From Brevundimonas bacteroides DSM 4726 (GTDB lineage: Bacteria; Pseudomonadota; Alphaproteobacteria; Caulobacterales; Caulobacteraceae): 64,000 nt of DNA. Positions 1 to 64,000 of the stretch are shown one piece after another. The notes beneath the pieces are model-generated. The model was not told the DNA's origin, ran no database searches, and worked only from the letters and a program-made list of their open reading frames with translations. The stretch spans positions 62,001-126,000 of the forward strand of contig NZ_JNIX01000009.1 of NCBI RefSeq assembly GCF_000701445.1. Reading direction: 5' to 3'. The first letter of the stretch is position 1; every line of letters begins with the position of its first letter. A program made the translations under genes and the position numbers.

Positions 1-101
1 CCAACGGTATCACCATCCTCCCGGCGCGGGCCGGAAAGTCCCCGCCGCAAACGACCATTGCCAACGACATCGCGCCGACCGCGCCCGCGCCCTCCACGCC
101 G

Positions 102-2279
102 GTGTCCGAGAAACGCGCCCCGGTCCTGCGCCAGTTCGAGCTGATCGAGGCGGTCAAGGCCTATGACCCCACCGCCGACGAGGCCCTGCTCAACCGGGCC
201 TATGTCTATGCGATGAAGATGCATGGCTCGCAGCTGCGGGCCTCTGGCGATCCCTATTTCGCCCATCCGATCCAGGTCGCGGGCATCCTGACCGACTATC
301 GGCTGGACACCGCCACCATCGTCACCGCCCTGCTGCACGACGTGGTCGAGGACACTTCGGCCACCCGCGACGACATCGCCCGCATGTTCGGGGAAGAGGT
401 CGCCGTCCTGGTGGAGGGGGTGACCAAGCTGAGCCGGCTGGAGCTCCAGGCCGAGCACACGCGCCAGGCCGAGAACCTGAGAAAGTTCATCCTGGCCATC
501 AGCCGGGACGTGCGGGTCCTGCTGGTCAAGCTGGCCGACCGGCTGCACAACATGCGCACGCTGCAGTACGTCAAGCCGGAGAAGCGCGAGCGCATCAGTC
601 GAGAGACGCTGGAGGTTTATGCGCCGCTGGGCCGCTCCATCGGCATTCACAGGATCGCGTCGGAGCTGGAGGAGCTGGCCTTCGAGCATCTGAACCCCAC
701 GGCGCGCACCGCGATCGAGCGGCGGCTGGAGGCGCTCAAGCTCGAACACGGCAAGGCGACCGACAAGGTGGCCGCCGAGATCCAGCAGGTCCTGTCGGAA
801 GCCGGCATCCGGGCCCGCGTCTATGGCCGGCAGAAGACGCCCTATTCGATCTGGAGGAAGCTGCAGCGCAAGTCGGTGGGGTTCTCGTCCCTGTCAGACA
901 TCTATGGATTCCGCGTGCTACTGGAGGCCGAGGACGACTGCTATCGCGCCTTGGGGGTTATCCACCGCGCCTGGCCGATGGTGCCCGAGCGGTTCAAGGA
1001 CTTCATCTCCACGCCCAAGTCCAACAACTACCGCAGTCTGCATACGACGGTGGTGGGGCCGGGCGGCCTGCGCATCGAGATGCAGATCCGCACCGAGGCC
1101 ATGGACCGGGTCGCCGAGGACGGGGTGGCGGCGCACTGGGCCTACAAGAACAAGTCGTACGGCTTCGATCAGGAGGCGATGGAGCGGGAAGGGGGCCGCG
1201 ATCCCCTGCAGAACCTGCGTCACCTGGTGCAGGTCATCGAGCACGGCGAGGGTGGCGAGGACTGGGTCGAGCACGCCAAGCTCGAGATGTATCTGGACCA
1301 GGTCTTCGTCTTCACGCCCAAGGGGGCGCTGATCACCCTGCCGCAGGGGGGGATGCCGCTGGACTTCGCCTATGCCGTCCACACCGAGGTCGGCGATACG
1401 GCCGTGGGCGTGAAGATCAACGGCGAGCTGAAGCCGATGCGCACGCGGCTGCAGAACGGCGACGTCGTCGAGATCATCCGCGGCAAGAAGCGCGAGGCGC
1501 CGGCGGACTGGCGTTCGCTGACGGTGACGGGCCGGGCGCGCTCGGCGATCCGGCGTCACATCCGCCATGTGGAGAGGGACGAGTTCCTGAAGCTGGGGCG
1601 CACCACGCTGGAGGCGACCCTGACGCGGGCGGGTAAGGCCCTGTCGGACGTGACGCTGAAGCCCGCGCTGGAGACCCTGGCCCTGGGTTCGGAGGACGAC
1701 CTGTTCGACGCCATCGGGCGGGGGCGCCTGCCAGTCAACAAGGTGGCCGAGACCCTGTTCCCGGCGCTGAAAGGCACACTGGTCAGTGGGGATGAGCGCA
1801 AGAAGATCGCCGACGACAAGGCCCGGCTGTTCGTGCGGGGCGGGGGGCTGACGCCGGGCGTCTCGATCCACTTCGGCGAGTGCTGCACCCCGGTGCCGGG
1901 CGATCGCATCGTCGGCATCCTGGAGCCCGAGAAGGGGCTGACGGTGCACGTCATCGACTGTCAGCGCCTGGCCGACTTCGCCGACGACGACAGCGTCTGG
2001 AACGACCTGCAATGGACGCCGGAGGCGGAGAAGGGGAGCGTCGGCATGGCCCGGTTCCGCGCCACCATCAAGAACGCGCCGGGCGTTCTGGGTCAGGTCG
2101 CCACGGTGATCGGCGAGGCTGGCGGCAACATCCTGAACCTGAAGATGGCCCACCGGCAGCAGGACTTCTTCGACGTCGACCTGGACGTGGAGGTGTCGGA
2201 CGCCAAGCACGCGACGACGATCATGGCGGCGCTGCGGGCCAATCCCAGCGTGGATACGGTGGAGCGGTCGCGGGGGTAA
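102..2279 (+). CDS. spoT: Bifunctional (p)ppGpp synthetase/hydrolase (RelA/SpoT homologue)
   Basis: Long RSH protein of 725 residues that makes and degrades (p)ppGpp in the stringent response. Order of domains: HD hydrolase near the N-terminus (LLHDVVEDT, His79-Asp80, intact), RelA/SpoT synthetase around residues 230-350 (RFKDFI, then NNYRSLH and QIRTEAMD), TGS around 395-455 (VFVFTPKG), and a C-terminal ACT domain from about 645. An intact HD pair together with the RxKD-type synthetase loop, rather than the ExDD loop of monofunctional RelA, argues for both activities. The GTG at 102 is the only plausible start inside the window; the frame stays open to the left edge, so a start upstream of base 1 cannot be excluded. 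It is followed by an SOS-type promoter and a small peptide gene. Confidence 0.95.
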   Translation: MSEKRAPVLRQFELIEAVKAYDPTADEALLNRAYVYAMKMHGSQLRASGDPYFAHPIQVAGILTDYRLDTATIVTALLHDVVEDTSATRDDIARMFGEEVAVLVEGVTKLSRLELQAEHTRQAENLRKFILAISRDVRVLLVKLADRLHNMRTLQYVKPEKRERISRETLEVYAPLGRSIGIHRIASELEELAFEHLNPTARTAIERRLEALKLEHGKATDKVAAEIQQVLSEAGIRARVYGRQKTPYSIWRKLQRKSVGFSSLSDIYGFRVLLEAEDDCYRALGVIHRAWPMVPERFKDFISTPKSNNYRSLHTTVVGPGGLRIEMQIRTEAMDRVAEDGVAAHWAYKNKSYGFDQEAMEREGGRDPLQNLRHLVQVIEHGEGGEDWVEHAKLEMYLDQVFVFTPKGALITLPQGGMPLDFAYAVHTEVGDTAVGVKINGELKPMRTRLQNGDVVEIIRGKKREAPADWRSLTVTGRARSAIRRHIRHVERDEFLKLGRTTLEATLTRAGKALSDVTLKPALETLALGSEDDLFDAIGRGRLPVNKVAETLFPALKGTLVSGDERKKIADDKARLFVRGGGLTPGVSIHFGECCTPVPGDRIVGILEPEKGLTVHVIDCQRLADFADDDSVWNDLQWTPEAEKGSVGMARFRATIKNAPGVLGQVATVIGEAGGNILNLKMAHRQQDFFDVDLDVEVSDAKHATTIMAALRANPSVDTVERSRG

Positions 2280-2306
2280 TTCTGTTGGGTTTCCACGACG
2301 GGACTG

Positions 2307-2346
2307 TTGACGAGAACAAATCCGCAACATAGAACATTCCCGGAAC
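2307..2346 (+). promoter_or_regulatory. Candidate sigma70-type promoter overlapped by a LexA (SOS) box
   Basis: TTGACG at 2307-2312 and TAGAAC at 2330-2335 are separated by 17 bases. Overlapping the -10 is GAAC-N7-GAAC at 2332-2346, which is the reverse-strand form of the alphaproteobacterial LexA operator GTTC-N7-GTTC. A further GAAC lies at 2314. The placement over the -10 fits repression. The downstream gene is a 29-codon membrane peptide starting at 2368. Confidence 0.7.
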
Positions 2347-2367
2347 ACGAAATCTGGGGATGAGGCG

Positions 2368-2457
2368 ATGTCGAGGGTGGTTCGAGAGACGCTGTCGCTG
2401 GCGTCGTGCGGCGGCTTCGTCTGGATGGTATGGACGATCGCTCTGCTGGCGCGATGA
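2368..2457 (+). CDS. SidA-like SOS-induced small membrane peptide (29 aa)
   Basis: A 29-codon frame, ATG to TGA, with a good ribosome site (GGGGATGAGG ending three bases before the ATG). The peptide has a short basic N-terminus (MSRVVRE) and then one hydrophobic segment, about residues 9-28, containing FVWMVWTIALL, so it should be a single-pass inner-membrane peptide. A LexA box overlaps its promoter. In Caulobacter crescentus, SidA is a 29-residue, LexA-controlled inner-membrane inhibitor of division acting on FtsW/FtsN. Matching length, topology and control make this a strong candidate homologue, but I cannot align it to SidA here. The secreted-protein gene at 2484 starts 26 bases downstream and may be co-transcribed. 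Confidence 0.72.
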   Translation: MSRVVRETLSLASCGGFVWMVWTIALLAR

Positions 2458-2483
2458 GGCGCTGATTCAGGCGGGAGGCGGCA

Positions 2484-3416
2484 ATGTCGGGTGTGGTGAC
2501 GGCCCTGGCTCTGGCTCTGATGCAGGCGGCCGGGCCGGCCCAGGCGCAGGACGTCGGGGCGCAGGAACCCGTCGCGCAGCTGCCGGAAGTGGTGGTAGAG
2601 GGGCGGTCTGTGGAAGAGCAGGCGGACGTCTTCATCGATGAGGTCGCCGCGCCGCCCCGGGGGGCGACGGTGGCGAGGTGGAACGAGCGGGTCTGCGTCG
2701 GCGCGGTCGGGCTGCCCGAGACCACCGCCCGCTACCTGATCGACCGCGTTTCGGCCGTGGCCATGTCTGTGGAGCTGGAGCCCGGGGAGCCGGGCTGCGA
2801 CCCGACGGTGATCATCGTCGCCACCCTGGACGGCGGGGCCGTGGCTCAGGGGCTGGTGGAACGGCGACGCAATGTCCTGGCCCCGGGCAATGCGATCCAG
2901 TCCCGGAGCCGGCGTGAGCTCGCCGAGTTCGCCACCGTGGATCGCCCTGTCCGGTGGTGGCACATCAGCACGGCGGTCGATCCAGATTCCGGTCGCAGCG
3001 TCGTGAGACGGCCTGCGGACGACACGACCAATGCATCGATCGAGCAGCTGATCCAGAGCGCCATCCGGGGCTCGAACTCACTGATCACCGCCAGCACCCG
3101 CCAGCATCTGCGTCGCGCGGTCATCATCATCGACTTCGACGAGATCGGCGACGACATCGACTTCGACCAGCTCGCCGACTACGTCGCCTTCGTGGCCCTG
3201 GCGCAGGTGGACCCGGAGGCGGACACTTCGGGCTTCTCCACCATCCTCAACCTGTTCGACGACCCGACGACGCCAGGCCTGACGGCATGGGACAGCGCCT
3301 ACTTGTGGGGCCTCTACAACTCCGACGACACAGCGCGCGGCAATTCCGGCCGAGAAGCCGCGTTGCGCCGCGAGATGCTGCGCGCCCGGGAACGGACGGC
3401 CGAGCCGCCGGAGTGA
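2484..3416 (+). CDS. Conserved hypothetical secreted protein (paralogue A)
   Basis: 310 residues with an N-terminal signal sequence (cleavage probably after AQA near residue 22). I do not recognise a characterised function. Shared features with the gene at 3841-4827 include QLPEVVVEG, a W-x5-CVG motif, a second Cys about 45 residues later, DRPVRWWH, and the strongly conserved stretch [16 protein letters not shown] followed by LFDDP. The two are clearly paralogues in tandem. Ribosome site GGGAGG precedes the ATG. The gene lies just downstream of the SidA-like peptide and could be read from the same LexA-box promoter. A periplasmic or envelope location is inferred from the signal sequence only. 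Confidence 0.8.
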   Translation: MSGVVTALALALMQAAGPAQAQDVGAQEPVAQLPEVVVEGRSVEEQADVFIDEVAAPPRGATVARWNERVCVGAVGLPETTARYLIDRVSAVAMSVELEPGEPGCDPTVIIVATLDGGAVAQGLVERRRNVLAPGNAIQSRSRRELAEFATVDRPVRWWHISTAVDPDSGRSVVRRPADDTTNASIEQLIQSAIRGSNSLITASTRQHLRRAVIIIDFDEIGDDIDFDQLADYVAFVALAQVDPEADTSGFSTILNLFDDPTTPGLTAWDSAYLWGLYNSDDTARGNSGREAALRREMLRARERTAEPPE

Positions 3417-3471
3417 TGGCGGGCATGACGGATCGGTGACAACCCAAGGTCACACCGTCGTGATTGGCGAA

Positions 3472-3483
3472 GCTTGCGCAAGC
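3472..3483. repeat. 12-bp perfect palindrome
   Basis: GCTTGCGCAAGC is a perfect palindrome just ahead of the tandem repeat array and downstream of paralogue A. It could be an operator or part of a weak terminator; no T-tract follows. Confidence 0.4.
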
Positions 3484-3490
3484 GTAGCAC

Positions 3491-3574
3491 CATCCCGCCT
3501 GAGGCATCCCGCCTGAGGCATCCCGCCTGAGGCATCCCGCCTGAGGCATCCCGCCTGAGGCATCCCGCCTGAGG
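3491..3574. repeat. Six perfect copies of a 14-bp tandem repeat
   Basis: The unit CATCCCGCCTGAGG occurs six times head-to-tail without a mismatch, 84 bases in all, and then degenerates into CCGCAACCTGCCTCAAGG. The period is not a multiple of three, so the array is unlikely to be coding. It ends 31 bases before the start codon of a small secreted protein, in its leader or promoter region. Perfect copies suggest recent slippage and likely copy-number variation between strains. Confidence 0.95.
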
Positions 3575-3605
3575 CCGCAACCTGCCTCAAGGAAGGGAAT
3601 GGACC

Positions 3606-3779
3606 ATGCTCAAGAAATTCCTTCTCGGCTTCGCCATTGCAGGCGGGCTAATCGTCTCGGCACCGACGGCGTCGGCGGAACCTGATCCGCGGTGCCTGGC
3701 ACACTATGGTTGTTTCTGGAATGGCGAAGAATGGGTGTGCAGTACGCCAGATATCTATCTGCTCTGCGATCTAGGCTAA
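3606..3779 (+). CDS. Small secreted four-cysteine protein (57 aa)
   Basis: A 57-residue frame with an excellent ribosome site (AAGGAAGG) before the ATG at 3606. The N-terminus is a classical signal peptide (MLKKFLLGF, hydrophobic core, ASA cleavage motif near residue 24). The roughly 33-residue mature part has four cysteines (30, 36, 45, 54) and several aromatic residues, as in small disulfide-bonded secreted peptides. No family recognised. It has lower GC than its neighbours, sits between two paralogous secreted-protein genes, and is preceded by the 14-bp repeat array and followed by a perfect hairpin at 3794-3815. Confidence 0.72.
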   Translation: MLKKFLLGFAIAGGLIVSAPTASAEPDPRCLAHYGCFWNGEEWVCSTPDIYLLCDLG

Positions 3780-3793
3780 CGCATGCATCGACG

Positions 3794-3815
3794 GGTGGCA
3801 TCCAAAGATGCCACC
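3794..3815 (+). terminator. Perfect 9-bp hairpin, possible terminator
   Basis: GGTGGCATC, a CAAA loop and GATGCCACC form a perfect 9-bp stem 14 bases after the stop codon of the small cysteine-rich gene. No T-run follows, so termination is uncertain. The ATG at 3808 lies inside the 3' arm, which argues against its use as the start of the next gene. Confidence 0.5.
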
Positions 3816-3840
3816 CAATGCTCATTCAGAGGATTGGTTA

Positions 3841-4827
3841 TTGGTCAGATTGCTAGCTAACTCATTCTGTTTAGTCGGGCTCGCGGTGCTCCTCTCAAGC
3901 TCATATACTGTGCCAGCTTACGGAGCCGTGATCACAAGATCGGCAGGATCAACCCAAGACCTGGCGCAGCAGTTGCCCGATGTCGTCGTAGAAGGAATCC
4001 AGATTGAAGAGCGAGCTGGAGCGTTCATAAGTCAGATTGCTGCCCCATCGAGAGGGGAGTCTCTGGCTCGCTGGCGAGATTCAATCTGTGTTGGGACCGC
4101 TGGGTTTGACGAAGCGGGTGCAACATTCGTCGGCGAGCGCGTGGCTTCTATTGCTTCGGAGATAGGGTTGCAGTCTGAAGGAGAAGGATGCAGCGCCGAC
4201 ATCCTAGTTCTCGCGACGAGCGACGGGACGCGTACGGCTCAAGCAACAGTGGACCTGGAGAGAACCCGTTTTCTTCCAGGTGGCTCGGGCTACTCCCGCA
4301 CACGGCGAGAGTTTCGACAGTTCATCGAAACGGACCGGGCGGTCCGTTGGTGGCACACGACCCTTCCCATAGACAACCGCATGGACCGCCGCGTTCGTCG
4401 CTTGCCGACGGACAACGCCTATGATGACTCGCTGGAAGCCATCAACCGCCTCGATAACGTCCCCCAGACCACCGTCCCCGCCACCCTGATTGCAGCCACC
4501 ACTCGCCAGGACATGTGGGCCGCGACCATCATCGTCGACTTCACGCGCGTGGGCGAGGTCAATTACGACCAACTCGCCGACTACATCGCCTTCGTCGCTC
4601 TGGCCCAGGTCGATCCGGAGGCCGACACGTCCGGCTTTCCGACGGTGCTGAACGTGTTCGACGATCCGGCGTCGGCGCCCGGCCTGACCGACTGGGACCG
4701 CGCCTATCTGCGCGGACTTTATGAGTCCGATGAACGAACGGCGGGCGCCATTGGCCGCGAGGCCGAAATCCGCCGCGAGATGCTGCGCGCCCGCGCGGAC
4801 GGTCAGGCCGAACCTCCCGTCGACTGA
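3841..4827 (+). CDS. Conserved hypothetical secreted protein (paralogue B, mosaic composition)
   Basis: Second member of the tandem family at 2484-3416, sharing [20 protein letters not shown] and [17 protein letters not shown] prefer the TTG at 3841 because CAGAGGA (3827-3833) sits 7 bases upstream and the product then starts directly with a signal sequence. The ATG at 3808 is the alternative, adding 11 residues but lying in a hairpin. Composition changes inside the gene: bases 3841-3960 are 62/120 G+C, whereas 4561-4680 are 78/120, and rare codons such as CTA, TTA and AGA cluster in the first half. This suggests recombination or acquisition of the 5' part. Function unknown. Confidence 0.72.
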
Positions 4828-4924
4828 CCGCCCGGCCTTGCGCCGGTCCGTCCCGGACGCGATATCAGGGGGTGAACGGACGCGGCCACGACGAGTCGCG
4901 CCGAACGGCATTCAGCGAGACCCT

Positions 4925-5566
4925 ATGCGCGATCCCCTCGACCTCATCTCGAACAATCTCGTCCCCATGGTGGTGGAGCAGTCCAGCCGGGGGGAGCGGG
5001 CCTTCGATATCTTCTCGCGGCTGCTGCGTGAGCGGATCATCTTCCTGACCGGCCCGTTCGAGGACGGCATGGCCAGCCTGATCTGCGCCCAGCTGCTGTT
5101 CCTGGAATCGGAGAACCCCAAGAAGGAAATCTCCATGTACATCAACAGCCCCGGCGGCCAGGTGTCGTCGGCGCTCGCGATCTACGACACCATGCAGTAC
5201 ATCAAGTCGCCGGTCTCGACGGTCGTGATGGGCATGGCGGCCTCGGCCGGCTCCCTGATCCTGACGGCGGGCGAGGCGGGCCAGCGCATCGCACTTCCGA
5301 ACGCGCGGGTGATGGTGCACCAGCCGTCCGGCGGCTTCCGCGGCCAGGCCTCGGACATCGAGCGCCACGCCGAGGACATCCGCTATACCAAGCGCCGCCT
5401 GAACGAGATCTACGTCAAGCACACCGGCCGGACCTATGAAGAGGTCGAATCCACCCTGGACCGCGACCACTTCATGAGCGCGGAAGAGGCCAAGGCCTGG
5501 GGCATCGTCGACCACGTCTACGACCGCCGCGAGCAGGCCGACGAAGACGGCGTGAAGACGGTCTGA
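4925..5566 (+). CDS. clpP: ATP-dependent Clp protease proteolytic subunit ClpP
   Basis: Serine peptidase that forms the tetradecameric barrel of ClpXP/ClpAP. 213 residues from the ATG at 4925. The triad is Ser107 (MAASAGS), His132 (VMVHQP) and Asp181 (LDRDHF), a constant offset of ten from the E. coli numbering 97/122/171, which confirms the assignment. Conserved VYINSPGG-like loop is present as MYINSPGG. The frame runs on upstream to 4721 but that extension overlaps the preceding gene and is not ClpP-like. In Caulobacter ClpP is essential and, with ClpX, degrades CtrA. clpX lies about 1.2 kb downstream, separated by a small gene and an opposing phosphatase gene. Confidence 0.97.
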
Positions 5567-5579
5567 GCCCGACCCGGCG

Positions 5580-5903
5580 GTGGCGCAGTCCACGCGAGAT
5601 CAGTCCGGAACCCTCGAGGTCGGGGGCGAGACCTATGTGTGGGAATTGCGCCGCCAGCCCCGGCCGGTCGCCGGCGGCGGCTGGGAGGGCGTGGCCGTCA
5701 GCCTGCGTCACCAGCACTTCAAGCGCGAGGCCATCGTGCAGTTCCCGCCCCCGCTGCGTCCCAACGGGCGGCCGGACGTGGAGAAGCAGAAGGTCGACCT
5801 GGACGTGGTCCGCAATGCGGTGACGGCCGCCATCGAAGCGGGCTGGGACCCCGCCTCGCGCGGCAAGGCCGTGGTCTTCGACGTCGACGCCGAGGGGCGC
5901 TGA
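5580..5903 (+). CDS. Hypothetical protein between clpP and clpX
   Basis: 107 residues from GTG 5580, 13 bases after clpP and probably in the same transcript. The sequence has no signal peptide or membrane segment. It is rich in charged residues and contains GGETYVWELRRQPRP near the start and VVFDVDAEGR at the end. No domain recognised. The GC and codon use match the neighbourhood. The nearest in-frame alternatives would shorten it substantially; GTG was chosen for its spacing from the clpP stop and full coding-like composition. Confidence 0.72.
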   Translation: MAQSTRDQSGTLEVGGETYVWELRRQPRPVAGGGWEGVAVSLRHQHFKREAIVQFPPPLRPNGRPDVEKQKVDLDVVRNAVTAAIEAGWDPASRGKAVVFDVDAEGR

Positions 5904-5909
5904 TCCGGG

Positions 5910-6557
5910 CTAAGGGCGGCCCTTGAAGACGCGAAACCCCGCGTGATCAGCGATCTGCAGCATCTCAGTGTCGCCGGAGGTGTCGCCGTATGCCGCCGCC
6001 AGCCTCAGGTCAGCGCCATAGGCCGCGTAGAGGCGCCGAACCTTCTCTCCGCCCCGACAGTTGGGGCTCTCGAAGTGGCCGGTGAGTCGATCCTCGGCGT
6101 CGAACGTCAGTTCAGTCCCCAACAACCCGGCGGCGCCCAGTCTGCGCGCGAACGGCGCGACCGTCAGGGCGGGAGAGGCGGTCACGATCACCCGATGCGC
6201 GCCCTTTGCGCCCCAGTCCGCCCAGGTCTCCAGCGCATCCGGCCGCATCAATTTGCGCCACGCTCGGGCGGCATAGGCCTCGGCGTCGGCCTCCAGTTCG
6301 GCGCGGCTGACCCCTTGCAGGAACTCCTTAACCGCGGCCGCCTTGATCGCCCCACGGTCGCGGTCCTTGGCGTAGGCCGCTGTCGCGGGCGCCAGGCGCA
6401 CGAGGCCGAGCGCCCAGCGCCTGCGCCCGGCCCGCTTCCTCAAGAATGTGGTGAAGCTGTCGCGGACCGTCAGGGTGCCGTCGAAATCGAAGGCGACCAC
6501 GGGCTGACCCGGAGCGGGGGGCTGGCGAAAGCCGCCTGCGGCGCCCATCTCGCTCAT
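5910..6557 (-). CDS. HAD-IB family phosphatase
   Basis: 216 residues. The HAD motifs are all visible: motif I DFDGTLT (nucleophile Asp and acid/base Asp), motif II VTASP, and motif IV GDTSGDTEM near the C-terminus. The helical cap between motif I and II and the AFDFDGTLTVRDSF context resemble the IB subfamily that includes phosphoserine phosphatase-like enzymes and phosphatidylglycerophosphatase PgpC. The substrate cannot be decided from sequence. Start at ATG 6557 (MSEM) or 6548 (MGAAG); the longer open frame reaching 6785 would run over the clpX promoter and is rejected. Convergent with the clpP-side gene and divergent from clpX. Confidence 0.85.
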   Translation of the reverse strand: MSEMGAAGGFRQPPAPGQPVVAFDFDGTLTVRDSFTTFLRKRAGRRRWALGLVRLAPATAAYAKDRDRGAIKAAAVKEFLQGVSRAELEADAEAYAARAWRKLMRPDALETWADWGAKGAHRVIVTASPALTVAPFARRLGAAGLLGTELTFDAEDRLTGHFESPNCRGGEKVRRLYAAYGADLRLAAAYGDTSGDTEMLQIADHAGFRVFKGRP

Positions 6558-6756
6558 GCGCCGCGATCTCCGCCCAGTCCGCCCAAGGTCGCCGCCGATC
6601 CATCCCCGACCAGACCCGACGCTGTCCCCAATACGGGGTTGTGGCGGCGCTCCGGATGGGGGATTGTCATTTTTTGAATATCTTCGCGTCCATAGTGGTG
6701 GAATCAACGCGAAGGAAGCGCGTTCCCTCCCCGGAACGTGAGAGTGAGAAGGGTCC

Positions 6757-8022
6757 ATGACCAAAGCCGCTGGCACTGACGCCAAGTCAACGCTCTACTG
6801 CAGCTTCTGCGGAAAGAGCCAGCACGAGGTGCGCAAGCTCATTGCCGGTCCGACCGTGTTCATCTGCGATGAATGCGTCGAACTGTGCATGGATATCATC
6901 CGTGAAGAGCACAAGATCGGCTTCGTCAAGTCCAAGGACGGCGTCCCGACGCCCAAGGAAATCCGCGAGGTCCTGGACGACTACGTCATCGGCCAGGCGC
7001 ACGCCAAGAAGGTGCTCTCAGTCGCGGTGCACAACCACTACAAGCGCCTGAACCACGCGACGAAGAACAACGACGTCGAGCTGGCCAAGTCCAACATCAT
7101 GCTGATCGGGCCGACCGGCTCGGGCAAGACGCTGCTGGCCCAGACGCTGGCGCGGATCATCGACGTGCCCTTCACCATGGCTGACGCCACGACGCTGACC
7201 GAAGCGGGCTATGTCGGCGAGGACGTCGAGAACATCATCCTGAAGCTGCTCCAGGCGTCCGACTACAACGTCGAGCGGGCCCAGCGCGGCATCGTCTACA
7301 TCGACGAGATCGACAAGATCAGCCGCAAGTCCGACAACCCGTCGATCACCCGCGACGTCTCGGGCGAGGGCGTGCAGCAGGCCCTGCTGAAGATCATGGA
7401 AGGCACCGTCGCCTCGGTGCCGCCGCAGGGTGGTCGCAAGCACCCGCAGCAGGAGTTCCTGCAGGTCGACACCGCCAATATCCTGTTCATCGTCGGCGGC
7501 GCCTTCGCCGGGCTGGAAAAGGTGATCTCGGCGCGCGGGCAGGGGGCCTCGATTGGCTTTGGAGCCAAGGTCAAGGAAGTCGACGAGCGCCGCACCGGCG
7601 ACATCCTGAAGGGCGTCGAGCCCGACGACCTGATGCGCTTTGGCCTGATCCCCGAGTTCATCGGCCGCCTGCCGGTTCTGGCGACGCTGGAGGACCTGGA
7701 CGAGACCGCCCTCGTCAAGATCCTGACCGAGCCCAAGAACGCCCTGATCAAGCAGTACAAGCGCCTGTTCGAGATGGAGAACGTCGGCCTGACCTTCACC
7801 GACGACGCCCTGTCGGCGGTGGCCAAGAAGGCGATCACGCGCAAGACCGGCGCGCGTGGCCTGCGCTCCATCCTGGAGGGCATTCTGCTCGAGACCATGT
7901 TCGAGCTGCCGACCTTCGACGGCGTCGAGGAAGTGGTCGTCAACGCCGAGGTGATTGAGGGCAAGGCCCAGCCCCTGCTGATCTACGCCGAAAAGAAGAA
8001 GGCCGCCGACGGCGCGGCCTGA
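6757..8022 (+). CDS. clpX: ATP-dependent Clp protease ATP-binding subunit ClpX
   Basis: AAA+ unfoldase of 421 residues that feeds substrates to ClpP. The N-terminal C4 zinc finger is complete (CSFCGK and ICDECVELC). Then come Walker A GPTGSGKT, Walker B VYIDEIDK, the pore-loop region after YVGEDVEN and the sensor-2 region TGARGLRS. In Caulobacter the zinc domain recruits the adaptor CpdR, which with RcdA and PopA directs CtrA degradation; rcdA is also in this window at 48082. ATG 6757 is preceded by GTGAGAAGG. A strong intrinsic terminator follows at 8045. Confidence 0.97.
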
Positions 8023-8044
8023 GGCACGCTGCAACGCATGGACG

Positions 8045-8075
8045 AAGGCCTCCGGAGCGATCCGGGGGCCTTTTT
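8045..8075 (+). terminator. Intrinsic terminator of clpX
   Basis: AAGGCCTCCGGA, a GCGA tetraloop and TCCGGGGGCCTT form a 12-bp stem with one G-T pair, followed by a run of T. It ends the clpX transcript. Confidence 0.88.
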
Positions 8076-8111
8076 CGTCTGCAGAGGGGCTGGAACGCGG
8101 GCCCAGTGATG

Positions 8112-8158
8112 CGGTATTTTGATACCGTAATGAGGAAAGTGTTTTGAATCAATTGATT
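8112..8158. promoter_or_regulatory. AT-rich patch with two short palindromes ahead of rplM
   Basis: In the 260-base gap between clpX and rplM, CGGTAT-TTTG-ATACCG (8112-8127) and the perfect AATCAATTGATT (8147-8158) stand out from the GC-rich background. They may be operator sites or part of an upstream promoter. No gene is visible here. Confidence 0.35.
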
Positions 8159-8185
8159 ACGCTATTTCTGCCGGAGAAGGCTGCA

Positions 8186-8214
8186 TTGACGTGGCGTGCA
8201 TCGCCCTCTAAGAG
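8186..8214 (+). promoter_or_regulatory. Candidate promoter of rplM-rpsI
   Basis: TTGACG at 8186-8191 is followed after about 16-17 bases by CTAAGA/TAAGAG. The position, some 70 bases ahead of rplM, fits a leader of an L13-S9 operon. The -10 is a poor match. Confidence 0.35.
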
Positions 8215-8282
8215 CGCGCCTTCGCTCGTTCCGGCCCGCCGGGGCGATCCCGTTTTCGTCTTCGTCCCAGGACACCTCAACC

Positions 8283-8759
8283 ATGCTGAAGAGCACCACG
8301 GCTTCGCTGAAGCCGGCCGAGGTCGAGAAGAAGTGGATCCACATCGACGCCGAAGGCGCGGTGGTGGGCCGTCTCGCGACTTTCATCGCCATGCGCCTGC
8401 GCGGCAAGCACCTGCCGACCTACACCCCCCACGTGGATAGCGGCGACTATGTCGTCGTGACCAACGTCGACAAGGTTGTGTTCACCGGCAAGAAGAACAC
8501 CGACAAGGTCTACTACCGCCACACCGGCCACCCGGGCGGCGTCAAGGAAACGACCCCGGCCAAGGTGCTGGGCGGCCGCTTCCCCGAGCGCGTGCTGGAA
8601 AAGGCCGTCGAGCGCATGCTGCCCAAGGAAAGCCCGCTGGCCCGCAAGCAGATGACGCACCTGCGCCTGTTCGCCGGACCGTCGCACAGCCACGAAGCCC
8701 AGCAGCCCGAGACGATCGACTTCGCCGGTCGCTCCAAGAAGAACACCCGGAGCCTGTAA
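8283..8759 (+). CDS. rplM: 50S ribosomal protein L13
   Basis: 158 residues. Recognised from the L13 pattern: [16 protein letters not shown] at the N-terminal core, YRHTGHPGG and the PKE-LARKQM-HLRLF region, matching the usual L13 plus a short N-terminal extension. It binds 23S rRNA early in large-subunit assembly. ATG 8283 gives the family length; the open frame extends 29 codons upstream without L13 similarity. It is followed after three bases by rpsI, the usual rplM-rpsI operon. Confidence 0.97.
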
Positions 8760-8762
8760 GCC

Positions 8763-9257
8763 ATGACCGACGTCACGCAAGAAACGGCCACCGGCTTCGA
8801 CGCCCTGAAGGGCCTGGGCACCGCCGGTGCCGCTGAATCCGCTCCTGAATACGTCCAGAAGCTGGACGCCCAGGGCCGCGCCTATTCGACCGGCAAGCGC
8901 AAGAACGCCATCGCCCGCGTCTGGGTGAAGCCGGGCACCGGCAAGATCACCGTCAACGGCAAGGAGCTGAACGCCTATTTCGCGCGTCCGGTGCTGCAGA
9001 TGATGGTGGCCCAGCCGCTGGAAGTCACCGACCGCACGACCCAGTTCGACGTGGTCTGCACGGTTGAGGGCTCGGGCCTCTCGGGCCAGGCCGGCGCCAT
9101 CCGTCACGGCCTGTCGCACGCCCTGACACACTACGAGCCGGGCCTGCGTCCGGTGCTGAAGCCGCACGGCTTCCTGACCCGCGACGCCCGCGTGGTCGAG
9201 CGCAAGAAGTACGGCCGCGCCAAGGCCCGCCGCAGCTTCCAGTTCTCGAAGCGCTAA
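8763..9257 (+). CDS. rpsI: 30S ribosomal protein S9
   Basis: 164 residues, longer than the roughly 130 of E. coli S9 because of an N-terminal extension of about 35 residues, common in alphaproteobacteria. Diagnostic parts: [12 protein letters not shown], the [14 protein letters not shown] loop and the conserved C-terminal tail ending QFSKR, which reaches into the decoding centre near the P-site tRNA. Immediately downstream of rplM and followed by an intrinsic terminator. Confidence 0.97.
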
Positions 9258-9282
9258 GTCGCGAACCCGCGACGGGGATTAC

Positions 9283-9316
9283 AAGGGCGCTTCGGGGAGA
9301 CCCGGAGCGCCCTTTT
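9283..9316 (+). terminator. Intrinsic terminator of rplM-rpsI
   Basis: AAGGGCGCTTCGGG, a short GAGA-containing loop and CCCGGAGCGCCCTT form a long GC-rich stem followed by TTTTCTTT. Confidence 0.88.
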
Positions 9317-9320
9317 CTTT

Positions 9321-9483
9321 CTCCCTCTCCCAGCGGGAGAGGGCTTGAGCTTCCAAGAGCGAAGCGAAAGGGTGAGGGGTTAGGGTGCGAACCGGTGAGG
9401 GCAGAACCCCTCACCCTTTTGCACGAAGTCCGATCGCCCGTTGGGCTCTCGGGCGCTCAAGCCCTCTCCCTCAGGGAGAGGGA
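9321..9483. repeat. Nested inverted-repeat intergenic element
   Basis: Two pairs of perfect inverted repeats are nested. The outer pair is GGGAGAGGGCTTGAGC (9335-9350) with GCTCAAGCCCTCTCCC (9455-9470). The inner pair is AAAGGGTGAGGGGTT (9367-9381) with AACCCCTCACCCTTT (9405-9419). CTCTCCC/GGGAGAG motifs also occur at both ends. The structure, about 160 bases and non-coding, looks like a dispersed palindromic repeat of the REP/BIME or MITE kind. It separates the rpsI terminator from argC. Confidence 0.75.
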
Positions 9484-9495
9484 TCGGAGTTTGGA

Positions 9496-10425
9496 ATGGC
9501 GACAGTCTTCATCGACGGCGAGGCCGGGACCACGGGATTGGAGATCCGCGAGCGGCTGGAGCGGCGCGCCGATCTGGAACTGATCCTGCTGGGCGAGCGG
9601 CGGCGTGATCCCAAGGCGCGGGCCGAGGCGCTGAATGCGGCGGATGCCGTGATCCTGTGCCTGCCCGACGATGCGGCCAAGGAAGCCGTGGCCATGATCG
9701 AGAACCCGGACGTGCGGGTCATCGACGCCTCGACGGCCTATCGCACGGCGACCGGCTGGACCTATGGCTTTGCCGAGATGGACGCGGTCCAGCGGGGCGA
9801 GATCATCGGCTCGCACCGGGTCTCGAACCCCGGCTGCTATCCGACCGGCTTCATCGGCCTGATGCGACCATTGGTGAAGGCGGGGCTGGTGCCGGTGGAC
9901 TGGCCGGTCACCGTCAACGCCGTCAGCGGCTATTCCGGCGGCGGCAAGGCGATGATCGCCGAGTTCGAAACTGGCGGCGCGCCGTCCTATCGCGCCTATG
10001 GGCTGACGCTGAAGCACAAGCATGTGCCGGAGATGACCAAGCACAGCGGCCTGCATGTGCCCGTGCTGTTTTCGCCGGCGGTGGCGGCCTACCGGCAGGG
10101 GATGCTGGTCGAGGTGCCGCTGCATCTGGCGGCCCTGCCCGAGACGCCGTCGATCGACCGGCTGCACGGCTGCCTGGTCGAGGCCTACGATGGCTGCCGC
10201 TTCGTCGAGGTGGCGGGACTGGACGAGACCGAGGCGATGACGGGTCTGGACCCCGAGGGGCTGAACGGCACCAACCGGATGCGGCTGCATGTGTTCGGCG
10301 ACCGGGGCGGATCTCAGGCGCGGCTGGTCGCGCTGCTGGACAATCTCGGCAAGGGGGCGTCGGGGGCCGCGGTGCAGAATATGAACCTGATGCTAGGTCT
10401 GGACGAGGCGACCGGGCTGATCTGA
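9496..10425 (+). CDS. argC: N-acetyl-gamma-glutamyl-phosphate reductase (short type)
   Basis: Arginine biosynthesis: NADPH-dependent reduction of N-acetyl-glutamyl-phosphate to the semialdehyde. 309 residues, the length of the short ArgC type. An N-terminal nucleotide-binding loop (FIDGEAGTTGLEIRERL), the catalytic Cys114 in SNPGCYPTGF, and a conserved KHKHVPEM segment with the active-site His are present. ATG 9496 follows CGGAG and gives the family start; the open frame extending back to 9385 is translated repeat element and is rejected. Synteny with rpsI is common in Caulobacterales and related groups. Confidence 0.93.
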   Translation: MATVFIDGEAGTTGLEIRERLERRADLELILLGERRRDPKARAEALNAADAVILCLPDDAAKEAVAMIENPDVRVIDASTAYRTATGWTYGFAEMDAVQRGEIIGSHRVSNPGCYPTGFIGLMRPLVKAGLVPVDWPVTVNAVSGYSGGGKAMIAEFETGGAPSYRAYGLTLKHKHVPEMTKHSGLHVPVLFSPAVAAYRQGMLVEVPLHLAALPETPSIDRLHGCLVEAYDGCRFVEVAGLDETEAMTGLDPEGLNGTNRMRLHVFGDRGGSQARLVALLDNLGKGASGAAVQNMNLMLGLDEATGLI

Positions 10426-10466
10426 CGCCTTGAAACCTGGGCAGCGATGCCGACGTAGTTGGGGCC

Positions 10467-10973
10467 ATGACCCAGCCCCTGAAATTCTCCCGCCGTGCCG
10501 TCCTGCTGTGCGGATCGGCCGCCGCGCTCGCGGCCTGCTCCTCGCCGGGTGAGGCGGATGCCTCGACGGCGCAGTACGCCAACTCGCCTTTCCGTCGCAT
10601 CACCGACGCCCAGTGGCGCGAGCGCCTGCCTGGGCTGAGCTATCAGGTGCTGCGCCACGAGGCGACGGAGCGGCCCTATACCAGTCCGCTGAACGACGAG
10701 CGGCGGCGCGGGACCTATGTCTGTCGGGGGTGCGAGCTGCCGCTGTTTCGGTCGGAGACGAAGTTCGACTCAGGCACCGGTTGGCCGAGCTTCCATGACG
10801 TCATCGACGGGGCGATCGGGACCAAGACCGACTTCGCCATCGGCATTCCGCGCACGGAGTATCACTGCGCCCGCTGCCTGGGGCACCACGGGCATGTATT
10901 CAACGACGGGCCGCGGCCGACGGGGCTGCGCTACTGCAACAACGGCGTGTCCCTGATTTTCCGGCCTGCTTAG
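10467..10973 (+). CDS. msrB: Peptide-methionine (R)-S-oxide reductase, lipoprotein form
   Basis: 168 residues. An N-terminal export signal contains a twin-arginine-like SRRAVLL and a lipobox ending LAAC, so the enzyme is probably a periplasm-facing lipoprotein, possibly exported folded by Tat. The MsrB core shows the two zinc-binding pairs CRGC and CARC, the FDSGTGWPSF motif, HCxxCLGHHGHVF, and the resolving nucleophile in GLRYC. It repairs methionine-R-sulfoxide in envelope proteins. Separate from argC by 41 bases. Tail-to-tail with the membrane-protein gene at 10970, overlapping it by 4 bases. Confidence 0.92.
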   Translation: MTQPLKFSRRAVLLCGSAAALAACSSPGEADASTAQYANSPFRRITDAQWRERLPGLSYQVLRHEATERPYTSPLNDERRRGTYVCRGCELPLFRSETKFDSGTGWPSFHDVIDGAIGTKTDFAIGIPRTEYHCARCLGHHGHVFNDGPRPTGLRYCNNGVSLIFRPA

Positions 10974-11356
10974 GTCCCGGCGCGCGGGGCCTTCATGGCC
11001 GAGCGGACGGTGTAGCCAAACAGCACCGAGGCGATGACGACCAGCAAGCCGTAGTCCCAGCCCCGGAAGAAGAAGGGGATGACTGCCAGCACCGTCACCA
11101 CGCCAGGGAAGATGGCCGCCCAGATAGCGGAAGTGGGGGCCCGCATGTCGATCATGGGCGGGCGGTCGGGGTCCATCCGCATCAGCTTCGACAGAGGCCG
11201 GTGCAGAACCACGAACATCGCCGTGTAGAGCCCCGCCAGGAAGGGGTAGCGCCACAGGGGAGCAGGCTCGCCGTAGACGGCGGCGGTCAGCGTCAGAAGC
11301 AGCAGCGGCAGGCCGGTGGCGACGGCGAGGAGGAGGTTCGGCTCGATACGGCTCAA
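10970..11356 (-). CDS. Small multi-pass membrane protein coupled to phaC
   Basis: 128 residues from TTG 11356. Three or four hydrophobic helices are apparent (LLLAVATGLPLLLLTLTAAV, PFLAGLYTAMFVVL, and two in the C-terminal half ending near VVIASVLFGY). The start overlaps the phaC stop as TTGA, so translational coupling is likely and no ATG is available in frame at the beginning. No family recognised. Its position suggests a link with the polyhydroxyalkanoate gene, but this rests only on overlap. Alternatively a later GTG or ATG could be used, which would delete the first helix. Confidence 0.7.
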   Translation of the reverse strand: MSRIEPNLLLAVATGLPLLLLTLTAAVYGEPAPLWRYPFLAGLYTAMFVVLHRPLSKLMRMDPDRPPMIDMRAPTSAIWAAIFPGVVTVLAVIPFFFRGWDYGLLVVIASVLFGYTVRSAMKAPRAGT

Positions 11357-13389
11357 GACTTCACTTTCACATAGGACCCCGGCGCGGGCTCTAGCGGCGA
11401 AAGCGGGCCTTTGTGGGGATCGCGGGCTGCGACCCATTCGCCCGAGCGGGCGTGGAGCCACTCGGCCCAGTGCGGCCACCAGCTGCCGGGGTGTTCCTGG
11501 GCCTCCGCCTGCCATTCGGCGAGGGTCGCCGGCAGCTTCGGATTGACCCAGTGCTGGTACTTCTTGGCCGAGGGCGGATTGACCACGCCCGCGATGTGGC
11601 CCGAGCCCGCGAGCGTCAGCGTGACGTCGGCGTTCCGGAACGCCTTGGCCGAGCGATAGACGGAGTTCATCGGGGCGATGTGGTCTTCCCGGCTGGCCTG
11701 GAAATAGAGGGGGATGGTGACCTTCGACAAGTCGACGCGCTCGCCGCCGATCTCGAACTCGCCCTTGGTCAGCTTGTTGGCCCCGTACATGCTGCGCAGG
11801 TAGTTCATGTGCAGCGCCTTGGGCATGCGGGTCTGGTCGGCGTTCCAGAACAGCAGGTCGAAGGCGGCGGGCTCCTTGCCCATCAGGTAGTTGGAGACGA
11901 AGAACGACCAGATCAGGTCGTTGGCGCGCAGGGCGTTGAAGGTGTCGGCCATGGCGGCGCCGGGCAGGACGCCGCCGGCCATGTCCATCTGCTTCTCGAT
12001 CTCGCCCAGCCAGTGCTCGTCGGTGAAGAGCAGCAGGTCGCCGGCCTCCTCGAAGTCGTGCTGGGCGGCGAAGAAGGTGGTGGCGTTGACTCTGCTGTCG
12101 CCACGGGCCGCCATGTGTGCGAGCGCGGCCCCCATCAGTGTGCCGCCGATGCAGTAGCCGACGGTGTTCAGCCGGTCCTGACCGGTCTGCTCCATCGCCT
12201 TTTGCGTAGCGCGGTAGATGCCCTTCTCCAGGTAGTCGTCGAAGTCGTAGGCCGCCATCGAGGCGTCCGGATTGACCCAGGAGCAGACGAAAACGGTGAA
12301 GCCCTGGCTCGAAAGCCAGCGGATCATGGAGTTCTCGGGCTGGAGGTCCAGGATGTAGAACTTGTTGATCCAGGGCGGGAAGATCAGCAGCGGGATGGCG
12401 CGCTGCTTCTCCGTGGCAGCGTCGAACTGGATCAGCTCGAACAGCTCGTCGCGCCAGACGACCTGGCCGGGGGCCGTGGCGACGTTCTCGCCGACGACGA
12501 AGCGGCCGTAGTCGGCCTGGCTGATCTTGAGCTTGCCCATGCCGCGTTCGAGGTCGACGGCGAAGTTCTGCATACCCTTGACGAGGGACTCGCCGTTGGT
12601 CTCGGCCATGGCCTTCAGCGCGGCGGGGTTGGAGGCCAGGAAGTTCGACGGCGAGAAGGCGTCGGTCAGGAGCTTGGTGAAGAACTCTGCGCGACGCTTG
12701 GTGCGGGGGTCGACGTCCTCGACGGAGGACACCAGGCCGTTCATCCAGTCGGCGGTGACCAGATAGGACTGGCGCATGACGTCGAACATGGGGTTCTCGC
12801 CCCAGGCGGGGTCCTTGAAACGCTTGTCCTTGGACGGCTGGGGCGGTTCCTCGCCGGAGACGCGGCGGGCGGTCGTGGCCCACAGGTCCATGTAGCGGTT
12901 GAACAGGTCGGCCTGGGCGGCGAACAGCTTGTCGGGGCGGGCGGCCAGGCTGGTCATGACGGAGTTCATCGCCGGGCCGACGTTGAAGGGATCGGGCGAC
13001 AGGGCAGCCGGGCGATCTGCGTTAGCCAGCGCGGCCTCGGCGATGGCGGCCTGGGCGGTCATGGCGGCTTTCGCCAGGTTGACCGAGAGGGTCTCGATCA
13101 TCTGGCGCTGCTCCTCGCCCGGAAAGGCGAAAGGGTTGGCGGACGCCGGTTCGGGCTGGGCTTCGGCCTGGGGGCCAGGAACGGGGTCAGGGGATGCAGT
13201 CTCAGTCTTGGCAGCTTCGGGAGCGACCGGCTGCGGCGCCGCGATCAGCGGCTCGGCAGCGGATTCGGCGGTCAGCGCGGCCTTCTTCGCGCGCGGGGCA
13301 CGCGGCTTGGCTGAGGTGGTGCGGCCGGGCTTGCGCGGCTGAGAGGCCACGGCCAGGGGTTTGGGCGGGGTCTTGGGGGCCTTGGCCAT
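11353..13389 (-). CDS. phaC: Class I poly(R)-hydroxyalkanoic acid synthase
   Basis: Polymerises hydroxyacyl-CoA into PHA granules. 678 residues from ATG 13389. The lipase-like box is GYCIGG with nucleophile Cys413; the downstream Asp lies in WNADQTRMP and the His in GSGHIAGV, completing the triad. The N-terminal region to about residue 90 is rich in Ala, Pro and Lys and low in complexity, longer than in typical class I enzymes. I chose 13389 because CGGAG lies five bases upstream; ATG 13455 would add 22 residues without a clear ribosome site. Divergent from a lipoprotein gene and overlapping a small membrane-protein gene. Confidence 0.95.
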   Translation of the reverse strand: MAKAPKTPPKPLAVASQPRKPGRTTSAKPRAPRAKKAALTAESAAEPLIAAPQPVAPEAAKTETASPDPVPGPQAEAQPEPASANPFAFPGEEQRQMIETLSVNLAKAAMTAQAAIAEAALANADRPAALSPDPFNVGPAMNSVMTSLAARPDKLFAAQADLFNRYMDLWATTARRVSGEEPPQPSKDKRFKDPAWGENPMFDVMRQSYLVTADWMNGLVSSVEDVDPRTKRRAEFFTKLLTDAFSPSNFLASNPAALKAMAETNGESLVKGMQNFAVDLERGMGKLKISQADYGRFVVGENVATAPGQVVWRDELFELIQFDAATEKQRAIPLLIFPPWINKFYILDLQPENSMIRWLSSQGFTVFVCSWVNPDASMAAYDFDDYLEKGIYRATQKAMEQTGQDRLNTVGYCIGGTLMGAALAHMAARGDSRVNATTFFAAQHDFEEAGDLLLFTDEHWLGEIEKQMDMAGGVLPGAAMADTFNALRANDLIWSFFVSNYLMGKEPAAFDLLFWNADQTRMPKALHMNYLRSMYGANKLTKGEFEIGGERVDLSKVTIPLYFQASREDHIAPMNSVYRSAKAFRNADVTLTLAGSGHIAGVVNPPSAKKYQHWVNPKLPATLAEWQAEAQEHPGSWWPHWAEWLHARSGEWVAARDPHKGPLSPLEPAPGSYVKVKS

Positions 13390-13474
13390 GAAATCTCCGG
13401 GCGCTTCCTGCGGGGCGTCGGACGCATCGTTCGCCCTTTTGCCTGTCACGATCATGGCCTAAGACCGGCGCGAG

Positions 13475-13936
13475 ATGAACGCGCAACGAGCGAAATTCCT
13501 GATCGGGCTGGCGCTGGTCGGCGGGGCGGCCTCGGGCTGCGCCGGGGCCTTCGAGGCGGAGACCGACGTGGGTTCGCCGATCGTCCCGCAAATTCAGGCG
13601 CTGGTTAACGCCAATCGCGAGTATCCGCGCTGGGCGGATTTCCCGAGGGCGGCCATGGACTCGCCCGGCGCGGTCGAGGTTGCGGCGCGCGTCCAGGGTC
13701 TGACCGGCGCGGGATCCTCGCTGCAGGCCGAGGCCGAGCGGATTGAATGGACTCTGGGCGATCCGGCGACTCTGGCCAGCGAGATCGGCGCACGGGTCGA
13801 TTTGCAGCAGATATCGCCGGTGACCGCCGAAACTCAGGCCGAGGTCGAGGCTTTCGCCGAGCAGGTCCGTCGCCGTGCCGAGGCCCCGCCACCCATAGAT
13901 CGGACGCCCGCCCCTTCTAGCAGCGGCCCGCGCTGA
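13475..13936 (+). CDS. Putative lipoprotein of unknown function
   Basis: 153 residues. The N-terminus is a signal with a lipobox (GGAASGC), so it is probably lipidated and envelope-located. The body is helical in character, with ADFPRAAMDSPG and an Ala/Glu/Arg-rich stretch, and ends in a Pro/Ser-rich tail. No domain recognised. It is divergent from phaC, with only about 85 bases between the starts, and is followed 60 bases later by glpX. Whether it is linked to either is unknown. Confidence 0.75.
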   Translation: MNAQRAKFLIGLALVGGAASGCAGAFEAETDVGSPIVPQIQALVNANREYPRWADFPRAAMDSPGAVEVAARVQGLTGAGSSLQAEAERIEWTLGDPATLASEIGARVDLQQISPVTAETQAEVEAFAEQVRRRAEAPPPIDRTPAPSSSGPR

Positions 13937-13996
13937 CCCATACCCTATCGCCCGGTCGACAGAATCCGGGGATCATCCGCCCTCAGGAGCAAGCCC

Positions 13997-14953
13997 ATGG
14001 CCGACACGGCCCCCTTCGCCTCGACGCTGGCTGCCGACGCAGCCATGGTCACCGAACTGGCCGCCATCGCCAGCTGGGCCCAGATCGGGCGCGGCGACGA
14101 GAAGCACGCCGACCAGCTGGCCGTCGACGCCATGCGTAACGCGCTGAACAGTCTGGATATCGACGGCAAGATCGTGATCGGCGAGGGCGAGCGCGACGAG
14201 GCGCCCATGCTCTACATCGGCGAGAAGGTCGGCACCGGCAAAGGCCCGGCCATCGACATCGCGCTGGATCCGCTTGAAGGCACGACGCTGACGGCCAAGG
14301 CCATGGCCAATGCGCTCACGGTGCTGGCCATGTCCGCGGGAGGCGGACTGCTGCACGCGCCCGACACCTACATGGACAAGATCGCCATCGGCCCGGGCTA
14401 TGCTCCCGGCACGGTCGATCTGGACATGAGCCCGCAGGAGAATGTGCGCTCGCTCGCGGCGGCCAAGGGCGTGAAGCCGGAAGACATCACCGTCTGCTGC
14501 ATGGACCGGCCTCGGCATGAGGCCCTGATCGCGGCGCTGCGCGAGGTGGGCGCGCGGGTGATGCTGATCACCGACGGAGACGTAGCGGGCGTGATCCACA
14601 CGGCGGAGCCGGAGACGGGCATCGACCTGTATCTGGGCTCAGGCGGGGCGCCGGAGGGCGTGCTGGCGGCTTCGGCGCTGAAGTGCGTCGGCGGGCATTT
14701 CCAGGGCCGGCTGCTGTTCCGCAATGACGATGAGCGGGCGCGGGCCCAGCGCACCGGCGTGACCGATTTCGATCGAAAGTACGACCTTCACGACCTGGTG
14801 TCCAAGGACGCCGTCTTCGCCGCGACCGGCGTGACCAAGGGGGCGATGCTGGACGGTGTGGTGATGCGCAATGGCTTCGTCACGACGCACACCCTGGTGA
14901 TGGACTCCTCGACGAGGACGGTGCGGCGCATCCGGACTACGCGACCGGTCTGA
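13997..14953 (+). CDS. glpX: Class II fructose-1,6-bisphosphatase
   Basis: Gluconeogenic hydrolysis of fructose-1,6-bisphosphate. 318 residues, family length. GEGERDEAPML and DPLEGTT supply the metal-binding acidic residues of the GlpX fold, and TDGDVAG and LGSGGAPEG are typical conserved turns. The stop codon overlaps the recJ start in TGATG, so both are read from one transcript. No other Calvin- or glycolysis-cycle genes are adjacent. Confidence 0.95.
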   Translation: MADTAPFASTLAADAAMVTELAAIASWAQIGRGDEKHADQLAVDAMRNALNSLDIDGKIVIGEGERDEAPMLYIGEKVGTGKGPAIDIALDPLEGTTLTAKAMANALTVLAMSAGGGLLHAPDTYMDKIAIGPGYAPGTVDLDMSPQENVRSLAAAKGVKPEDITVCCMDRPRHEALIAALREVGARVMLITDGDVAGVIHTAEPETGIDLYLGSGGAPEGVLAASALKCVGGHFQGRLLFRNDDERARAQRTGVTDFDRKYDLHDLVSKDAVFAATGVTKGAMLDGVVMRNGFVTTHTLVMDSSTRTVRRIRTTRPV

Positions 14954-16767
14954 TGGCGGATGGCGCGGCGACAGGTTTGACGCCTGGCTATCTCGACGTC
15001 GCGCGTTCGCTGTCTGGCCGGGCCTGGAGACAGAGACCGGCCGAGACCGCCACGATCCGCGCCCATATGCAGGCGCTAGGACTGTCTGAACCGTTGGCGC
15101 GGGCGCTGGCCGCGCGAGGCGTCCCGGCGGAGGAGGGGGCGGACTTCCTGTCGCCCACCCTCAAGCGCCTGTTTCCCGATCCCTCGTCCTTCATGGACAT
15201 GGACAAGGCGGCGGAAGCCATCGTCTCGGCGGTGCAGGCGGGCGAGCGGGTGCATGTCTTCGCCGACTACGACGTTGACGGGGCCTCCAGCGCGGCGCTG
15301 CTGGTGCGCTGGTTCCGGGCGATGGGCACCGAGCTGCCGATCTATGTGCCCGACCGCCTGACCGAGGGCTACGGGCCGAGCCCGGCGGCCTTCGACCGGC
15401 TGAAGGCGCTGGGCGCGGATTTGGTCGTCACCGTGGACTGCGGGGCGGCGGCCAACGAAGCCATCGCCCATGCCTGCGCCATCGGGCTGAAGGTCGTGGT
15501 GATTGACCATCACATGATGCGCGAGGAGCCGCCGCAGTGTCTGGCGGTCGTCAATCCGAACCGGCCGGGCTGCGGCTCGGGGCAGGGGAACCTGGCGGCG
15601 GCGGGGGTGGTGTTCGTGCTGCTGGCGGCGCTGAACCGCGAAGCGCGGCGGCGGGCCGTGTTCGAGGGTCGGGCTGAGCCGGAGATCCGGCAATGGCTCG
15701 ATCTGGCGGCGCTGGGGGCCATTTGCGATGTGACGCGGCTGTCGGGTTTCAACCGGGCGCTGGCGGGGCTGGGGCTCGGCGTCATGTCCGGCTGGAGCAA
15801 TCCGGGTCTGAAGGCCCTGCTGGCCGTGGCCGGCAGCGAGCCGGGCCCGGCCAAGGTCAACCACGCGGGCTTCATTCTGGGGCCGCGCATCAACGCGGGC
15901 GGACGGATCGGCCGAGCGGACCTGGGGACGCGGCTGCTGTCGACCGACGATCCGGAGGAGGCGCGGGCTCTGGCCGAGGAGCTGGATGCGCTGAACGTGG
16001 CGCGGCGCGAGGTCGAGCGCGAGGTGACGGAGACCGCCGTGCGCCGCGTCGAGGCGGCGGGGCATCACGCGGATGGTTCGGCTGTCGTCGTGGTGGCGGG
16101 CGAGGACTGGCATCCGGGCGTGGTCGGCATTGTGGCCGGGCGGCTGAGGGAGCGGTGGAGGAAGCCCGTCATCGTCATCGGCGTGGATGCGGCGGCAGGC
16201 GTCGGCAAGGGTTCCGGGCGGTCGCAGCCGGGCATGAACTTGGGCCGGGCGGTGCAGGCGGCGTGGAACGCGGGCCTGCTGCTGGCGGGGGGCGGGCATG
16301 CCATGGCGGCGGGCCTGACGGTGAGGCCGGACGGGATCGACGCCTTGCGGGACTACCTCAACGCAGCGCTGGCCGGTGAGCAGGTCGAGGCGGAGGCGCA
16401 GGACTGGGTTGAGGTCGACGCCCTGATCGATCCCTCGGCGGCGACGCGGGTCCTGTTCGAGGATTTCGAGCGGCTTGCGCCCTTCGGGCCAGGGAATCCG
16501 GAGCCTCTGTTCGCACTCGGCGGCGTGCAAGCCCGCGAGCCGGTGCAGATGAACGGCGGACATGTGCGCTGCCGGCTGGTCGGGGCTGACGGCGCCTCGG
16601 TCCGGGCCATCGCCTGGCGTTGCGCGGACCTGCCGCTGGGCCGGGCCTTGCTGGCCGGGCAGGGCGGCCTGAGCGTAGTCGGGCGGCTGAAGGCGGACGA
16701 CTGGAACGGGCGGCGCGGGGTCCAGTTCGAGATCGAGGACGCCGCCGACCCGCGCATGTCCATTTAG
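14953..16767 (+). CDS. recJ: Single-stranded-DNA-specific exonuclease RecJ
   Basis: 5'-3' ssDNA exonuclease used in recombination and repair. 604 residues. The DHH phosphoesterase core is intact: DYDVDGASSAAL, TVDCGAAAN, IDHHM, and the second-domain motif SGRSQPGMNLG with GGGHAMAAG, followed by the C-terminal OB-like domain. It overlaps glpX by one base. tRNA-Glu lies 60 bases downstream. Confidence 0.95.
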   Translation: MADGAATGLTPGYLDVARSLSGRAWRQRPAETATIRAHMQALGLSEPLARALAARGVPAEEGADFLSPTLKRLFPDPSSFMDMDKAAEAIVSAVQAGERVHVFADYDVDGASSAALLVRWFRAMGTELPIYVPDRLTEGYGPSPAAFDRLKALGADLVVTVDCGAAANEAIAHACAIGLKVVVIDHHMMREEPPQCLAVVNPNRPGCGSGQGNLAAAGVVFVLLAALNREARRRAVFEGRAEPEIRQWLDLAALGAICDVTRLSGFNRALAGLGLGVMSGWSNPGLKALLAVAGSEPGPAKVNHAGFILGPRINAGGRIGRADLGTRLLSTDDPEEARALAEELDALNVARREVEREVTETAVRRVEAAGHHADGSAVVVVAGEDWHPGVVGIVAGRLRERWRKPVIVIGVDAAAGVGKGSGRSQPGMNLGRAVQAAWNAGLLLAGGGHAMAAGLTVRPDGIDALRDYLNAALAGEQVEAEAQDWVEVDALIDPSAATRVLFEDFERLAPFGPGNPEPLFALGGVQAREPVQMNGGHVRCRLVGADGASVRAIAWRCADLPLGRALLAGQGGLSVVGRLKADDWNGRRGVQFEIEDAADPRMSI

Positions 16768-16827
16768 CGACAGCGGGTGCTTGCGCCCCTCGGAATCGCC
16801 CGCTATATCGCCGGCTCCCCGCGCAGC

Positions 16828-16902
16828 GGTCCCTTCGTCTATCGGTTAGGACGTCAGGTTTTCAACCTGAAAAGAGGGGTTCGATTCCCCTAGGGACTGC
16901 CA
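16828..16902 (+). tRNA. tRNA-Glu (anticodon TTC)
   Basis: A full cloverleaf of 75 bases with encoded CCA. Acceptor GGTCCCT pairs with AGGGACT (first pair G-T). The anticodon stem is TCAGG/CCTGA around the loop TTTTCAA, giving TTC. The T arm is GAGGGGTTCGATTCCCCT. The discriminator is G. It lies just downstream of recJ, with no other RNA gene nearby. Confidence 0.95.
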
Positions 16903-17025
16903 CGCGGGGCCTCCCCTAAATCCTTGTGTACGCTGGCGACTTTTGCGTCGTGAGCCAAAACGGCCTAGCTGCGTTTCGTAGTGAAGGGGTCGTTACCGCA
17001 GGCCTCGTATCGAGGAGCCTGCCGC

Positions 17026-18615
17026 TTGACGTCCGACACGCCTGAAGTCCCGCCCGCGCGTAGCGTGGTCCCGACCGTAACGCACGAGGGGTTCGCCGGA
17101 ACAGACGACATCTTCTTCGCCGCTGTCGAGATGACGCGGATGCCGATGATCGTCACCGATCCCAACCAGCCCGACAATCCGATCGTCTTCGCCAACAACG
17201 CCTTCGTCGACCTGACGGGCTATGCGGTCGAGGAACTGGTGGGTCGCAACTGTCGCTTTCTTCAGGGCGCCGGCAGCGATCCGGAGACCGTCAGCGTAGT
17301 GCGCCAGGCGATCGCAGCCCGGACGGACGTTTCCGTCGAGATCCTGAACTATCGCAAGGACGGGTCTGCGTTCTGGAACGCCCTGTTCATCAGTCCAGTG
17401 TTCGGACCCGACAACAAGCTGTTGTATTTCTTCGCCTCGCAGCTGGACGTATCGCGCCGGCGCGACGCCGAGGACGCGCTGCGTCAGGCGCAGAAGATGG
17501 AGGCGGTGGGCCAGCTGACCGGGGGCATCGCGCACGACTTCAACAATCTGCTGACCGTCATCATGGGCAACGTCGAATCCGCCATCGAGCGGATCGACGA
17601 CGAGGCGGTGAAGCGTCGGCTGGAGCGGGCCATGGAAGGCGCCAAGCGGGCCGAGACCCTGACCGGGCAGCTGCTGGCATTCGCCCGCAAGCAGCGGCTG
17701 GACGGGCGACCGACCAATTTGAACCTGCTGGTGGAGGGTTTGCGTGACATGGTCGGGCGCACCCTGGGCAGCCAGATCACCATCCGCCCTCGGCTGGAAC
17801 CGAACCTGAGGCTGGCCCAGGTGGATACCGTTCAGGCCGAGGTCGCCCTGCTGAACGTCCTGGTCAACGCGCGCGACGCCATGCCGGAAGGCGGCGAGGT
17901 CGGGATCAGCACCCAGACGGTCACGGTGGTGGAGCGTGGGGATCTGGGGGACGCCGAGCCGGGCGACTACGTCGTGGTCTCGGTCCGGGACATGGGAATG
18001 GGCATGCCGGCCAATGTGCTGGCGCGGGTCACCGAACCCTTCTTCACCACCAAGGATGTTGGCAAGGGCACGGGCATGGGCCTGGCCATGGTCTACGGCT
18101 TCATGCGCCAGAGCCGGGGCCATCTTGTGATCGAGTCCGAAGTCGGGGAGGGCACCACGGTCAAGTTGATCTTCCCCGCGATCAGCGGCGAGGCCAGCGA
18201 AGCCTTGCACCGCCCCTTGCGCGATGTTCAGGGCGGCTCGGAGACGATCCTGATGGTCGAGGACAATCCCGAGGTCATGGAGATGGGGCGCGGCATCCTG
18301 GAGGACCTCGGCTACAGCTTGCTGACCGCGACGACGGGAGGGCAGGCGCTGGAGGTGCTGGAAACGGCGCCCCACGTGGACCTGCTGTTCACAGACATCG
18401 TCATGCCCGGCGGGATGAACGGCGTGACCCTGGCCAACCAGGTGCGCCGGCTGAGGCCCCGGATCCAGGTGTTGCTGACCACCGGATGGGCGGACCGGGC
18501 GTTGGATCATGAGGATGATCGCAGCGGTTTCGAATTGATCGGCAAGCCATACCGCAGAGGCGACCTGGCGCGGAAGGTGCGGACCCTGCTGGACGGCCCC
18601 ACCGGGGTAAGCTGA
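17026..18615 (+). CDS. LOV-domain hybrid histidine kinase with receiver domain
   Basis: 529 residues from TTG 17026, which has GAGGAG eight bases upstream. GTG 16981 would add 15 residues but lacks a ribosome site. Residues about 25-135 form a PAS/LOV domain with the photoactive cysteine Cys76 in GRNCRFLQG, expected to form a flavin adduct under blue light. Then comes HisKA with His170 (GIAHDFNNLL), HATPase_c (NVLVNARDAM, GTGMGLAMVYG), and a C-terminal receiver whose phospho-acceptor is Asp457 (LLFTDIVMPGG). No cognate regulator is adjacent. Its architecture differs from the short LovK kinase of C. crescentus because it carries its own receiver. Confidence 0.93.
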   Translation: MTSDTPEVPPARSVVPTVTHEGFAGTDDIFFAAVEMTRMPMIVTDPNQPDNPIVFANNAFVDLTGYAVEELVGRNCRFLQGAGSDPETVSVVRQAIAARTDVSVEILNYRKDGSAFWNALFISPVFGPDNKLLYFFASQLDVSRRRDAEDALRQAQKMEAVGQLTGGIAHDFNNLLTVIMGNVESAIERIDDEAVKRRLERAMEGAKRAETLTGQLLAFARKQRLDGRPTNLNLLVEGLRDMVGRTLGSQITIRPRLEPNLRLAQVDTVQAEVALLNVLVNARDAMPEGGEVGISTQTVTVVERGDLGDAEPGDYVVVSVRDMGMGMPANVLARVTEPFFTTKDVGKGTGMGLAMVYGFMRQSRGHLVIESEVGEGTTVKLIFPAISGEASEALHRPLRDVQGGSETILMVEDNPEVMEMGRGILEDLGYSLLTATTGGQALEVLETAPHVDLLFTDIVMPGGMNGVTLANQVRRLRPRIQVLLTTGWADRALDHEDDRSGFELIGKPYRRGDLARKVRTLLDGPTGVS

Positions 18616-18710
18616 GCCGTTTCTGAAACAGACGTTTTTCGCTTTTCACGGGTTCACAGAACCGTGTTAAACATGAACCGTCCGCAATGCTCGCGGGCGG
18701 GGGGCTGAAC

Positions 18711-19268
18711 GTGTCGGAATACGAGGGGCTGGATGCGCCGGACACCGTCCGGATCGTCGGGCGGGTAAAGTGGTTTGATCCGGGCAAGGGGTACGGCTTC
18801 ATCGTTCCCGATGATCCGGACCAGACGGACCACAAGGACGTCTTGTTGCACATCTCAAGCCTGCGGGACGGGGGCTGGGAACAGGCGGGCGAGGGAGCCC
18901 AGATCGCGTGCGCCTGTGCCCGGCGGCCCAAGGGCTGGCAGGTGACGCAGGTCCATGACCTTGGAGAGCCCGAACCAGACACCGTCGCACCGCGCCGAGG
19001 CTATGAAGCCCTGAAGTCGGATCGCCGCAGCCTGTCGGCGACCCCGGAAGCGTCGGGCGATCTGGAGACGGCCACCGTCAAGTGGTTCAACCGCACCAAA
19101 GGCTACGGATTCGTGGTGCGTTCGGCCGATCCGGGCGATATCTTCGTGCACATCGAGACGCTGCGGCGCTGTGGCCTGGACGATCTGGTTCCGGGCGAGA
19201 CGGTGTCGGTGCGGTTCGCCAGCGGGCCCAAGGGCCTGGTGGTGGCGGAAATCAGACCGGGCGGCTGA
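18711..19268 (+). CDS. Tandem cold-shock-domain protein
   Basis: 185 residues from GTG 18711; ATG 18687 would add 8 residues but its codons overlap the G-rich ribosome site. It has two cold-shock domains. The first has [15 protein letters not shown] with DVLLHIS, and the second has [14 protein letters not shown] with DIFVHIE, joined by a linker of about 50 residues. Both keep RNP1-like aromatics for single-stranded nucleic acid binding. Double-CSD proteins of this kind are known in Caulobacter, where they act in cold or stationary phase. DUF192 follows after 23 bases, probably in the same operon. Confidence 0.9.
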
Positions 19269-19291
19269 GACGTCGCCCCGAAAGGGTGACG

Positions 19292-19762
19292 ATGATTTCA
19301 AAGCGGAATCTACTGGCAGCGGCGCTGGCGCTGGCCGTCGCCGCCTGCGCCCAGAGCAGCGGCCCCGTCGATGCGGCAGGCAATCCGCTGGAGCCCCTGA
19401 CCATCGTCACGGCGTCCGGTGAGCACGAGTTCCTCGTTGAGATCGCCGACGACGACGCCGAGCGCGAGCGCGGGCTGATGTTCCGTCCGCCTCTGGAAGA
19501 CGACCGGGGCATGCTGTTCCAGTTTCCGGATGTCGCCGAGCGCGGCTTCTGGATGAAGGACACGCCCAGTTCGCTGGATATCCTCTATGTCGCGCCGGAC
19601 GGCCGGATCATTTCCATCGCCCGGCACACGACGCCCTATTCCCAGACGATCATCCCTTCGAACGGTGGCGCCAACGGTGTGCTGGAGCTTCGCGCCGGGC
19701 GATCCGAAGAGATTGGTGCGCAGCCGGGCGATCGGGTGCGCCATCCCTTTTTCGGCCAGTAG
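19292..19762 (+). CDS. DUF192 family lipoprotein
   Basis: 156 residues from ATG 19292, with a GTG six bases earlier as an alternative. A signal sequence with lipobox (LAVAAC) is followed by the DUF192 fold, with ERERGLMFRPPL, MLFQFP, GFWMKDTPSSLDILYV and a C-terminal VLELRAG. The family is widespread and of unknown function, predicted periplasmic. It lies directly behind the double cold-shock gene. Confidence 0.9.
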   Translation: MISKRNLLAAALALAVAACAQSSGPVDAAGNPLEPLTIVTASGEHEFLVEIADDDAERERGLMFRPPLEDDRGMLFQFPDVAERGFWMKDTPSSLDILYVAPDGRIISIARHTTPYSQTIIPSNGGANGVLELRAGRSEEIGAQPGDRVRHPFFGQ

Positions 19763-19781
19763 CTGCGACACTCTGTCCCGG

Positions 19782-19868
19782 AGCCGCCGGGCGGCTTGAT
19801 CACAGACCGACGGTCGCCTAGCTGGACCTCCAGCGGACCGGGCCCCTCTGACGTCTGATGGCAGACGT
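19782..19868 (+). promoter_or_regulatory. Structured untranslated stretch ahead of terC
   Basis: The 205-base gap before terC holds three perfect hairpins: AGCCGC-CGG-GCGGCT (19782-19796), GCTGG-ACCT-CCAGC (19821-19834), and ACGTCTG-ATGG-CAGACGT (19851-19868). The first may terminate the cold-shock/DUF192 transcript. The others could be a terC leader. terC-type genes are often under a manganese riboswitch, but I do not find its hallmark motif. Confidence 0.4.
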
Positions 19869-19967
19869 GATGTCGGACCGCATCGAGCGAGCTCGGTGCG
19901 CGACGACCCTTCCCGGTCGATCCCCAAATGCGTGCGCCGTGGTCGCTCCCTAACGAAGGGGAGTCCT

Positions 19968-20963
19968 ATGGACCTGATGACATTCTTCCTGGCCGACTGG
20001 CTGGGCAAGCCGGCCTGGATGTGGCTGGCTTTCATGGGCGTGGTCGTGGCGCTGCTGGTGCTGGACCTGGGCGTACTGCACAGGGACCAACATGAGATCG
20101 GCGTGCGCGAGAGCCTGCTGCTGTCCAGCATGTACATCGCCATCGCCCTGATCTTCGGCGGCTGGGTGTGGTGGGAGCTGGGCAGCCAGTCCGGCATAGA
20201 ATACCTGACCGGCTTCGCGATCGAGAAGTCGCTGGCGATGGACAACGTCTTCGTGATCGCCATGATCTTCGGCTACTTCGCCATTCCGCGCGCGCTCCAG
20301 CACCGGGTGCTGTTCTGGGGCATCCTGGGCGTGATCGTGCTGAGGGCCCTGATGATCGGGGCGGGCGCGGCGCTGGTCAGTCAGTACGGCTGGGTGCTGT
20401 ATATCTTTGCGGCCTTCCTGATCTTCACCGGGATCAAGATGTTCTTCGCCGGCGACGGCCACGCCGACGTGGGGGCCAATCCTCTGGTGAAGTGGATGCG
20501 CGGGCACCTGCGCATCACCGACCAGCTGCATGGCCAGAAGTTCTTCGTGAAGGAGCCCCATCCCAAGACCGGCAGAATGGTGCTGTGGGCCACGCCGATG
20601 TTCCTGGCGCTGGTGATGATCGAGATCGCGGACGTGATCTTCGCGGTGGACTCCGTGCCGGCGATCTTCGCCATCACGACCGATCCCTTCATCGTCTACA
20701 CCTCGAACATCTTCGCCATCCTGGGCCTGCGGGCGCTCTATTTCGCCCTGGCCGCCATCATCCATCGCTTCGCCTATCTGAAGCAGGCTCTGGCGGTGCT
20801 GCTGGTGTTCATCGGCGGCAAGATCTTCGTCGCCGACCTGATGGGCTGGGAGAAGTTCCCCGCCGAGTGGTCGCTGGCGATCACCGCCCTGATCCTGACT
20901 GGCGGCGTGGTGTACTCGCTGTGGAAGACCAAGGGGCAGCGGCCGGCCGAGGCGGCGCACTAA
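19968..20963 (+). CDS. TerC family integral membrane protein
   Basis: 331 residues with about nine hydrophobic helices. Typical TerC/Alx features: an N-terminal WLAFMGVVVALLVLDL helix, EKSLAMDNVFV with the acidic-membrane motif, and IEIADVIFAVDSVPA in the second half. The family is linked to metal (Mn) export and tellurite resistance. ATG 19968 is preceded by AAGGGGAG; the frame extends 24 codons further upstream without similarity. Synteny gives no partner gene. Confidence 0.92.
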   Translation: MDLMTFFLADWLGKPAWMWLAFMGVVVALLVLDLGVLHRDQHEIGVRESLLLSSMYIAIALIFGGWVWWELGSQSGIEYLTGFAIEKSLAMDNVFVIAMIFGYFAIPRALQHRVLFWGILGVIVLRALMIGAGAALVSQYGWVLYIFAAFLIFTGIKMFFAGDGHADVGANPLVKWMRGHLRITDQLHGQKFFVKEPHPKTGRMVLWATPMFLALVMIEIADVIFAVDSVPAIFAITTDPFIVYTSNIFAILGLRALYFALAAIIHRFAYLKQALAVLLVFIGGKIFVADLMGWEKFPAEWSLAITALILTGGVVYSLWKTKGQRPAEAAH

Positions 20964-20982
20964 GTCCGGAGGGGCCTGGCCG

Positions 20983-21795
20983 TCAGAAGCGGCGCGCCAG
21001 GCCCACGCCGAACTCGACATCGGGGCTGTCGTCGTTCAGGCCGAAGTTCAGCCCGAAATCCAGTTGGGCGTCCGGTAGGGACGGGGGGCTCCAGACGGCG
21101 ATCAGGTCGAAGGTGGACTGGGTCGTGGAGCCGAGCGGGTCGTCGTCGTGGCTGATCCACACTTCGGCCCCCAGCGTCCAGTCGCCGAAGCCCCGGTCTG
21201 TCCCGATCACGAGGCTGTAGGCAGCATGAGAGCCTTCGCCGTCGGCGTCGCGGATGGCTTCGATGAAGGGAGAAACACCCAGGCTCCATTCCGAGCCCGT
21301 ATCGAACGCCAGCGGCAGGGCGATGCCGCCTTCAATGCCGCTGGCGCGCACCTCATCCCCACCCGTCGGGACGGTGCCGAACACGGTCAGAGCCAGGCCG
21401 AAGGGTTCGCCATCCGGATTGATCAGGCTGTGGCGCATGGCGAGGAAAAGGTCGCTGACGCCCTCTGCGGTCTCGGTCAGACCGGTGGCGCGGTCCGTCG
21501 CCTCCTCACGCGTCGCGATCGACACACCTGCTTGCACTTCTGTGCGCGGGCCCACGCCGTAGCGGACGATGACGGAGCCGGCTGACCAGCCCTCGATCCG
21601 GGTCGTGTCGTCCTCCTGCTCGAAGCCATCGAACAGGCCGACCTCGATCTGCACCACACCCGAGTCGATGACGCAGGTTGAATCGCCCTTGCCGGGTCGA
21701 TCCGGGCAGAAGGGTCGCAGTTCGCTATCCTGGGCGAAGGCGACGCCACCGACGGATGCGGTGAGCAGGCCGAGCGTTCCGACAAGAAGCCGCAT
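20983..21795 (-). CDS. Predicted outer-membrane beta-barrel protein
   Basis: 270 residues with a signal peptide cleaved near VAFA-QDSE. The mature protein is dominated by alternating polar and hydrophobic strands and ends in Arg-Phe, the terminal aromatic expected for BAM-inserted barrels. Segments such as VQIEVGLFDGF, VIVRYGVGPRTEVQAGVS and LDFGLNFGLND resemble the MetA-pathway or 'transporter' barrel family. Substrate unknown. ATG 21795 with GGGGGAG upstream is preferred to one 15 bases earlier. It converges with terC. Confidence 0.78.
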   Translation of the reverse strand: MRLLVGTLGLLTASVGGVAFAQDSELRPFCPDRPGKGDSTCVIDSGVVQIEVGLFDGFEQEDDTTRIEGWSAGSVIVRYGVGPRTEVQAGVSIATREEATDRATGLTETAEGVSDLFLAMRHSLINPDGEPFGLALTVFGTVPTGGDEVRASGIEGGIALPLAFDTGSEWSLGVSPFIEAIRDADGEGSHAAYSLVIGTDRGFGDWTLGAEVWISHDDDPLGSTTQSTFDLIAVWSPPSLPDAQLDFGLNFGLNDDSPDVEFGVGLARRF

Positions 21796-21866
21796 TGAAA
21801 CTCCCCCCAAGGTCCTTCGGCTGGTCTACGCTGACCGGCCTCGTCAGGATACGCCCCGCATCGACC

Positions 21867-22517
21867 TCAGGCGGGCTCGGCCTCGAGGCGCTTGTCCAGA
21901 TAGGCCCCGACGCGGGTCTCGACCGCCGAGAGGTGGTCCTGCCAGAAGTGGCTGGCGCCCTCTTCCAGCTCATAGTCGATGACGATGCCCTTTTGGGTGC
22001 GCAGCTTGTTGACCACGCGCTCGACCTCGATCGGCGGGACGATGGTGTCGGCCGTGCCGTGCAGGAACAGGCCCGACGCCGGGCAGGGGGCCAGGAAGCT
22101 GAAGTCGTACATGTTCGACGGCGGCGACACCGAGATGAAGCCGTCTGTCTCGGGCCGGCGCATCAACAGCTGCATGCCGATGTAGGCCCCGAACTGGTAG
22201 CCGGCGACCCAGGTCTGGGTGGCGGCGGGGTTGTTGGACTGAAGCCAGTCGAGCGCGGTGGCGGCGTCCGCCAGCTCGCCGATGCCGCTATCGAACTCGC
22301 CCTGGGATTTGCCGACGCCGCGGCTGTTGTAGCGCAGGGTGGCGAAGCCGCGCTTGACGAACAGCTGGTACAGGGTGACCGCGACGGGATTGTTCATGTG
22401 CCCGCCCGCCTTGGGGTGGGGGTGCAGGATCAGGGCGATCGGGGCGTTCGGGCGCTTGCCCGGAGAATAGCGACCTTCGATGCGGCCGGAGGCGCCGGGC
22501 AGGATGACTTCAGGCAT
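21867..22517 (-). CDS. Alpha/beta hydrolase-like protein lacking the canonical Ser
   Basis: 216 residues of the small alpha/beta-hydrolase group typified by HPHPKAGG and RYNSRGVGKSQG. The nucleophile elbow reads AGYQFGA, so Gln (codon CAG) replaces the usual Ser of GxSxG. A later His (EEGASHFW) and Asp (HGTADTIVPP) of the triad are present. It may be non-hydrolytic or use another mechanism. Family function is unclear. It is divergent from the suf operon, whose promoter lies in the 160-base gap upstream of its start. Confidence 0.85.
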   Translation of the reverse strand: MPEVILPGASGRIEGRYSPGKRPNAPIALILHPHPKAGGHMNNPVAVTLYQLFVKRGFATLRYNSRGVGKSQGEFDSGIGELADAATALDWLQSNNPAATQTWVAGYQFGAYIGMQLLMRRPETDGFISVSPPSNMYDFSFLAPCPASGLFLHGTADTIVPPIEVERVVNKLRTQKGIVIDYELEEGASHFWQDHLSAVETRVGAYLDKRLEAEPA

Positions 22518-22564
22518 AGGGGCTCTGGAATCCGTTCAACTGTCGTTTCGCGGCCGCGCAATAC

Positions 22565-22599
22565 TTGACCGCCACAGTCGGACTTTCTAAGTCCGATGG
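22565..22599 (+). promoter_or_regulatory. suf operon promoter with IscR-type operator
   Basis: TTGACC at 22565-22570 is a good -35. Over the expected -10 lies a perfect inverted repeat CGGACTT-TCT-AAGTCCG (22579-22595), which contains GACT-N5-AGTC, the core of the type 1 IscR site (GACTRWWWYAGTC). The first gene downstream encodes an IscR-like protein with all its cluster ligands, so autorepression is likely. Confidence 0.68.
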
Positions 22600-22677
22600 G
22601 GCGCGCAGGCCGCCTCGAGAAGCGGCGGGTCATAGCACAGGACCCCGAAAAGGCGCGCGATTTTTGCGAAGGCGACG

Positions 22678-23160
22678 ATGCGACTGTCGACCAAGGGACG
22701 ATACGCCGTCATGGCGATGGCCGACCTGGCCCGGCACGGCCGCGCCGAGGGCGGAAAGGCGAGGGCGGTCTCGCTCGCCGAGATCGCCACGCGGCAAGAG
22801 ATTTCATTGAGTTATCTGGAACAGCTGTTCGCTCGCCTGAGGAAAAGCGGGCTGGTCCAGAGCGTTCGCGGGCCCGGCGGCGGCTATCGTCTGGCCAAGA
22901 CGGCGGGCGAGACGGTGGTGTCAGAGATCGTGCTGGCGGTGGATGAGCCGATCCGGGCGACGCGCTGCGCGGCCCATTCCTCGCCCCGCGGCTGCATGAT
23001 GGCCGGCGAACGGTGCATCACCCATAACCTTTGGGAAGACCTGGGCGACGAGATTCATCGCTACCTATCCAGCGTGTCGCTGGAGGATGTGATCCTGAAC
23101 CGGACGCGGCGCGCGCCGGTGGCGGGCGAAGCCCAGACCGCAGTCGGGGTGGCGGCATGA
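22678..23160 (+). CDS. iscR: Rrf2-family Fe-S cluster regulator (IscR-like)
   Basis: 160 residues. The N-terminal winged helix (MRLSTKGRYAVMAM, SYLEQLFARLRKSGLV, GPGGGYRL) is typical of Rrf2 proteins. Cluster ligands Cys97, Cys106 and Cys113 with His116 match the Cys3His set of E. coli IscR (ECVDATRC...LTHALW). It should sense [2Fe-2S] status and repress suf genes. Its stop overlaps the iscS start as ATGA. A candidate operator lies about 85 bases upstream of the ATG. Confidence 0.92.
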   Translation: MRLSTKGRYAVMAMADLARHGRAEGGKARAVSLAEIATRQEISLSYLEQLFARLRKSGLVQSVRGPGGGYRLAKTAGETVVSEIVLAVDEPIRATRCAAHSSPRGCMMAGERCITHNLWEDLGDEIHRYLSSVSLEDVILNRTRRAPVAGEAQTAVGVAA

Positions 23161-24296
23161 GCCCCGTCTATCTGGATTATAACGCGTCGGCCCTGGTGCG
23201 GCCCGAGGTGCAGGCGGCGATGGCCGAGGCCCTGGCCGACAATGGCAATCCGTCCGCGGTGCACGCGGCCGGGCGGCGCGCGCGGGCGCGCGTCGAGACG
23301 GCGCGGGCCAAGGTGGCCGAGATGGTCGGGGCGGATGCGCAGTCCGTGGTCTTCTCCTCCGGGGGAACGGAGTCCAACGCCCAGGCCATCGCCAGCGCGA
23401 TCGCGGCCGGATGCGAGAGGCTGATCGTCTGCGCGTCGGAACACCCCTGCGTCGCCGAGGCGGCGATGGCGTCGGGCAAGCCGGTCAAGGTGCTGCCGGT
23501 CGATGGGCGGGGCGTGGTCGATCTGGGCAAGCTGTCAGAGCTGCTGCGCGCGCCCGGCACGGCGGTGGTGGCGATCCACCATGCGAACAACGAGAGCGGC
23601 GTGATCCAGCCGATCCGCGAGGCCGCCACCCTGGTGCGCGAGGCGGGTGGCTGGCTGCACGTCGACGCCATCCAGTCGGCGGGCAAGATTCCCGTGTCGA
23701 TGGCGGCGCTGAAGGCGAATACCCTGACGCTGTCGGCGCACAAGCTGGGCGGACCGCAGGGCGTGGGCGCGCTGGTTCTGGGCGAAGGCCGGTCGGCGGT
23801 GCAGATCGTTCGCGGCGCCGGGCAGGAGCGGGGCCTGAGGGCCGGGACCGAGAACGTGCCGGGCATCCACGGCTTCGGCGTCGCGGCCGACTGCGCGGTG
23901 CGCGACCTGCCGACGGCCGAGGCGCACGCCGCCTGGCGCGACGCGGCAGAGGCTGCGGTCGAGGCGGCCGGTGCCGTCATCATCGGCAAGGGCGCGCCGC
24001 GTCTGCCCAACACCCTGTTCCTGTCGGTGGCGGACTGGGAGAGCCCGCAGGCCCTGATCGTGCTGGATCTGGAAGGCGTCATGGTCTCGGCCGGCAGCGC
24101 CTGCTCGTCGGGCAAGACCAAGCCAAGCCGGACCATCGTGGCCATGGGGCGCATGGACCTGGCGACCGGGGGTGTCCGGGTCTCGGGCGGCTGGGGCACG
24201 ACGAAAGACGATTGGTCGCGCTTCTCCGAAGCTTGGGCGCGCGCATATGGGAGACTGCGCGAGCGTCAGTCGGCCCGCATGAAGGAAACCGCCTAA
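23157..24296 (+). CDS. iscS: Cysteine desulfurase, IscS/NifS group I
   Basis: 379 residues. PLP enzyme that removes sulfur from cysteine for Fe-S cluster assembly. PLP Lys is in LSAHKLGGPQG and the persulfide Cys in SAGSACSSGK, on the longer flexible loop of group I enzymes. N-terminus VYLDYNAS and HVDAIQSAGK are typical. It overlaps iscR by four bases. The operon also encodes a group II desulfurase (sufS at 27520), so two sulfur donors are encoded together. Confidence 0.93.
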   Translation: MSPVYLDYNASALVRPEVQAAMAEALADNGNPSAVHAAGRRARARVETARAKVAEMVGADAQSVVFSSGGTESNAQAIASAIAAGCERLIVCASEHPCVAEAAMASGKPVKVLPVDGRGVVDLGKLSELLRAPGTAVVAIHHANNESGVIQPIREAATLVREAGGWLHVDAIQSAGKIPVSMAALKANTLTLSAHKLGGPQGVGALVLGEGRSAVQIVRGAGQERGLRAGTENVPGIHGFGVAADCAVRDLPTAEAHAAWRDAAEAAVEAAGAVIIGKGAPRLPNTLFLSVADWESPQALIVLDLEGVMVSAGSACSSGKTKPSRTIVAMGRMDLATGGVRVSGGWGTTKDDWSRFSEAWARAYGRLRERQSARMKETA

Positions 24297-24299
24297 GTC

Positions 24300-25766
<1,467 letters not shown>

Positions 25767-25778
25767 CAAGAAGAAACA

Positions 25779-26528
25779 ATGCTCAAGATCAACAACCTCC
25801 ACGTCTCCGTCGGTGACAAGCCGATCCTCAAGGGGCTGACGCTCGACGTTCCGGCGGGCGAGGTGCACGCCATCATGGGGCCGAACGGGGCGGGCAAGTC
25901 GACGCTGGGCTATGCCCTGTCGGGGCGGCCTGGCTATGAGGCGACCGAGGGTGCGGTGGACTGGCGGGGCGAGAGCCTGCTGGACCTGGAGCCTGCCGAG
26001 CGGGCGGCCAAGGGCGTGTTCCTGTCGTTCCAGTATCCGATCGAGATCCCCGGCGTCCCGGCCCTGACCTTCGTGCGCACGGCGCTGAACGCGCAGAAGC
26101 GGGCGCGGGGCGAGGAGGAGGTGTCGGCGCCGGCGTTTCTGAAACAGGTCAAGGCGGCGTCGGCGGCGTTGAAGATGGACTTCGACATGCTGAAGAGGCC
26201 GCTGAACGTCGGCTTCTCCGGCGGCGAGAAGAAGCGGATGGAGATCCTGCAGATGGCCCTGCTGGAGCCCAGCTTGCTCATCCTCGACGAGACCGATTCC
26301 GGCCTCGACATCGACGCCCTGCGGATCGTGTCGGAGGGGGTGAATGCGCTGCGGTCGCCGGATCGGGCGATGCTGGTGATCACCCACTATCAGCGACTGC
26401 TGGACTACATCAAACCCGACCGGGTGCATGTGCTGGCGGCCGGGCGGATCGTGGCGTCCGGTGGGCCGGAGCTGGCGCATCAGCTGGAGGCGGAAGGGTA
26501 CGACAAATACCTGCCGCAGGCGGCGTGA
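25779..26528 (+). CDS. sufC: Fe-S cluster assembly ATPase SufC
   Basis: 249 residues. ABC-type ATPase of the SufBCD complex. Walker A GPNGAGKST, signature FSGGEKKRMEI, Walker B LLILDETDSGLD, with the SufC-specific D-loop. Its TGA overlaps the sufD GTG (GTGA). Confidence 0.97.
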   Translation: MLKINNLHVSVGDKPILKGLTLDVPAGEVHAIMGPNGAGKSTLGYALSGRPGYEATEGAVDWRGESLLDLEPAERAAKGVFLSFQYPIEIPGVPALTFVRTALNAQKRARGEEEVSAPAFLKQVKAASAALKMDFDMLKRPLNVGFSGGEKKRMEILQMALLEPSLLILDETDSGLDIDALRIVSEGVNALRSPDRAMLVITHYQRLLDYIKPDRVHVLAAGRIVASGGPELAHQLEAEGYDKYLPQAA

Positions 26529-27541
26529 GCACGGCCGTCGACCTGCGCGACCCCTCGACCTTCCCGTCGCGGCGGGTCGAGGCTTGGAAATACACCGACC
26601 TGGCCCGCGTGTTGCGCGAGACGCCGCCGCCGTCGCCGACGGTCGAGACCGCGCCGGGCGGGCCGTTTGCGGCGCTGGGCGGAGAGGAGATCGCCTTCGC
26701 CAACGGCCGGGCGGTCGGAGCCGATGCTTTCGTCGCCTCGGGCGAACAGACGCTGCGGCTACGGTTCGTGTCGGATGCCACGGGAACGGGGCACAGCGCC
26801 TCAGTCCGGATTGCGGTCAAGCCGGGCGCGAAACTGACGCTGCTGGAAAGCCATGAAGGTGCTGGCGCAGGATATGTCGCCAGCTATCGCATCGATCTCG
26901 ACATCCCGGCCGGGGCAGAGGTCACCCGGGTCGTCCTGATCGACGAGCCGGCGGATGCCATTTCGGTGTCCGTGGCGCATGTGAAGACGGTGCCGGGCGC
27001 GGTCTATCGCCAAACAACGATCACGAGCGGCGCGAGGCTGCAGCGGCAGGAGACCCATCTGGCTCACGGCGGCGAAGGCACCGAAGTCACGCTGGACGGC
27101 CTGTATGCCTTGTCCGGCGAGCGTCACACGGATCTGACGAGCGTGGTTCGCCACGGCGGCCTGAACGGCGTCACCTCACAGCTGACCAAGGGCGTGGTGC
27201 GCGACACGGCGCGCGGCGTGTTCCAGGGCAAGATCGTGGTCGAGCGCGGGGCCGACGGCACCGATGCGCGGATGGGCCACCACGCGCTCATTCTCGGCGA
27301 GCGGGCCGAGGTGGATGCCAAGCCGGAGCTGGAGATCTATGCCGACGACGTTCAGTGCGCGCACGGCAACACGGTCGGCAATCTGGACGAAAGCGCCCTG
27401 TTCTACATGCAGCAGCGTGGCATCCCGGCGGACGAGGCGCGGGCGCTGCTGACGCAGGCCTTCCTGATCGAGGTCGTCGACCGTATCGCGCATGACGGCG
27501 AGAGAGAGGTGGTGAGGGAATGGCTGACGGCGCGCCTGTAA
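26525..27541 (+). CDS. sufD: Fe-S cluster assembly protein SufD
   Basis: 338 residues from GTG 26525. It has FPSRRVEAWKYTDL at the N-terminus and the SufB/SufD signature near the end (AHGNTVGNLDESALFYMQQRGIP). It is shorter than E. coli SufD. SufD partners SufB and helps iron entry. It overlaps sufC by 4 bases and sufS by 22 bases. Confidence 0.95.
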   Translation: MSTAVDLRDPSTFPSRRVEAWKYTDLARVLRETPPPSPTVETAPGGPFAALGGEEIAFANGRAVGADAFVASGEQTLRLRFVSDATGTGHSASVRIAVKPGAKLTLLESHEGAGAGYVASYRIDLDIPAGAEVTRVVLIDEPADAISVSVAHVKTVPGAVYRQTTITSGARLQRQETHLAHGGEGTEVTLDGLYALSGERHTDLTSVVRHGGLNGVTSQLTKGVVRDTARGVFQGKIVVERGADGTDARMGHHALILGERAEVDAKPELEIYADDVQCAHGNTVGNLDESALFYMQQRGIPADEARALLTQAFLIEVVDRIAHDGEREVVREWLTARL

Positions 27542-28758
27542 CCCGCTTCGATCCCTATGCCGCCCGGGCGCAGTTTCCGATCCTGTCGCGGACGGTGAAC
27601 GGCAAGCCGCTGGTCTATCTGGACTCGGCCGCCTCGGCGCAGAAGCCGCGAGCGGTGATCGACGCCCTGACGGCGGCGATGGAGGGCAGTTACGCCAACG
27701 TCCATCGCGGCCTGCACACCCTGGCCAATGAGACGACCGAGGCGTTCGAGCAGGCGCGCGAGACCGTCGCGCGGTTCCTGAACGCCGAGAGCCCCGACCA
27801 GATCGTCTGGACCAAGGGCGGGACCGAGGCCTTCAACCTGGTCGCGGCGGGTCTGAGCCAGAGCCTGAAGCCGGGCGACGAGATCATCACCACCCAGATG
27901 GAGCACCACGCCAACATCGTGCCGTGGGCCATGCTGAGGGACCGGTTCGGCGTCGTGCTGAAGTGGGCCCCGGTGTTGGACGATGGGGCGCTCGACATGG
28001 CGGCGCTGGCCGATCTGATCGGGCCGAAAACCAGGCTGGTCGCCGTGACCCAGATGTCGAATGTGCTGGGCACGGTGAACGATGTGAAGGCGGTCGCCGA
28101 TCTGGCCCATGCGGCGGGCGCTCTGGTGCTGGTCGACGGGTGCCAGGGGGCGGTGCATTGCGCACCCGATGTCCAGGCGCTGAACTGCGACTTCTACGTC
28201 TTCACCGGCCACAAGCTGTATGGCCCGACCGGCATCGGCGGGATGTATGGCAAGCGCGCCGCGCTGGAGGCCCTGCCGCCGTATCAGGGCGGCGGCGAGA
28301 TGATCGCGACGGTCACGCAGGACGCCGTGACCTATGCCGACATTCCGCACCGGTTTGAGGCGGGGACGCCGCCGATCCTGGAGGCGATCGGCCTGGGGGC
28401 CGCGCTGGAATGGTTCATGAGTTTCGATCGCCAGGCGATCGCGGCCCACGAGATGGCGGTCTATGACCACGCTGTGGCGCGACTGTCGGGCCTTAACTGG
28501 CTGCGGATCGTTGGTACGGCACCGGGCAAGGGGGCGATCCTGACCTTCACGGTCGAGGGAGCCCATGCCCATGACGTGGCCCAGGTCATGGACCGTTACG
28601 GTGTGGCGGTGAGGGCCGGACTGCACTGCGCCGAGCCTCTGTCGCGCCGTTTCGGACTGACTTCGAGCGCGCGGGCCAGCTTCGCCCTATATAACACAGT
28701 GGAAGATGCGGACGCCTTTGCGGACGCCCTCATCAAGGCCCGGGAATTCTTCGTGTGA
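27520..28758 (+). CDS. sufS: Cysteine desulfurase SufS (group II)
   Basis: 412 residues. PLP Lys lies in FTGHKLYGPTG. The active Cys is in VRAGLHCAEPL, in the short loop of group II enzymes that normally need SufE or SufU; no sufE or sufU is visible in this window. N-terminal FPILSRTVNGKPLVYLDSAA is typical. The start overlaps sufD by 22 bases and the stop overlaps sufT as GTGA. Confidence 0.96.
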   Translation: MADGAPVTRFDPYAARAQFPILSRTVNGKPLVYLDSAASAQKPRAVIDALTAAMEGSYANVHRGLHTLANETTEAFEQARETVARFLNAESPDQIVWTKGGTEAFNLVAAGLSQSLKPGDEIITTQMEHHANIVPWAMLRDRFGVVLKWAPVLDDGALDMAALADLIGPKTRLVAVTQMSNVLGTVNDVKAVADLAHAAGALVLVDGCQGAVHCAPDVQALNCDFYVFTGHKLYGPTGIGGMYGKRAALEALPPYQGGGEMIATVTQDAVTYADIPHRFEAGTPPILEAIGLGAALEWFMSFDRQAIAAHEMAVYDHAVARLSGLNWLRIVGTAPGKGAILTFTVEGAHAHDVAQVMDRYGVAVRAGLHCAEPLSRRFGLTSSARASFALYNTVEDADAFADALIKAREFFV

Positions 28759-29150
28759 GCGACGTGGACGAAACGATCACCAAGAGCGAGACCTTCGCCG
28801 AGACCTGGGCGGAGCCGCAGAAGGCCGCGCTGGATCAGGCCGAGATCGACCGGCTGACCGACGACCTGATCGCGGCGCTGAAGACGGTCTACGATCCGGA
28901 GATCCCGGTCGACGTCTATGAGCTGGGTCTGATCTACAAGGTCGATCTGTCCGACGACCGCGACGTGCTTATCGACATGACCCTGACGGCCCCGGGTTGC
29001 CCGGTGGCGGGCGAGATGCCCGGCTGGATCGAGGACGCGGTCAAGAAGGTCGAGGGCGTGCGCTCGGCCCGGGCCAATCTGGTGTTCGAGCCGCCGTGGG
29101 ATCCGTCGAAGATGAGCGACGAGGCGAAGCTCGCCTTGAACATGTTCTGA
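28755..29150 (+). CDS. sufT: SUF system protein SufT (MIP18/DUF59)
   Basis: 131 residues from GTG 28755. The DUF59 core shows TVYDPEIPVDVYELGLIY and LTAPGCPVAGEMP with the conserved Cys. SufT assists maturation of Fe-S proteins, especially under iron limitation. Its stop overlaps the sufA start as TGATG. Confidence 0.93.
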   Translation: MSDVDETITKSETFAETWAEPQKAALDQAEIDRLTDDLIAALKTVYDPEIPVDVYELGLIYKVDLSDDRDVLIDMTLTAPGCPVAGEMPGWIEDAVKKVEGVRSARANLVFEPPWDPSKMSDEAKLALNMF

Positions 29151-29548
29151 TGACCGATCTCCAGACAGCATCCCGGCCCCGACGCCCGCGCCCCAAGGTC
29201 GTCACCCTGAGCGAGGCCGCCGCCGCGCGCGTGCGCGAGATCATGGAGACGGCGGACAAGCCCTATGTCGCCCTGCGCGTCGGGGTGAAGAATGGCGGCT
29301 GCGCGGGCCAGGAGTACACTTTCGCCTATGCCGAGACGATCGAGCCGATGGACGAAGTGGTCGAGGACCAGGGCGTGACCATCCTGATCGAGCCCAAGGC
29401 CATCCTGTTCCTGATCGGGTCGGAGATCGACTTCGAGACGACGAAGCTGGCGTCCAAGTTCGTGTTCCGCAATCCGAACCAGACGGACGCGTGTGGCTGC
29501 GGCGAGAGCGTGACGATCATCCCCGCGGCGGCGCTGGACGCCGACTGA
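29150..29548 (+). CDS. sufA: A-type Fe-S carrier (SufA/IscA family)
   Basis: 132 residues from ATG 29150. The three cluster-binding cysteines are in GGCAGQ and the C-terminal ACGCGES pair. It accepts assembled clusters and passes them on to target proteins. Last suf gene before metN, which begins one base after the stop. Confidence 0.94.
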   Translation: MTDLQTASRPRRPRPKVVTLSEAAAARVREIMETADKPYVALRVGVKNGGCAGQEYTFAYAETIEPMDEVVEDQGVTILIEPKAILFLIGSEIDFETTKLASKFVFRNPNQTDACGCGESVTIIPAAALDAD

Positions 29549-29549
29549 C

Positions 29550-30548
29550 ATGATCCGGCTGGAAGGGGTGACCAAGCGCTATCGCAGCGCGGCGGGAGAG
29601 CGCGTGGCGCTGGACGCCGTCGACCTGACGGTCGGGCAGGGGCAGGTATTCGGCGTGGTCGGGCGGTCGGGCGCAGGCAAGTCGACGCTGATCCGGACGA
29701 TCAACCGGCTGGAGACGCCGAACGCGGGCCGCGTGTTCGTGGGCGATCAGGAGATCACGGCGCTGAAGCCCGCCGAACTGCGCGCCGCGCGGCGGCGGAT
29801 CGGCATGATCTTCCAGCACTTCAACCTTCTGAACGCCAAGACGATCGAAGAAAACGTCGCCTTTCCGCTGCGGCTGGAGGGCCGGCCGGACGCCGAGGTC
29901 CGGGCGCGGACGGCTGAGTTGCTGGCCCGGCTGGGGCTGGCGGAACACGCGAAGAAGCACCCGGCCCAGCTGTCGGGCGGGCAGAAGCAGAGGGTGGGCA
30001 TCGCCCGCGCGCTGGCCTGCGGTCCCGAGGTCCTGTTGTGCGACGAGGCGACCAGCGCGCTCGATCCCGAGACCACGGATGAAATCCTGAGCCTGCTGGA
30101 CGAGCTGAACCGCGAGCTCGGCCTCACCATCGTGCTGATCACCCACCAGATGGAGGTGGTGCGCCGCGTCTGCGACCGGGTGGCGGTGCTGAAGGACGGG
30201 CGGGTGGTGGAGGAGGGGGCGACGGCGGACGTCTTCCTGCACCCGAAATCGCCGGTGACGAAAGCCATGCTGGCGGAAGGCGAGGGGGGCGAGACATTCG
30301 ATGCCTCCCTGGCTCCGGCCGGCGGACGGCTGGCGCGGCTGACATTCCGGGGTCCGGCGACCTACGAGCCCGAGCTGAGCCGCGTCGCGCGGTCGGTGGG
30401 TGTCGACTATTCCATCCTGTCGGGTCGCATCAGCCGCATCCGGGGCGAACCCTATGGCCAGATGGTGGTGGCCTTCACCGGCGGCGACGCCGAGGCCGCC
30501 GTGGCGCGGCTGTCGGAGCGCGGCGTGGTGGTGGAGGCGGTGTCGTGA
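29550..30548 (+). CDS. metN: Methionine ABC transporter ATP-binding protein
   Basis: 332 residues. Walker A GRSGAGKST, signature QLSGGQKQRVGIARA, Walker [14 protein letters not shown], and a C-terminal NIL domain of about 75 residues that in MetN binds methionine and inhibits transport. It follows sufA with a single intervening base, so it is probably in the suf transcript, though a separate internal promoter is possible. Confidence 0.95.
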   Translation: MIRLEGVTKRYRSAAGERVALDAVDLTVGQGQVFGVVGRSGAGKSTLIRTINRLETPNAGRVFVGDQEITALKPAELRAARRRIGMIFQHFNLLNAKTIEENVAFPLRLEGRPDAEVRARTAELLARLGLAEHAKKHPAQLSGGQKQRVGIARALACGPEVLLCDEATSALDPETTDEILSLLDELNRELGLTIVLITHQMEVVRRVCDRVAVLKDGRVVEEGATADVFLHPKSPVTKAMLAEGEGGETFDASLAPAGGRLARLTFRGPATYEPELSRVARSVGVDYSILSGRISRIRGEPYGQMVVAFTGGDAEAAVARLSERGVVVEAVS

Positions 30549-31210
30549 CCGAGTTCTTTGCCAACGTGGACTGGCCCGAGATCGTGCGCGCGACGCGCGA
30601 CACCCTGCTGATGCTCGGCGGGTCGATGGCCCTGACCGTGCTGTTCGGCATTCCGCTGGGGGTGCTGCTGTATCTGTCGGGCAAGGGGCGGCTGGCGGCC
30701 AATCCGGTGCTGAACGGGCTGCTGTCGCTGATCGTCAACATCCTGAGGTCGGTGCCCTTCATCATCCTGCTGATCGTCATGCTGCCGGTGACGGTGATCC
30801 TGGTCGGCACTTCGCTGGGCGTCGCCGGGGCCATTCCGCCGCTGGTGGTGGGGGCCGCGCCCTTCTACGCCCGCCTGGTCGAGACGGCGTTGCGCGAGGT
30901 CGACAAGGGCGTGGTTGAGGCGACCCAGGCAATGGGCGGCTCGACCTTCCAGATCGTGACCCGCGCCCTGTTGCCCGAGGCCATGCCCGGGATCATCGCG
31001 GGCGCAACGGTCACGGCGATCGCTCTGGTCAGCTACACCGCCATGGCGGGTGTGGTCGGAGCGGGCGGTTTGGGCGACCTGGCCGTGCGTTTCGGCTATC
31101 AGCGGTTCCAGACCGACGTCATGGTCGTGACCGTCGTTTTGCTCTTGGTGCTCGTACAAATTCTGCAGATGTTCGGTGACGCCTTGGTCGCCCGCGTTTC
31201 CCACCGCTGA
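30545..31210 (+). CDS. metI: Methionine ABC transporter permease
   Basis: 221 residues from GTG 30545, overlapping metN by 4 bases. Five hydrophobic segments are seen and the permease EAA-like loop is AMGGSTFQIVTRALLPEAMPGI. It pairs with MetN and MetQ. Confidence 0.95.
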   Translation: MTEFFANVDWPEIVRATRDTLLMLGGSMALTVLFGIPLGVLLYLSGKGRLAANPVLNGLLSLIVNILRSVPFIILLIVMLPVTVILVGTSLGVAGAIPPLVVGAAPFYARLVETALREVDKGVVEATQAMGGSTFQIVTRALLPEAMPGIIAGATVTAIALVSYTAMAGVVGAGGLGDLAVRFGYQRFQTDVMVVTVVLLLVLVQILQMFGDALVARVSHR

Positions 31211-31236
31211 TTTCCTCCGACGAAAGGCATCTCCCC

Positions 31237-32040
31237 ATGCTTCGCCGCTCGCTTCTGATCGCCGCCGCTACTTTGGCGCTCGCCGCCTGCGGCCAGGGGG
31301 CCGACAAGGCCGACGATGGCACCGGGCCGCTGGTGGTGGGCGCGACCGCGGTGCCGCACGCCGAGATCCTCGAGTTCCTGGCACCGTCGCTGGCCGAGGC
31401 CGGGACGCCGATCGAGGTGCGGGTGTTCAACGACTACGTCCAGCCCAACACACAGCTGGTCGAGGGCGGACTGGACGCCAACTACTTTCAGACCAAGCCC
31501 TATCTGGACGAGTTCAACGCCGCGCGCGGCGCGACCCTGGTCACCGTCGCCGGCATCCATGTGGAGCCGCTGGGAGCCTATTCGCGGCGGTTCCAGACGC
31601 TGGCGGCCCTGCCGGACGGGGCCGATGTCGCCATCCCCAACGATGCGTCCTCGGTCGGGCGGTCGCTGATCCTGCTGCAGACAGCCGGGCTGATCCGCCT
31701 GGCCGACCCGACCAACCCGTCCCAGAGTCTGCGCGACATCACCGAGAACCCCAAGAATCTGCGCTTCCGCGAGCTGGAATCCGCGACCTTGCCGCGTGTG
31801 CTGGATCAGGTCGACATGGCGGTGATCAACACCAACTACGCCTTGGACGCGGGCCTGAACCCGCGCGAGGACGCCCTGACGATCGAGGGCGGCGACAGCC
31901 CCTACGTCAACTATCTGGTCACGCGTGCAGAGGACCAGAACGACCCGCGCGTCCAGGCCCTGGCCACTGCGCTGCGCAGTCAGGCGGTCAAGGACTTCAT
32001 CGCCGAAAAGTACGACGGCGCGGTCATCCCGGCGGCCTGA
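31237..32040 (+). CDS. metQ: Methionine-binding lipoprotein MetQ
   Basis: 267 residues. A signal with lipobox LAAC is followed by a NlpA/MetQ fold containing EVRVFNDYVQPNTQL, ANYFQTKPYLDEF and the VAIPNDASS segment. It is the periplasmic receptor of MetNIQ. 26 bases from metI. In Caulobacterales methionine uptake supplies sulfur, which may explain the suf linkage. Confidence 0.95.
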   Translation: MLRRSLLIAAATLALAACGQGADKADDGTGPLVVGATAVPHAEILEFLAPSLAEAGTPIEVRVFNDYVQPNTQLVEGGLDANYFQTKPYLDEFNAARGATLVTVAGIHVEPLGAYSRRFQTLAALPDGADVAIPNDASSVGRSLILLQTAGLIRLADPTNPSQSLRDITENPKNLRFRELESATLPRVLDQVDMAVINTNYALDAGLNPREDALTIEGGDSPYVNYLVTRAEDQNDPRVQALATALRSQAVKDFIAEKYDGAVIPAA

Positions 32041-32042
32041 CG

Positions 32043-32411
32043 GTGGCCTACGATCCAGGCTTCGGCGAGTGGGTGCGCGAGCATTTCGCCGCCTTGGAGC
32101 CGCTTGAGATCAAGCGGATGTTCGGCGGGGCGGCGGTCTATTCCCAGGGCTTGATCTTCGCCCTGCTGGACGACGGCGTCGTCTGGCTGAAGGCCGACGA
32201 GGTCAATCAGCCGTTGCTGGAACAGGCGGGCGCCCGGCAGTTCACCTTTGCGGGAAAAGATGGGGAGCCGATGGCGATGGCCTACTGGTCTCTGCCGGAA
32301 AGCGCCCTGGACGATGCTGACGAAGCCGTCGATTGGGCTCGGCGGTCCATCGACGTCGCCCTCAGGAAGGCTGCGGCGAAGAAACCTCGGAAGGCCAAGC
32401 TCAAGCCATAG
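32043..32411 (+). CDS. TfoX/Sxy N-terminal domain protein
   Basis: 122 residues from GTG 32043, two bases after the metQ stop. It contains the TfoX_N pattern with IKRMFGGAAVYSQG and LIFALLDDG and ends in a basic Lys/Arg tail. The family includes competence regulator Sxy but the stand-alone N-domain proteins are uncharacterised. It overlaps plsC tail to tail by 11 bases. Confidence 0.85.
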   Translation: MAYDPGFGEWVREHFAALEPLEIKRMFGGAAVYSQGLIFALLDDGVVWLKADEVNQPLLEQAGARQFTFAGKDGEPMAMAYWSLPESALDDADEAVDWARRSIDVALRKAAAKKPRKAKLKP

Positions 32412-33189
32412 CGGCTTCGCGCTTCGCCGCCTTGGCCGCCTCGTCAGGCGCCAGCACCCGGACGTTCGGCGTGACAGGGCCGCCCCGCGCCTCGGCGATC
32501 AGCTCGGCGGTCTTGCCCTCCACGACCTCTTCCAGTCGCGCCAGGAACTCGTCCTTGCCGAGACCGGTTGGGATGGGGTCGAGAAACTCCAGCGTCGCCG
32601 TTCCGGGGTGCTTGCGGTACTCCTCCTGCGGCCAGAACAGGCCGAGGTTGGTGGCGAGCGGCACGACCGGCATGTCGAAGTCCCGGTACATGTGCCAGAC
32701 GCCGGAGCGGTAGCGGAACTTCTCCCCGACCTTGGCGAGGTTGCCCTCGGGATAGATCAGGATGCGGCGGCCCTCGCGATGCGCCGTCGCGCCACTCTGC
32801 TTGAGCGAGTCCCGGGCTTCGCGGCCGCCGCAGTTGTTGACGACGATGGCCCCGAGTTTCCTCAGGACCGTGCCCAGCAGGGGGAACTTTTCCAGATGAT
32901 CGCCGGTGACGAAGGCCAGATCGTCGAACTGGTCGTAGGTGGCGAAGCCGTCGCCCCAGCTCTGGTGCTTCGACGCGATGATGAAGGCGCCGGTGGGCAC
33001 CCGCTCCTTGCCGCGCACCTTGATGCGGATGCCCGCCAGGATGCGCATGGCCTGGACCATACGGCGTACATAGGCGCGGATGACGGCGGCGGTCGCGTCG
33101 CGGCCGGGGATCAGGGCGGCGAAGGCGGCGGTCAGGCCATAGCCGATGGACAGGGCCCAGTAGGCGACGGCGAAGGCGAAACTGCGCAT
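32401..33189 (-). CDS. plsC: 1-acyl-sn-glycerol-3-phosphate acyltransferase
   Basis: 262 residues. PlsC family enzyme that acylates lysophosphatidic acid to phosphatidic acid at the membrane. The H-x4-D motif is KHQSWGD, followed by YPEGN in the place of the usual FPEGT, and VPLATN. An N-terminal hydrophobic stretch anchors it. ATG 33189. Confidence 0.9.
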   Translation of the reverse strand: MRSFAFAVAYWALSIGYGLTAAFAALIPGRDATAAVIRAYVRRMVQAMRILAGIRIKVRGKERVPTGAFIIASKHQSWGDGFATYDQFDDLAFVTGDHLEKFPLLGTVLRKLGAIVVNNCGGREARDSLKQSGATAHREGRRILIYPEGNLAKVGEKFRYRSGVWHMYRDFDMPVVPLATNLGLFWPQEEYRKHPGTATLEFLDPIPTGLGKDEFLARLEEVVEGKTAELIAEARGGPVTPNVRVLAPDEAAKAAKREAAMA

Positions 33190-33223
33190 TGGACCAGACT
33201 AACAAACGGGAAGCGGGCGAAAC

Positions 33224-34279
33224 CTAGGCGGCTTCCTGATACCGTTCGCCATTCGTCACTTGGTTACGTCCGTTGCGCTTGGAAGCGTAAAGGGCGGCGT
33301 CGGCGCGGTCCAGAAGCTCGGAGCCGGTTTCGCCTGTCCGGCGCTGCGCAAGGCCCGCCGAAATGGTGACGGCGCCCAGTTCGTCGTTGGTCGAGCGACG
33401 GCGAAGAGCGCGCGCGCCGATCTCCGTGCGGATGGCGTTCAGGGCGGCCTCGACCACCGAGGCGCTCTCGCCTGGGAAGATCACGGCGAACTCTTCTCCG
33501 CCGAAGCGGGCGGCGATACGCGGGGACTTGGAGGCCCGACCGATCACGCTGGCGACATAGCGCAGGACCTGGTCGCCGGTCTGGTGGCCCCAGGTGTCGT
33601 TGAACCGCTTGAAGTGGTCGATGTCGAGAACGGCCAGGGTCAGGGGCTGGCGCTTCTTGTCGGCCTCGTCGCAGGCGCGCAGCAGCTCTTCGTCGAAGGC
33701 CTTGCGGTTGGCGAGGTTGGTGAGCGCATCGGTCATGGCGTCGCGCCGGACCTGCTCAAGATGCTCGCGAAGACGCGCGACCTCCTTCGTCGACGTCTCC
33801 AGCCGCTTCTCCAGGGTGGCGTTCTCGGCCTGGACCTTGGTCGTCGCCTTGGTCAGCTTGGACACCACGCCGAGCAGGGCGGTCGGCTCCGAGGTCGCTT
33901 CAAGCTGGGTCGAGGCGCCGGCGAGGGTCTCGCCATAGGCGGTTTGAGACTGCTGGGCGCGGGCGATGACTTCGGAGACGGTCGAGAGTTCGCGGTTCAA
34001 CACGGCTCCGGCGTCCCGGATTTCTTCCGACAGTCGGCCGCGCGGCAGATACTCGGCCGCCAGCATTTCGGACGTGCCTTCGGTGAAGGCGGTGCCGTCG
34101 GCCAGCAGCCGTTGCATCTCCTTGCCCAGCGGACCGTCCGGCTCGCCGAGGTAGTGCAGCCAGAGTTCGAAGTTGAGCGGGGTGGGCCAGACGCCGGCCG
34201 CTTCCATCTCCGCGACCGCGCGTTTGGCCAAGGCGAAGGCCTCGGGCGTGCGAAGCGTGGTCTGGACCTGGGCTGTCAT
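33224..34279 (-). CDS. Diguanylate cyclase with GGEEF active site and no I-site
   Basis: 351 residues from ATG 34279. N-terminal half is helical, with TPLNFELWLHYLGEPDG near residue 35 and a coiled-coil stretch around 140-190 that may mediate dimerisation. The GGDEF domain begins around DALTNLANR and has RFGGEEF. The inhibitory site that should read RxxD five residues before GGEEF reads KSPR, so product inhibition by c-di-GMP is probably lost. The frame is open to 34378 but MTAQV is the plausible start. Confidence 0.92.
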   Translation of the reverse strand: MTAQVQTTLRTPEAFALAKRAVAEMEAAGVWPTPLNFELWLHYLGEPDGPLGKEMQRLLADGTAFTEGTSEMLAAEYLPRGRLSEEIRDAGAVLNRELSTVSEVIARAQQSQTAYGETLAGASTQLEATSEPTALLGVVSKLTKATTKVQAENATLEKRLETSTKEVARLREHLEQVRRDAMTDALTNLANRKAFDEELLRACDEADKKRQPLTLAVLDIDHFKRFNDTWGHQTGDQVLRYVASVIGRASKSPRIAARFGGEEFAVIFPGESASVVEAALNAIRTEIGARALRRRSTNDELGAVTISAGLAQRRTGETGSELLDRADAALYASKRNGRNQVTNGERYQEAA

Positions 34280-34392
34280 TCTGCTCCCCCGGCGCCGGCC
34301 GACATATCGCCGCCGCTGTCGGAGAACAGCTCTAGTCGAGGTTCCGTAACACCGGGTTAAAGGCGCGCGCGAGTACAACCTATGGTGGTGTT

Positions 34393-35889
34393 CTAGACCT
34401 TCAGCGCCACCGAGCGGCGAAGGAAGGCGGGCACGTCCGCACCGAAGCCGAGTCCCTCGCGCGCCGGGGGGGCGTCGCGGTCGGTTCGTCCGCCGGCACG
34501 GCGGTCCGCCTGGCGCAAACGCGGCTCGTTGGCGGGGCGGGGCTCGGCAAGGACGGCAGCCGGGATTGCGACAACGGCCTGTTCAGCCGGAGCCGTAGCG
34601 GCGGTCACGGCTTCGGCGCGGCCCGGGCGACGGCTGCGCGAGCGACGCGGGGCAGCCTCCATCTGGGCGGTCGGATCGCCTTGCACGGCCGTCAGGGCCT
34701 TTTCGGCGGCCGGCTTGGCCGCCGGACCGCCGCGGCGGGCCCCGCCGAGGTCAGACCAGTCGATGTCGAGCGTCAGTTCCTGAGGCTCCATCTTGATGAG
34801 CTTCATGACCTTATCCAGCGACTTGTCGTCGGCGGGGGTGACGATCATGAAGGCTTGGCCCAGCTTGCCGGCTCGGCCCGTGCGGCCGATCCTGTGGACA
34901 TAGTCGTCGGCGTGATGCGACACGTCGTAGTTGAAGACGTGGCTGACGTCGGGAATGTCCAGTCCGCGCGCGGCGACGTCGGACGCCACCAGCAGCTTGA
35001 GCTCGCCCGAGCGGAAGGCGGCCAGCGTCTTCATCCGCAGGGACTGGTCCAGGTCGCCGTGGATCGGCGCGGCGTCGAAGCCGTGGGTCTTCAGCGACTT
35101 CGCGACGACGTCCACTTCGGACTTGCGGTTGCAGAAGACGATGCCGTTCTTGACGTCCTCGCGGCCGACGAGGGCCCGCAGCGCCGCGCGCTTGGCCTTG
35201 GGGTCCGACGAAGGGATGCGGACCAGATACTGGGTGATGGTCTCGGCCGTCATGGCCGGGCGCGAGGCCTCGATCCGGGTCGGATCCTTGAGGAACTGGG
35301 TCGTCAGCCGGGTGATCTCCGGCGGCATGGTGGCCGAGAAGAACAGGGTCTGGCGCTTGGGCGGCGTCAGTTTGAAGATGCGCTCGATATCGGGGATGAA
35401 GCCCATGTCCAGCATGCGGTCGGCCTCGTCGACGACCATCATTTCCACGCCGGTCAGCAACATCTTGCCACGCTCGAACAGGTCCAGAAGACGGCCCGGC
35501 GTGGCGATGAGAACGTCGACACCTTTGTTCAGCGCCGCGACCTGGTCGCCCATGGAGACGCCGCCGATCAGCAGGACCCAGCTGAGCTTGGTGCCCTTCG
35601 CATACTTCTTGAACTGCTCGGCGACCTGATCGGCGAGCTCGCGGGTCGGGGCCAGAACCAGCGCGCGCGGCATGCGGGCGCGGGCGCGTCCGGTCGACAG
35701 GCGCTCGATCAGCGGCAGGGTGAAGGCGGCCGTCTTGCCGGTGCCGGTCTGGGCGATGCCCAGCACGTCGCGGCCGGCGAGCGCGACCGGAATGGCCTGG
35801 GCCTGGATCGGGGTGGCGGTGGTGTAGCCCGTGTCGATCACGGCCTGCAGGGTGGTGGGCGACAGGCCCAGCTGGGAAAATTCGGTCAT
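34393..35889 (-). CDS. DEAD-box RNA helicase (RhlE-like)
   Basis: 498 residues. The conserved motifs are in order: the N-terminal Q motif FSQLGLSP, AQTGTGKT, PTRELADQ, VVDEADRMLDMG, FFSATMP and the C-terminal HRIGRTGRAG. A disordered extension rich in Ala, Arg and Pro follows from about residue 380. It most resembles the RhlE group and should remodel RNA or assist ribosome assembly or decay. A hairpin in the leader is noted separately. Confidence 0.93.
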   Translation of the reverse strand: MTEFSQLGLSPTTLQAVIDTGYTTATPIQAQAIPVALAGRDVLGIAQTGTGKTAAFTLPLIERLSTGRARARMPRALVLAPTRELADQVAEQFKKYAKGTKLSWVLLIGGVSMGDQVAALNKGVDVLIATPGRLLDLFERGKMLLTGVEMMVVDEADRMLDMGFIPDIERIFKLTPPKRQTLFFSATMPPEITRLTTQFLKDPTRIEASRPAMTAETITQYLVRIPSSDPKAKRAALRALVGREDVKNGIVFCNRKSEVDVVAKSLKTHGFDAAPIHGDLDQSLRMKTLAAFRSGELKLLVASDVAARGLDIPDVSHVFNYDVSHHADDYVHRIGRTGRAGKLGQAFMIVTPADDKSLDKVMKLIKMEPQELTLDIDWSDLGGARRGGPAAKPAAEKALTAVQGDPTAQMEAAPRRSRSRRPGRAEAVTAATAPAEQAVVAIPAAVLAEPRPANEPRLRQADRRAGGRTDRDAPPAREGLGFGADVPAFLRRSVALKV

Positions 35890-35906
35890 GCGTCCTTGCG
35901 ACGAAA

Positions 35907-35932
35907 GCCGAGGGCGCGATTAGCGCCTCGGC
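35907..35932 (-). promoter_or_regulatory. Hairpin in the leader of the DEAD-box helicase gene
   Basis: GCCGAGGGCGC and GCGCCTCGGC pair across five bases, with one bulged G, 18 bases upstream of the helicase start. On the helicase strand it is followed by TTTCG, so it may act as an attenuator or a translational control hairpin. Confidence 0.35.
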
Positions 35933-36151
35933 GGGAGAGGAAAGCCGACCCTCGATGATCGGCGGGGATATGCGCGGAACCGCCCGTGCCGCTGGGCGTG
36001 CGGGCGGCGCGAATCGCCAGTCCTGCTCCGTACAAGACCGCTATATGGAAATCCCCACACCAGAGTCAAGTATTCTCGCCGGGCTGCCGACTTGCATCGG
36101 AGTTACCAATCGTTAAGGAATAACGCCGGGAGAGGCTGCAAGGGTGGGGGC

Positions 36152-36526
36152 ATGAAGGGCTCGCGTCGTTCGTTCGCGCTGATCGTCGCCATGGCGATCT
36201 CTGTCGGAACCGTACCGCAGGCGGCGAGAGCCGACATCGAGCAGGCCTTCGGCAATACGCTCGTATCTCACTATCCCGACGGGGGCTGGGTCCGGCACTG
36301 GTTCAATCCGGATGGCAGCTATTCCGCGCGGTTCTCGAGCGGGCGCACGATCACCGGTCGCTGGCGCATCGAGGGCGACCGGGTCTGCCTGAACAACATC
36401 ACCCCCTCGATCATGATGATCTCGCGCTTCTGCTCGCCGATGATCTCCGCGAGCGTCGGAGAGCGGTGGGAATCGCGCGATCCCCTGGGTCGGCGCGTGA
36501 CGAACGTGCTTCAACGAGGGCGCTAG
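36152..36526 (+). CDS. Hypothetical secreted protein
   Basis: 124 residues from ATG 36152 (ribosome site GGGTGGGGG). Signal peptide with cleavage near ARA-DIEQ. The mature part is predicted beta-rich, with GGWVRHWFNPDGSY, ITGRWRIEGDRVCLNN and two cysteines, typical of small envelope or secreted proteins. No family recognised. The 262-base region before it holds no gene that I can find. Convergent with parE. Confidence 0.8.
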   Translation: MKGSRRSFALIVAMAISVGTVPQAARADIEQAFGNTLVSHYPDGGWVRHWFNPDGSYSARFSSGRTITGRWRIEGDRVCLNNITPSIMMISRFCSPMISASVGERWESRDPLGRRVTNVLQRGR

Positions 36527-36533
36527 CGCCGGC

Positions 36534-38603
36534 TCAAACGTCCAGGTCCGCCACCGCGAACCGGGCGTTGTCCTGGATGAAGCGGAAGCGGGCGTCGGCT
36601 TTCTTGCCCATCAGGCGTTCGACCAGGTCCTCGATGTCCTCCTCGGAGGAGGGCAGGGTGACCTTGGCCAGGGTGCGCTTCTTCGGGTCCATGGTGGTCT
36701 CCTTGAGCTGGGAGGCCATCATCTCGCCGAGACCCTTGAACCTGCCGACCTCGACCTTCTTGCCCTTGAACACCGTGGCCATCAGCTCCTCGCGGTGGGC
36801 CTCGTCTCGGGCGTATTCGCTGAGCGGCCCGGCCTGGAGCCGATAGAGCGGCGGCAGCGCCATGAACAGCCGGCCCTGGCGTATCACCTCCGGCATGGAG
36901 CGATAGAAGAAGGTGATCAGCAGCGCCGCGATATGGGCCCCGTCCACGTCGGCGTCGGTCATGATGACGATCCGCTCATAGCGCAGCGCGTCGATGTCGA
37001 AGCGCGGGCCTGGCGTGATGCCCAGCGCTAAGGTCAGGTCGTTGAGCTCGATGTTCTGGCGCAGCTTGTCAGCGGTGGCCGAGGCGACGTTCAGGATCTT
37101 GCCGCGCAGGGGCAGGATGGCCTGGGTCGCGCGGTCGCGGGCCTGCTTGGCCGAGCCGCCGGCCGAGTCGCCTTCGACGATGAACAGCTCGGTGCCCTCT
37201 GCGGACTGGCGCGTGCAGTCCGCCAGCTTGCCGGGCAGGCGCAGCTTCTTGGTCGCGGCGGCGCGCTGGACCTCCTTGTCCTTGCGGCGACGCAGCCGGT
37301 CCTCGGCGCGTTCGATGATGAAGCCGAGCAGGACATTGGCCTGTTTCGGGTTCTCGGTCAGCCAGTGATCGAGCGGGTCGCGGATCAGGGTCTCGACGAT
37401 CTTCTGGCCGTCGGGCGAGGACAGGCGGTCCTTGGTCTGGCCCTGGAACTCGGGATTGCGGATGAAGACGCTGATCAGGGCGCCGGCGTTGGCGATGACG
37501 TCCTCGGCCGTGATCTGGGCGGCGCGTTTCTCGTTGGTCAGCTCGCCATAGGCTTTGAGCCCCTTGACCAGGGCTGCCCGGAAGCCGGCCTCGTGGGTGC
37601 CGCCGTCCGGCGTGGAAACGGTGTTGCAGTAGGACTGGACGAAGCTGTCGGCGTCGCCAAAGCCGATGGGCGACCAGGTCACGGCCCATTCAACGGCCCC
37701 GGCCTCGCCCTTGCGCTCCACGCGGCCGGAGAAGGTCGGGGTGACGGTCTCCATCTCGCCGATGCGTTCGGCCAGGGCGTCGGCCAGGCCGTTGGGGAAA
37801 TGGAAGGTCGCCTCGGTCGGGGTGTGGTCGGTGATGCGCTCGGCCGAGCAGGTCCAGCGGATTTCGACGCCCCGGAAAAGATAGGCCTTGGACCGGGCCA
37901 TGCGGAACAGGCGGGCGGGCTTGAAGGCCGCGCCGACGCCGAAGATCTCGGCGTCCGGGTGGAAGCGGATCAGGGTGCCGCGCTTCTTCGACGGGCCGAC
38001 CTGCTGGATGGGCCCCAAAGGATGTCCCCGGCTGAAGGACTGCTTCCACTCGAACCCGTCGCGCCAGACGGTGACGTCCAGCTCGTCCGACAGGGCGTTG
38101 ACGACCGAGACGCCCACGCCGTGCAGGCCGCCGGAGGTCTCATAGGCCTTGCCCGAGAACTTGCCGCCCGAGTGCAGCACGGTCATCACCACCTCGAGCG
38201 CCGACTTGCCGGGATGTTTGGGGTGGGGGTCGACGGGAATGCCCCGCCCGTCGTCGCGGACGGACAGCACGCCGTCGGCGTCGAGGTCGACGGTGATCAG
38301 CTTGGCGTGCTTGGCCACCGCCTCGTCCATGGCGTTGTCCAGGACTTCGGCGAACAGGTGATGCAGAGCCCGCTCGTCGGTGCCGCCGATGTACATGCCG
38401 GGCCGCTTGCGGACGGGCTCCAGCCCTTCCAGCACCTCGATGGAGGAGGCGGAGTAGCCGCCGGCGGGCGTGGCCGCGGCGTGAGCCGGGGCGGGGGCCG
38501 TCGCCTGGGGCTTCAGGGCCGGTTCGGGCGCAGGGGCGGGGGCCGCAGACTTGTGCGGCTCGGGCATGTCATCGAACAGGGACGGGGCGGAGGCGGAGGG
38601 CAT
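36534..38603 (-). CDS. parE: DNA topoisomerase IV subunit B
   Basis: ATPase subunit that, with ParC, decatenates chromosomes. 689 residues from ATG 38603. GHKL ATPase motifs DNAMDEA and [15 protein letters not shown], the transducer region, and the toprim motifs [11 protein letters not shown] and DADVDGAHI are present. An Ala/Pro-rich N-terminal extension of about 45 residues precedes [21 protein letters not shown]. Its start overlaps the 3' end of the upstream O-antigen-ligase-like gene by 35 bases. Confidence 0.95.
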
Positions 38604-39915
38604 AGCCTGAGTGTGCGGCGATTCGGGGAGCCGTCTGGTAGGCCCCTGACACCCGCCGGGCAAGGGGCGCGCGCACCGGCTCGGGCTCGGCGGCAAGGGC
38701 GCGGGCGAGGATGGCCAGCAGCAGGGTCCAGGGCAGGTTGGCGTGGCTGAGCAGCACGCTCTCGGACAGGCTGAGCAGCAGGAAGACGGCGAGGTAGCCG
38801 ACGCCCCAGTAGCCTTCGCGCGCGCCCGCGCCGGGGATGCGGACGAGGGTGGCGAGGAATGCCAGCAGGACCACGCCGCCGGTCAGCACGGCGCCCGGCC
38901 AGCCCAACTGGATCAGCAGGTCGATCCAGCCGTTGTGCGCGGACGGTACGGGCCACTGGGTCTCCAGCCGGATGAACTCGGCGGGCACGGAATCGATGCC
39001 CCAGTAGGCGGAGTAGCCAAACCCAGTCCACGGCCGCTCGGCCACATCGCGCATGAGGGCGGCCCAGATGTCGGTCCGGCCGGTCAGCGACGGGTCCTTG
39101 CCCAGCGCGACCAGAACCGTCTCCGGGTCGGTGATGAAGACGTAGCCTCCGACCGCACTCAACACGACGCCGAACCACAGGGCCACAATGGAGAAGGCCG
39201 CGCCGCCCCTCCGCATGGCCCACAGCCCGCCGATGGCTCCGGTCCCCAGGATCAGGCAGAGCAGGGAGGTCTTGGACTGGGTCGCCAGGGTCAGCAGGGT
39301 CGCCACGACCAGGGTGATGGCGGGCAGCAGGCGGCGCGGATCGCCGGACGCCAGGCAGGCGGCGGCGGCCACCGCTCCGGCGGACATGACGAGGCCCATC
39401 TGGTTCTTCTCGTACCAGAGACCGCGCCACAGTCCGGCGTTCTCGGCCTGGTGGATGCCGATGGTCGGATTGACCGCGATCATCACCAGACTGCCCAGCC
39501 CCATGCCGAGCACGCACAGCATCAATAGACGTGGCAGATGCGGCCCCCGGAAGACGATGCCCAGGTAGATGGCGAAGGCCGATGAGATGGCCATGGCGAC
39601 GACCCGCCTCTGGGTCACCTCCGGATCGATCGACCACCATTTGGAGGCGAAGGCGTGCAGCACCAGAACGCCGAGCATGATCCACACCGGCCAGGCCCGG
39701 ATCAGGGCGGGCAGTCGATAGAGGATCAGTCCGGCGATGACGGCATAGACCGGAAGCCACACCAACCGCAGGATCGGCGTCTCCTCCTGCGTTGGCGCGA
39801 ACAACGGCCCGATCAGCGCCTGGGTCAGCATGAAGACAACGAACCCCGCCAGCACCTGCTCCCAGGTGGGAGGTCCGGAATCGACGACCGAAGAGGCGGG
39901 CATGGCGGGGCGCAC
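38569..39915 (-). CDS. O-antigen ligase / polymerase-like membrane protein
   Basis: 448 residues with about ten to twelve hydrophobic segments. The periplasmic loop between later helices contains TGRTDIWAALMRDV and FGYSAYWG, followed by AHNGWIDLLIQLGWPG, all typical of the Wzy/WaaL/ExoQ group. It may polymerise or ligate polysaccharide. ATG 39915 or 39903. Overlaps parE at its 3' end by 35 bases. No other polysaccharide genes are adjacent. Confidence 0.82.
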   Translation of the reverse strand: MRPAMPASSVVDSGPPTWEQVLAGFVVFMLTQALIGPLFAPTQEETPILRLVWLPVYAVIAGLILYRLPALIRAWPVWIMLGVLVLHAFASKWWSIDPEVTQRRVVAMAISSAFAIYLGIVFRGPHLPRLLMLCVLGMGLGSLVMIAVNPTIGIHQAENAGLWRGLWYEKNQMGLVMSAGAVAAAACLASGDPRRLLPAITLVVATLLTLATQSKTSLLCLILGTGAIGGLWAMRRGGAAFSIVALWFGVVLSAVGGYVFITDPETVLVALGKDPSLTGRTDIWAALMRDVAERPWTGFGYSAYWGIDSVPAEFIRLETQWPVPSAHNGWIDLLIQLGWPGAVLTGGVVLLAFLATLVRIPGAGAREGYWGVGYLAVFLLLSLSESVLLSHANLPWTLLLAILARALAAEPEPVRAPLARRVSGAYQTAPRIAAHSGYALRLRPVPVR

Positions 39916-39954
39916 GTCCCACCATGCCTGCCAAATCCTTAACGAACGGCGACC

Positions 39955-40563
39955 CTAGTAACCGAGCGCCGCGACGGACTCGTTGACGCGAGCGAGGACC
40001 GCGTCGTTACCGGCGTAGGCTTGCCGGGTCGCGTTGGTTTCAGCCTGGAGGTACTGACAGCCCGCCTCACTCCAAAGGCCCTCAAGCCGAGTGTTTTGCT
40101 CCGCGTCGTCGCCCGCTTCGCCAGCAAAGCCCGCGCACTGCTCGGCCTTGGAGATGAAACGCGCAAGGCCCTCTTCTCCCATCTCCGGGGTAGCGGCTGC
40201 CGGAGGCGAGTTGGGGACAGCAGCGCCTTCGACGGGTGTCATCGCCCCGTCAATCGCCGCGATAGCCGCGCTGTCGTCGGCATGGGTCTGGCGCAGGGTC
40301 CCGGCGTCCGCCCCGAGGGTTTCACATGCATTCTCGGTCCACGCGGCCATGACCTCTTCGCGCGTGGCGTCCGCGTGCGGGCCACTGGCGCGAGCCTCGT
40401 CGGACCAGGACCGACATTCTCCGGCCCGCGCCACGAAGGCGGTGACATCGTCCGGTAGAGCGGCGTCGCCCTCGGCGTTGGAAGGCTCCGTGGAGCCGCC
40501 GCAAGCGGCGAGCGATCCGGCCATCAGGCCGACCGCGAGAATACGATACAGGTGACGTGACAT
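39955..40563 (-). CDS. Lipoprotein with two internal cysteine-bearing repeats
   Basis: 202 residues from ATG 40563. A signal with lipobox SLAAC precedes two related segments. The first begins FVARAGECRSWSDEA and the second FISKAEQCAGFAGEA. Each has a second cysteine about 30 residues on (ENACETL and EAGCQYL) and an R-Q-x-(H/Y)-A element (TLRQTHADD and ATRQAYAGN). This looks like an internal duplication of about 62 residues. Function unknown; envelope location expected. Confidence 0.8.
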   Translation of the reverse strand: MSRHLYRILAVGLMAGSLAACGGSTEPSNAEGDAALPDDVTAFVARAGECRSWSDEARASGPHADATREEVMAAWTENACETLGADAGTLRQTHADDSAAIAAIDGAMTPVEGAAVPNSPPAAATPEMGEEGLARFISKAEQCAGFAGEAGDDAEQNTRLEGLWSEAGCQYLQAETNATRQAYAGNDAVLARVNESVAALGY

Positions 40564-40665
40564 GTTGCCTCCCCGGCGATCCGCTGCCCCCTGCAACGGA
40601 TGGAACCCTAAGCTAGGCCATAAAGCCGAGGCGGCTCCAGTCGGAAATCGACGGTTTTCGGAAGC

Positions 40666-43002
40666 TCAGACGCGTTCGACGAAGGTATCGATCACCCGCT
40701 TCTCGCCCGCCTTCTCGAACTCGACCGTAAGCTTGTTGCCCTCGACCACGCGCACCGCGCCGTAGCCGAACTTCTGGTGAAACACCCGGTCGCCCTTGGA
40801 CCAGCCGCTGCCTGCGCTCGGGTCGGCGGTGGCGATCAGGCGGCCGTCGCCTTCGATCAGGGTCTGGCGGGCGGGGCGGGCAGCGGGGGCTTTCGACGCC
40901 ACGAACGACTGGGCGCGCTGCCAGCCGGGCGAAGTGTAGCCCGCGCCGAAGGACGGGGCCTCGTCCCAGCGGGACTTGGCCTCCTTCATGCCGGCGGAGG
41001 CCCCGTAGTAGCCGGTGTCTGACTCCGCCTCGACGTGGTCGATGGGCAGTTCGTCGACGAAGCGGCTGGGCAGCTGGCTGGTCCAGCGACCGTAGACGAG
41101 GCGGTTGGCGGCAAACGAGATGCGCGCGTCCTGTTTCGCCCGCGTGACGCCGACGTAGGCGAGGCGGCGTTCCTCCTCCAGGCCCTTTTCGCCCTTCTCG
41201 TCGATGCTGCGCTGGGACGGGAAGACGCCTTCCTCCCAGCCCGGCAGGAAGACGAGCGGGAACTCCAGCCCCTTGGCGCCGTGCAGCGTCATGATCTGAA
41301 CGGCGTCGGAAGACGGCCCGCGATCCAGGTCCATGACGAGCGAGACATGCTCCAGATAGGCCCCCAGCGTCTCGAAGGACTGCATGGCCTGGGTCAGTTC
41401 CTTCAGGTTGTCGAGCCGCGCCGGGCCGGTCGCGCGGTCGGCCTTCTGCATGTCGACGTAGCCGCTCTCCTCCAGCACCGTCTCGGTCAGGAGCCAGTGG
41501 CGCGTGTCGGACGCCAGGGCGCGCCAGCGGTCGAGATCACGCACAAAGGTGGACAGCGACGTGCGGGTGCGGGCCTGAAGCTCGTCCGATGTGATCAGAT
41601 CGCGCACGGCCGCCATGGCGGAGACTCCGCGATGCCTGGCGATCTGCAGAATCTTCTGCACCGAGGTGTCGCCGATCCCGCGCTTGGGCACGTTGACGAT
41701 GCGCTCGAAGGCCAGATCGTCGTCCTCGGACTGGATCAGGCGCAGATAGGCGTGGGCGTCGCGGATCTCGGCGCGTTCGAAGAAGCGCGGCCCGCCGATG
41801 ACGACATAGGGGATGGCGAGCAGCACGAACCGCTCTTCGAAGGCCCGCATCTGAAACGAGGCGCGGACCAGGACGGCCATGTCCTTGTAGGCCATGCCGG
41901 CGCGGCGCGCGGTCTCGATCTCGTCGGCGATCAGGCGGCTTTCGGCCTCGCCGTCCCAGACGCCGCGCACGCGGACCTTGTCGCCGGTCTGATCCTCGGT
42001 CCACAGCGTCTTGCCGAGCCGGTCGCGGTTGGCGGCGATCAAGCCGGAAGCCGCGCCCAGGATATGCCGTGTCGAGCGATAGTTGCGCTCCAGCCGGATG
42101 ACTTTCGCGCCCGGAAAGTCGCGCTCGAACCGCAGGATGTTGTCCACCTCGGCGCCCCGCCAGCCATAGATCGACTGATCGTCGTCGCCGACGCAGCAGA
42201 CGTTGCCGGTCGAGGAGGTCAGCAGCCTCAGCCACAGATACTGGGCGACGTTGGTGTCTTGATACTCGTCGACGAGGATGTAGCGGAACCTCCGACGATA
42301 TTCCTCCGCCAGATCGGCGTGTTGCGACAGGATCGTCAGGTTGTGCAGCAAGAGATCGCCGAAGTCGCAGGCGTTCAGGGTGACCAGCCGCGCCTGGTAG
42401 GCGGCATATAGGCTCTGGCCCTTGCCGTTGGCGAAGTCCTCGCCGGGTGGGAGCTTCTCGGGCGTCCAGCCGCGGTTCTTCCAGTGGTCGATCAGCCCGG
42501 CCAGAGAGCGCGGCGTCCAGCGCTTGGTGTCGATGTTGGCGGCTTCCAGCAGCTGCTTCAGCAGCCGCTCCTGGTCGTCGGTGTCCAGGATGGTGAAGCT
42601 GGATTTCAGCCCGACCAGCTCGGCGTGGCGACGCAGAATCTGGGCGGCGACGGAGTGGAAGGTGCCGAGCCAGCGCAGGCCCTCGGCCGAGGGGCCGATC
42701 AGGTGGGTGATCCGCTCGCGCATCTCGCGCGCGGCCTTGTTGGTGAAGGTGACCACCAGCAGCTCCCACGGACGCGCCCGGCCGGTCGCCAGGATGTGCG
42801 CCAGCCGTGTGGTCAGGACGCGGGTCTTGCCGGTACCCGCGCCGGCCAGGACCAGAACCGGCCCCTCGGTCGCTTCCACGGCCGCGCGCTGCTCCGGATT
42901 GAGACCCGCCAGATAGTCCGGCGTCTCATGCGCCACGCCGCCGGGACCGCGCGAACGGGCCAGGTCGGAGATGCGCGGGGCGGGCATTGGGACGTCGGTC
43001 AA
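40666..43002 (-). CDS. uvrD: ATP-dependent DNA helicase UvrD/PcrA
   Basis: 778 residues, superfamily 1A. Motif I is AGAGTGKT, motif II VDEYQDTN, then GDDDQSIYGWRGA, NYRST and the later MTLHGAKGLEF and VGVTRAK. The C-terminal Tudor-like segment, KFGYGAVRVVEGNKLTVEF, is present. It acts in nucleotide excision and mismatch repair. ATG 43002 or 42987 (MPAPR). Confidence 0.95.
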   Translation of the reverse strand: MTDVPMPAPRISDLARSRGPGGVAHETPDYLAGLNPEQRAAVEATEGPVLVLAGAGTGKTRVLTTRLAHILATGRARPWELLVVTFTNKAAREMRERITHLIGPSAEGLRWLGTFHSVAAQILRRHAELVGLKSSFTILDTDDQERLLKQLLEAANIDTKRWTPRSLAGLIDHWKNRGWTPEKLPPGEDFANGKGQSLYAAYQARLVTLNACDFGDLLLHNLTILSQHADLAEEYRRRFRYILVDEYQDTNVAQYLWLRLLTSSTGNVCCVGDDDQSIYGWRGAEVDNILRFERDFPGAKVIRLERNYRSTRHILGAASGLIAANRDRLGKTLWTEDQTGDKVRVRGVWDGEAESRLIADEIETARRAGMAYKDMAVLVRASFQMRAFEERFVLLAIPYVVIGGPRFFERAEIRDAHAYLRLIQSEDDDLAFERIVNVPKRGIGDTSVQKILQIARHRGVSAMAAVRDLITSDELQARTRTSLSTFVRDLDRWRALASDTRHWLLTETVLEESGYVDMQKADRATGPARLDNLKELTQAMQSFETLGAYLEHVSLVMDLDRGPSSDAVQIMTLHGAKGLEFPLVFLPGWEEGVFPSQRSIDEKGEKGLEEERRLAYVGVTRAKQDARISFAANRLVYGRWTSQLPSRFVDELPIDHVEAESDTGYYGASAGMKEAKSRWDEAPSFGAGYTSPGWQRAQSFVASKAPAARPARQTLIEGDGRLIATADPSAGSGWSKGDRVFHQKFGYGAVRVVEGNKLTVEFEKAGEKRVIDTFVERV

Positions 43003-43148
43003 GCGGGCGGACTCTCGGGCGGCGGAATCGAGAACATAAGGGGCACGGCGACCAAAGTCAGGCGCCGAACAGCGACGCCTGTCGGAACCGCGAAGCGTGA
43101 CCGGTGTTCTTGCCGCACAGGGAGCAATCCTGAGAGGGAGATACAGAC

Positions 43149-43340
43149 ATGGCCGAGAACACCAACTCCGGCGGCGGGAACACGGGCCTGGCCTTCATCG
43201 TCGGCGGCGTGGTCGTCGTGCTGGCGATCATCGCCTACTTCGTCTTCGCGCGCGGCGGCATGACGCCCGAGACCAAGGAGGTCAACGTCGACGTCGACCT
43301 GCCCGAAGTGGCGGCTCCGGCCGTATCGGGCGGGAACTGA
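43149..43340 (+). CDS. Small single-pass membrane protein A
   Basis: 63 residues with a glycine-rich start, one transmembrane segment (GLAFIVGGVVVVLAIIAYFV) and an acidic outer tail that ends VDVDLPEVAAP. Ribosome site GAGAGGGAG. Four bases ahead of protein B, which has the same layout; the two look like a duplicated pair. Function unknown. Confidence 0.78.
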   Translation: MAENTNSGGGNTGLAFIVGGVVVVLAIIAYFVFARGGMTPETKEVNVDVDLPEVAAPAVSGGN

Positions 43341-43343
43341 TCC

Positions 43344-43655
43344 ATGACCGATCCGAACCTGCCCCCGACCGAGCGCGTGGTCGTCGAGCCGCGCCACACC
43401 ACCGTCAACGTCCAGCCTGAGCGCCGTAGTGGCGGCGGAGGCGTGGTGGCCTTCCTGGTGATCGGCCTGCTGGTCGTCGTGGCGATCATCGCCTTCGCCC
43501 TGCTGAACGGGAACCAAAATCCGATCGAGAAGGCGGCGGACACCAACGTCGCCGTCGACGTCGAGCTTCCGGACGTGAACCTGCCCGAGCCGAAGATGCC
43601 GGAGCTTCCTCAGGTGGAGCCGCCCAGCGTGCCGGGACCCGCCCCGGCGGAATGA
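43344..43655 (+). CDS. Small single-pass membrane protein B
   Basis: 103 residues: a cytoplasmic segment rich in Pro/Arg, a hydrophobic helix (GVVAFLVIGLLVVVAIIAF), then VDVELPDVNLPEPKMPELP, which echoes the VDVDLPEV tail of the preceding protein. A strong terminator at 43675 ends the pair. No domain recognised. Confidence 0.78.
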   Translation: MTDPNLPPTERVVVEPRHTTVNVQPERRSGGGGVVAFLVIGLLVVVAIIAFALLNGNQNPIEKAADTNVAVDVELPDVNLPEPKMPELPQVEPPSVPGPAPAE

Positions 43656-43674
43656 TCCGACCGACCTGAATGAC

Positions 43675-43709
43675 AAAGCCCGCCCGGCGCGAACCGGGCG
43701 GGCTTTTTC
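43675..43709 (+). terminator. Intrinsic terminator
   Basis: AAAGCCCGCCCGG, CGCGAA loop and CCGGGCGGGCTTT form a perfect 13-bp stem followed by TTCTT. It ends the pair of small membrane-protein genes and may also insulate the convergent trcR gene. Confidence 0.92.
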
Positions 43710-43728
43710 TTGGCCGTTGGCGAAGGCC

Positions 43729-44394
43729 TTAGCTCCGGTCGCCGAAGACGGACGCGGCCGTCGGCTCTGCGGTGCGGCGCTCGCGCTCCTCCGGCACGAA
43801 TTCGGGCTCGGCGGGCTCTTCGACGATGGCTTCCAGGGCCGGGCCGCCCTTCTTGGCGTCGTCGCGGTTCTTCTTCTCGGCGGCCTTGGAGACCAGATCG
43901 TCCAGCGCCAGCTGGCCGACGAGGCCCAGCGTCACCGGATCGACCGGCTTGATGTTGGCGCTGTTCCAGTGGGTGCGGTTGCGCACGCTCTCGATCGTGG
44001 CCTTGGTGGTGCCCAGGAGCTTGGCGATCTGGGCGTCGGTGACCTCGGGGTGGTTCTTGACGAACCACATGATGGCGTCCGGGCGGTCCTGGCGGCGCGA
44101 GACCGGCGTGTACTTCGGCGCGGGCTTGGACGACTTCAACAGCTCGGCGTGACGGCTGACGATCGCCTTCATGCGGTAGTTCTCGTCGGCCTGAGCCTTG
44201 TCCAGTTCCTCGCGGGCCAGTTGGCCTCCGGTGATGGGATCGACGCCGCGGATGTCGCGCGCCACGTCGCCATCGGCGATGCCGCGCACCTCCAGCGGGT
44301 GCAGGCCGCAGAAGTCGGCGATCTGCTCGAACGTCAGAGAGGTGTTGTCCACCAGCCAGACGGCGGTCGCCTTGGGCATCAGGATGTCGGTCAT
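43729..44394 (-). CDS. trcR: Cell cycle transcriptional regulator TrcR (DUF1013)
   Basis: 221 residues from ATG 44394. The family core MPKATAVWLVDNTSLTF and FCGLHPLEVRGIADG, then PDAIMWFVKNHPEVTD and LGTTKATIESVR, with a helix-turn-helix character. The family is known in Caulobacter as TrcR, a regulator connected with the ctrA cell-cycle network. The C-terminal tail is acidic and disordered. Confidence 0.88.
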   Translation of the reverse strand: MTDILMPKATAVWLVDNTSLTFEQIADFCGLHPLEVRGIADGDVARDIRGVDPITGGQLAREELDKAQADENYRMKAIVSRHAELLKSSKPAPKYTPVSRRQDRPDAIMWFVKNHPEVTDAQIAKLLGTTKATIESVRNRTHWNSANIKPVDPVTLGLVGQLALDDLVSKAAEKKNRDDAKKGGPALEAIVEEPAEPEFVPEERERRTAEPTAASVFGDRS

Positions 44395-44597
44395 GGGCTT
44401 GGGTCCCGGATGAGAGGCCCGGTCGAGCCCGGGCGCTGGATACGACGGCGCCCGACCTTTCGGCCGGGCGCTGATGATCCGGATATAGGCCCATTCGCCT
44501 GAAAAGAAAACTTCGTCGTTACCGGCGATACACAACCTTGGCGGCGGAACGGAAGCTGGGCATCATGGTGGCGGGCAGTTTCTCGAAGGGGTGGGTC

Positions 44598-45167
44598 ATG
44601 CGTTGGGGTCTGGCGGACGTCGCGGCGGCTGTTCTGGTCGGAACCGCTGGCATGGGGGGACAGGCGGCGGCCCAGTCCGGATTTTCAAGCCCGTTCGACA
44701 CGCCTCCGGGCAGCTGGAGCCGGTCGTGCATGGGCGGCATGGTCATGAGCGGCGAGCTGATCGCCAACTGCCAGGACAGCCGGGGCTTCTATCGGCAGGC
44801 CCGGATCAACGTGGCGTCATGCCGGGGCGCCGAGATCATCAATGATAACGGCAATCTGGTCTGCTACCCGCGCGAGGAGCGCAGGGGCGGCTGGGGGCGG
44901 CCGGGCTGGGGGGGCGGGCGTCATCGCATCACCGTCTACGAGCACACCAACTACCAAGGCATCGCGCGAACCTTCGAACAGGCGGTCCCGAACCTTGTTC
45001 CCCTGCGCTTCAACGACGTCATCAGCTCGATGCAGATGACCGGGGCTTGGGAGTTCTGCACCGACGTCGATTTTCGGGGTCGTTGCGAGATCTTTGACCG
45101 CGACGTGTCCAGCGTGGTTCCGCTGGGTCTGAATGACCTGATCTCCTCGTTCCGGCCGGTCCGATGA
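44598..45167 (+). CDS. Secreted CVNH plus beta/gamma-crystallin protein (1)
   Basis: 189 residues from ATG 44598 with GAAGGGGTGGG upstream. Signal peptide ends near QAAAQ. A cyanovirin-N homology (CVNH) domain (GSWSRSCMGGMV to NGNLVCY) is followed by a Gly/Arg linker and two beta/gamma-crystallin motifs with ITVYEHTNYQG and CTDVDFRG. Each motif ends in a calcium-type N/D-D-x-x-S-S sequence, NDVISS and NDLISS. CVNH domains bind mannose-type glycans and crystallin domains bind calcium. First of three; it overlaps the next by 4 bases. Confidence 0.85.
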   Translation: MRWGLADVAAAVLVGTAGMGGQAAAQSGFSSPFDTPPGSWSRSCMGGMVMSGELIANCQDSRGFYRQARINVASCRGAEIINDNGNLVCYPREERRGGWGRPGWGGGRHRITVYEHTNYQGIARTFEQAVPNLVPLRFNDVISSMQMTGAWEFCTDVDFRGRCEIFDRDVSSVVPLGLNDLISSFRPVR

Positions 45168-45928
45168 GCGCGGACAGGGGATCGCCTACAGGGTCGGTTC
45201 GCTTCGGGGGAGCGGGGCGCGTCTGGCGGGCTCTGGCCGCACTTGTGGTGACAGCCTGCGCAACCGGCCTCTTGTGGACGCAAGCGCGTGCTCAGGTCAC
45301 CGATACGCCCGCCGGCACCTACGCCCAGACCTGTTCCTCGGCGTCGGTTCGCGAGGGGCGGCTTTACGCGACCTGCCGCACGATGAGCGGCCAGAGGCGC
45401 TTCACGTCTATTGAACTGGCTCCGTGCGTCGGAAGCGACATCGGCAATGACGATGGCTTGCTGGTCTGCCACGGGCTGCGAGGTCGGATCGAGCAGCCAC
45501 CGCCGTATGTGCCCCCGCCGGTGCTCGACACAGAGGGCCGGGCGATCTTTGGGAACTACACCCTCCGTTCGCCGATCTATCCCGACCCCTACAGAATCCA
45601 AGTCTATCCGGGCGGCTATGTCGCCGCGTCGGATCAGGCGGAGGGGTGTGTCGGATACATGAACCGGGAGCCGGACGTCGAGGTCACCTACACCGCCGGA
45701 CGTGCGCCCCTGATCTTCAGCGTGGCGAGCGACGACGATACAACCCTCGTCATCAACGGACCTGATGGGCGTTGGTACTGCGACGACGACGGTGGCCAGT
45801 ACGGGTTGAACCCGTCATTGCGCTTCGTGCGACCCCAGTCGGGTGTCTATGATGTCTGGGTGGGAACCTACGAACAGGGGCGGCGTCCCACGGCCACGCT
45901 TCACGTCAGCGAGACGGGCTCGCAGTAG
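45164..45928 (+). CDS. Secreted CVNH protein with PPC-like C-terminal domain (2)
   Basis: 254 residues; start ATGA overlap with gene 1. After an N-terminal extension and a hydrophobic signal or anchor (ALAALVVTACATGLLW) comes a CVNH domain (GTYAQTCSSASV to GLLVCHGL). In place of crystallin repeats, the C-terminus has a separate beta domain with FSVASDDDTTLVINGPDG, WYCDDDGGQ and GVYDVWVGTY, which resembles pre-peptidase C-terminal domains. No catalytic domain is attached. Confidence 0.82.
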   Translation: MSADRGSPTGSVRFGGAGRVWRALAALVVTACATGLLWTQARAQVTDTPAGTYAQTCSSASVREGRLYATCRTMSGQRRFTSIELAPCVGSDIGNDDGLLVCHGLRGRIEQPPPYVPPPVLDTEGRAIFGNYTLRSPIYPDPYRIQVYPGGYVAASDQAEGCVGYMNREPDVEVTYTAGRAPLIFSVASDDDTTLVINGPDGRWYCDDDGGQYGLNPSLRFVRPQSGVYDVWVGTYEQGRRPTATLHVSETGSQ

Positions 45929-46053
45929 GCCGATGGTTTGGGAACCTGCGCGTGCAAAAACCTGCTGCGCCCATACAGCTCCGGTTCATGTGAGCCGGTG
46001 AACATTGTCATCCAGGCTGCGTTTGGCAGTTCAGAGCGTTCAGGAGGAATACT

Positions 46054-46704
46054 ATGAAGACTTTGGCATTCATCGCCGCCAGCGCGACCCTGGCTGTTAT
46101 CGGCGCGGCATCGGTGCCGCAATCGGCGGAGGCCCAGTCGCGGGGCGCGCCGCGCGGCAGCTATGCCCAGACCTGCAACGGTGCCTATGTGAACCAGGGT
46201 CGGCTCTATGCCGACTGTCGGGACACGCGCGGCAACTACCGGTCCAGTTCTATCGATCTGAACGCCTGTTCGTCGAGCGACATTGGCAACGATAACGGCC
46301 TGCTGGTCTGCCACAACGTGCGCGGCAGCTGGGAGAACAACGGCGGCGGCAACGGCGGCGGCTGGAACGGCGGAAACAACGGTGGCGGCTGGGGTGGCGG
46401 CAACAATGGTGGCGGCTGGGGCGGTGGAAACGGTGGCGGCCGCAACTCCATCACCGTCTACCAAGATGCCAATTTCCGCGGCTACTCCGAGACATTCCGC
46501 GGCGAGATCTACGACCTTGGCCGCTCGGGCTTCAACGACCGCATCAGCTCCATGCAGATGAACGGCAGCTGGGAAGCCTGCACTGATGCCAACTTCCGGG
46601 GTCAGTGCCAGGTGTTCTCCGGCAGCGTCCGCAATCTGGACAACTGGGCGATGAACGACCGCATCTCGTCGCTGCGCCCCGCGCGTGGCGGCGGTCGCTG
46701 GTAG
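46054..46704 (+). CDS. Secreted CVNH plus beta/gamma-crystallin protein (3)
   Basis: 216 residues with an excellent ribosome site AGGAGGA. Signal peptide cleaved near AEA-QSRG; CVNH domain (GSYAQTCNGAY to GLLVCHNV); a glycine/tryptophan/asparagine-rich linker of about 40 residues; then two crystallin motifs (ITVYQDANFRG and CTDANFRGQC) ending in NDRISS in both cases. The CVNH half is closest to gene 2 and the crystallin half to gene 1. About 125 bases separate it from gene 2, so it may have its own promoter. Confidence 0.87.
   Translation: MKTLAFIAASATLAVIGAASVPQSAEAQSRGAPRGSYAQTCNGAYVNQGRLYADCRDTRGNYRSSSIDLNACSSSDIGNDNGLLVCHNVRGSWENNGGGNGGGWNGGNNGGGWGGGNNGGGWGGGNGGGRNSITVYQDANFRGYSETFRGEIYDLGRSGFNDRISSMQMNGSWEACTDANFRGQCQVFSGSVRNLDNWAMNDRISSLRPARGGGRW
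46335..46442 (+). repeat. In-frame glycine-rich repeats in the CVNH-3 linker
   Basis: A 24-27-base unit such as GGTGGCGGCTGG followed by GGTGGCGGCAACAAT is repeated in frame, giving GGGWGGGNN-type protein units. Slippage in the unit would change the linker length while keeping frame. Confidence 0.8.
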
Positions 46705-46707
46705 GTT

Positions 46708-47679
46708 TCAGACCGTCAGAACGATCTTGCCGACGTGCTCGCCCGCTTCCAGCCGGAGGTGGGCGAGGGCGGCCTGATCCAGCGGGAAGGTCGCGTTGAT
46801 TGGCGGGCGGACCGGTCCTGACGCCACCCACGGCCAAACGGTGCGCTCGACGGCTTCGGCCAGGCGCGCCTTTTCATCCGCCGACCGGCGTCTCAGGGTC
46901 GATCCGGTCAGCACGGCCTGCTTCATCATCAGCTTCAACAGATCGACCTCGGCAAGCGGTCCCGTCTGCGCACCAATGACGACCCAGCGTCCGCCGGGCT
47001 TCAGCGCGGCCTGATTGATCCCGGAATAGGCCGCGCCAACCATATCCAGAATGACGTCGGCACCGCCCGCCTGAGCAATCGCGCTCGACAGGTCGGTCGC
47101 CGAGGCGTCGAGGCTGATATCCGCGCCAATGGACAGGGCTGACTGGGCCTTGGCAGCGGACCGGGACGTGGCAATCACCCTGGCGCCGTGAGCCTTTGCC
47201 ATCTGTATGGCGGTCACGCCGATGCCGGAGGTCGCGCCGTGGATGAGCAGTGTTTCGCCGGGGACGAGCCGACCGGCCTCGAACACATTGGCGAACACGG
47301 TGAAGACCGCTTCCGGCAGGGCGGCCGCGCCCACAAAGTCCATCGCCTCCGGGATCGGTAGCGCATGTCGAGCGTCAACGACGGCCAGTTCCGCATAGCC
47401 GCCGCCACCCAGGAGTGCGCAGACTCGGTCGCCGACGCGCCAGCGAACGACGCCTTCGCCGATCTGATTCACTTCTCCGGCCACTTCCAGGCCAAGGATG
47501 TCAGAGGCGCCCGGCGGGGGTGGATAGAGCCCCTGCCGTTGCAGCAGGTCCGGGCGGTTGACGCCGGCGGCGCGGACGCGGATGCGGATTTCTCCCGGAC
47601 CGGCGATGGGATCGGGACGCGCGCCCATTCTGAGCGACTCGGCCGGACCCCGGCCGCCATCGATTTCGATTACGCGCAT
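46708..47679 (-). CDS. NAD(P)H-quinone oxidoreductase, medium-chain family
   Basis: 323 residues of the zinc-free MDR superfamily. An N-terminal catalytic fold with VNRPDLLQRQGLYPPPPGASD and LGLEVAGEV is followed by a Rossmann domain with HGATSGIGVTAIQ. It resembles PIG3-type quinone reductases. The exact electron acceptor is not evident. It ends three bases from CVNH gene 3. Confidence 0.92.
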   Translation of the reverse strand: MRVIEIDGGRGPAESLRMGARPDPIAGPGEIRIRVRAAGVNRPDLLQRQGLYPPPPGASDILGLEVAGEVNQIGEGVVRWRVGDRVCALLGGGGYAELAVVDARHALPIPEAMDFVGAAALPEAVFTVFANVFEAGRLVPGETLLIHGATSGIGVTAIQMAKAHGARVIATSRSAAKAQSALSIGADISLDASATDLSSAIAQAGGADVILDMVGAAYSGINQAALKPGGRWVVIGAQTGPLAEVDLLKLMMKQAVLTGSTLRRRSADEKARLAEAVERTVWPWVASGPVRPPINATFPLDQAALAHLRLEAGEHVGKIVLTV

Positions 47680-47759
47680 GGGTCACTCCAAAGTCTTGCA
47701 ATCGTCCGTGTCCGGGCGCGTAACTAGGCCAGCGAAGGTTCCGGGCCAAGGAGGCGAGG

Positions 47760-47966
47760 ATGACGTTCGAGGATCTGGAGCCCCGTCCGCAGCGGGGCGC
47801 GAACCTGAAGGCCCTCGCGCGCGAGGACCTGGAGCTCTACGCAGCAGAGGAACTGAACGAGCGGATCGACGCGCTCCAGGCCGAGATCGAACGGTCGAAA
47901 TCCGCCATCGCCGCTAAGGCCGCCAAGAAGTCCGCTGCTGACGCTCTGTTTAACTTCAGGCGGTGA
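47760..47966 (+). CDS. DUF1192 family protein
   Basis: 68 residues, with the family core ALAREDLELYAAEELNERI and a coiled-coil AEIERSKSAI, ending in ALFNFRR. A short soluble protein of unknown function, commonly placed next to DUF1465 (rcdA) genes in alphaproteobacteria, as here. Confidence 0.9.
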   Translation: MTFEDLEPRPQRGANLKALAREDLELYAAEELNERIDALQAEIERSKSAIAAKAAKKSAADALFNFRR

Positions 47967-48081
47967 CGGTTTCGCGTGTTCCGATTCCGTGGCATGGCCG
48001 TTGCAGGCGGTCGGGGCGCGGCGCCAATCCGGCCCGATCAGGCAGCGGGTCTTCCGTGTCGACATGTTGCGGTTTGAGTTG

Positions 48082-48591
48082 ATGGCGAGCGACGACCTCG
48101 AAGCCCCCAAAGGGCCCCGCCCGGGCGAAATCCTGGACTTCGCGCGCTCCGAGCTGTTCGACCGAACCTTCCAGGAGGGCATGGAGCTGGTCGAGGAGAC
48201 CGCCGCCTATCTGGACGGCGATGGACGGCGCGAATCCAAACTGTTGTCGCGTTCGGCGGCGCTCGCCTATGCAGGCGAGAGCATGAAGCTGACCACTCGG
48301 CTGATGCAGGTGGCCTCCTGGCTGCTGGTCCAGAGGGCGGTGCGCGAAGGCGACATGGCCCCCGAGGTTGCGGCCGACTCGCGCTACCGTCTGGCCGAGC
48401 GCAAAACGGCGTCGGAACCCTCGCACGCTGAGATTCCGATCGCCCTGGTCGAGTATCTGGTCCGGGCCGAGAAGCTGTACGACCGCGTGCTCTACCTGGA
48501 CCGGCGCATGTATCTGGACGCCTCGGCCGAGGCCGAGGTCAATCCGGTCTTGAGCCAGATGGGTCTGCTGGAAGCCGCCTTCCGGGCTTGA
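48082..48591 (+). CDS. rcdA: CtrA degradation adaptor RcdA (DUF1465)
   Basis: 169 residues from ATG 48082; ATG 48064 would add six. The body contains GEILDFARSELFDRTFQEGMELVEET, split by me into shorter motifs FARSELFDRTF and GMELVEET, then KLTTRLMQVASWLLVQRAV and YLDRRMYL. Pfam DUF1465 is the RcdA family, a three-helix bundle dimer that, with CpdR and PopA, delivers CtrA and other substrates to ClpXP in Caulobacter. The presence of clpX and clpP in the same window fits, though they are 40 kb away. It converges with the L,D-transpeptidase gene, three bases apart. Confidence 0.85.
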   Translation: MASDDLEAPKGPRPGEILDFARSELFDRTFQEGMELVEETAAYLDGDGRRESKLLSRSAALAYAGESMKLTTRLMQVASWLLVQRAVREGDMAPEVAADSRYRLAERKTASEPSHAEIPIALVEYLVRAEKLYDRVLYLDRRMYLDASAEAEVNPVLSQMGLLEAAFRA

Positions 48592-48594
48592 ACC

Positions 48595-50163
48595 CTACGG
48601 CCCGACGTCGTTGGCGTCTACGCGGCCGTCGGCAACGACTTCGGGAAGAGTCACGGCGATGCCCAGAGCCTCGGCAAGCGCCCGGTCCCGACGATAGACG
48701 TCTTCGCGGAAAGCCACGCGGCCCTGGCCGTCGACGAAGGCCGTCCAGTAGAGCAGGCGCACGCTGATCTCACGACCTGTCTGGATCCGCGTGGTCCGAC
48801 GTGAGGCTTGGGCGGCGTCGAATTGGTCGAGAAGGGCCGGGTCAGGGGACAACAAGAGCCGCGCGAACTCGACCGCGTTCTGCACCCGGACGCAGCCGTG
48901 CGAGCGCTGACGCACCGACAGGTTGAAAGCGGCCTTGGACGGGGTGTCGTGCAGGAAGATGGCGTAGCTGTCGCGAAGCTCGAACTTCACATAGCCGAGA
49001 GCGGCATTCGGACCCGCGCGCTGGATCACCGTACCGTTCGAAATGTACATGTTCTGGCTGGCCAGATAGGCGGGGCCGCGCGGGAGAATCTCGCGGCGTG
49101 CGATGCCCGCCGGCACGTACCACGGTGGATTGGCCACCACCGAGGCGAATGGCTTCTCCAGACTGGGCGTCTGGGTCGCCGGCGCGCCGACGACGACCCG
49201 GTTGGAGTGAACCGGGCGGCCATCCTTCCAGTAGACCATGATGGCAGCGGCAGTGTTGACCTCGATCCGCTCGGGATTGAGGTCGCGCTTCAGCCAGCGC
49301 CGTCTTTCCAGATTGAGCGCGATCTGCCGGGCGCGGTCTTCGGCCGAGGCCCCCAGCGAAGCCTGGGTCGAGGGACCGATGCGGCCGTCGGCGGCAAGGC
49401 CGTGGCGGGCCTGGAAGCCCTGCACCGCCTGCTGCAACTCGGGGCTGTAAACGAGCCCTTCCGCCGTCAACCGGGACCCTGCCTCGGCCGTCAGGTCCCC
49501 CTCAGCCACAAGGCGGGCGATCAGAGCGGGAATGCGATTGTCGCTCGAGCCGGGCTCCAGCGTCCCGGCGCGGACGGGGAAGGCTGGCCAGCCCCCTTGG
49601 TTGATCATCCGCCGGTAGCGAACATAGCCCGCCGACAGATTGTTGTAGCCGATGTCGGTCGGGGCCAAACCTTCGAACCACTCCACCAGGCGGCCCTGGA
49701 CCAGGGCGTCGTTGAGGCCGAGCGGAACGTCGACGACGTTCTTCTGCATTTCCCAAAGCTCTTCGACCGTCTCGGGCCGGACGGCACCGAAGGCGAGAAC
49801 GCGGGCATACCTTAGGGCGGCGGCGGTGGTGCGCAGGTCGGCGCTGTCCGGGTCGGCGGCCAGCCCCACGAAGTCGAAGTAGTCGGCCTTCGACAGACCA
49901 TGGCGTTCAGCCCGGTTTGCAGCCTCGTTCAGGCGGCGCACGCGGTCGGCATTCCAGACGGGTCGCCAGTTGTTCAGTTCGTAGAAGGCCCGCACGTCGG
50001 CCTGTTCGGTCGCGGGTAGCCGGGCGATCTGAGCGTCGAAAGCCGCGTAGTACGGGCTATCGCTGATCGTCGGAGGCGGGGCGAGAGGGGCGGCGTTCTG
50101 CGCCATCGCGGGCGCGGCCATGGCCGCCGCCGCGGCGCCGAAGGTCAATTCACGTCTGTTCAT
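48595..50163 (-). CDS. L,D-transpeptidase family protein (YcbB-like)
   Basis: 522 residues from ATG 50163. Signal sequence (MNRRELTFGA, Ala-rich core, AMAQ), a scaffold domain with YYAAFDAQIARL, a peptidoglycan-binding domain (FQARHGLAADGRIGPSTQ) and the YkuD catalytic part, with HDTPSKAAF and the nucleophile region SHGCVRV. It should form 3-3 crosslinks or attach proteins in peptidoglycan. Confidence 0.92.
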   Translation of the reverse strand: MNRRELTFGAAAAAMAAPAMAQNAAPLAPPPTISDSPYYAAFDAQIARLPATEQADVRAFYELNNWRPVWNADRVRRLNEAANRAERHGLSKADYFDFVGLAADPDSADLRTTAAALRYARVLAFGAVRPETVEELWEMQKNVVDVPLGLNDALVQGRLVEWFEGLAPTDIGYNNLSAGYVRYRRMINQGGWPAFPVRAGTLEPGSSDNRIPALIARLVAEGDLTAEAGSRLTAEGLVYSPELQQAVQGFQARHGLAADGRIGPSTQASLGASAEDRARQIALNLERRRWLKRDLNPERIEVNTAAAIMVYWKDGRPVHSNRVVVGAPATQTPSLEKPFASVVANPPWYVPAGIARREILPRGPAYLASQNMYISNGTVIQRAGPNAALGYVKFELRDSYAIFLHDTPSKAAFNLSVRQRSHGCVRVQNAVEFARLLLSPDPALLDQFDAAQASRRTTRIQTGREISVRLLYWTAFVDGQGRVAFREDVYRRDRALAEALGIAVTLPEVVADGRVDANDVGP

Positions 50164-50254
50164 TCTCGCATCGCCTTGGCTCAACGCCTCGTGGAACCCG
50201 ACGTCCACGCCCCGGGGGTCGAACGCAGCCATGTTATCCACGTTCAGGGCAAAC

Positions 50255-50284
50255 AAAAAGCGCCGGTCACGCGACCGGCGCCTT
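50255..50284 (-). terminator. Intrinsic terminator of rpmE
   Basis: On the minus strand GGCGCCGGTC, GCGT loop and GACCGGCGC form a 9-bp or longer stem followed by TTTTTG. It ends the rpmE transcript. Confidence 0.88.
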
Positions 50285-50315
50285 TCGTGATGTCGCGGCT
50301 ACAGTGGCCGTGCGG

Positions 50316-50540
50316 TCACTTCTTGATGAAGCCGCCGAACTTGTTGTTGAAGCGCGACACGCGGCCGCCGCGGTCCATCAGCTGCTGGTTGCCGCCGGTC
50401 CAGGCCGGGTGGGTCGAGGGATCAATGTCCAGGTTCAGCACATCGCCTTCCTTGCCGTAGGTCGAGCGGGTCTTGTAGCTCGAGCCGTCGGTCAGGGTGA
50501 CGGTGATGAAGTGGTAGTCCGGGTGGGTGTCGGGCTTCAT
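50316..50540 (-). CDS. rpmE: 50S ribosomal protein L31, cysteine-free form
   Basis: 74 residues. The L31 pattern is clear ([41 protein letters not shown]). It lacks the CxxC zinc ligands of the zinc-binding type, so it is the zinc-independent form. The frame upstream to 50684 overlaps the divergent ABC gene and is rejected. Confidence 0.95.
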
Positions 50541-50676
50541 GATGGTGGCGTCCGGTCTCTGCGCGATGACGATGCCGACCGTCTGTGCGCGAAATTGAGA
50601 AATCCCGCCGGAAAGCCCGACGGGAGCGAGCGCGGCGTTTACACCGGGGCTCCATCCGGGGCAAGAGGCGCTGCCT

Positions 50677-52527
50677 ATGACCAACGCTGCCGCGCCGATC
50701 CCTGTTTCCGCCTCCGCGCCTGGGCGGCCCGGCGCGGGCGCGGTGCTGGCCGATCAGATCGGCGAGGCCGGCGAGCGACGCGGACGCAGTCGAGACGTCC
50801 GGCCTCTGCTCAGGCTCTGGCCGTTCTTGGTCCGGCATCGGCTGGACGCCTTCATCGCCCTGTTCTGGCTGCTGGCGTCCACGGCGGCGTCGCTGGGCCT
50901 CACCGCGACCGCCCGGGGGGCGATCGACCACGGCTTCGAGAACGGCGGCCGCGACATCGATCGCTGGTTCCTGTTCCTCGGGGCCAACGCCGTAGTGCTG
51001 GGGATCGCCACGGCGGTCCGCTACTTCTACGTCACCAAGACCGGGGAGCGGGTGATCGCCGACCTGCGAAAGGCGCTGTTCGAGCGGGTCCTGACCCTGG
51101 ATCCTGCATTCTTCGCGAGGATGCGCACCGGCGAGGTGCTGAGCCGCCTGACCACCGATATCGCCCTGGTCGAGACGCTGCTGACGACCTCCGTCTCCTT
51201 CGCACTCCGCAACCTACTGACGCTGATCGGCGGGATCGTGCTGCTCTTCATCGTCAGCCCGAAACTGACCGGGCTGGTCCTCCTGACAGCGCCGTTGTTG
51301 CTGGGTCCGGTGTTCATCTTCGGGCGACAGGTCCGCAAGCTGACCGTCAAGTCCCAGGACCGCTTCGCCAATGCCGTCGGTTTCGCGGGCGAGAGCGTGG
51401 ACGCCATCGAGACCGTCCAGGCCTTTGGCCGGGTCACCAGCGCTGCGGGCCGCTTCGGCGCCGTGGTGGAGGAGGCGTTCGGCGTCTCCTTGACCCGCAT
51501 CCGGGCGCGGGCCTGGATGACGGCGCTGGTGATCGTGGTGATCTTCGGCGGCATCACCTTCGTGCTGTGGCTTGGCGCCCAGGACGTGGCGGCGGGGACG
51601 ATGACGCCCGGCGCCCTTTTGCAGTTCGTGCTGCTGTCGGTTTTCACCGCGGGGGCTGTAGGCGCGCTCGGCGAGAGCTGGGGCGACGTGCAGAAGGCCT
51701 CGGGAGCGATGGAACGCATCGACGAGCTGATGCGCGCGGTCCCGGAGATCGCCGCGCCGGAACGCCCACTGCCGCTGCCGTCGCCGCCCGAGGGTCGGGT
51801 CGCGATGGCGGGCGTGCGGTTCGCCTATCCGGGGCGGCCGGATCTGCCGGCGCTGAAGGGTTTCGATCTCACGGTGCGGCCCGGCGAGACCGTGGCTCTG
51901 GTCGGGCCATCGGGGGCGGGCAAGTCGACCGTTTTCCGTCTGCTGCTCCGTTTCTACGATCCCCAGGCGGGGTCGGTCAGCGTGGATGGCGTCGATGTGA
52001 AGGCCGCTGATCCGGCCGAGGTCCGCGCCCGCTTTGCCTGGGTCTCGCAGGAAGCGCCGCTGTTCTCGGGCTCGGCGCTGGAAAACATCCGGTTTGGCCG
52101 CGAGGCCGCCAGCGAAGATGAGGTGCGCCAGGCAGCGGAAGAGGCGCAGGCCTTGGGCTTCGTCGAAGCTCTGCCCGAAGGGTTCGCCACCCCGCTCGGC
52201 GAGCGCGGCAAGAGCCTGTCGGGCGGCCAGCGCCAGAGGCTGGCCATCGCTCGCGCCCTTGTCCGCGACGCGCCGATCCTGCTGCTGGACGAGGCCACGA
52301 GCGCGCTCGACGCCGAGAACGAGGCCCTGGTGCAGGCGGCGCTGGATCAGGCGATGGAGACCCGCACCACCTTGGTCATCGCCCACCGCCTGGCGACCGT
52401 GCTCCGCGCCGACCGCATCGTCGTGATGGAGGATGGCGTCGCGGTGGAGGAGGGCACCCACCACGAACTAGTGGCCAAGGGCGGGCTCTATTCTCGCCTG
52501 GCGGAGCTTCAGTTCCGGGAAGGATAG
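50677..52527 (+). CDS. ABC transporter, fused permease and ATPase (MsbA-like exporter)
   Basis: 616 residues: an N-terminal six-helix domain (residues about 55-340) with [17 protein letters not shown] and a nucleotide-binding domain with [40 protein letters not shown] and VIAHRLATV. It exports lipid or small molecules; the substrate is not evident. Starts 137 bases divergent from rpmE. Confidence 0.93.
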
Positions 52528-52573
52528 AGGCTCCCTCTTGTCCACCCTCAGGGTGAAGAGCAGGAAACGTCCA

Positions 52574-52592
52574 CTGTATCAAACGGATACAG
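52574..52592. repeat. 19-bp perfect inverted repeat between convergent genes
   Basis: CTGTATC-AAACG-GATACAG has 7-bp arms and is the most AT-rich part of the 143-base gap between the exporter and the GDPD gene. There is no T-run, and no promoter would be expected at this convergent position. Confidence 0.45.
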
Positions 52593-52670
52593 GTTGTACC
52601 TTCCCTCTCGTATCCGCAGTTCGACTCTTTGCACTCGGCACCCTTCGAGTCCAACACGGCTGCCGACGCT

Positions 52671-53703
52671 CTACTCCCGCAACCCGACCGCCACGCCCGG
52701 ATGATCGGTGAAAACGCCGTCGACACCTAGCCCATAGAACCGATGAAGCCAGCCACTGAGGTCGCCGGCCCCGTGGTCCTCGCCGCGCCGGTGTTCGACC
52801 GGGAGGAAGACGTCCTCGGCCCGGAAGGTCCAGACCACGACCTTGAGCCCAGCGGCGTGGGCGGCGGTCACCAGCGAGGTCGCTGCGTGGGCGGCTCCTG
52901 TGGCGTCGCGCGGAAAGATTAGTCCAGTCTCGACTCCGATGGCGTCGGCATAGGTCGCGATCTGGGCCAGGCCCTCGGGCCGGGCCATCTCGGCGTAGGT
53001 CGTGCCGGGCCGGTCGAACGGGCCGCCCAGCGGCGACATCAACTGGAGCAAGGGCGCGTCCGTCGCCTGATCCAGCGAGCGCAGAACATCGATCTCGAAC
53101 GACTGGATCAGCACGGGGCTGTCGGCGGCCATAAGCCCGTTGTCGGCCAGCGCGGCGATCAGCGGCGGCTCCATCGGTAGGCCGATCGATAGGAAATAGG
53201 TCGGGTGCTTAAGTTCCGGAGCGACGCCGATAGTCCGGCCGGTGCGCGACGAACCCGTGCGGGCGATATCAATGACCTGTTGAAAGGTCAGGATCAGCTC
53301 CTGTCCATCGAAGGCGGCGCTGGCGGGCCGGAGCGCGGGCAGGCGTTCGCGGGCGCGCAGGGTGCGCAGTTCGGCCAGGGTGAAGTCCTCGGTGAACCAG
53401 CCGGTGACGGGACGGCTCGATGGTCTTTGTCGTGCGGCGCTCGGCGAACTCGGGGCGCGCGGCGACGTCGGTGGTCTCGGAGATCTCGTTCTCGTGGCGA
53501 ACGACCAGGTGGCCGTCTCTGGACATGACGAGGTCGGGCTCGATGAAATCCGCGCCCTGATCGATGGCGAGCTCATAGGCGGCGCGGGTGTGCTCGGGTC
53601 GCTCGCCCGACGCGCCGCGATGGGCGATCACGAGCGGATGCGGAGGCGTCTGGGCCACGACAGGACCGGCGAGCAGCATGGCGGCGAGGATGAACCGGAT
53701 CAT
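52671..53703 (-). pseudogene. Glycerophosphodiester phosphodiesterase, frameshifted
   Basis: The N-terminal part from ATG 53703 has a signal peptide and the GDPD core (AHRGASGERPEHT, DFIEPDLV, HENEISETTD), ending RRTTKTIE. Homology then continues in another frame as RPVTGWFTEDFTLAELR and on to LGVDGVFTDHPG, with a stop at 52671. The break lies at about 53412-53420, where two bases are missing (or one extra) relative to a continuous IEGRPVTGWF-like sequence. Either a sequencing error or a genuine inactivating frameshift; the rest of the coding pattern is intact. Confidence 0.82.
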
Positions 53704-53752
53704 GCCGCGAGGGTAGGGCGGGCCTGCGACGGACAGATGAAGCGATGCGGCC

Positions 53753-54559
53753 TCAGGCGGCCTGCAAAACCTTGCGCAGCGCCGGGTGGACTTCTGCGTT
53801 GGCGGCGCAGATGGTCGCGCCGCTCTTCGGATCGCCGTGGTCCTCGATGGAGGTGACGATGCCGCCCGCCTCGGTGACGAACAGAGTGCCTGCCGCCACG
53901 TCCCAGGGCTTCAGGTTGCGCTCGAAATAGGCGTCGTAGCGACCGCAGGCGACCCAGGCGAAATCCAGCGCCGCCGAGCCCAACCTACGGATGCCCGCGA
54001 CGCGCTGGCCGACCGCGTGGATGTCCTTGATGGCCTGGGCGTGGCCGGTCTTGCCGATGAACGGCAGGCCGGTGGCGATCAGGCTGTCGGCCAGGTCACG
54101 GCGGCCCGAGACGCGGATGCGCTGGTCGTTCAGGTAGCAGCCCTTGCCTTTCTCGGCCCAGAACAGCTCGTTCAGGATGGGGTTGTAGGTCACGCCCGCC
54201 ACGATCTCGGACGAACCGTCCGGCGCGCGGCGCTCCAGCCCCACTGTGATGGCGAAGTGGGGCATGGCGTGCATGAAGTTGGTCGTGCCGTCGATCGGAT
54301 CGACGATCCAGGTGTGGGACTTGTCGGTGCCCTCGATCAGGCCGCGCTCCTCGCCGAGGAAACCGTAGCCGGGGCGCGCCTTGGTCAGCAGCTCGAACAG
54401 CGTCTGCTCGGCCTTGAGGTCCGCGGCGGTGACGAAGTCGCCGGGTCCCTTGCGCGACACCTGCAGGTTCGAGACCTCGCCGAAGTCGCGCACCATGGGA
54501 CGGGCGGTCTTCCTGACTGCGTCGGTCATGACCTGAAGCAGGGCGGAGGCGAGGGCCAT
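53753..54559 (-). CDS. suhB: Inositol monophosphatase family protein (SuhB-like)
   Basis: 268 residues. Metal-binding motifs GEERG, DPIDGTTNF (with FMHAMPHF after it) and the later LKPWDVAAG are all present. The enzyme dephosphorylates inositol or related sugars, and SuhB also modulates transcription in E. coli. Next gene upstream is efp. Confidence 0.93.
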   Translation of the reverse strand: MALASALLQVMTDAVRKTARPMVRDFGEVSNLQVSRKGPGDFVTAADLKAEQTLFELLTKARPGYGFLGEERGLIEGTDKSHTWIVDPIDGTTNFMHAMPHFAITVGLERRAPDGSSEIVAGVTYNPILNELFWAEKGKGCYLNDQRIRVSGRRDLADSLIATGLPFIGKTGHAQAIKDIHAVGQRVAGIRRLGSAALDFAWVACGRYDAYFERNLKPWDVAAGTLFVTEAGGIVTSIEDHGDPKSGATICAANAEVHPALRKVLQAA

Positions 54560-54651
54560 TCGGGAATCTCCTGGTCCAGCGGTCCTGAAAAGGCGGGCGG
54601 CCCGGACCGGTGGAGAAGTTCAGTGCTCGCCCCGAAGGGCCGTTCGGCAGA

Positions 54652-55221
54652 TCAGTCGGCGCGGCGGACGTACTCGCCCGTGGCTGTATCGACCACGATG
54701 CGCTCGCCCGCCGACATATAGGGCGGGATCATAATGCGCACGCCGTTGTCGGCGATGGCGGGCTTGTAGGACGACGAAGCAGTCTGGCCCTTCACGGTCG
54801 GCTCGGTCTCGACGACCGTCAGGGTGACCTGCTCGGGCAGGCTGAGGCCGATGGGGCGTTCCTCGTGCATCTCGATGACGACCTTCATCCCATCCTGGAG
54901 GTAGGGGATGGAGTCTTCGCCGACCCAGTCCTTCTGCAGTTCGATCTGCTCGTAGGTGGCGTCGTCCATGAACACGAGGGCGTCGCCCTGCTCGTACAGG
55001 AAGGAGAAGTCCTTCTGCTCCAGCGTGACGCGCTCGACCTTGTCCTCCGAGCGGAAGCGCTCGTTCAGCTTGTTGCCGGTCTCCAGGTTCTTGGCCTCGA
55101 CGTTGGCGAAGGCCCCGCCCTTGCCGGGCTTCACGTGGCTGGCCTTGGTGACGACCCACAGGCCGCCGTTGTGCTGGAGCACCATGCCGGGCTTGATGGT
55201 GTTGCCGTTGATTTTCGCCAT
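54652..55221 (-). CDS. efp: Translation elongation factor P
   Basis: 189 residues. The three-domain EF-P family is recognised by [26 protein letters not shown] with modifiable Lys34, and the C-terminal [20 protein letters not shown]. It rescues ribosomes at polyproline. No modifying epmA or epmB genes are in the window. Confidence 0.97.
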
Positions 55222-55326
55222 AAGGGGATCGCTGAAGCTGGGGCGCGGCCACGACGGCCGGCGCGAATTCGGGCGCGATCCCTAGAGGAAGCCGGACAGC
55301 AGGGCAAGGCGGGCCGGGCGGCGGCC

Positions 55327-55884
55327 CTAGTGGACGGTATGAGCCGCCTGCTCGGCCTTACGGTCGACGATGTTGGCAATGCGAACGCCGGCGCCGGTCG
55401 GCGAGGCCAGCTTGCCCGCCTTGGGATCGAGCTTGCGCGCCTCATGGGCGAAAGCGGCGGCGAGACCGGCCGAGGTCATGGCGGCGGCGATCTGCATGCC
55501 CCGGCTGGCGGGACGCAAGGCGATCCAGACGGCGTTGATCGCCTGGGCGCCCGCCCAGAGGATCATGGCCGAGGTGCGCTCGGGCCGAGCAGGGGCGTTC
55601 CAGACGCGCACGGCCGAAAGCGTGGTCGCCGAGAAAACCGCCGGCAGCACGAGGCTGAAGGCCCCGCGCGGACGCTCCGTCACCGGACCCGCCCCTTCGC
55701 GCCGCTGGGAGACGGTGCGATGACGAGGACCGATCGTCCCGCTCGCAAGCGCCGTGGCGAGCAGGGCGAAGCCTACCGTGACGGCGACCCCCAGGGCGAC
55801 ATGTCCGATGTCGCGCTCGTCTGCGTTCAGGAAGTCGGACGCGGCCTCCCGGATGTCGTCGAGACGGTCGTCGATGTCGCTCAT
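55327..55884 (-). CDS. Membrane protein with weak TspO/MBR resemblance
   Basis: 185 residues: an acidic N-terminus (MSDIDDRLDDIREAASDFL), then four hydrophobic segments. The second half, with LWAGAQAINAVWIALRP, and then LDPKAGKLASPTGAG, has spacing like TspO helices 3 to 5, but the tryptophans of TspO are mostly missing. It could equally be an unrelated four-helix membrane protein. ATG 55884. Confidence 0.6.
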   Translation of the reverse strand: MSDIDDRLDDIREAASDFLNADERDIGHVALGVAVTVGFALLATALASGTIGPRHRTVSQRREGAGPVTERPRGAFSLVLPAVFSATTLSAVRVWNAPARPERTSAMILWAGAQAINAVWIALRPASRGMQIAAAMTSAGLAAAFAHEARKLDPKAGKLASPTGAGVRIANIVDRKAEQAAHTVH

Positions 55885-55937
55885 TCGCCTGCTCCAGTGC
55901 TGGGAAGCGAAATGAGCGGCATGCTGAGCGGTTCCGG

Positions 55938-56180
55938 TCAGAGGCTATCGTCCCCAGGCAGCGTCAGGTCGGCCGGGTCATAGCCATAGTCCAGCAGGTC
56001 GCCCGGTCGACACCCCAGGGCGGCGCAAAGCCGAGCCAGGGTGGAAAACCGGATGCCCTTTACCTTGCCCGAACGGAACAGCGAAAGCTGCGTCTCGCTC
56101 AGGCCCACCTCGGCAGCCAGGTCGCGGGCCTTGATGCCTCTCGCGACGATCAGCGCGTCCAGCGTCACACGGACGGGCAT
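55938..56180 (-). CDS. XRE-family helix-turn-helix regulator
   Basis: 80 residues, mostly one HTH domain (IKARDLAAEVGLSETQLSLFRSG). The family partners with DUF2975 membrane proteins, and here its ATG overlaps the DUF2975 stop. It may regulate the divergent ABC exporter through the repeats at 56698-56749. Confidence 0.9.
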   Translation of the reverse strand: MPVRVTLDALIVARGIKARDLAAEVGLSETQLSLFRSGKVKGIRFSTLARLCAALGCRPGDLLDYGYDPADLTLPGDDSL

Positions 56181-56674
56181 CAGATCATCTCGTCCAGTTC
56201 GGCCTGCAAGCGGCCCGCATGATCGACCACCCGGCCCAGCAGAAACAGCGCACCGCCGATCATACCCAGCGTCATGCCCGCGACGTCGAAATACAGATAG
56301 CCCCCCTGCGCCTGGCCGATCATCCGCAGGATGTTGGTCACGCCGAAGACGCTCAGGAGGCCGCCGATGCCGAGCGCGAGACCCACCCTGTGGAGGGCGC
56401 CGGCGAGGGCGGGTTGGATCAGTCGTCCTCTAGCGACCTCGCCCAGCCCGTGGCCGATCGCCCAGACGCCATAGAGATAGCAGACAGTCGGCAGGGCGAA
56501 GACCGCCGCGCCGATCGCTCCGTCCCGAACCTGGCCGTCCCTGATCCACAGTGCGAGCGGGAAGGCGATGTGCATGAGGGCGAGAAGTGCGCCCACGCTG
56601 ACGACCATGAAGATCGCCAGCCACCGGTACTGGGCGCAGAGGCGGCGGAAGGCGGCGGCTTCAGGCACTTGCAT
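56180..56674 (-). CDS. DUF2975 membrane protein
   Basis: 164 residues with four hydrophobic segments, including LAIFMVVSVGALLALMHIA and MTLGMIGGALFLLGRVV. DUF2975 genes are usually paired with a small XRE regulator, as here (1-base overlap at 56180). Function unknown. Divergent from the ABC exporter genes with 87 bases between. Confidence 0.87.
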   Translation of the reverse strand: MQVPEAAAFRRLCAQYRWLAIFMVVSVGALLALMHIAFPLALWIRDGQVRDGAIGAAVFALPTVCYLYGVWAIGHGLGEVARGRLIQPALAGALHRVGLALGIGGLLSVFGVTNILRMIGQAQGGYLYFDVAGMTLGMIGGALFLLGRVVDHAGRLQAELDEMI

Positions 56675-56697
56675 GAGGGGCTCCTTCTGACTTTTCT

Positions 56698-56749
56698 TTA
56701 ATCTTGACTTAAAGAACGTCGCTGCGCAACTTTATCTCCGACTTAAAGA
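56698..56749. promoter_or_regulatory. Divergent operator region: CtrA-like box and GACTTAAAGA direct repeats
   Basis: TTAA-N7-TTAA occurs at 56698-56712, the full CtrA binding pattern. Overlapping it, GACTTAAAGA is repeated exactly at 56706-56715 and 56740-56749, 34 bases apart, close to three helical turns. These AT-rich motifs stand out in GC-rich DNA between the XRE/DUF2975 pair and the ABC exporter. Confidence 0.55.
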
Positions 56750-56761
56750 TCGGGCCTACGA

Positions 56762-57697
56762 ATGCATGCCATCGAAACCAGGGATTTGACCCGCCGCTTC
56801 GGTAGCCGCGTGGCCGTGGACACGGTGTCGATGACGGTCCCGCAAGGCGCGGTCTACGGGTTTCTCGGCCGCAATGGAGCCGGCAAGACGACGACGCTGA
56901 AGATGTTGCTGGGCTTGCTGAAGCCCACGGCAGGCGTCGCCTGTGTCGCGGGCGTGGATGTCGCCCGCGCCCGCCTTGCTGCGGCTCGGCAGACCGGCGC
57001 TCTGCTGGAGGCGCACGGGCTCTACGCCAACCTGACGGGCCGCGAGAATCTCGACCTGACCCGCTCGCTTCTCGGCTTGCCGCGCGCCGAGGTCGACCGC
57101 GTGCTGGAGGTCGTCGAGATGACCGCCGATGCGGCACGGCGGGTGGGCGGATACTCGCTGGGCATGCGCCAGCGGCTGGGGCTGGCCCGGGCCATGCTGG
57201 GCGCGCCGCCCGTGCTGATCCTCGACGAGCCGACCAACGGCCTCGATCCCGACGGCATCGCCGACATGCGACGGTTTCTGAAGACCCTGACGGAGCGGAC
57301 GGGGGCGACGGTTCTGCTGTCCAGCCACCTGCTGGGCGAGATCGAGCAGACGGCGACCCACGTGGGGATTTTGAGTGAGGGACGGCTGGTGCTTGAAGGC
57401 GAGCTGTCGCGCCTGAAGGCCGATCTGGCCCCGGAGATCGGCCTGCGGATCGACGACGCCGGCCGGGCCCGCGCCGTTCTGGAGACCCACGACCTGACCT
57501 TCGCGGATCAGTCGGACGGCCTGACGCTGCGTCTTCGGCCGGGACAGGATCACGAGGCCGTCACGGCCCGCATCAATCGCGACCTGGTCCTGGCCGGTGT
57601 CGCGGTCTTCGCGCTCGCGCCGCGCGCCCGCTCGCTGGAGGGCATCTACCGCGCCGTCACCGCCGCACCCCAGGCCGAGTCCCAGGGGACCTCCTGA
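56762..57697 (+). CDS. ABC transporter ATP-binding protein (exporter type)
   Basis: 311 residues. Walker A GRNGAGKTTT, signature GGYSLGMRQRLGLARAM, Walker B VLILDEPTNGLD, then a regulatory C-terminal third of about 90 residues. It belongs to the group that drives ABC-2 permeases, including those for antibiotic peptides. It overlaps the permease start by one base (TGATG). Confidence 0.92.
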   Translation: MHAIETRDLTRRFGSRVAVDTVSMTVPQGAVYGFLGRNGAGKTTTLKMLLGLLKPTAGVACVAGVDVARARLAAARQTGALLEAHGLYANLTGRENLDLTRSLLGLPRAEVDRVLEVVEMTADAARRVGGYSLGMRQRLGLARAMLGAPPVLILDEPTNGLDPDGIADMRRFLKTLTERTGATVLLSSHLLGEIEQTATHVGILSEGRLVLEGELSRLKADLAPEIGLRIDDAGRARAVLETHDLTFADQSDGLTLRLRPGQDHEAVTARINRDLVLAGVAVFALAPRARSLEGIYRAVTAAPQAESQGTS

Positions 57698-58419
57698 TGC
57701 TGTCCGTCCTCTTCGTGGAAATCCGCAAGCTCAATCGCTCGCTGGCCTTGCTGCTGGCGCTCGCCGCGCCGTGCCTGATCGGCATCTTCGCCTTCTTCAA
57801 CGTCGGTCGCTTCGACGAGGCTGGCCCCTGGGACCGTTGGCTGACGACGTCCGTGGGGCTCTGGGCCTTCTTCATGCTGCCAATGAGCGTGACGGCTCTG
57901 ACGGCCCTCGTCGCGCAGATGGAGCATGCGCCGCGATCCTGGGATCATCTGCGCAGCCTTCCGGTGCCGCGCTGGCGCGTCTATGCGGCCAAGCTGGCCG
58001 GCGTGCTGGGTCTCGTGGTGCTCATGAGCGTGCTGAATCTCGCCGTGACCTATGCGGCCGTGGAACTCGCGGCCACGCTCAAGCCGGCGATCCGTCCCAC
58101 GGGCCAGCCCGACGTCGCCGCGACGAGCCTGCTTCTCGCCAAGGTGCTGATCGCCGCCATGCTGATGATCGCAATTCAGTTCTGGGCGGCGATGCGGTTC
58201 GCCAGCTTCGTGCCCGCGCTCGCGCTCGGCATCGGCGGCACCTTCTTCGCGGTCGCGGCCACCAGCGCCAAGCAAGGGGTGTTCTTCCCCTGGCAGATGG
58301 CGGTCAATGTGATGGGCGAGGGGTGGCGACACGACACGGCCCTGGCGCTCGGCGGCGGTCTGGGCACGCTGGCCCTGATCGCCGCCGTCATCCACCTCAG
58401 CCGACGCGAGGTGCTCTGA
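57697..58419 (+). CDS. ABC-2 type permease
   Basis: 240 residues with six hydrophobic segments and no large extracytoplasmic domain. The early motif VEIRKLNRSLALLLAL is typical of the lantibiotic-immunity class of permeases (SpaE/MutE-like), suggesting export of or protection from a peptide or lipid-targeting agent. It ends two bases from the bfr stop (convergent). Confidence 0.85.
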   Translation: MLSVLFVEIRKLNRSLALLLALAAPCLIGIFAFFNVGRFDEAGPWDRWLTTSVGLWAFFMLPMSVTALTALVAQMEHAPRSWDHLRSLPVPRWRVYAAKLAGVLGLVVLMSVLNLAVTYAAVELAATLKPAIRPTGQPDVAATSLLLAKVLIAAMLMIAIQFWAAMRFASFVPALALGIGGTFFAVAATSAKQGVFFPWQMAVNVMGEGWRHDTALALGGGLGTLALIAAVIHLSRREVL

Positions 58420-58421
58420 CC

Positions 58422-58922
58422 TCAGCCGCCGGTGGCGCTTTTGTCCGGCGAAATCTCGGTCATGGCGGACTGCAGGTAGTTTTGCTCGCCCAACTGTTCG
58501 ATCAGCTTGAACTGGGCCTCAAGGAAGTCGATGTGCTCCTCGGTGTCCGACAGGATCTCCATTAGGATCTGACGGCTGACGAAGTCAGAGGCGGCTTCCG
58601 CCTGGGCGATGCCGGCCAGCAGGGTGTCACGGCCGCCCAGCTCCAGCGCCAGGTCCGCGCCCAGGCACTCGACCGCGCTCTCGCCGATCTTGAGCTTGTG
58701 CAGGTCCTGCATGTTGGGCAGGCCGTCGAGGAACAGCACGCGTTTGATCAGCTTGTCGGCGTGCCGCATCTCGCCGATCGATTCCTCGTAGATGATCTCG
58801 CCGAGGTGCTTCAGGCCCCAGCTCTCGAACATGCGGGCGTGCAGGAAATACTGGTTGACCGCCGTCAGCTCGTTGGTCAGCACCGCGTTGAGGGTGCGGA
58901 TGATCGCGGGATCGCCCTTCAT
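58422..58922 (-). CDS. bfr: Bacterioferritin
   Basis: 166 residues. Ferroxidase ligands are Glu18, Glu51, His54, Glu94 and His130; the haem ligand is Met52 (GEMRHAD). At position 127 there is Thr where E. coli Bfr has Glu, with Asp126 and Glu128 next to it (LSDTEEH). It stores iron as mineral. A Fur-like site lies upstream at 59028-59047, and bfd follows that site. Confidence 0.94.
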   Translation of the reverse strand: MKGDPAIIRTLNAVLTNELTAVNQYFLHARMFESWGLKHLGEIIYEESIGEMRHADKLIKRVLFLDGLPNMQDLHKLKIGESAVECLGADLALELGGRDTLLAGIAQAEAASDFVSRQILMEILSDTEEHIDFLEAQFKLIEQLGEQNYLQSAMTEISPDKSATGG

Positions 58923-59027
58923 GGCTGTCGGCTCCTGAGTGAATCGGTAGGGGCGAGGATCGCCCGTGGACGCCTCATAACACAGGCGAAAGTGGTCGTG
59001 GGCTGTTGCGAGCCCTTATCACCACAT

Positions 59028-59047
59028 TGATATTGCGAATGATTTTT
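59028..59047 (-). promoter_or_regulatory. Candidate Fur box upstream of bfr
   Basis: The stretch TGATATTGCGAATGATTTTT resembles Fur sites of the ATTGCGAATGATT type. It lies between the bfr start and the end of bfd. Confidence 0.45.
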
Positions 59048-59055
59048 GTCGCCAA

Positions 59056-59280
59056 CTACTCGGCGGCGAGGGCGAAGGCCTGGCGGCTGTCGTCGATCAT
59101 CTGGCGCATCTCGCAGACGCACTTGGCGCACTGAGCGGCGCAGCCGTTGCGGTCGAACACCTCACGGGGTCGACGGGCTCCCGCCTCGATGGCGAGGGCG
59201 ACATCCCGTTGGCGAAGGCCGTTGCAGTTGCAGACGTACACGCGGTGTCTCGGACAACTAAGTTGCGACTGGTTCTCCAT
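59056..59280 (-). CDS. bfd: Bacterioferritin-associated ferredoxin
   Basis: 74 residues. The [2Fe-2S] ligands follow the BFD pattern CxC followed about 30 residues later by CxxC: VCNCNGL and CAAQCAKC. It reduces stored iron in Bfr so that it can leave. Another open frame of 83 codons on this strand overlaps it in a different phase and is a shadow. Confidence 0.92.
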   Translation of the reverse strand: MENQSQLSCPRHRVYVCNCNGLRQRDVALAIEAGARRPREVFDRNGCAAQCAKCVCEMRQMIDDSRQAFALAAE

Positions 59281-59297
59281 AGCATGACGGCGAGGGA

Positions 59298-59318
59298 TTG
59301 CAACGCATTCTCATTCGC
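59298..59318 (-). promoter_or_regulatory. Candidate Fur box upstream of bfd
   Basis: On the minus strand the sequence reads GCGAATGAGAATGCGTTGCAA, close to Fur-type AATGAGAAT sites, 18 bases before the bfd start. It is also on the promoter side of the divergent thiE gene. Confidence 0.45.
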
Positions 59319-59357
59319 CAGGTTGACGGGAGGGCTGCGGCGTCGCACGAGCCGCCG

Positions 59358-59996
59358 ATGCGCGCTTCAGAATGCCAGCTCTACCTCATCACGCCGCCTT
59401 CGATTGCCGATCTGGAGAGGTTCGCTTTCGCGCTGGAACAGGCGCTGGACGCCGGACCGGTCGCTGCGCTGCAGATCCGGCTGAAGCCGGCTGAGGACGC
59501 GTCAGTTACATCCGCCGTGCGGCGGCTCGCTCCGATCGCCCAGTCGCGGGGTGTTGCTGTGATCCTCAACGACCGGCCCGATCTGGCGGCGGCGCTGGGC
59601 TGCGACGGGGTTCATGTCGGACAGTCGGACGCCTCGGTCGCCTCGGCCCGCAGGATCATGGGCAAGAGCGCCATGATCGGCGCGACGTGCCACGACAGCC
59701 GCCACTTGGCCATGGAAGCGGCCGAGGCTGGTGCCGACTACGTCGCCTTCGGTGCCTTCTTCCCGACCTCGACGAAGGAGACGGTCCATCGGCCCGATCC
59801 GGAGATCCTGACTATCTGGCAGGAGGTGATGGAGGTTCCCTGCGTGGCCATCGGCGGGATCACGATCGAAAACGCCGCTGCGCTAGTCGAGGCAGGGGCT
59901 GACTTCTTGGCGGTCAGTCAGGGCGTCTGGGGCCATCCGATCGGCCCGGCCGCCGCGGTCGGACAGTTCACCAAGATCCTCACGCCGAGTCCGTAG
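59358..59996 (+). CDS. thiE: Thiamine phosphate synthase
   Basis: 212 residues from ATG 59358. TIM-barrel enzyme joining the thiazole and pyrimidine moieties of thiamine. Motifs [51 protein letters not shown] and AIGGI are those of ThiE, with the final G/S-G phosphate site. An upstream ATG at 59298 is in frame but adds 20 unlike residues. Confidence 0.92.
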
Positions 59997-60019
59997 CTTC
60001 AGAGGATGTTAGGAAGCGC

Positions 60020-61750
60020 GTGCTTAATCACGACTGTCGCGCTTCTGCCCCGAGTGTCCCCCGGATGCCCTACAGCCGTGTCCTGACCGCAGCGGACCTC
60101 GACCCCGTCGTCGGGGCCAATGACACGCGAGCGCAGAGGGTCACCACGGCGGCGACGCTATTCAGCGACCCGCTCGCGCCCATCGCAACCGTCGCGGGCG
60201 TCATGCTGCTGACTGTTTTGGCGATCTCGACCGCGCGGACGGCCGGCCTCGTGGCCGCTCTCTGGGCGGCGAATGCGCTTGCGGTGGCCGTCTGGCTTCG
60301 CAGTGGGCGCGGCTGGAGCTACGACCTGTCCTTCGGAGGGTTGATCGCCGTGGGCGTGCTGTCCGGCCAGTTCCTGGCGGGCAACCGACCCGAGCTGGCC
60401 GCCATGTTCACCGCCGCGAACATGCTCGAGATCGTCGCCGGCGTGCTTCTGGCCCGTCGGTTCGCCCCGACCCTGAACCTCGCCAGCGTCGAGGGGGCCT
60501 GCCGCTTCATCCTGGCCGTCGCCTTCGTCGCCCCGATCGGCGGCGGCCTGTTCGCCGCGACGGGGCTGACCCTGATCAACGGGGCTGATTTTCTGACCTC
60601 CTTCCAGACCTGGTGGTTCGGCCATGCGCTCGGCCTGGCCGTGGTGGCGCCTTTCGTGCTCGCTCTAGAGAAGCAGCCGCTGCGGGTTCTCTTGTCGCCG
60701 TGGCGGATCGCCGAGACTGTCCTCCTGTTCGGACTGCTGTTGGCGGTGTGCGTCGCGGTCTATTTCGTTCTGACGCGGCCGCTCGGCTTCGCCATGATCC
60801 CGGTCCTGATTCTGATCGCCGCGCGGCTGCGCGTGATCGGGGTGACGGCGGGGCTGGTCGTGATGTCGATCTGCGCCATCGCCGCCCTGATGACCGGAGC
60901 CGGCCCCTGGCGCTGGGTCGAGGGTGATCTGGCCGAGCGCGCCATGCTGATGCAGCTGACGCTCCTGTTCGGCTATGTGCCGATCGTCCTCGTGGCCTCG
61001 CTTCTGGAAGAGCGCGACCGTCTCTCGGAACGCGCCAAGGCCGGGCAGTTGCGGGCCGAACGGGCGTCGGCGGCCAAGTCGCGGCTGCTGGCCAATGTCG
61101 CCCACGAGATCAAGAGCCCGATCGGTGGCGTCATCGGCATCGGCGATCTGTGGTCTTCGGGCCAGCTGGGTCCTGTCACCGAGACCCAGAAGGAAATGGC
61201 GCAGATGCTGGTCAAGACTGCGCGGCAGGTTGAGGCCTTGTCGCACGACTTGCTGGACGTCGCCCGCGCCGAGTCCGGCGCCGTCAAGGTGGAGCTGCGT
61301 CCGACCGATGTGCCGGGGCTGCTGGACGACGTCTGCCGGGCGACCGCGCTGCGCCCCGAGGCGGCGCGGTTGAAGATGACGGTGGTGGCGGACGGCGACG
61401 GACTGGTTGCCCTGGCGGATTCGCAACGCCTGGCCCAGGTGATCGACAACTTGGCGACCAATGCGGTGAAGTACGCCGCCGCCGGTGGAACCCTGACCTT
61501 CCGCGCCAGCCGCATCTACGACGGCGTGCGTATCGAGGTCATCGACCAAGGCCCGGGTCTCTCGCCCGAGAAGCAGGCGCAACTGTTCGAACCCTTCAAC
61601 CGCCTCGGCCTCGAGCGGACGGCGGTTGAAGGTCACGGCATCGGCCTGGCTTTGGCCAAGCGGCTGGTCGAACTGCAAGGCGGGACGATCGGCGTCCAGT
61701 CCGAGCTCGGAGCCGGATCGACCTTCTGGATCGAGCTCCCGGCGGCCTGA
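60020..61750 (+). CDS. MASE1-domain sensor histidine kinase
   Basis: 576 residues from GTG 60020, with AGGA five bases upstream. Residues about 50-330 form an eight-helix MASE1 sensor (AANALAVAVWLRSG, AANMLEIVAGVLL, WWFGHALGLAVVAPFVLAL). Then come HisKA (LANVAHEIKSPIGGVIG) and HATPase_c (DNLATNAVKYA, GHGIGLALAKRL). The signal is unknown. It precedes the cyd genes by about 50 bases, so a regulatory link to respiration is possible but not shown. Confidence 0.93.
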   Translation: MLNHDCRASAPSVPRMPYSRVLTAADLDPVVGANDTRAQRVTTAATLFSDPLAPIATVAGVMLLTVLAISTARTAGLVAALWAANALAVAVWLRSGRGWSYDLSFGGLIAVGVLSGQFLAGNRPELAAMFTAANMLEIVAGVLLARRFAPTLNLASVEGACRFILAVAFVAPIGGGLFAATGLTLINGADFLTSFQTWWFGHALGLAVVAPFVLALEKQPLRVLLSPWRIAETVLLFGLLLAVCVAVYFVLTRPLGFAMIPVLILIAARLRVIGVTAGLVVMSICAIAALMTGAGPWRWVEGDLAERAMLMQLTLLFGYVPIVLVASLLEERDRLSERAKAGQLRAERASAAKSRLLANVAHEIKSPIGGVIGIGDLWSSGQLGPVTETQKEMAQMLVKTARQVEALSHDLLDVARAESGAVKVELRPTDVPGLLDDVCRATALRPEAARLKMTVVADGDGLVALADSQRLAQVIDNLATNAVKYAAAGGTLTFRASRIYDGVRIEVIDQGPGLSPEKQAQLFEPFNRLGLERTAVEGHGIGLALAKRLVELQGGTIGVQSELGAGSTFWIELPAA

Positions 61751-61803
61751 AAATCATTCTGCGGTGAATTCCTGCGACCCGACGCCGCGCGGCGGCGTTG
61801 GTC

Positions 61804-63330
61804 ATGGACGCGGACGGTCCGGAGGCTCAGACCTCTGCGCGTCCAAGGCCCTTCGGGAACGCCCACGTGGATTTCGACGCCCTCCTGCTGTCGCGGATGC
61901 AGTTCGCCTTCACCGTGGCGTTCCACATCCTGTTTCCGGCCTTCACCATCGGGCTGGCGTCCTATCTCGCCGTGCTCGAGGGCCTGTGGCTCTGGACCAA
62001 GCGGGAGGCGTTCAAGACCCTCTATCTGTTCTGGGTGAAGATCTTCGCGCTCAGCTTCGGCATGGGCGTCGTGTCCGGCGTGGTGCTCAGCTACCAGTTC
62101 GGCACCAACTGGTCGGAGTTCATCCGGCTGACCGGCGGGGTGATCGGCCCACTGATGGCGTATGAGGTCCTGACGGCCTTCTTCCTGGAGGCGTCATTCT
62201 TGGGCGTCATGTTGTTCGGCTGGAAGAAGGTCGGACCCAAGCTGCACTTCCTGTCGACCTGTCTGGTGGCGGTCGGGACGATGATCTCGGCCTTCTGGAT
62301 CCTGTCGGCCAACAGCTGGATGCAGACGCCGCAGGGGCATCAGGTGCTGGCCGATGGGACCTTCGTCGCCGTCGACTGGGTGAAGGTGATCTTCAATCCC
62401 AGCTTCCCGTCGCGGCTGACCCACATGCTGGTCGCCGCCTTCCTCACGACCGGGCTTGTCGTCGGAGCCGTATCGGCCTTTCACGTTCTGAAGGACCGGG
62501 CAAAGGGCGAGAACCCTGTTGGGTGGACCGAGAGCCGGATTTCCCTGGTCATGGCCATCGGCCTGATCGTCGTGCTAGCCCCGCTGCAGCTCGTGGTGGG
62601 CCACTGGTCGGGCGAGGTGACGCACAAGTATCAGCCGTCCAAGACCGCCGCGCTGGAAGGCTATTGGGAAAGCCGTGCCGATCAGCCGTTGCATCTGTTC
62701 GGCATTCCGGACCGCGAGGCCCAGAAGAACCATTTCCAAGTATCGATCCCCGGCCTCGGAAACGTCATCCAGAACGTGCCGCGTGACGAGGTCATTCAGG
62801 GCCTGGACGCCTGGCCCAAGGAAGATCAGCCGCCGCCGTTCATTCCCTTCTTCGGCTTCAGGATCATGGTGGGGCTCGGTCTGTTGATGATTGGGCTCGG
62901 CGCCTGGGGCGGCTGGCTGCTCTGGCGGCGCAGAGTGTTCGACAGTCCGTGGTTCCTGCGCTTCTGCGTCGTCATGGGCCCGTCGGGCTTCATCGCGGTG
63001 CTGGCAGGCTGGATGGTAACCGAGGTCGGGCGCCAGCCCTGGGTGGTCTATGGCGTGCTGAAGACCCGCGAGGCCGTCTCGCCGGTGATCGCCAGCCAAG
63101 TGGCGACGTCTCTGCTGGCCTATGTGACCGTCTATGCGATCGTCTTCACCGCCGGAGCGATCTTTATCTTAAGGTTGATGCGCGAGGGACCGATCGCCGC
63201 CCACGTCGAGCCTGCGCCCCGCCAGCAGCGCCCGCCCGGCACCCCGCTGGCCAAGGCGCCGGAGGACACGACGCCCGGGGACGACGATCCGCCCGACGGT
63301 CCGGACGGCCTGAGAGGACGCACGTCATGA
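61804..63330 (+). CDS. cydA: Cytochrome bd-type ubiquinol oxidase subunit I (cyanide-insensitive type)
   Basis: 508 residues from ATG 61804, or about 487 if GTG 61867 is used, which begins at the usual start of the family (DFDALLLSRMQFAF). CydA motifs: FHILFPAF with the b595-type His, a GHWSGEVTHKYQPSK quinol-loop, and GRQPWVVYG. The Q-loop is short, as in CioA oxidases, rather than the long-loop E. coli form. C-terminal Pro-rich tail. Overlaps cydB by 4 bases. Confidence 0.9.
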   Translation: MDADGPEAQTSARPRPFGNAHVDFDALLLSRMQFAFTVAFHILFPAFTIGLASYLAVLEGLWLWTKREAFKTLYLFWVKIFALSFGMGVVSGVVLSYQFGTNWSEFIRLTGGVIGPLMAYEVLTAFFLEASFLGVMLFGWKKVGPKLHFLSTCLVAVGTMISAFWILSANSWMQTPQGHQVLADGTFVAVDWVKVIFNPSFPSRLTHMLVAAFLTTGLVVGAVSAFHVLKDRAKGENPVGWTESRISLVMAIGLIVVLAPLQLVVGHWSGEVTHKYQPSKTAALEGYWESRADQPLHLFGIPDREAQKNHFQVSIPGLGNVIQNVPRDEVIQGLDAWPKEDQPPPFIPFFGFRIMVGLGLLMIGLGAWGGWLLWRRRVFDSPWFLRFCVVMGPSGFIAVLAGWMVTEVGRQPWVVYGVLKTREAVSPVIASQVATSLLAYVTVYAIVFTAGAIFILRLMREGPIAAHVEPAPRQQRPPGTPLAKAPEDTTPGDDDPPDGPDGLRGRTS

Positions 63331-64000
63331 GCCTGGATCTTCCGCTCCTCTGGGCCGGGCTGATCGCTCTGGCGGTGCTGCTCTATGTGCTGCTGGACGG
63401 GTTCGATCTCGGCATCGGCATCCTGTTTCCGTTCGCGCGCTCCAAGGAGGAGCGGGATGTGATGATGAACACGGTCGCCCCTGTCTGGGACGGCAACGAG
63501 ACGTGGCTGGTGCTGGGGGGAGGGGGGCTGCTGGCGGCGTTTCCCCTGGCCTATTCGGTGGTGATGCCCGCCTTCTATCTGCCGATCCTGCTGATGCTGG
63601 CCGGGCTGATCCTGAGGGGCGTGGCGTTCGAGTTTCGGTTTCGGGCGAACGATCGCGGCCGACGTTTCTGGACTCAGATGTTCTCCGGCGGCTCGATTCT
63701 GACGACGGTGGCGCAGGGCTTCGTGCTCGGCGGCTTCATCCAGGGGGTGACCGTGCGGAACGATCGCTTCGCCGGAGGCCAGTTCGACTGGCTGACGCCC
63801 TATACGCTGCTGGTCTCGGCGGGGCTGCTCGCGGGCTATGCCCTGCTGGGCGGGGCTTGGCTCATGATGAAAACCAAGGACAATCTGCACGGCGACGCCA
63901 AGCGGTGGACCGGCTGGAGCGCGCTGGCTACCGCCGTGCTGCTGGCGGCCGTCAGCGTGGCGACGCTGCTGGTGCATCCGCGCGTGGCGGCCCGTTGGGG
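63327..64000 (+). CDS. cydB: Cytochrome bd-type ubiquinol oxidase subunit II (partial, runs off window)
   Basis: Start ATG 63327 in the ATGA overlap with cydA. The 224 visible residues show FDLGIGILFPF, the typical WDGNETWLVLGGGG and several hydrophobic helices. The frame is open to base 64000, so the C-terminus is beyond the window. Confidence 0.95.
   Translation, partial: MSLDLPLLWAGLIALAVLLYVLLDGFDLGIGILFPFARSKEERDVMMNTVAPVWDGNETWLVLGGGGLLAAFPLAYSVVMPAFYLPILLMLAGLILRGVAFEFRFRANDRGRRFWTQMFSGGSILTTVAQGFVLGGFIQGVTVRNDRFAGGQFDWLTPYTLLVSAGLLAGYALLGGAWLMMKTKDNLHGDAKRWTGWSALATAVLLAAVSVATLLVHPRVAARW

What the first reader, a model, noticed from the sequence alone, without database searches (positions are those of the whole stretch)
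2307..2457. SOS-controlled SidA-like 29-residue division inhibitor next to spoT
A 29-codon frame with one hydrophobic segment and a good ribosome site is preceded by a promoter whose -10 overlaps GAAC-N7-GAAC, the alphaproteobacterial LexA operator. Caulobacter SidA is a 29-residue, LexA-controlled inner-membrane cell-division inhibitor. Such small genes are usually missed by annotation, and here it sits directly downstream of the stringent-response gene.
Basis: partly seen in the sequence, partly recalled or inferred. Interest (0 to 1): 0.85.

Follow-up and report, generated by a model that had tools for sequence, protein, structure and literature searches.

The report
Brevundimonas SidA, SOS cell-division inhibitor
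The unannotated 29-residue gene looks real: by sequence it is the Brevundimonas version of SidA, the tiny membrane protein that stops Caulobacter cells dividing when their DNA is damaged; in the relatives examined it sits directly in front of the DNA polymerase gene dnaE, and in this genome that neighbour has been swapped.

Summary
The 29-codon frame (2368-2457) has close homologues in 126 of 131 genus genomes. It matches NCBIfam's SidA model at E 2.5e-7 but at 30.5 bits against a 35-bit cut-off, so that model alone would not name it. The promoter carries two tandem LexA-type boxes, GAAC-N7-(G/C)AAC-ATA-GAAC-N7-GAAC, across -35/-10; a relaxed double box is in 79 of 81 promoters. In this genome exact boxes precede lexA.

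'Next to spoT' is incidental: spoT ends within 1.6 kb upstream in 9 of 80 named loci. The steady neighbour is dnaE, the replicative polymerase gene, downstream and co-directional in 130 of 130 related loci examined, an estimated 18-65 nt away in 20 of 20 cross-genus loci. The window genome is the one exception seen: synteny breaks 5 nt after the sidA stop, dnaE is on another contig, and an orphan gene fills the slot.

Verdict: new member of a known kind, with a sidA-dnaE linkage I did not find in print. LexA binding, induction and FtsW inhibition are inferred.

The parts
2307..2312 (+). -35 hexamer TTGACG
   Evidence: TTGAC-N18-TAGAAC in 70 of 81 upstream regions
2314..2328 (+). upstream LexA-type box, degenerate here (GAACAAATCCGCAAC); 37 of 81 promoters have both boxes exact
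   Evidence: relaxed double box in 79 of 81
2330..2335 (+). -10 hexamer TAGAAC, 17 nt after the -35, overlapping the downstream LexA box
2332..2346 (+). downstream LexA-type box GAACATTCCCGGAAC (reverse complement of the Caulobacter SOS box GTTC-N7-GTTC)
   Evidence: consensus in PMC12700426 and PMC9578287 (passages)
2356..2359 (+). ribosome-binding-site-like GGGG, 8 nt before the ATG
   Evidence: GGGGAT in the last 20 nt before the start in 40 of 80 named relatives
2368..2457 (+). sidA, 29 codons, one predicted membrane segment (about residues 9-27)
102..2279 (+). spoT (RelA/SpoT, HD, TGS and ACT domains; start codon uncertain); upstream neighbour, linkage restricted to a minority of relatives
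2463..2483 (+). synteny break: homology with Brevundimonas sp. AAP58 ends at 2462, where relatives continue towards dnaE
2484..3416 (+). 310-residue protein of a family often multi-copy in Brevundimonas, exported-type N-terminus (by eye), 26 nt after the sidA stop, preceded by GGAGG; possibly read through from the sidA promoter (inference)
   Evidence: (no Pfam match)

Best explanation
This is sidA of a Brevundimonas species. When DNA damage activates RecA and LexA cleaves itself, LexA leaves two tandem boxes that cover the -35/-10 region of the sidA promoter, and the TTGACG-N17-TAGAAC promoter fires. The 29-residue peptide inserts in the inner membrane (N-terminus probably inside, from R3/R6) and holds the FtsW/FtsI/FtsN septal peptidoglycan machine inactive, so division waits for repair. 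Shown here: frame, conservation, operator architecture, homology to SidA by sequence, the shared gene position in relatives, and the presence of lexA, recA and ftsW in the genome. Inferred: LexA binding, damage induction, membrane insertion, FtsW inhibition. In every Caulobacteraceae locus examined except the window's, sidA is the gene directly before dnaE; in this genome a rearrangement (or an assembly error, not excluded) separated it from dnaE and left sidA with its own promoter intact.
For: NF033228 div_inhib_SidA: window peptide E 2.5e-7, 20 of 20 aligned genus members match; of 14 control genomes only Caulobacter vibrioides rings. Identity to the g29 SidA peptides 12-16 of 29, against a maximum of 11 in 20,000 shuffles of one of them. 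Homologues in 126 of 131 genus genomes. Relaxed double box in 79 of 81 promoters of the named set plus window and in 28 of 30 g29 promoters. In the same genome two exact boxes stand before lexA, and others before genes that I recognise by eye from their N-termini as uvrA, ssb, recN and ruvC. Position in front of dnaE in 80 of 80 named, 30 of 30 g29 and 20 of 20 cross-genus loci. lexA, recA, ftsW present. SidA action on FtsW: PMC4211646, passages.
Against: Score below NCBIfam's cut-off (30.5 vs 35 bits; six-frame 28.2). The upstream box is degenerate in the window. Exact boxes are common in the genome (101 hits; 61 of the 100 examined lie inside genes by a crude gene call). recA has only imperfect sites upstream. 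Outside Brevundimonas and g29 the 3-nt spacing of the double box is not constant: 7 of 20 cross-genus promoters fit the loose double pattern, 14 of 20 hold at least one exact box. Ten of 80 named promoters hold no exact box. No expression, binding or phenotype data. The dnaE linkage is lost here.
Confidence: 0.9

Rival explanations
1. An SOS-induced small membrane peptide that descends from SidA but acts on another target (general membrane perturbation, like DinQ-type toxins) in Brevundimonas.
For: Brevundimonas peptides are diverged from Caulobacter SidA (8 of 8 tested score 20.5-34.0 bits, below the cut-off), and no target binding was tested.
Against: Eight columns are invariant and nine more nearly so in 20 aligned Brevundimonas peptides; over 75 distinct sequences W22 is kept in 75, W19 in 73, F17 in 71. 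The F-V-W-M core is shared with the g29 peptides: a specific pattern rather than generic hydrophobicity. Similar operator and the same gene position in relatives.
Confidence: 0.07
2. A non-coding conserved promoter or leader of the next gene, the frame being incidental.
For: The promoter is conserved together with the frame, and in relatives the block lies directly before dnaE.
Against: Codon-position entropy 0.57/0.27/0.84 and dN/dS about 0.33 (protein-based sampling), ATG start in 75 of 75 distinct sequences, frame length 29-31 codons in 80 of 80 named loci, curated family match.
Confidence: 0.02
3. The window copy is a decaying remnant after its separation from dnaE.
For: Loss of dnaE linkage; T23-I24 instead of Q23-V24 of its nearest relatives; an extra out-of-frame ATG at 2360.
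Against: Frame, both promoter hexamers and the downstream box are intact as in the nearest relative; T at position 23 occurs in 15 of 75 distinct sequences, window included.
Confidence: 0.04

Closest known systems
SidA of Caulobacter crescentus/vibrioides (NCBIfam NF033228; PMC4211646, passages; the primary 2011 paper is not held and is known to me by recall)
   Same: 29 residues, one membrane segment, FVWM core, LexA-type operator at the promoter; relatives of both kinds have it in front of dnaE
   Different: 12-16 of 29 residues identical to the unnamed g29 set, which I take to be Caulobacter (inference); below the automatic cut-off; exact rather than degenerate downstream box; 30-31 residues in 38 of 80 named relatives; not next to dnaE in this genome
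DidA of Caulobacter (PMC4211646, passages)
   Same: small single-pass inhibitor that works through the FtsW/I/N complex and is induced by DNA damage
   Different: 71 residues, SOS-independent (DriD), binds FtsN; nothing here links this gene to it
YneA, SosA, SulA (listings and passages)
   Same: SOS-induced division block
   Different: unrelated proteins in other bacteria; SulA acts on FtsZ (recalled)

Membership tests
SidA (NF033228, equivalog) | score at or above the curated cut-off of 35 bits | tested here: not met
   30.5 bits, E 2.5e-7; 8 of 8 Brevundimonas peptides tested 20.5-34.0 bits, two g29 peptides about 72. The model appears tuned to Caulobacter-like sequences (inference).
SidA | about 29 residues with a single inner-membrane segment | tested here: met
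   29 codons; hydropathy 1.79 over residues 9-27. Membrane location itself not tested.
SidA | LexA operator sequence at the promoter | tested here: met
   sequence only; same box before lexA in this genome. Binding not tested.
SidA | homology rather than convergence | tested here: met
   up to 16 of 29 identities against a shuffle maximum of 11; NF033228 at E <= 0.01 in 326 of 390 family genomes, 209 over the cut-off. The genus profile reaches 367 of 390 at E <= 1, which includes weak, possibly chance rows.
SidA | position before dnaE (my criterion from the comparison, not from the literature) | tested here: not met
   dnaE is on another contig in this genome, although the nearest relatives keep the linkage
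SidA | induction by DNA damage through LexA | not testable with these tools
   needs expression data
SidA | binding to FtsW/FtsN and division arrest | not testable with these tools
   ftsW is present; interaction needs bench work

The most novel reading that the evidence does not exclude
sidA is the SOS-controlled leading cistron of a sidA-dnaE unit throughout Caulobacteraceae, so that LexA derepression raises replicative polymerase supply while it blocks division; the window genome is a natural break of that unit, with dnaE freed from SOS control and an orphan gene of exported type placed behind the SOS promoter instead.
Probability: 0.3. Interest if true: 0.6.

Novelty: new member of a known kind. 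Interest (0 to 1): 0.45.

Why it matters
It extends the LexA-controlled FtsW inhibitor SidA to Brevundimonas, where the curated cut-off missed all eight peptides tested, and describes its operator as two tandem boxes. The place in front of dnaE in all related loci examined, from 14 genera by handle, raises a directly testable question: is the replicative polymerase co-transcribed with the division inhibitor under SOS? This genome, where the two are separated, is a ready-made control.

Tried and rejected
spoT linkage as meaningful: rejected, spoT ends within 1.6 kb upstream in 9 of 80 named loci. A second SidA paralogue in some genomes: seven weak or second hits were fetched and read. Six are not SidA-like frames and have no exact box; one (G005:C128, genome 66% complete) is a full second sidA with a promoter and two GAAC-N7-CAAC boxes, duplication or mixed assembly. 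An eighth stretch fetched (G203, a genus genome without a match) was not examined. Spread outside the family: NF033228 matched 2 of 385 class genomes at E <= 0.001, both in the same family; it missed two genus members in the same sample (G004, G032), so absence elsewhere is only as strong as the model. Genus g20 gives weak or no hits (6 of 25 at E <= 0.01, best 4.7e-5); not followed up. Pfam gave no match for the window peptide and only PsaJ at best E 0.054 in 3 of 20 members, taken as chance. RNA folding of three stretches gave no structure beyond shuffles (z 0.59, 0.54, -1.48). Papers: each list one paper holding sidA and dnaE (an SOS review, of which I saw two passages, and a plant-extract paper, listing only); one search lists 15 of 38 papers with dnaE, Caulobacter and LexA (listing only); none that I saw states the linkage. 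PMC12700426 does not contain 'dnaE' in its main text and its gene tables were not seen. The primary SidA paper is not held, so the linkage may be shown there. One search (sidA with Brevundimonas) listed 20 of 36 papers; I looked at passages of one, PMC13384398, which does not treat Brevundimonas SidA in the passages shown.

Full report
What is there. The window is a stretch of a 3.22-Mb, 15-contig genome (G000:C9:62001-126000). The nearest named relative found is Brevundimonas sp. AAP58 (L088; 92% DNA identity over 2,462 bases including spoT and sidA); of the 80 named loci, 62 are titled Brevundimonas by my count, the rest bear broader or doubtful names. At 2368-2457 there is a 29-codon frame with an ATG, a GGGG 8 nt upstream and a hydrophobic segment. 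The promoter TTGACG-N17-TAGAAC (2307-2335) overlaps GAACATTCCCGGAAC (2332-2346).

Is it a gene? A protein search found homologues at E <= 7e-6 in 60 of 61 genus genomes, own genome included. A profile of 20 of them reached E <= 1e-11 in 126 of 131 genus genomes; the five without a strong match are G025 (70% complete), G203, G178, G171 and G200. A DNA search with window 2300-2700 matched 124 of 131 genus genomes, and the listed sidA-locus alignments run between window 2301 and 2469 (capped list): the conserved island is the promoter plus the frame. Within the frame, entropy per codon position is 0.57/0.27/0.84 bits over 75 distinct sequences, and the median dN/dS against 80 named relatives is 0.33. 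Those 80 were found by peptide patterns, which biases this measure toward protein conservation; the DNA search does not share that bias.

Is it SidA? NCBIfam holds a SidA model, NF033228. The window peptide matches at E 2.5e-7 over residues 1-27, and 20 of 20 aligned genus members match. It scores 30.5 bits against a curated cut-off of 35; eight of eight Brevundimonas peptides scored 20.5-34.0, two peptides of the unnamed genus g29 (taken to be Caulobacter, inference) about 72. Over the family, NF033228 finds 326 of 390 genomes at E <= 0.01, 209 over the cut-off, and of 14 named control genomes only Caulobacter vibrioides. Identity of the window peptide to the g29 peptides is 12-16 of 29; 20,000 shuffles of one of them reached at most 11. 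Descent is well supported, while the cut-off would leave it unnamed.

Operator. The Caulobacter SOS box is GTTC-N7-GTTC (PMC12700426 and PMC9578287, passages), the reverse complement of GAAC-N7-GAAC. In 81 upstream regions (80 named loci plus the window) 71 hold an exact box, 37 hold two exact boxes as GAAC-N7-GAAC-N3-GAAC-N7-GAAC, and 79 hold this double box in relaxed form; spacers 4-6 and 8-12 give 0-6. The ten without an exact box read GAAC-N7-CAAC or similar (nine belong to a group around B. diminuta). Of 30 g29 promoters 28 keep the relaxed double box. In the 20 cross-genus loci (13 handle genera, one further g29 locus among them) 14 hold an exact box but only 7 the loose double pattern with 3 nt between the boxes, so the spacing varies outside these two genera. 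In the window the upper box lies in the -35/-10 spacer and the lower one covers the -10 and the probable start site, a layout expected of a tight repressor site (inference). In the same genome two exact boxes precede lexA, and others precede genes that I recognise by eye as uvrA, ssb, recN and ruvC. Against: 61 of the 100 exact boxes examined fall inside genes called by a crude method, and recA has only imperfect sites.

Neighbourhood. spoT is the upstream neighbour in the window but ends within 1.6 kb upstream in only 9 of 80 named loci (7 within 350 nt). The steady neighbour is dnaE (DNA polymerase III alpha, named by eye and by its match to the relatives): downstream and on the same strand in 80 of 80 named, 30 of 30 g29 and 20 of 20 cross-genus loci. 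The gap is 19-47 nt in the g29 set (nearest start codon) and 18-65 nt in the cross-genus set (start extrapolated from an alignment), operon-like. In Brevundimonas it is longer and variable: the start of a conserved dnaE motif lies 56-475 nt after the sidA stop in 75 of 80 loci; in five the motif was not found, and in 12 of the 75 no start codon was found. In the window genome dnaE lies on contig C10 (97% identical over 1,153 residues), 158 nt after the end of an upstream open frame and with no exact box nearby. Against AAP58, homology to the window stops at 2462 and resumes at the dnaE start in C10. None of the listed relatives carries the window's junction. A 310-residue protein starts 26 nt after the sidA stop; its family is found in 53 of 61 genus genomes, often in several copies, and in 3 of 40 order genomes. 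An assembly error at this junction cannot be excluded with these data.

Mechanism and verdict. The best-supported account is a LexA-repressed division inhibitor that acts on FtsW/FtsI/FtsN, as shown for Caulobacter SidA (PMC4211646, passages). Homology and operator are shown by sequence; induction, membrane insertion and target are inferred. The bolder reading, that sidA leads a sidA-dnaE transcription unit and so links division arrest with replicase supply under SOS, fits the spacing in most genera sampled outside Brevundimonas but has no expression evidence. Against it: dnaE must be expressed without damage, which argues for a further promoter; the gap is long in many Brevundimonas; and the main text of one Caulobacter SOS-regulon paper does not mention dnaE (its tables were not seen). 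I found no paper that states the linkage, but the primary SidA paper is not held.

Noticed in passing
L088-L197 and L288-L307 (sidA loci); window 2458-2483: sidA is followed by dnaE in 130 of 130 related loci examined, an estimated 18-65 nt away in the 50 loci outside the named Brevundimonas set, but not in the window genome.
   Followed up: partly
window 2484-3416 and 3808-4827: Two tandem paralogues (48% identical, no Pfam match) of a family that is often multi-copy and clustered in Brevundimonas (53 of 61 genus genomes) and rare outside (3 of 40 order genomes).
   Followed up: partly
window 3491-3574: Six head-to-tail copies of the 14-bp unit CATCCCGCCTGAGG between the two paralogues.
   Followed up: no
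window 2360-2362: An out-of-frame ATG 8 nt before the sidA start; 4 of 80 named relatives have an ATG in the last 12 nt, 28 of 80 read GATAAG there. It could reduce translation.
   Followed up: no
L273 (G005:C128:2500-4500): A second full sidA with its own promoter and two degenerate boxes in a 66% complete genome; duplication or mixed assembly.
   Followed up: partly
L131, L132, L134-L138, L140, L141 upstream of sidA: A group around B. diminuta lacks any exact box; both boxes end in CAAC or similar instead of GAAC, perhaps a weaker operator.
   Followed up: no
L168-L177 and others, about 64 nt before sidA: 17 of 30 g29 promoters carry an exact GAAC-N7-GAAC further upstream than the degenerate double box.
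   Followed up: no
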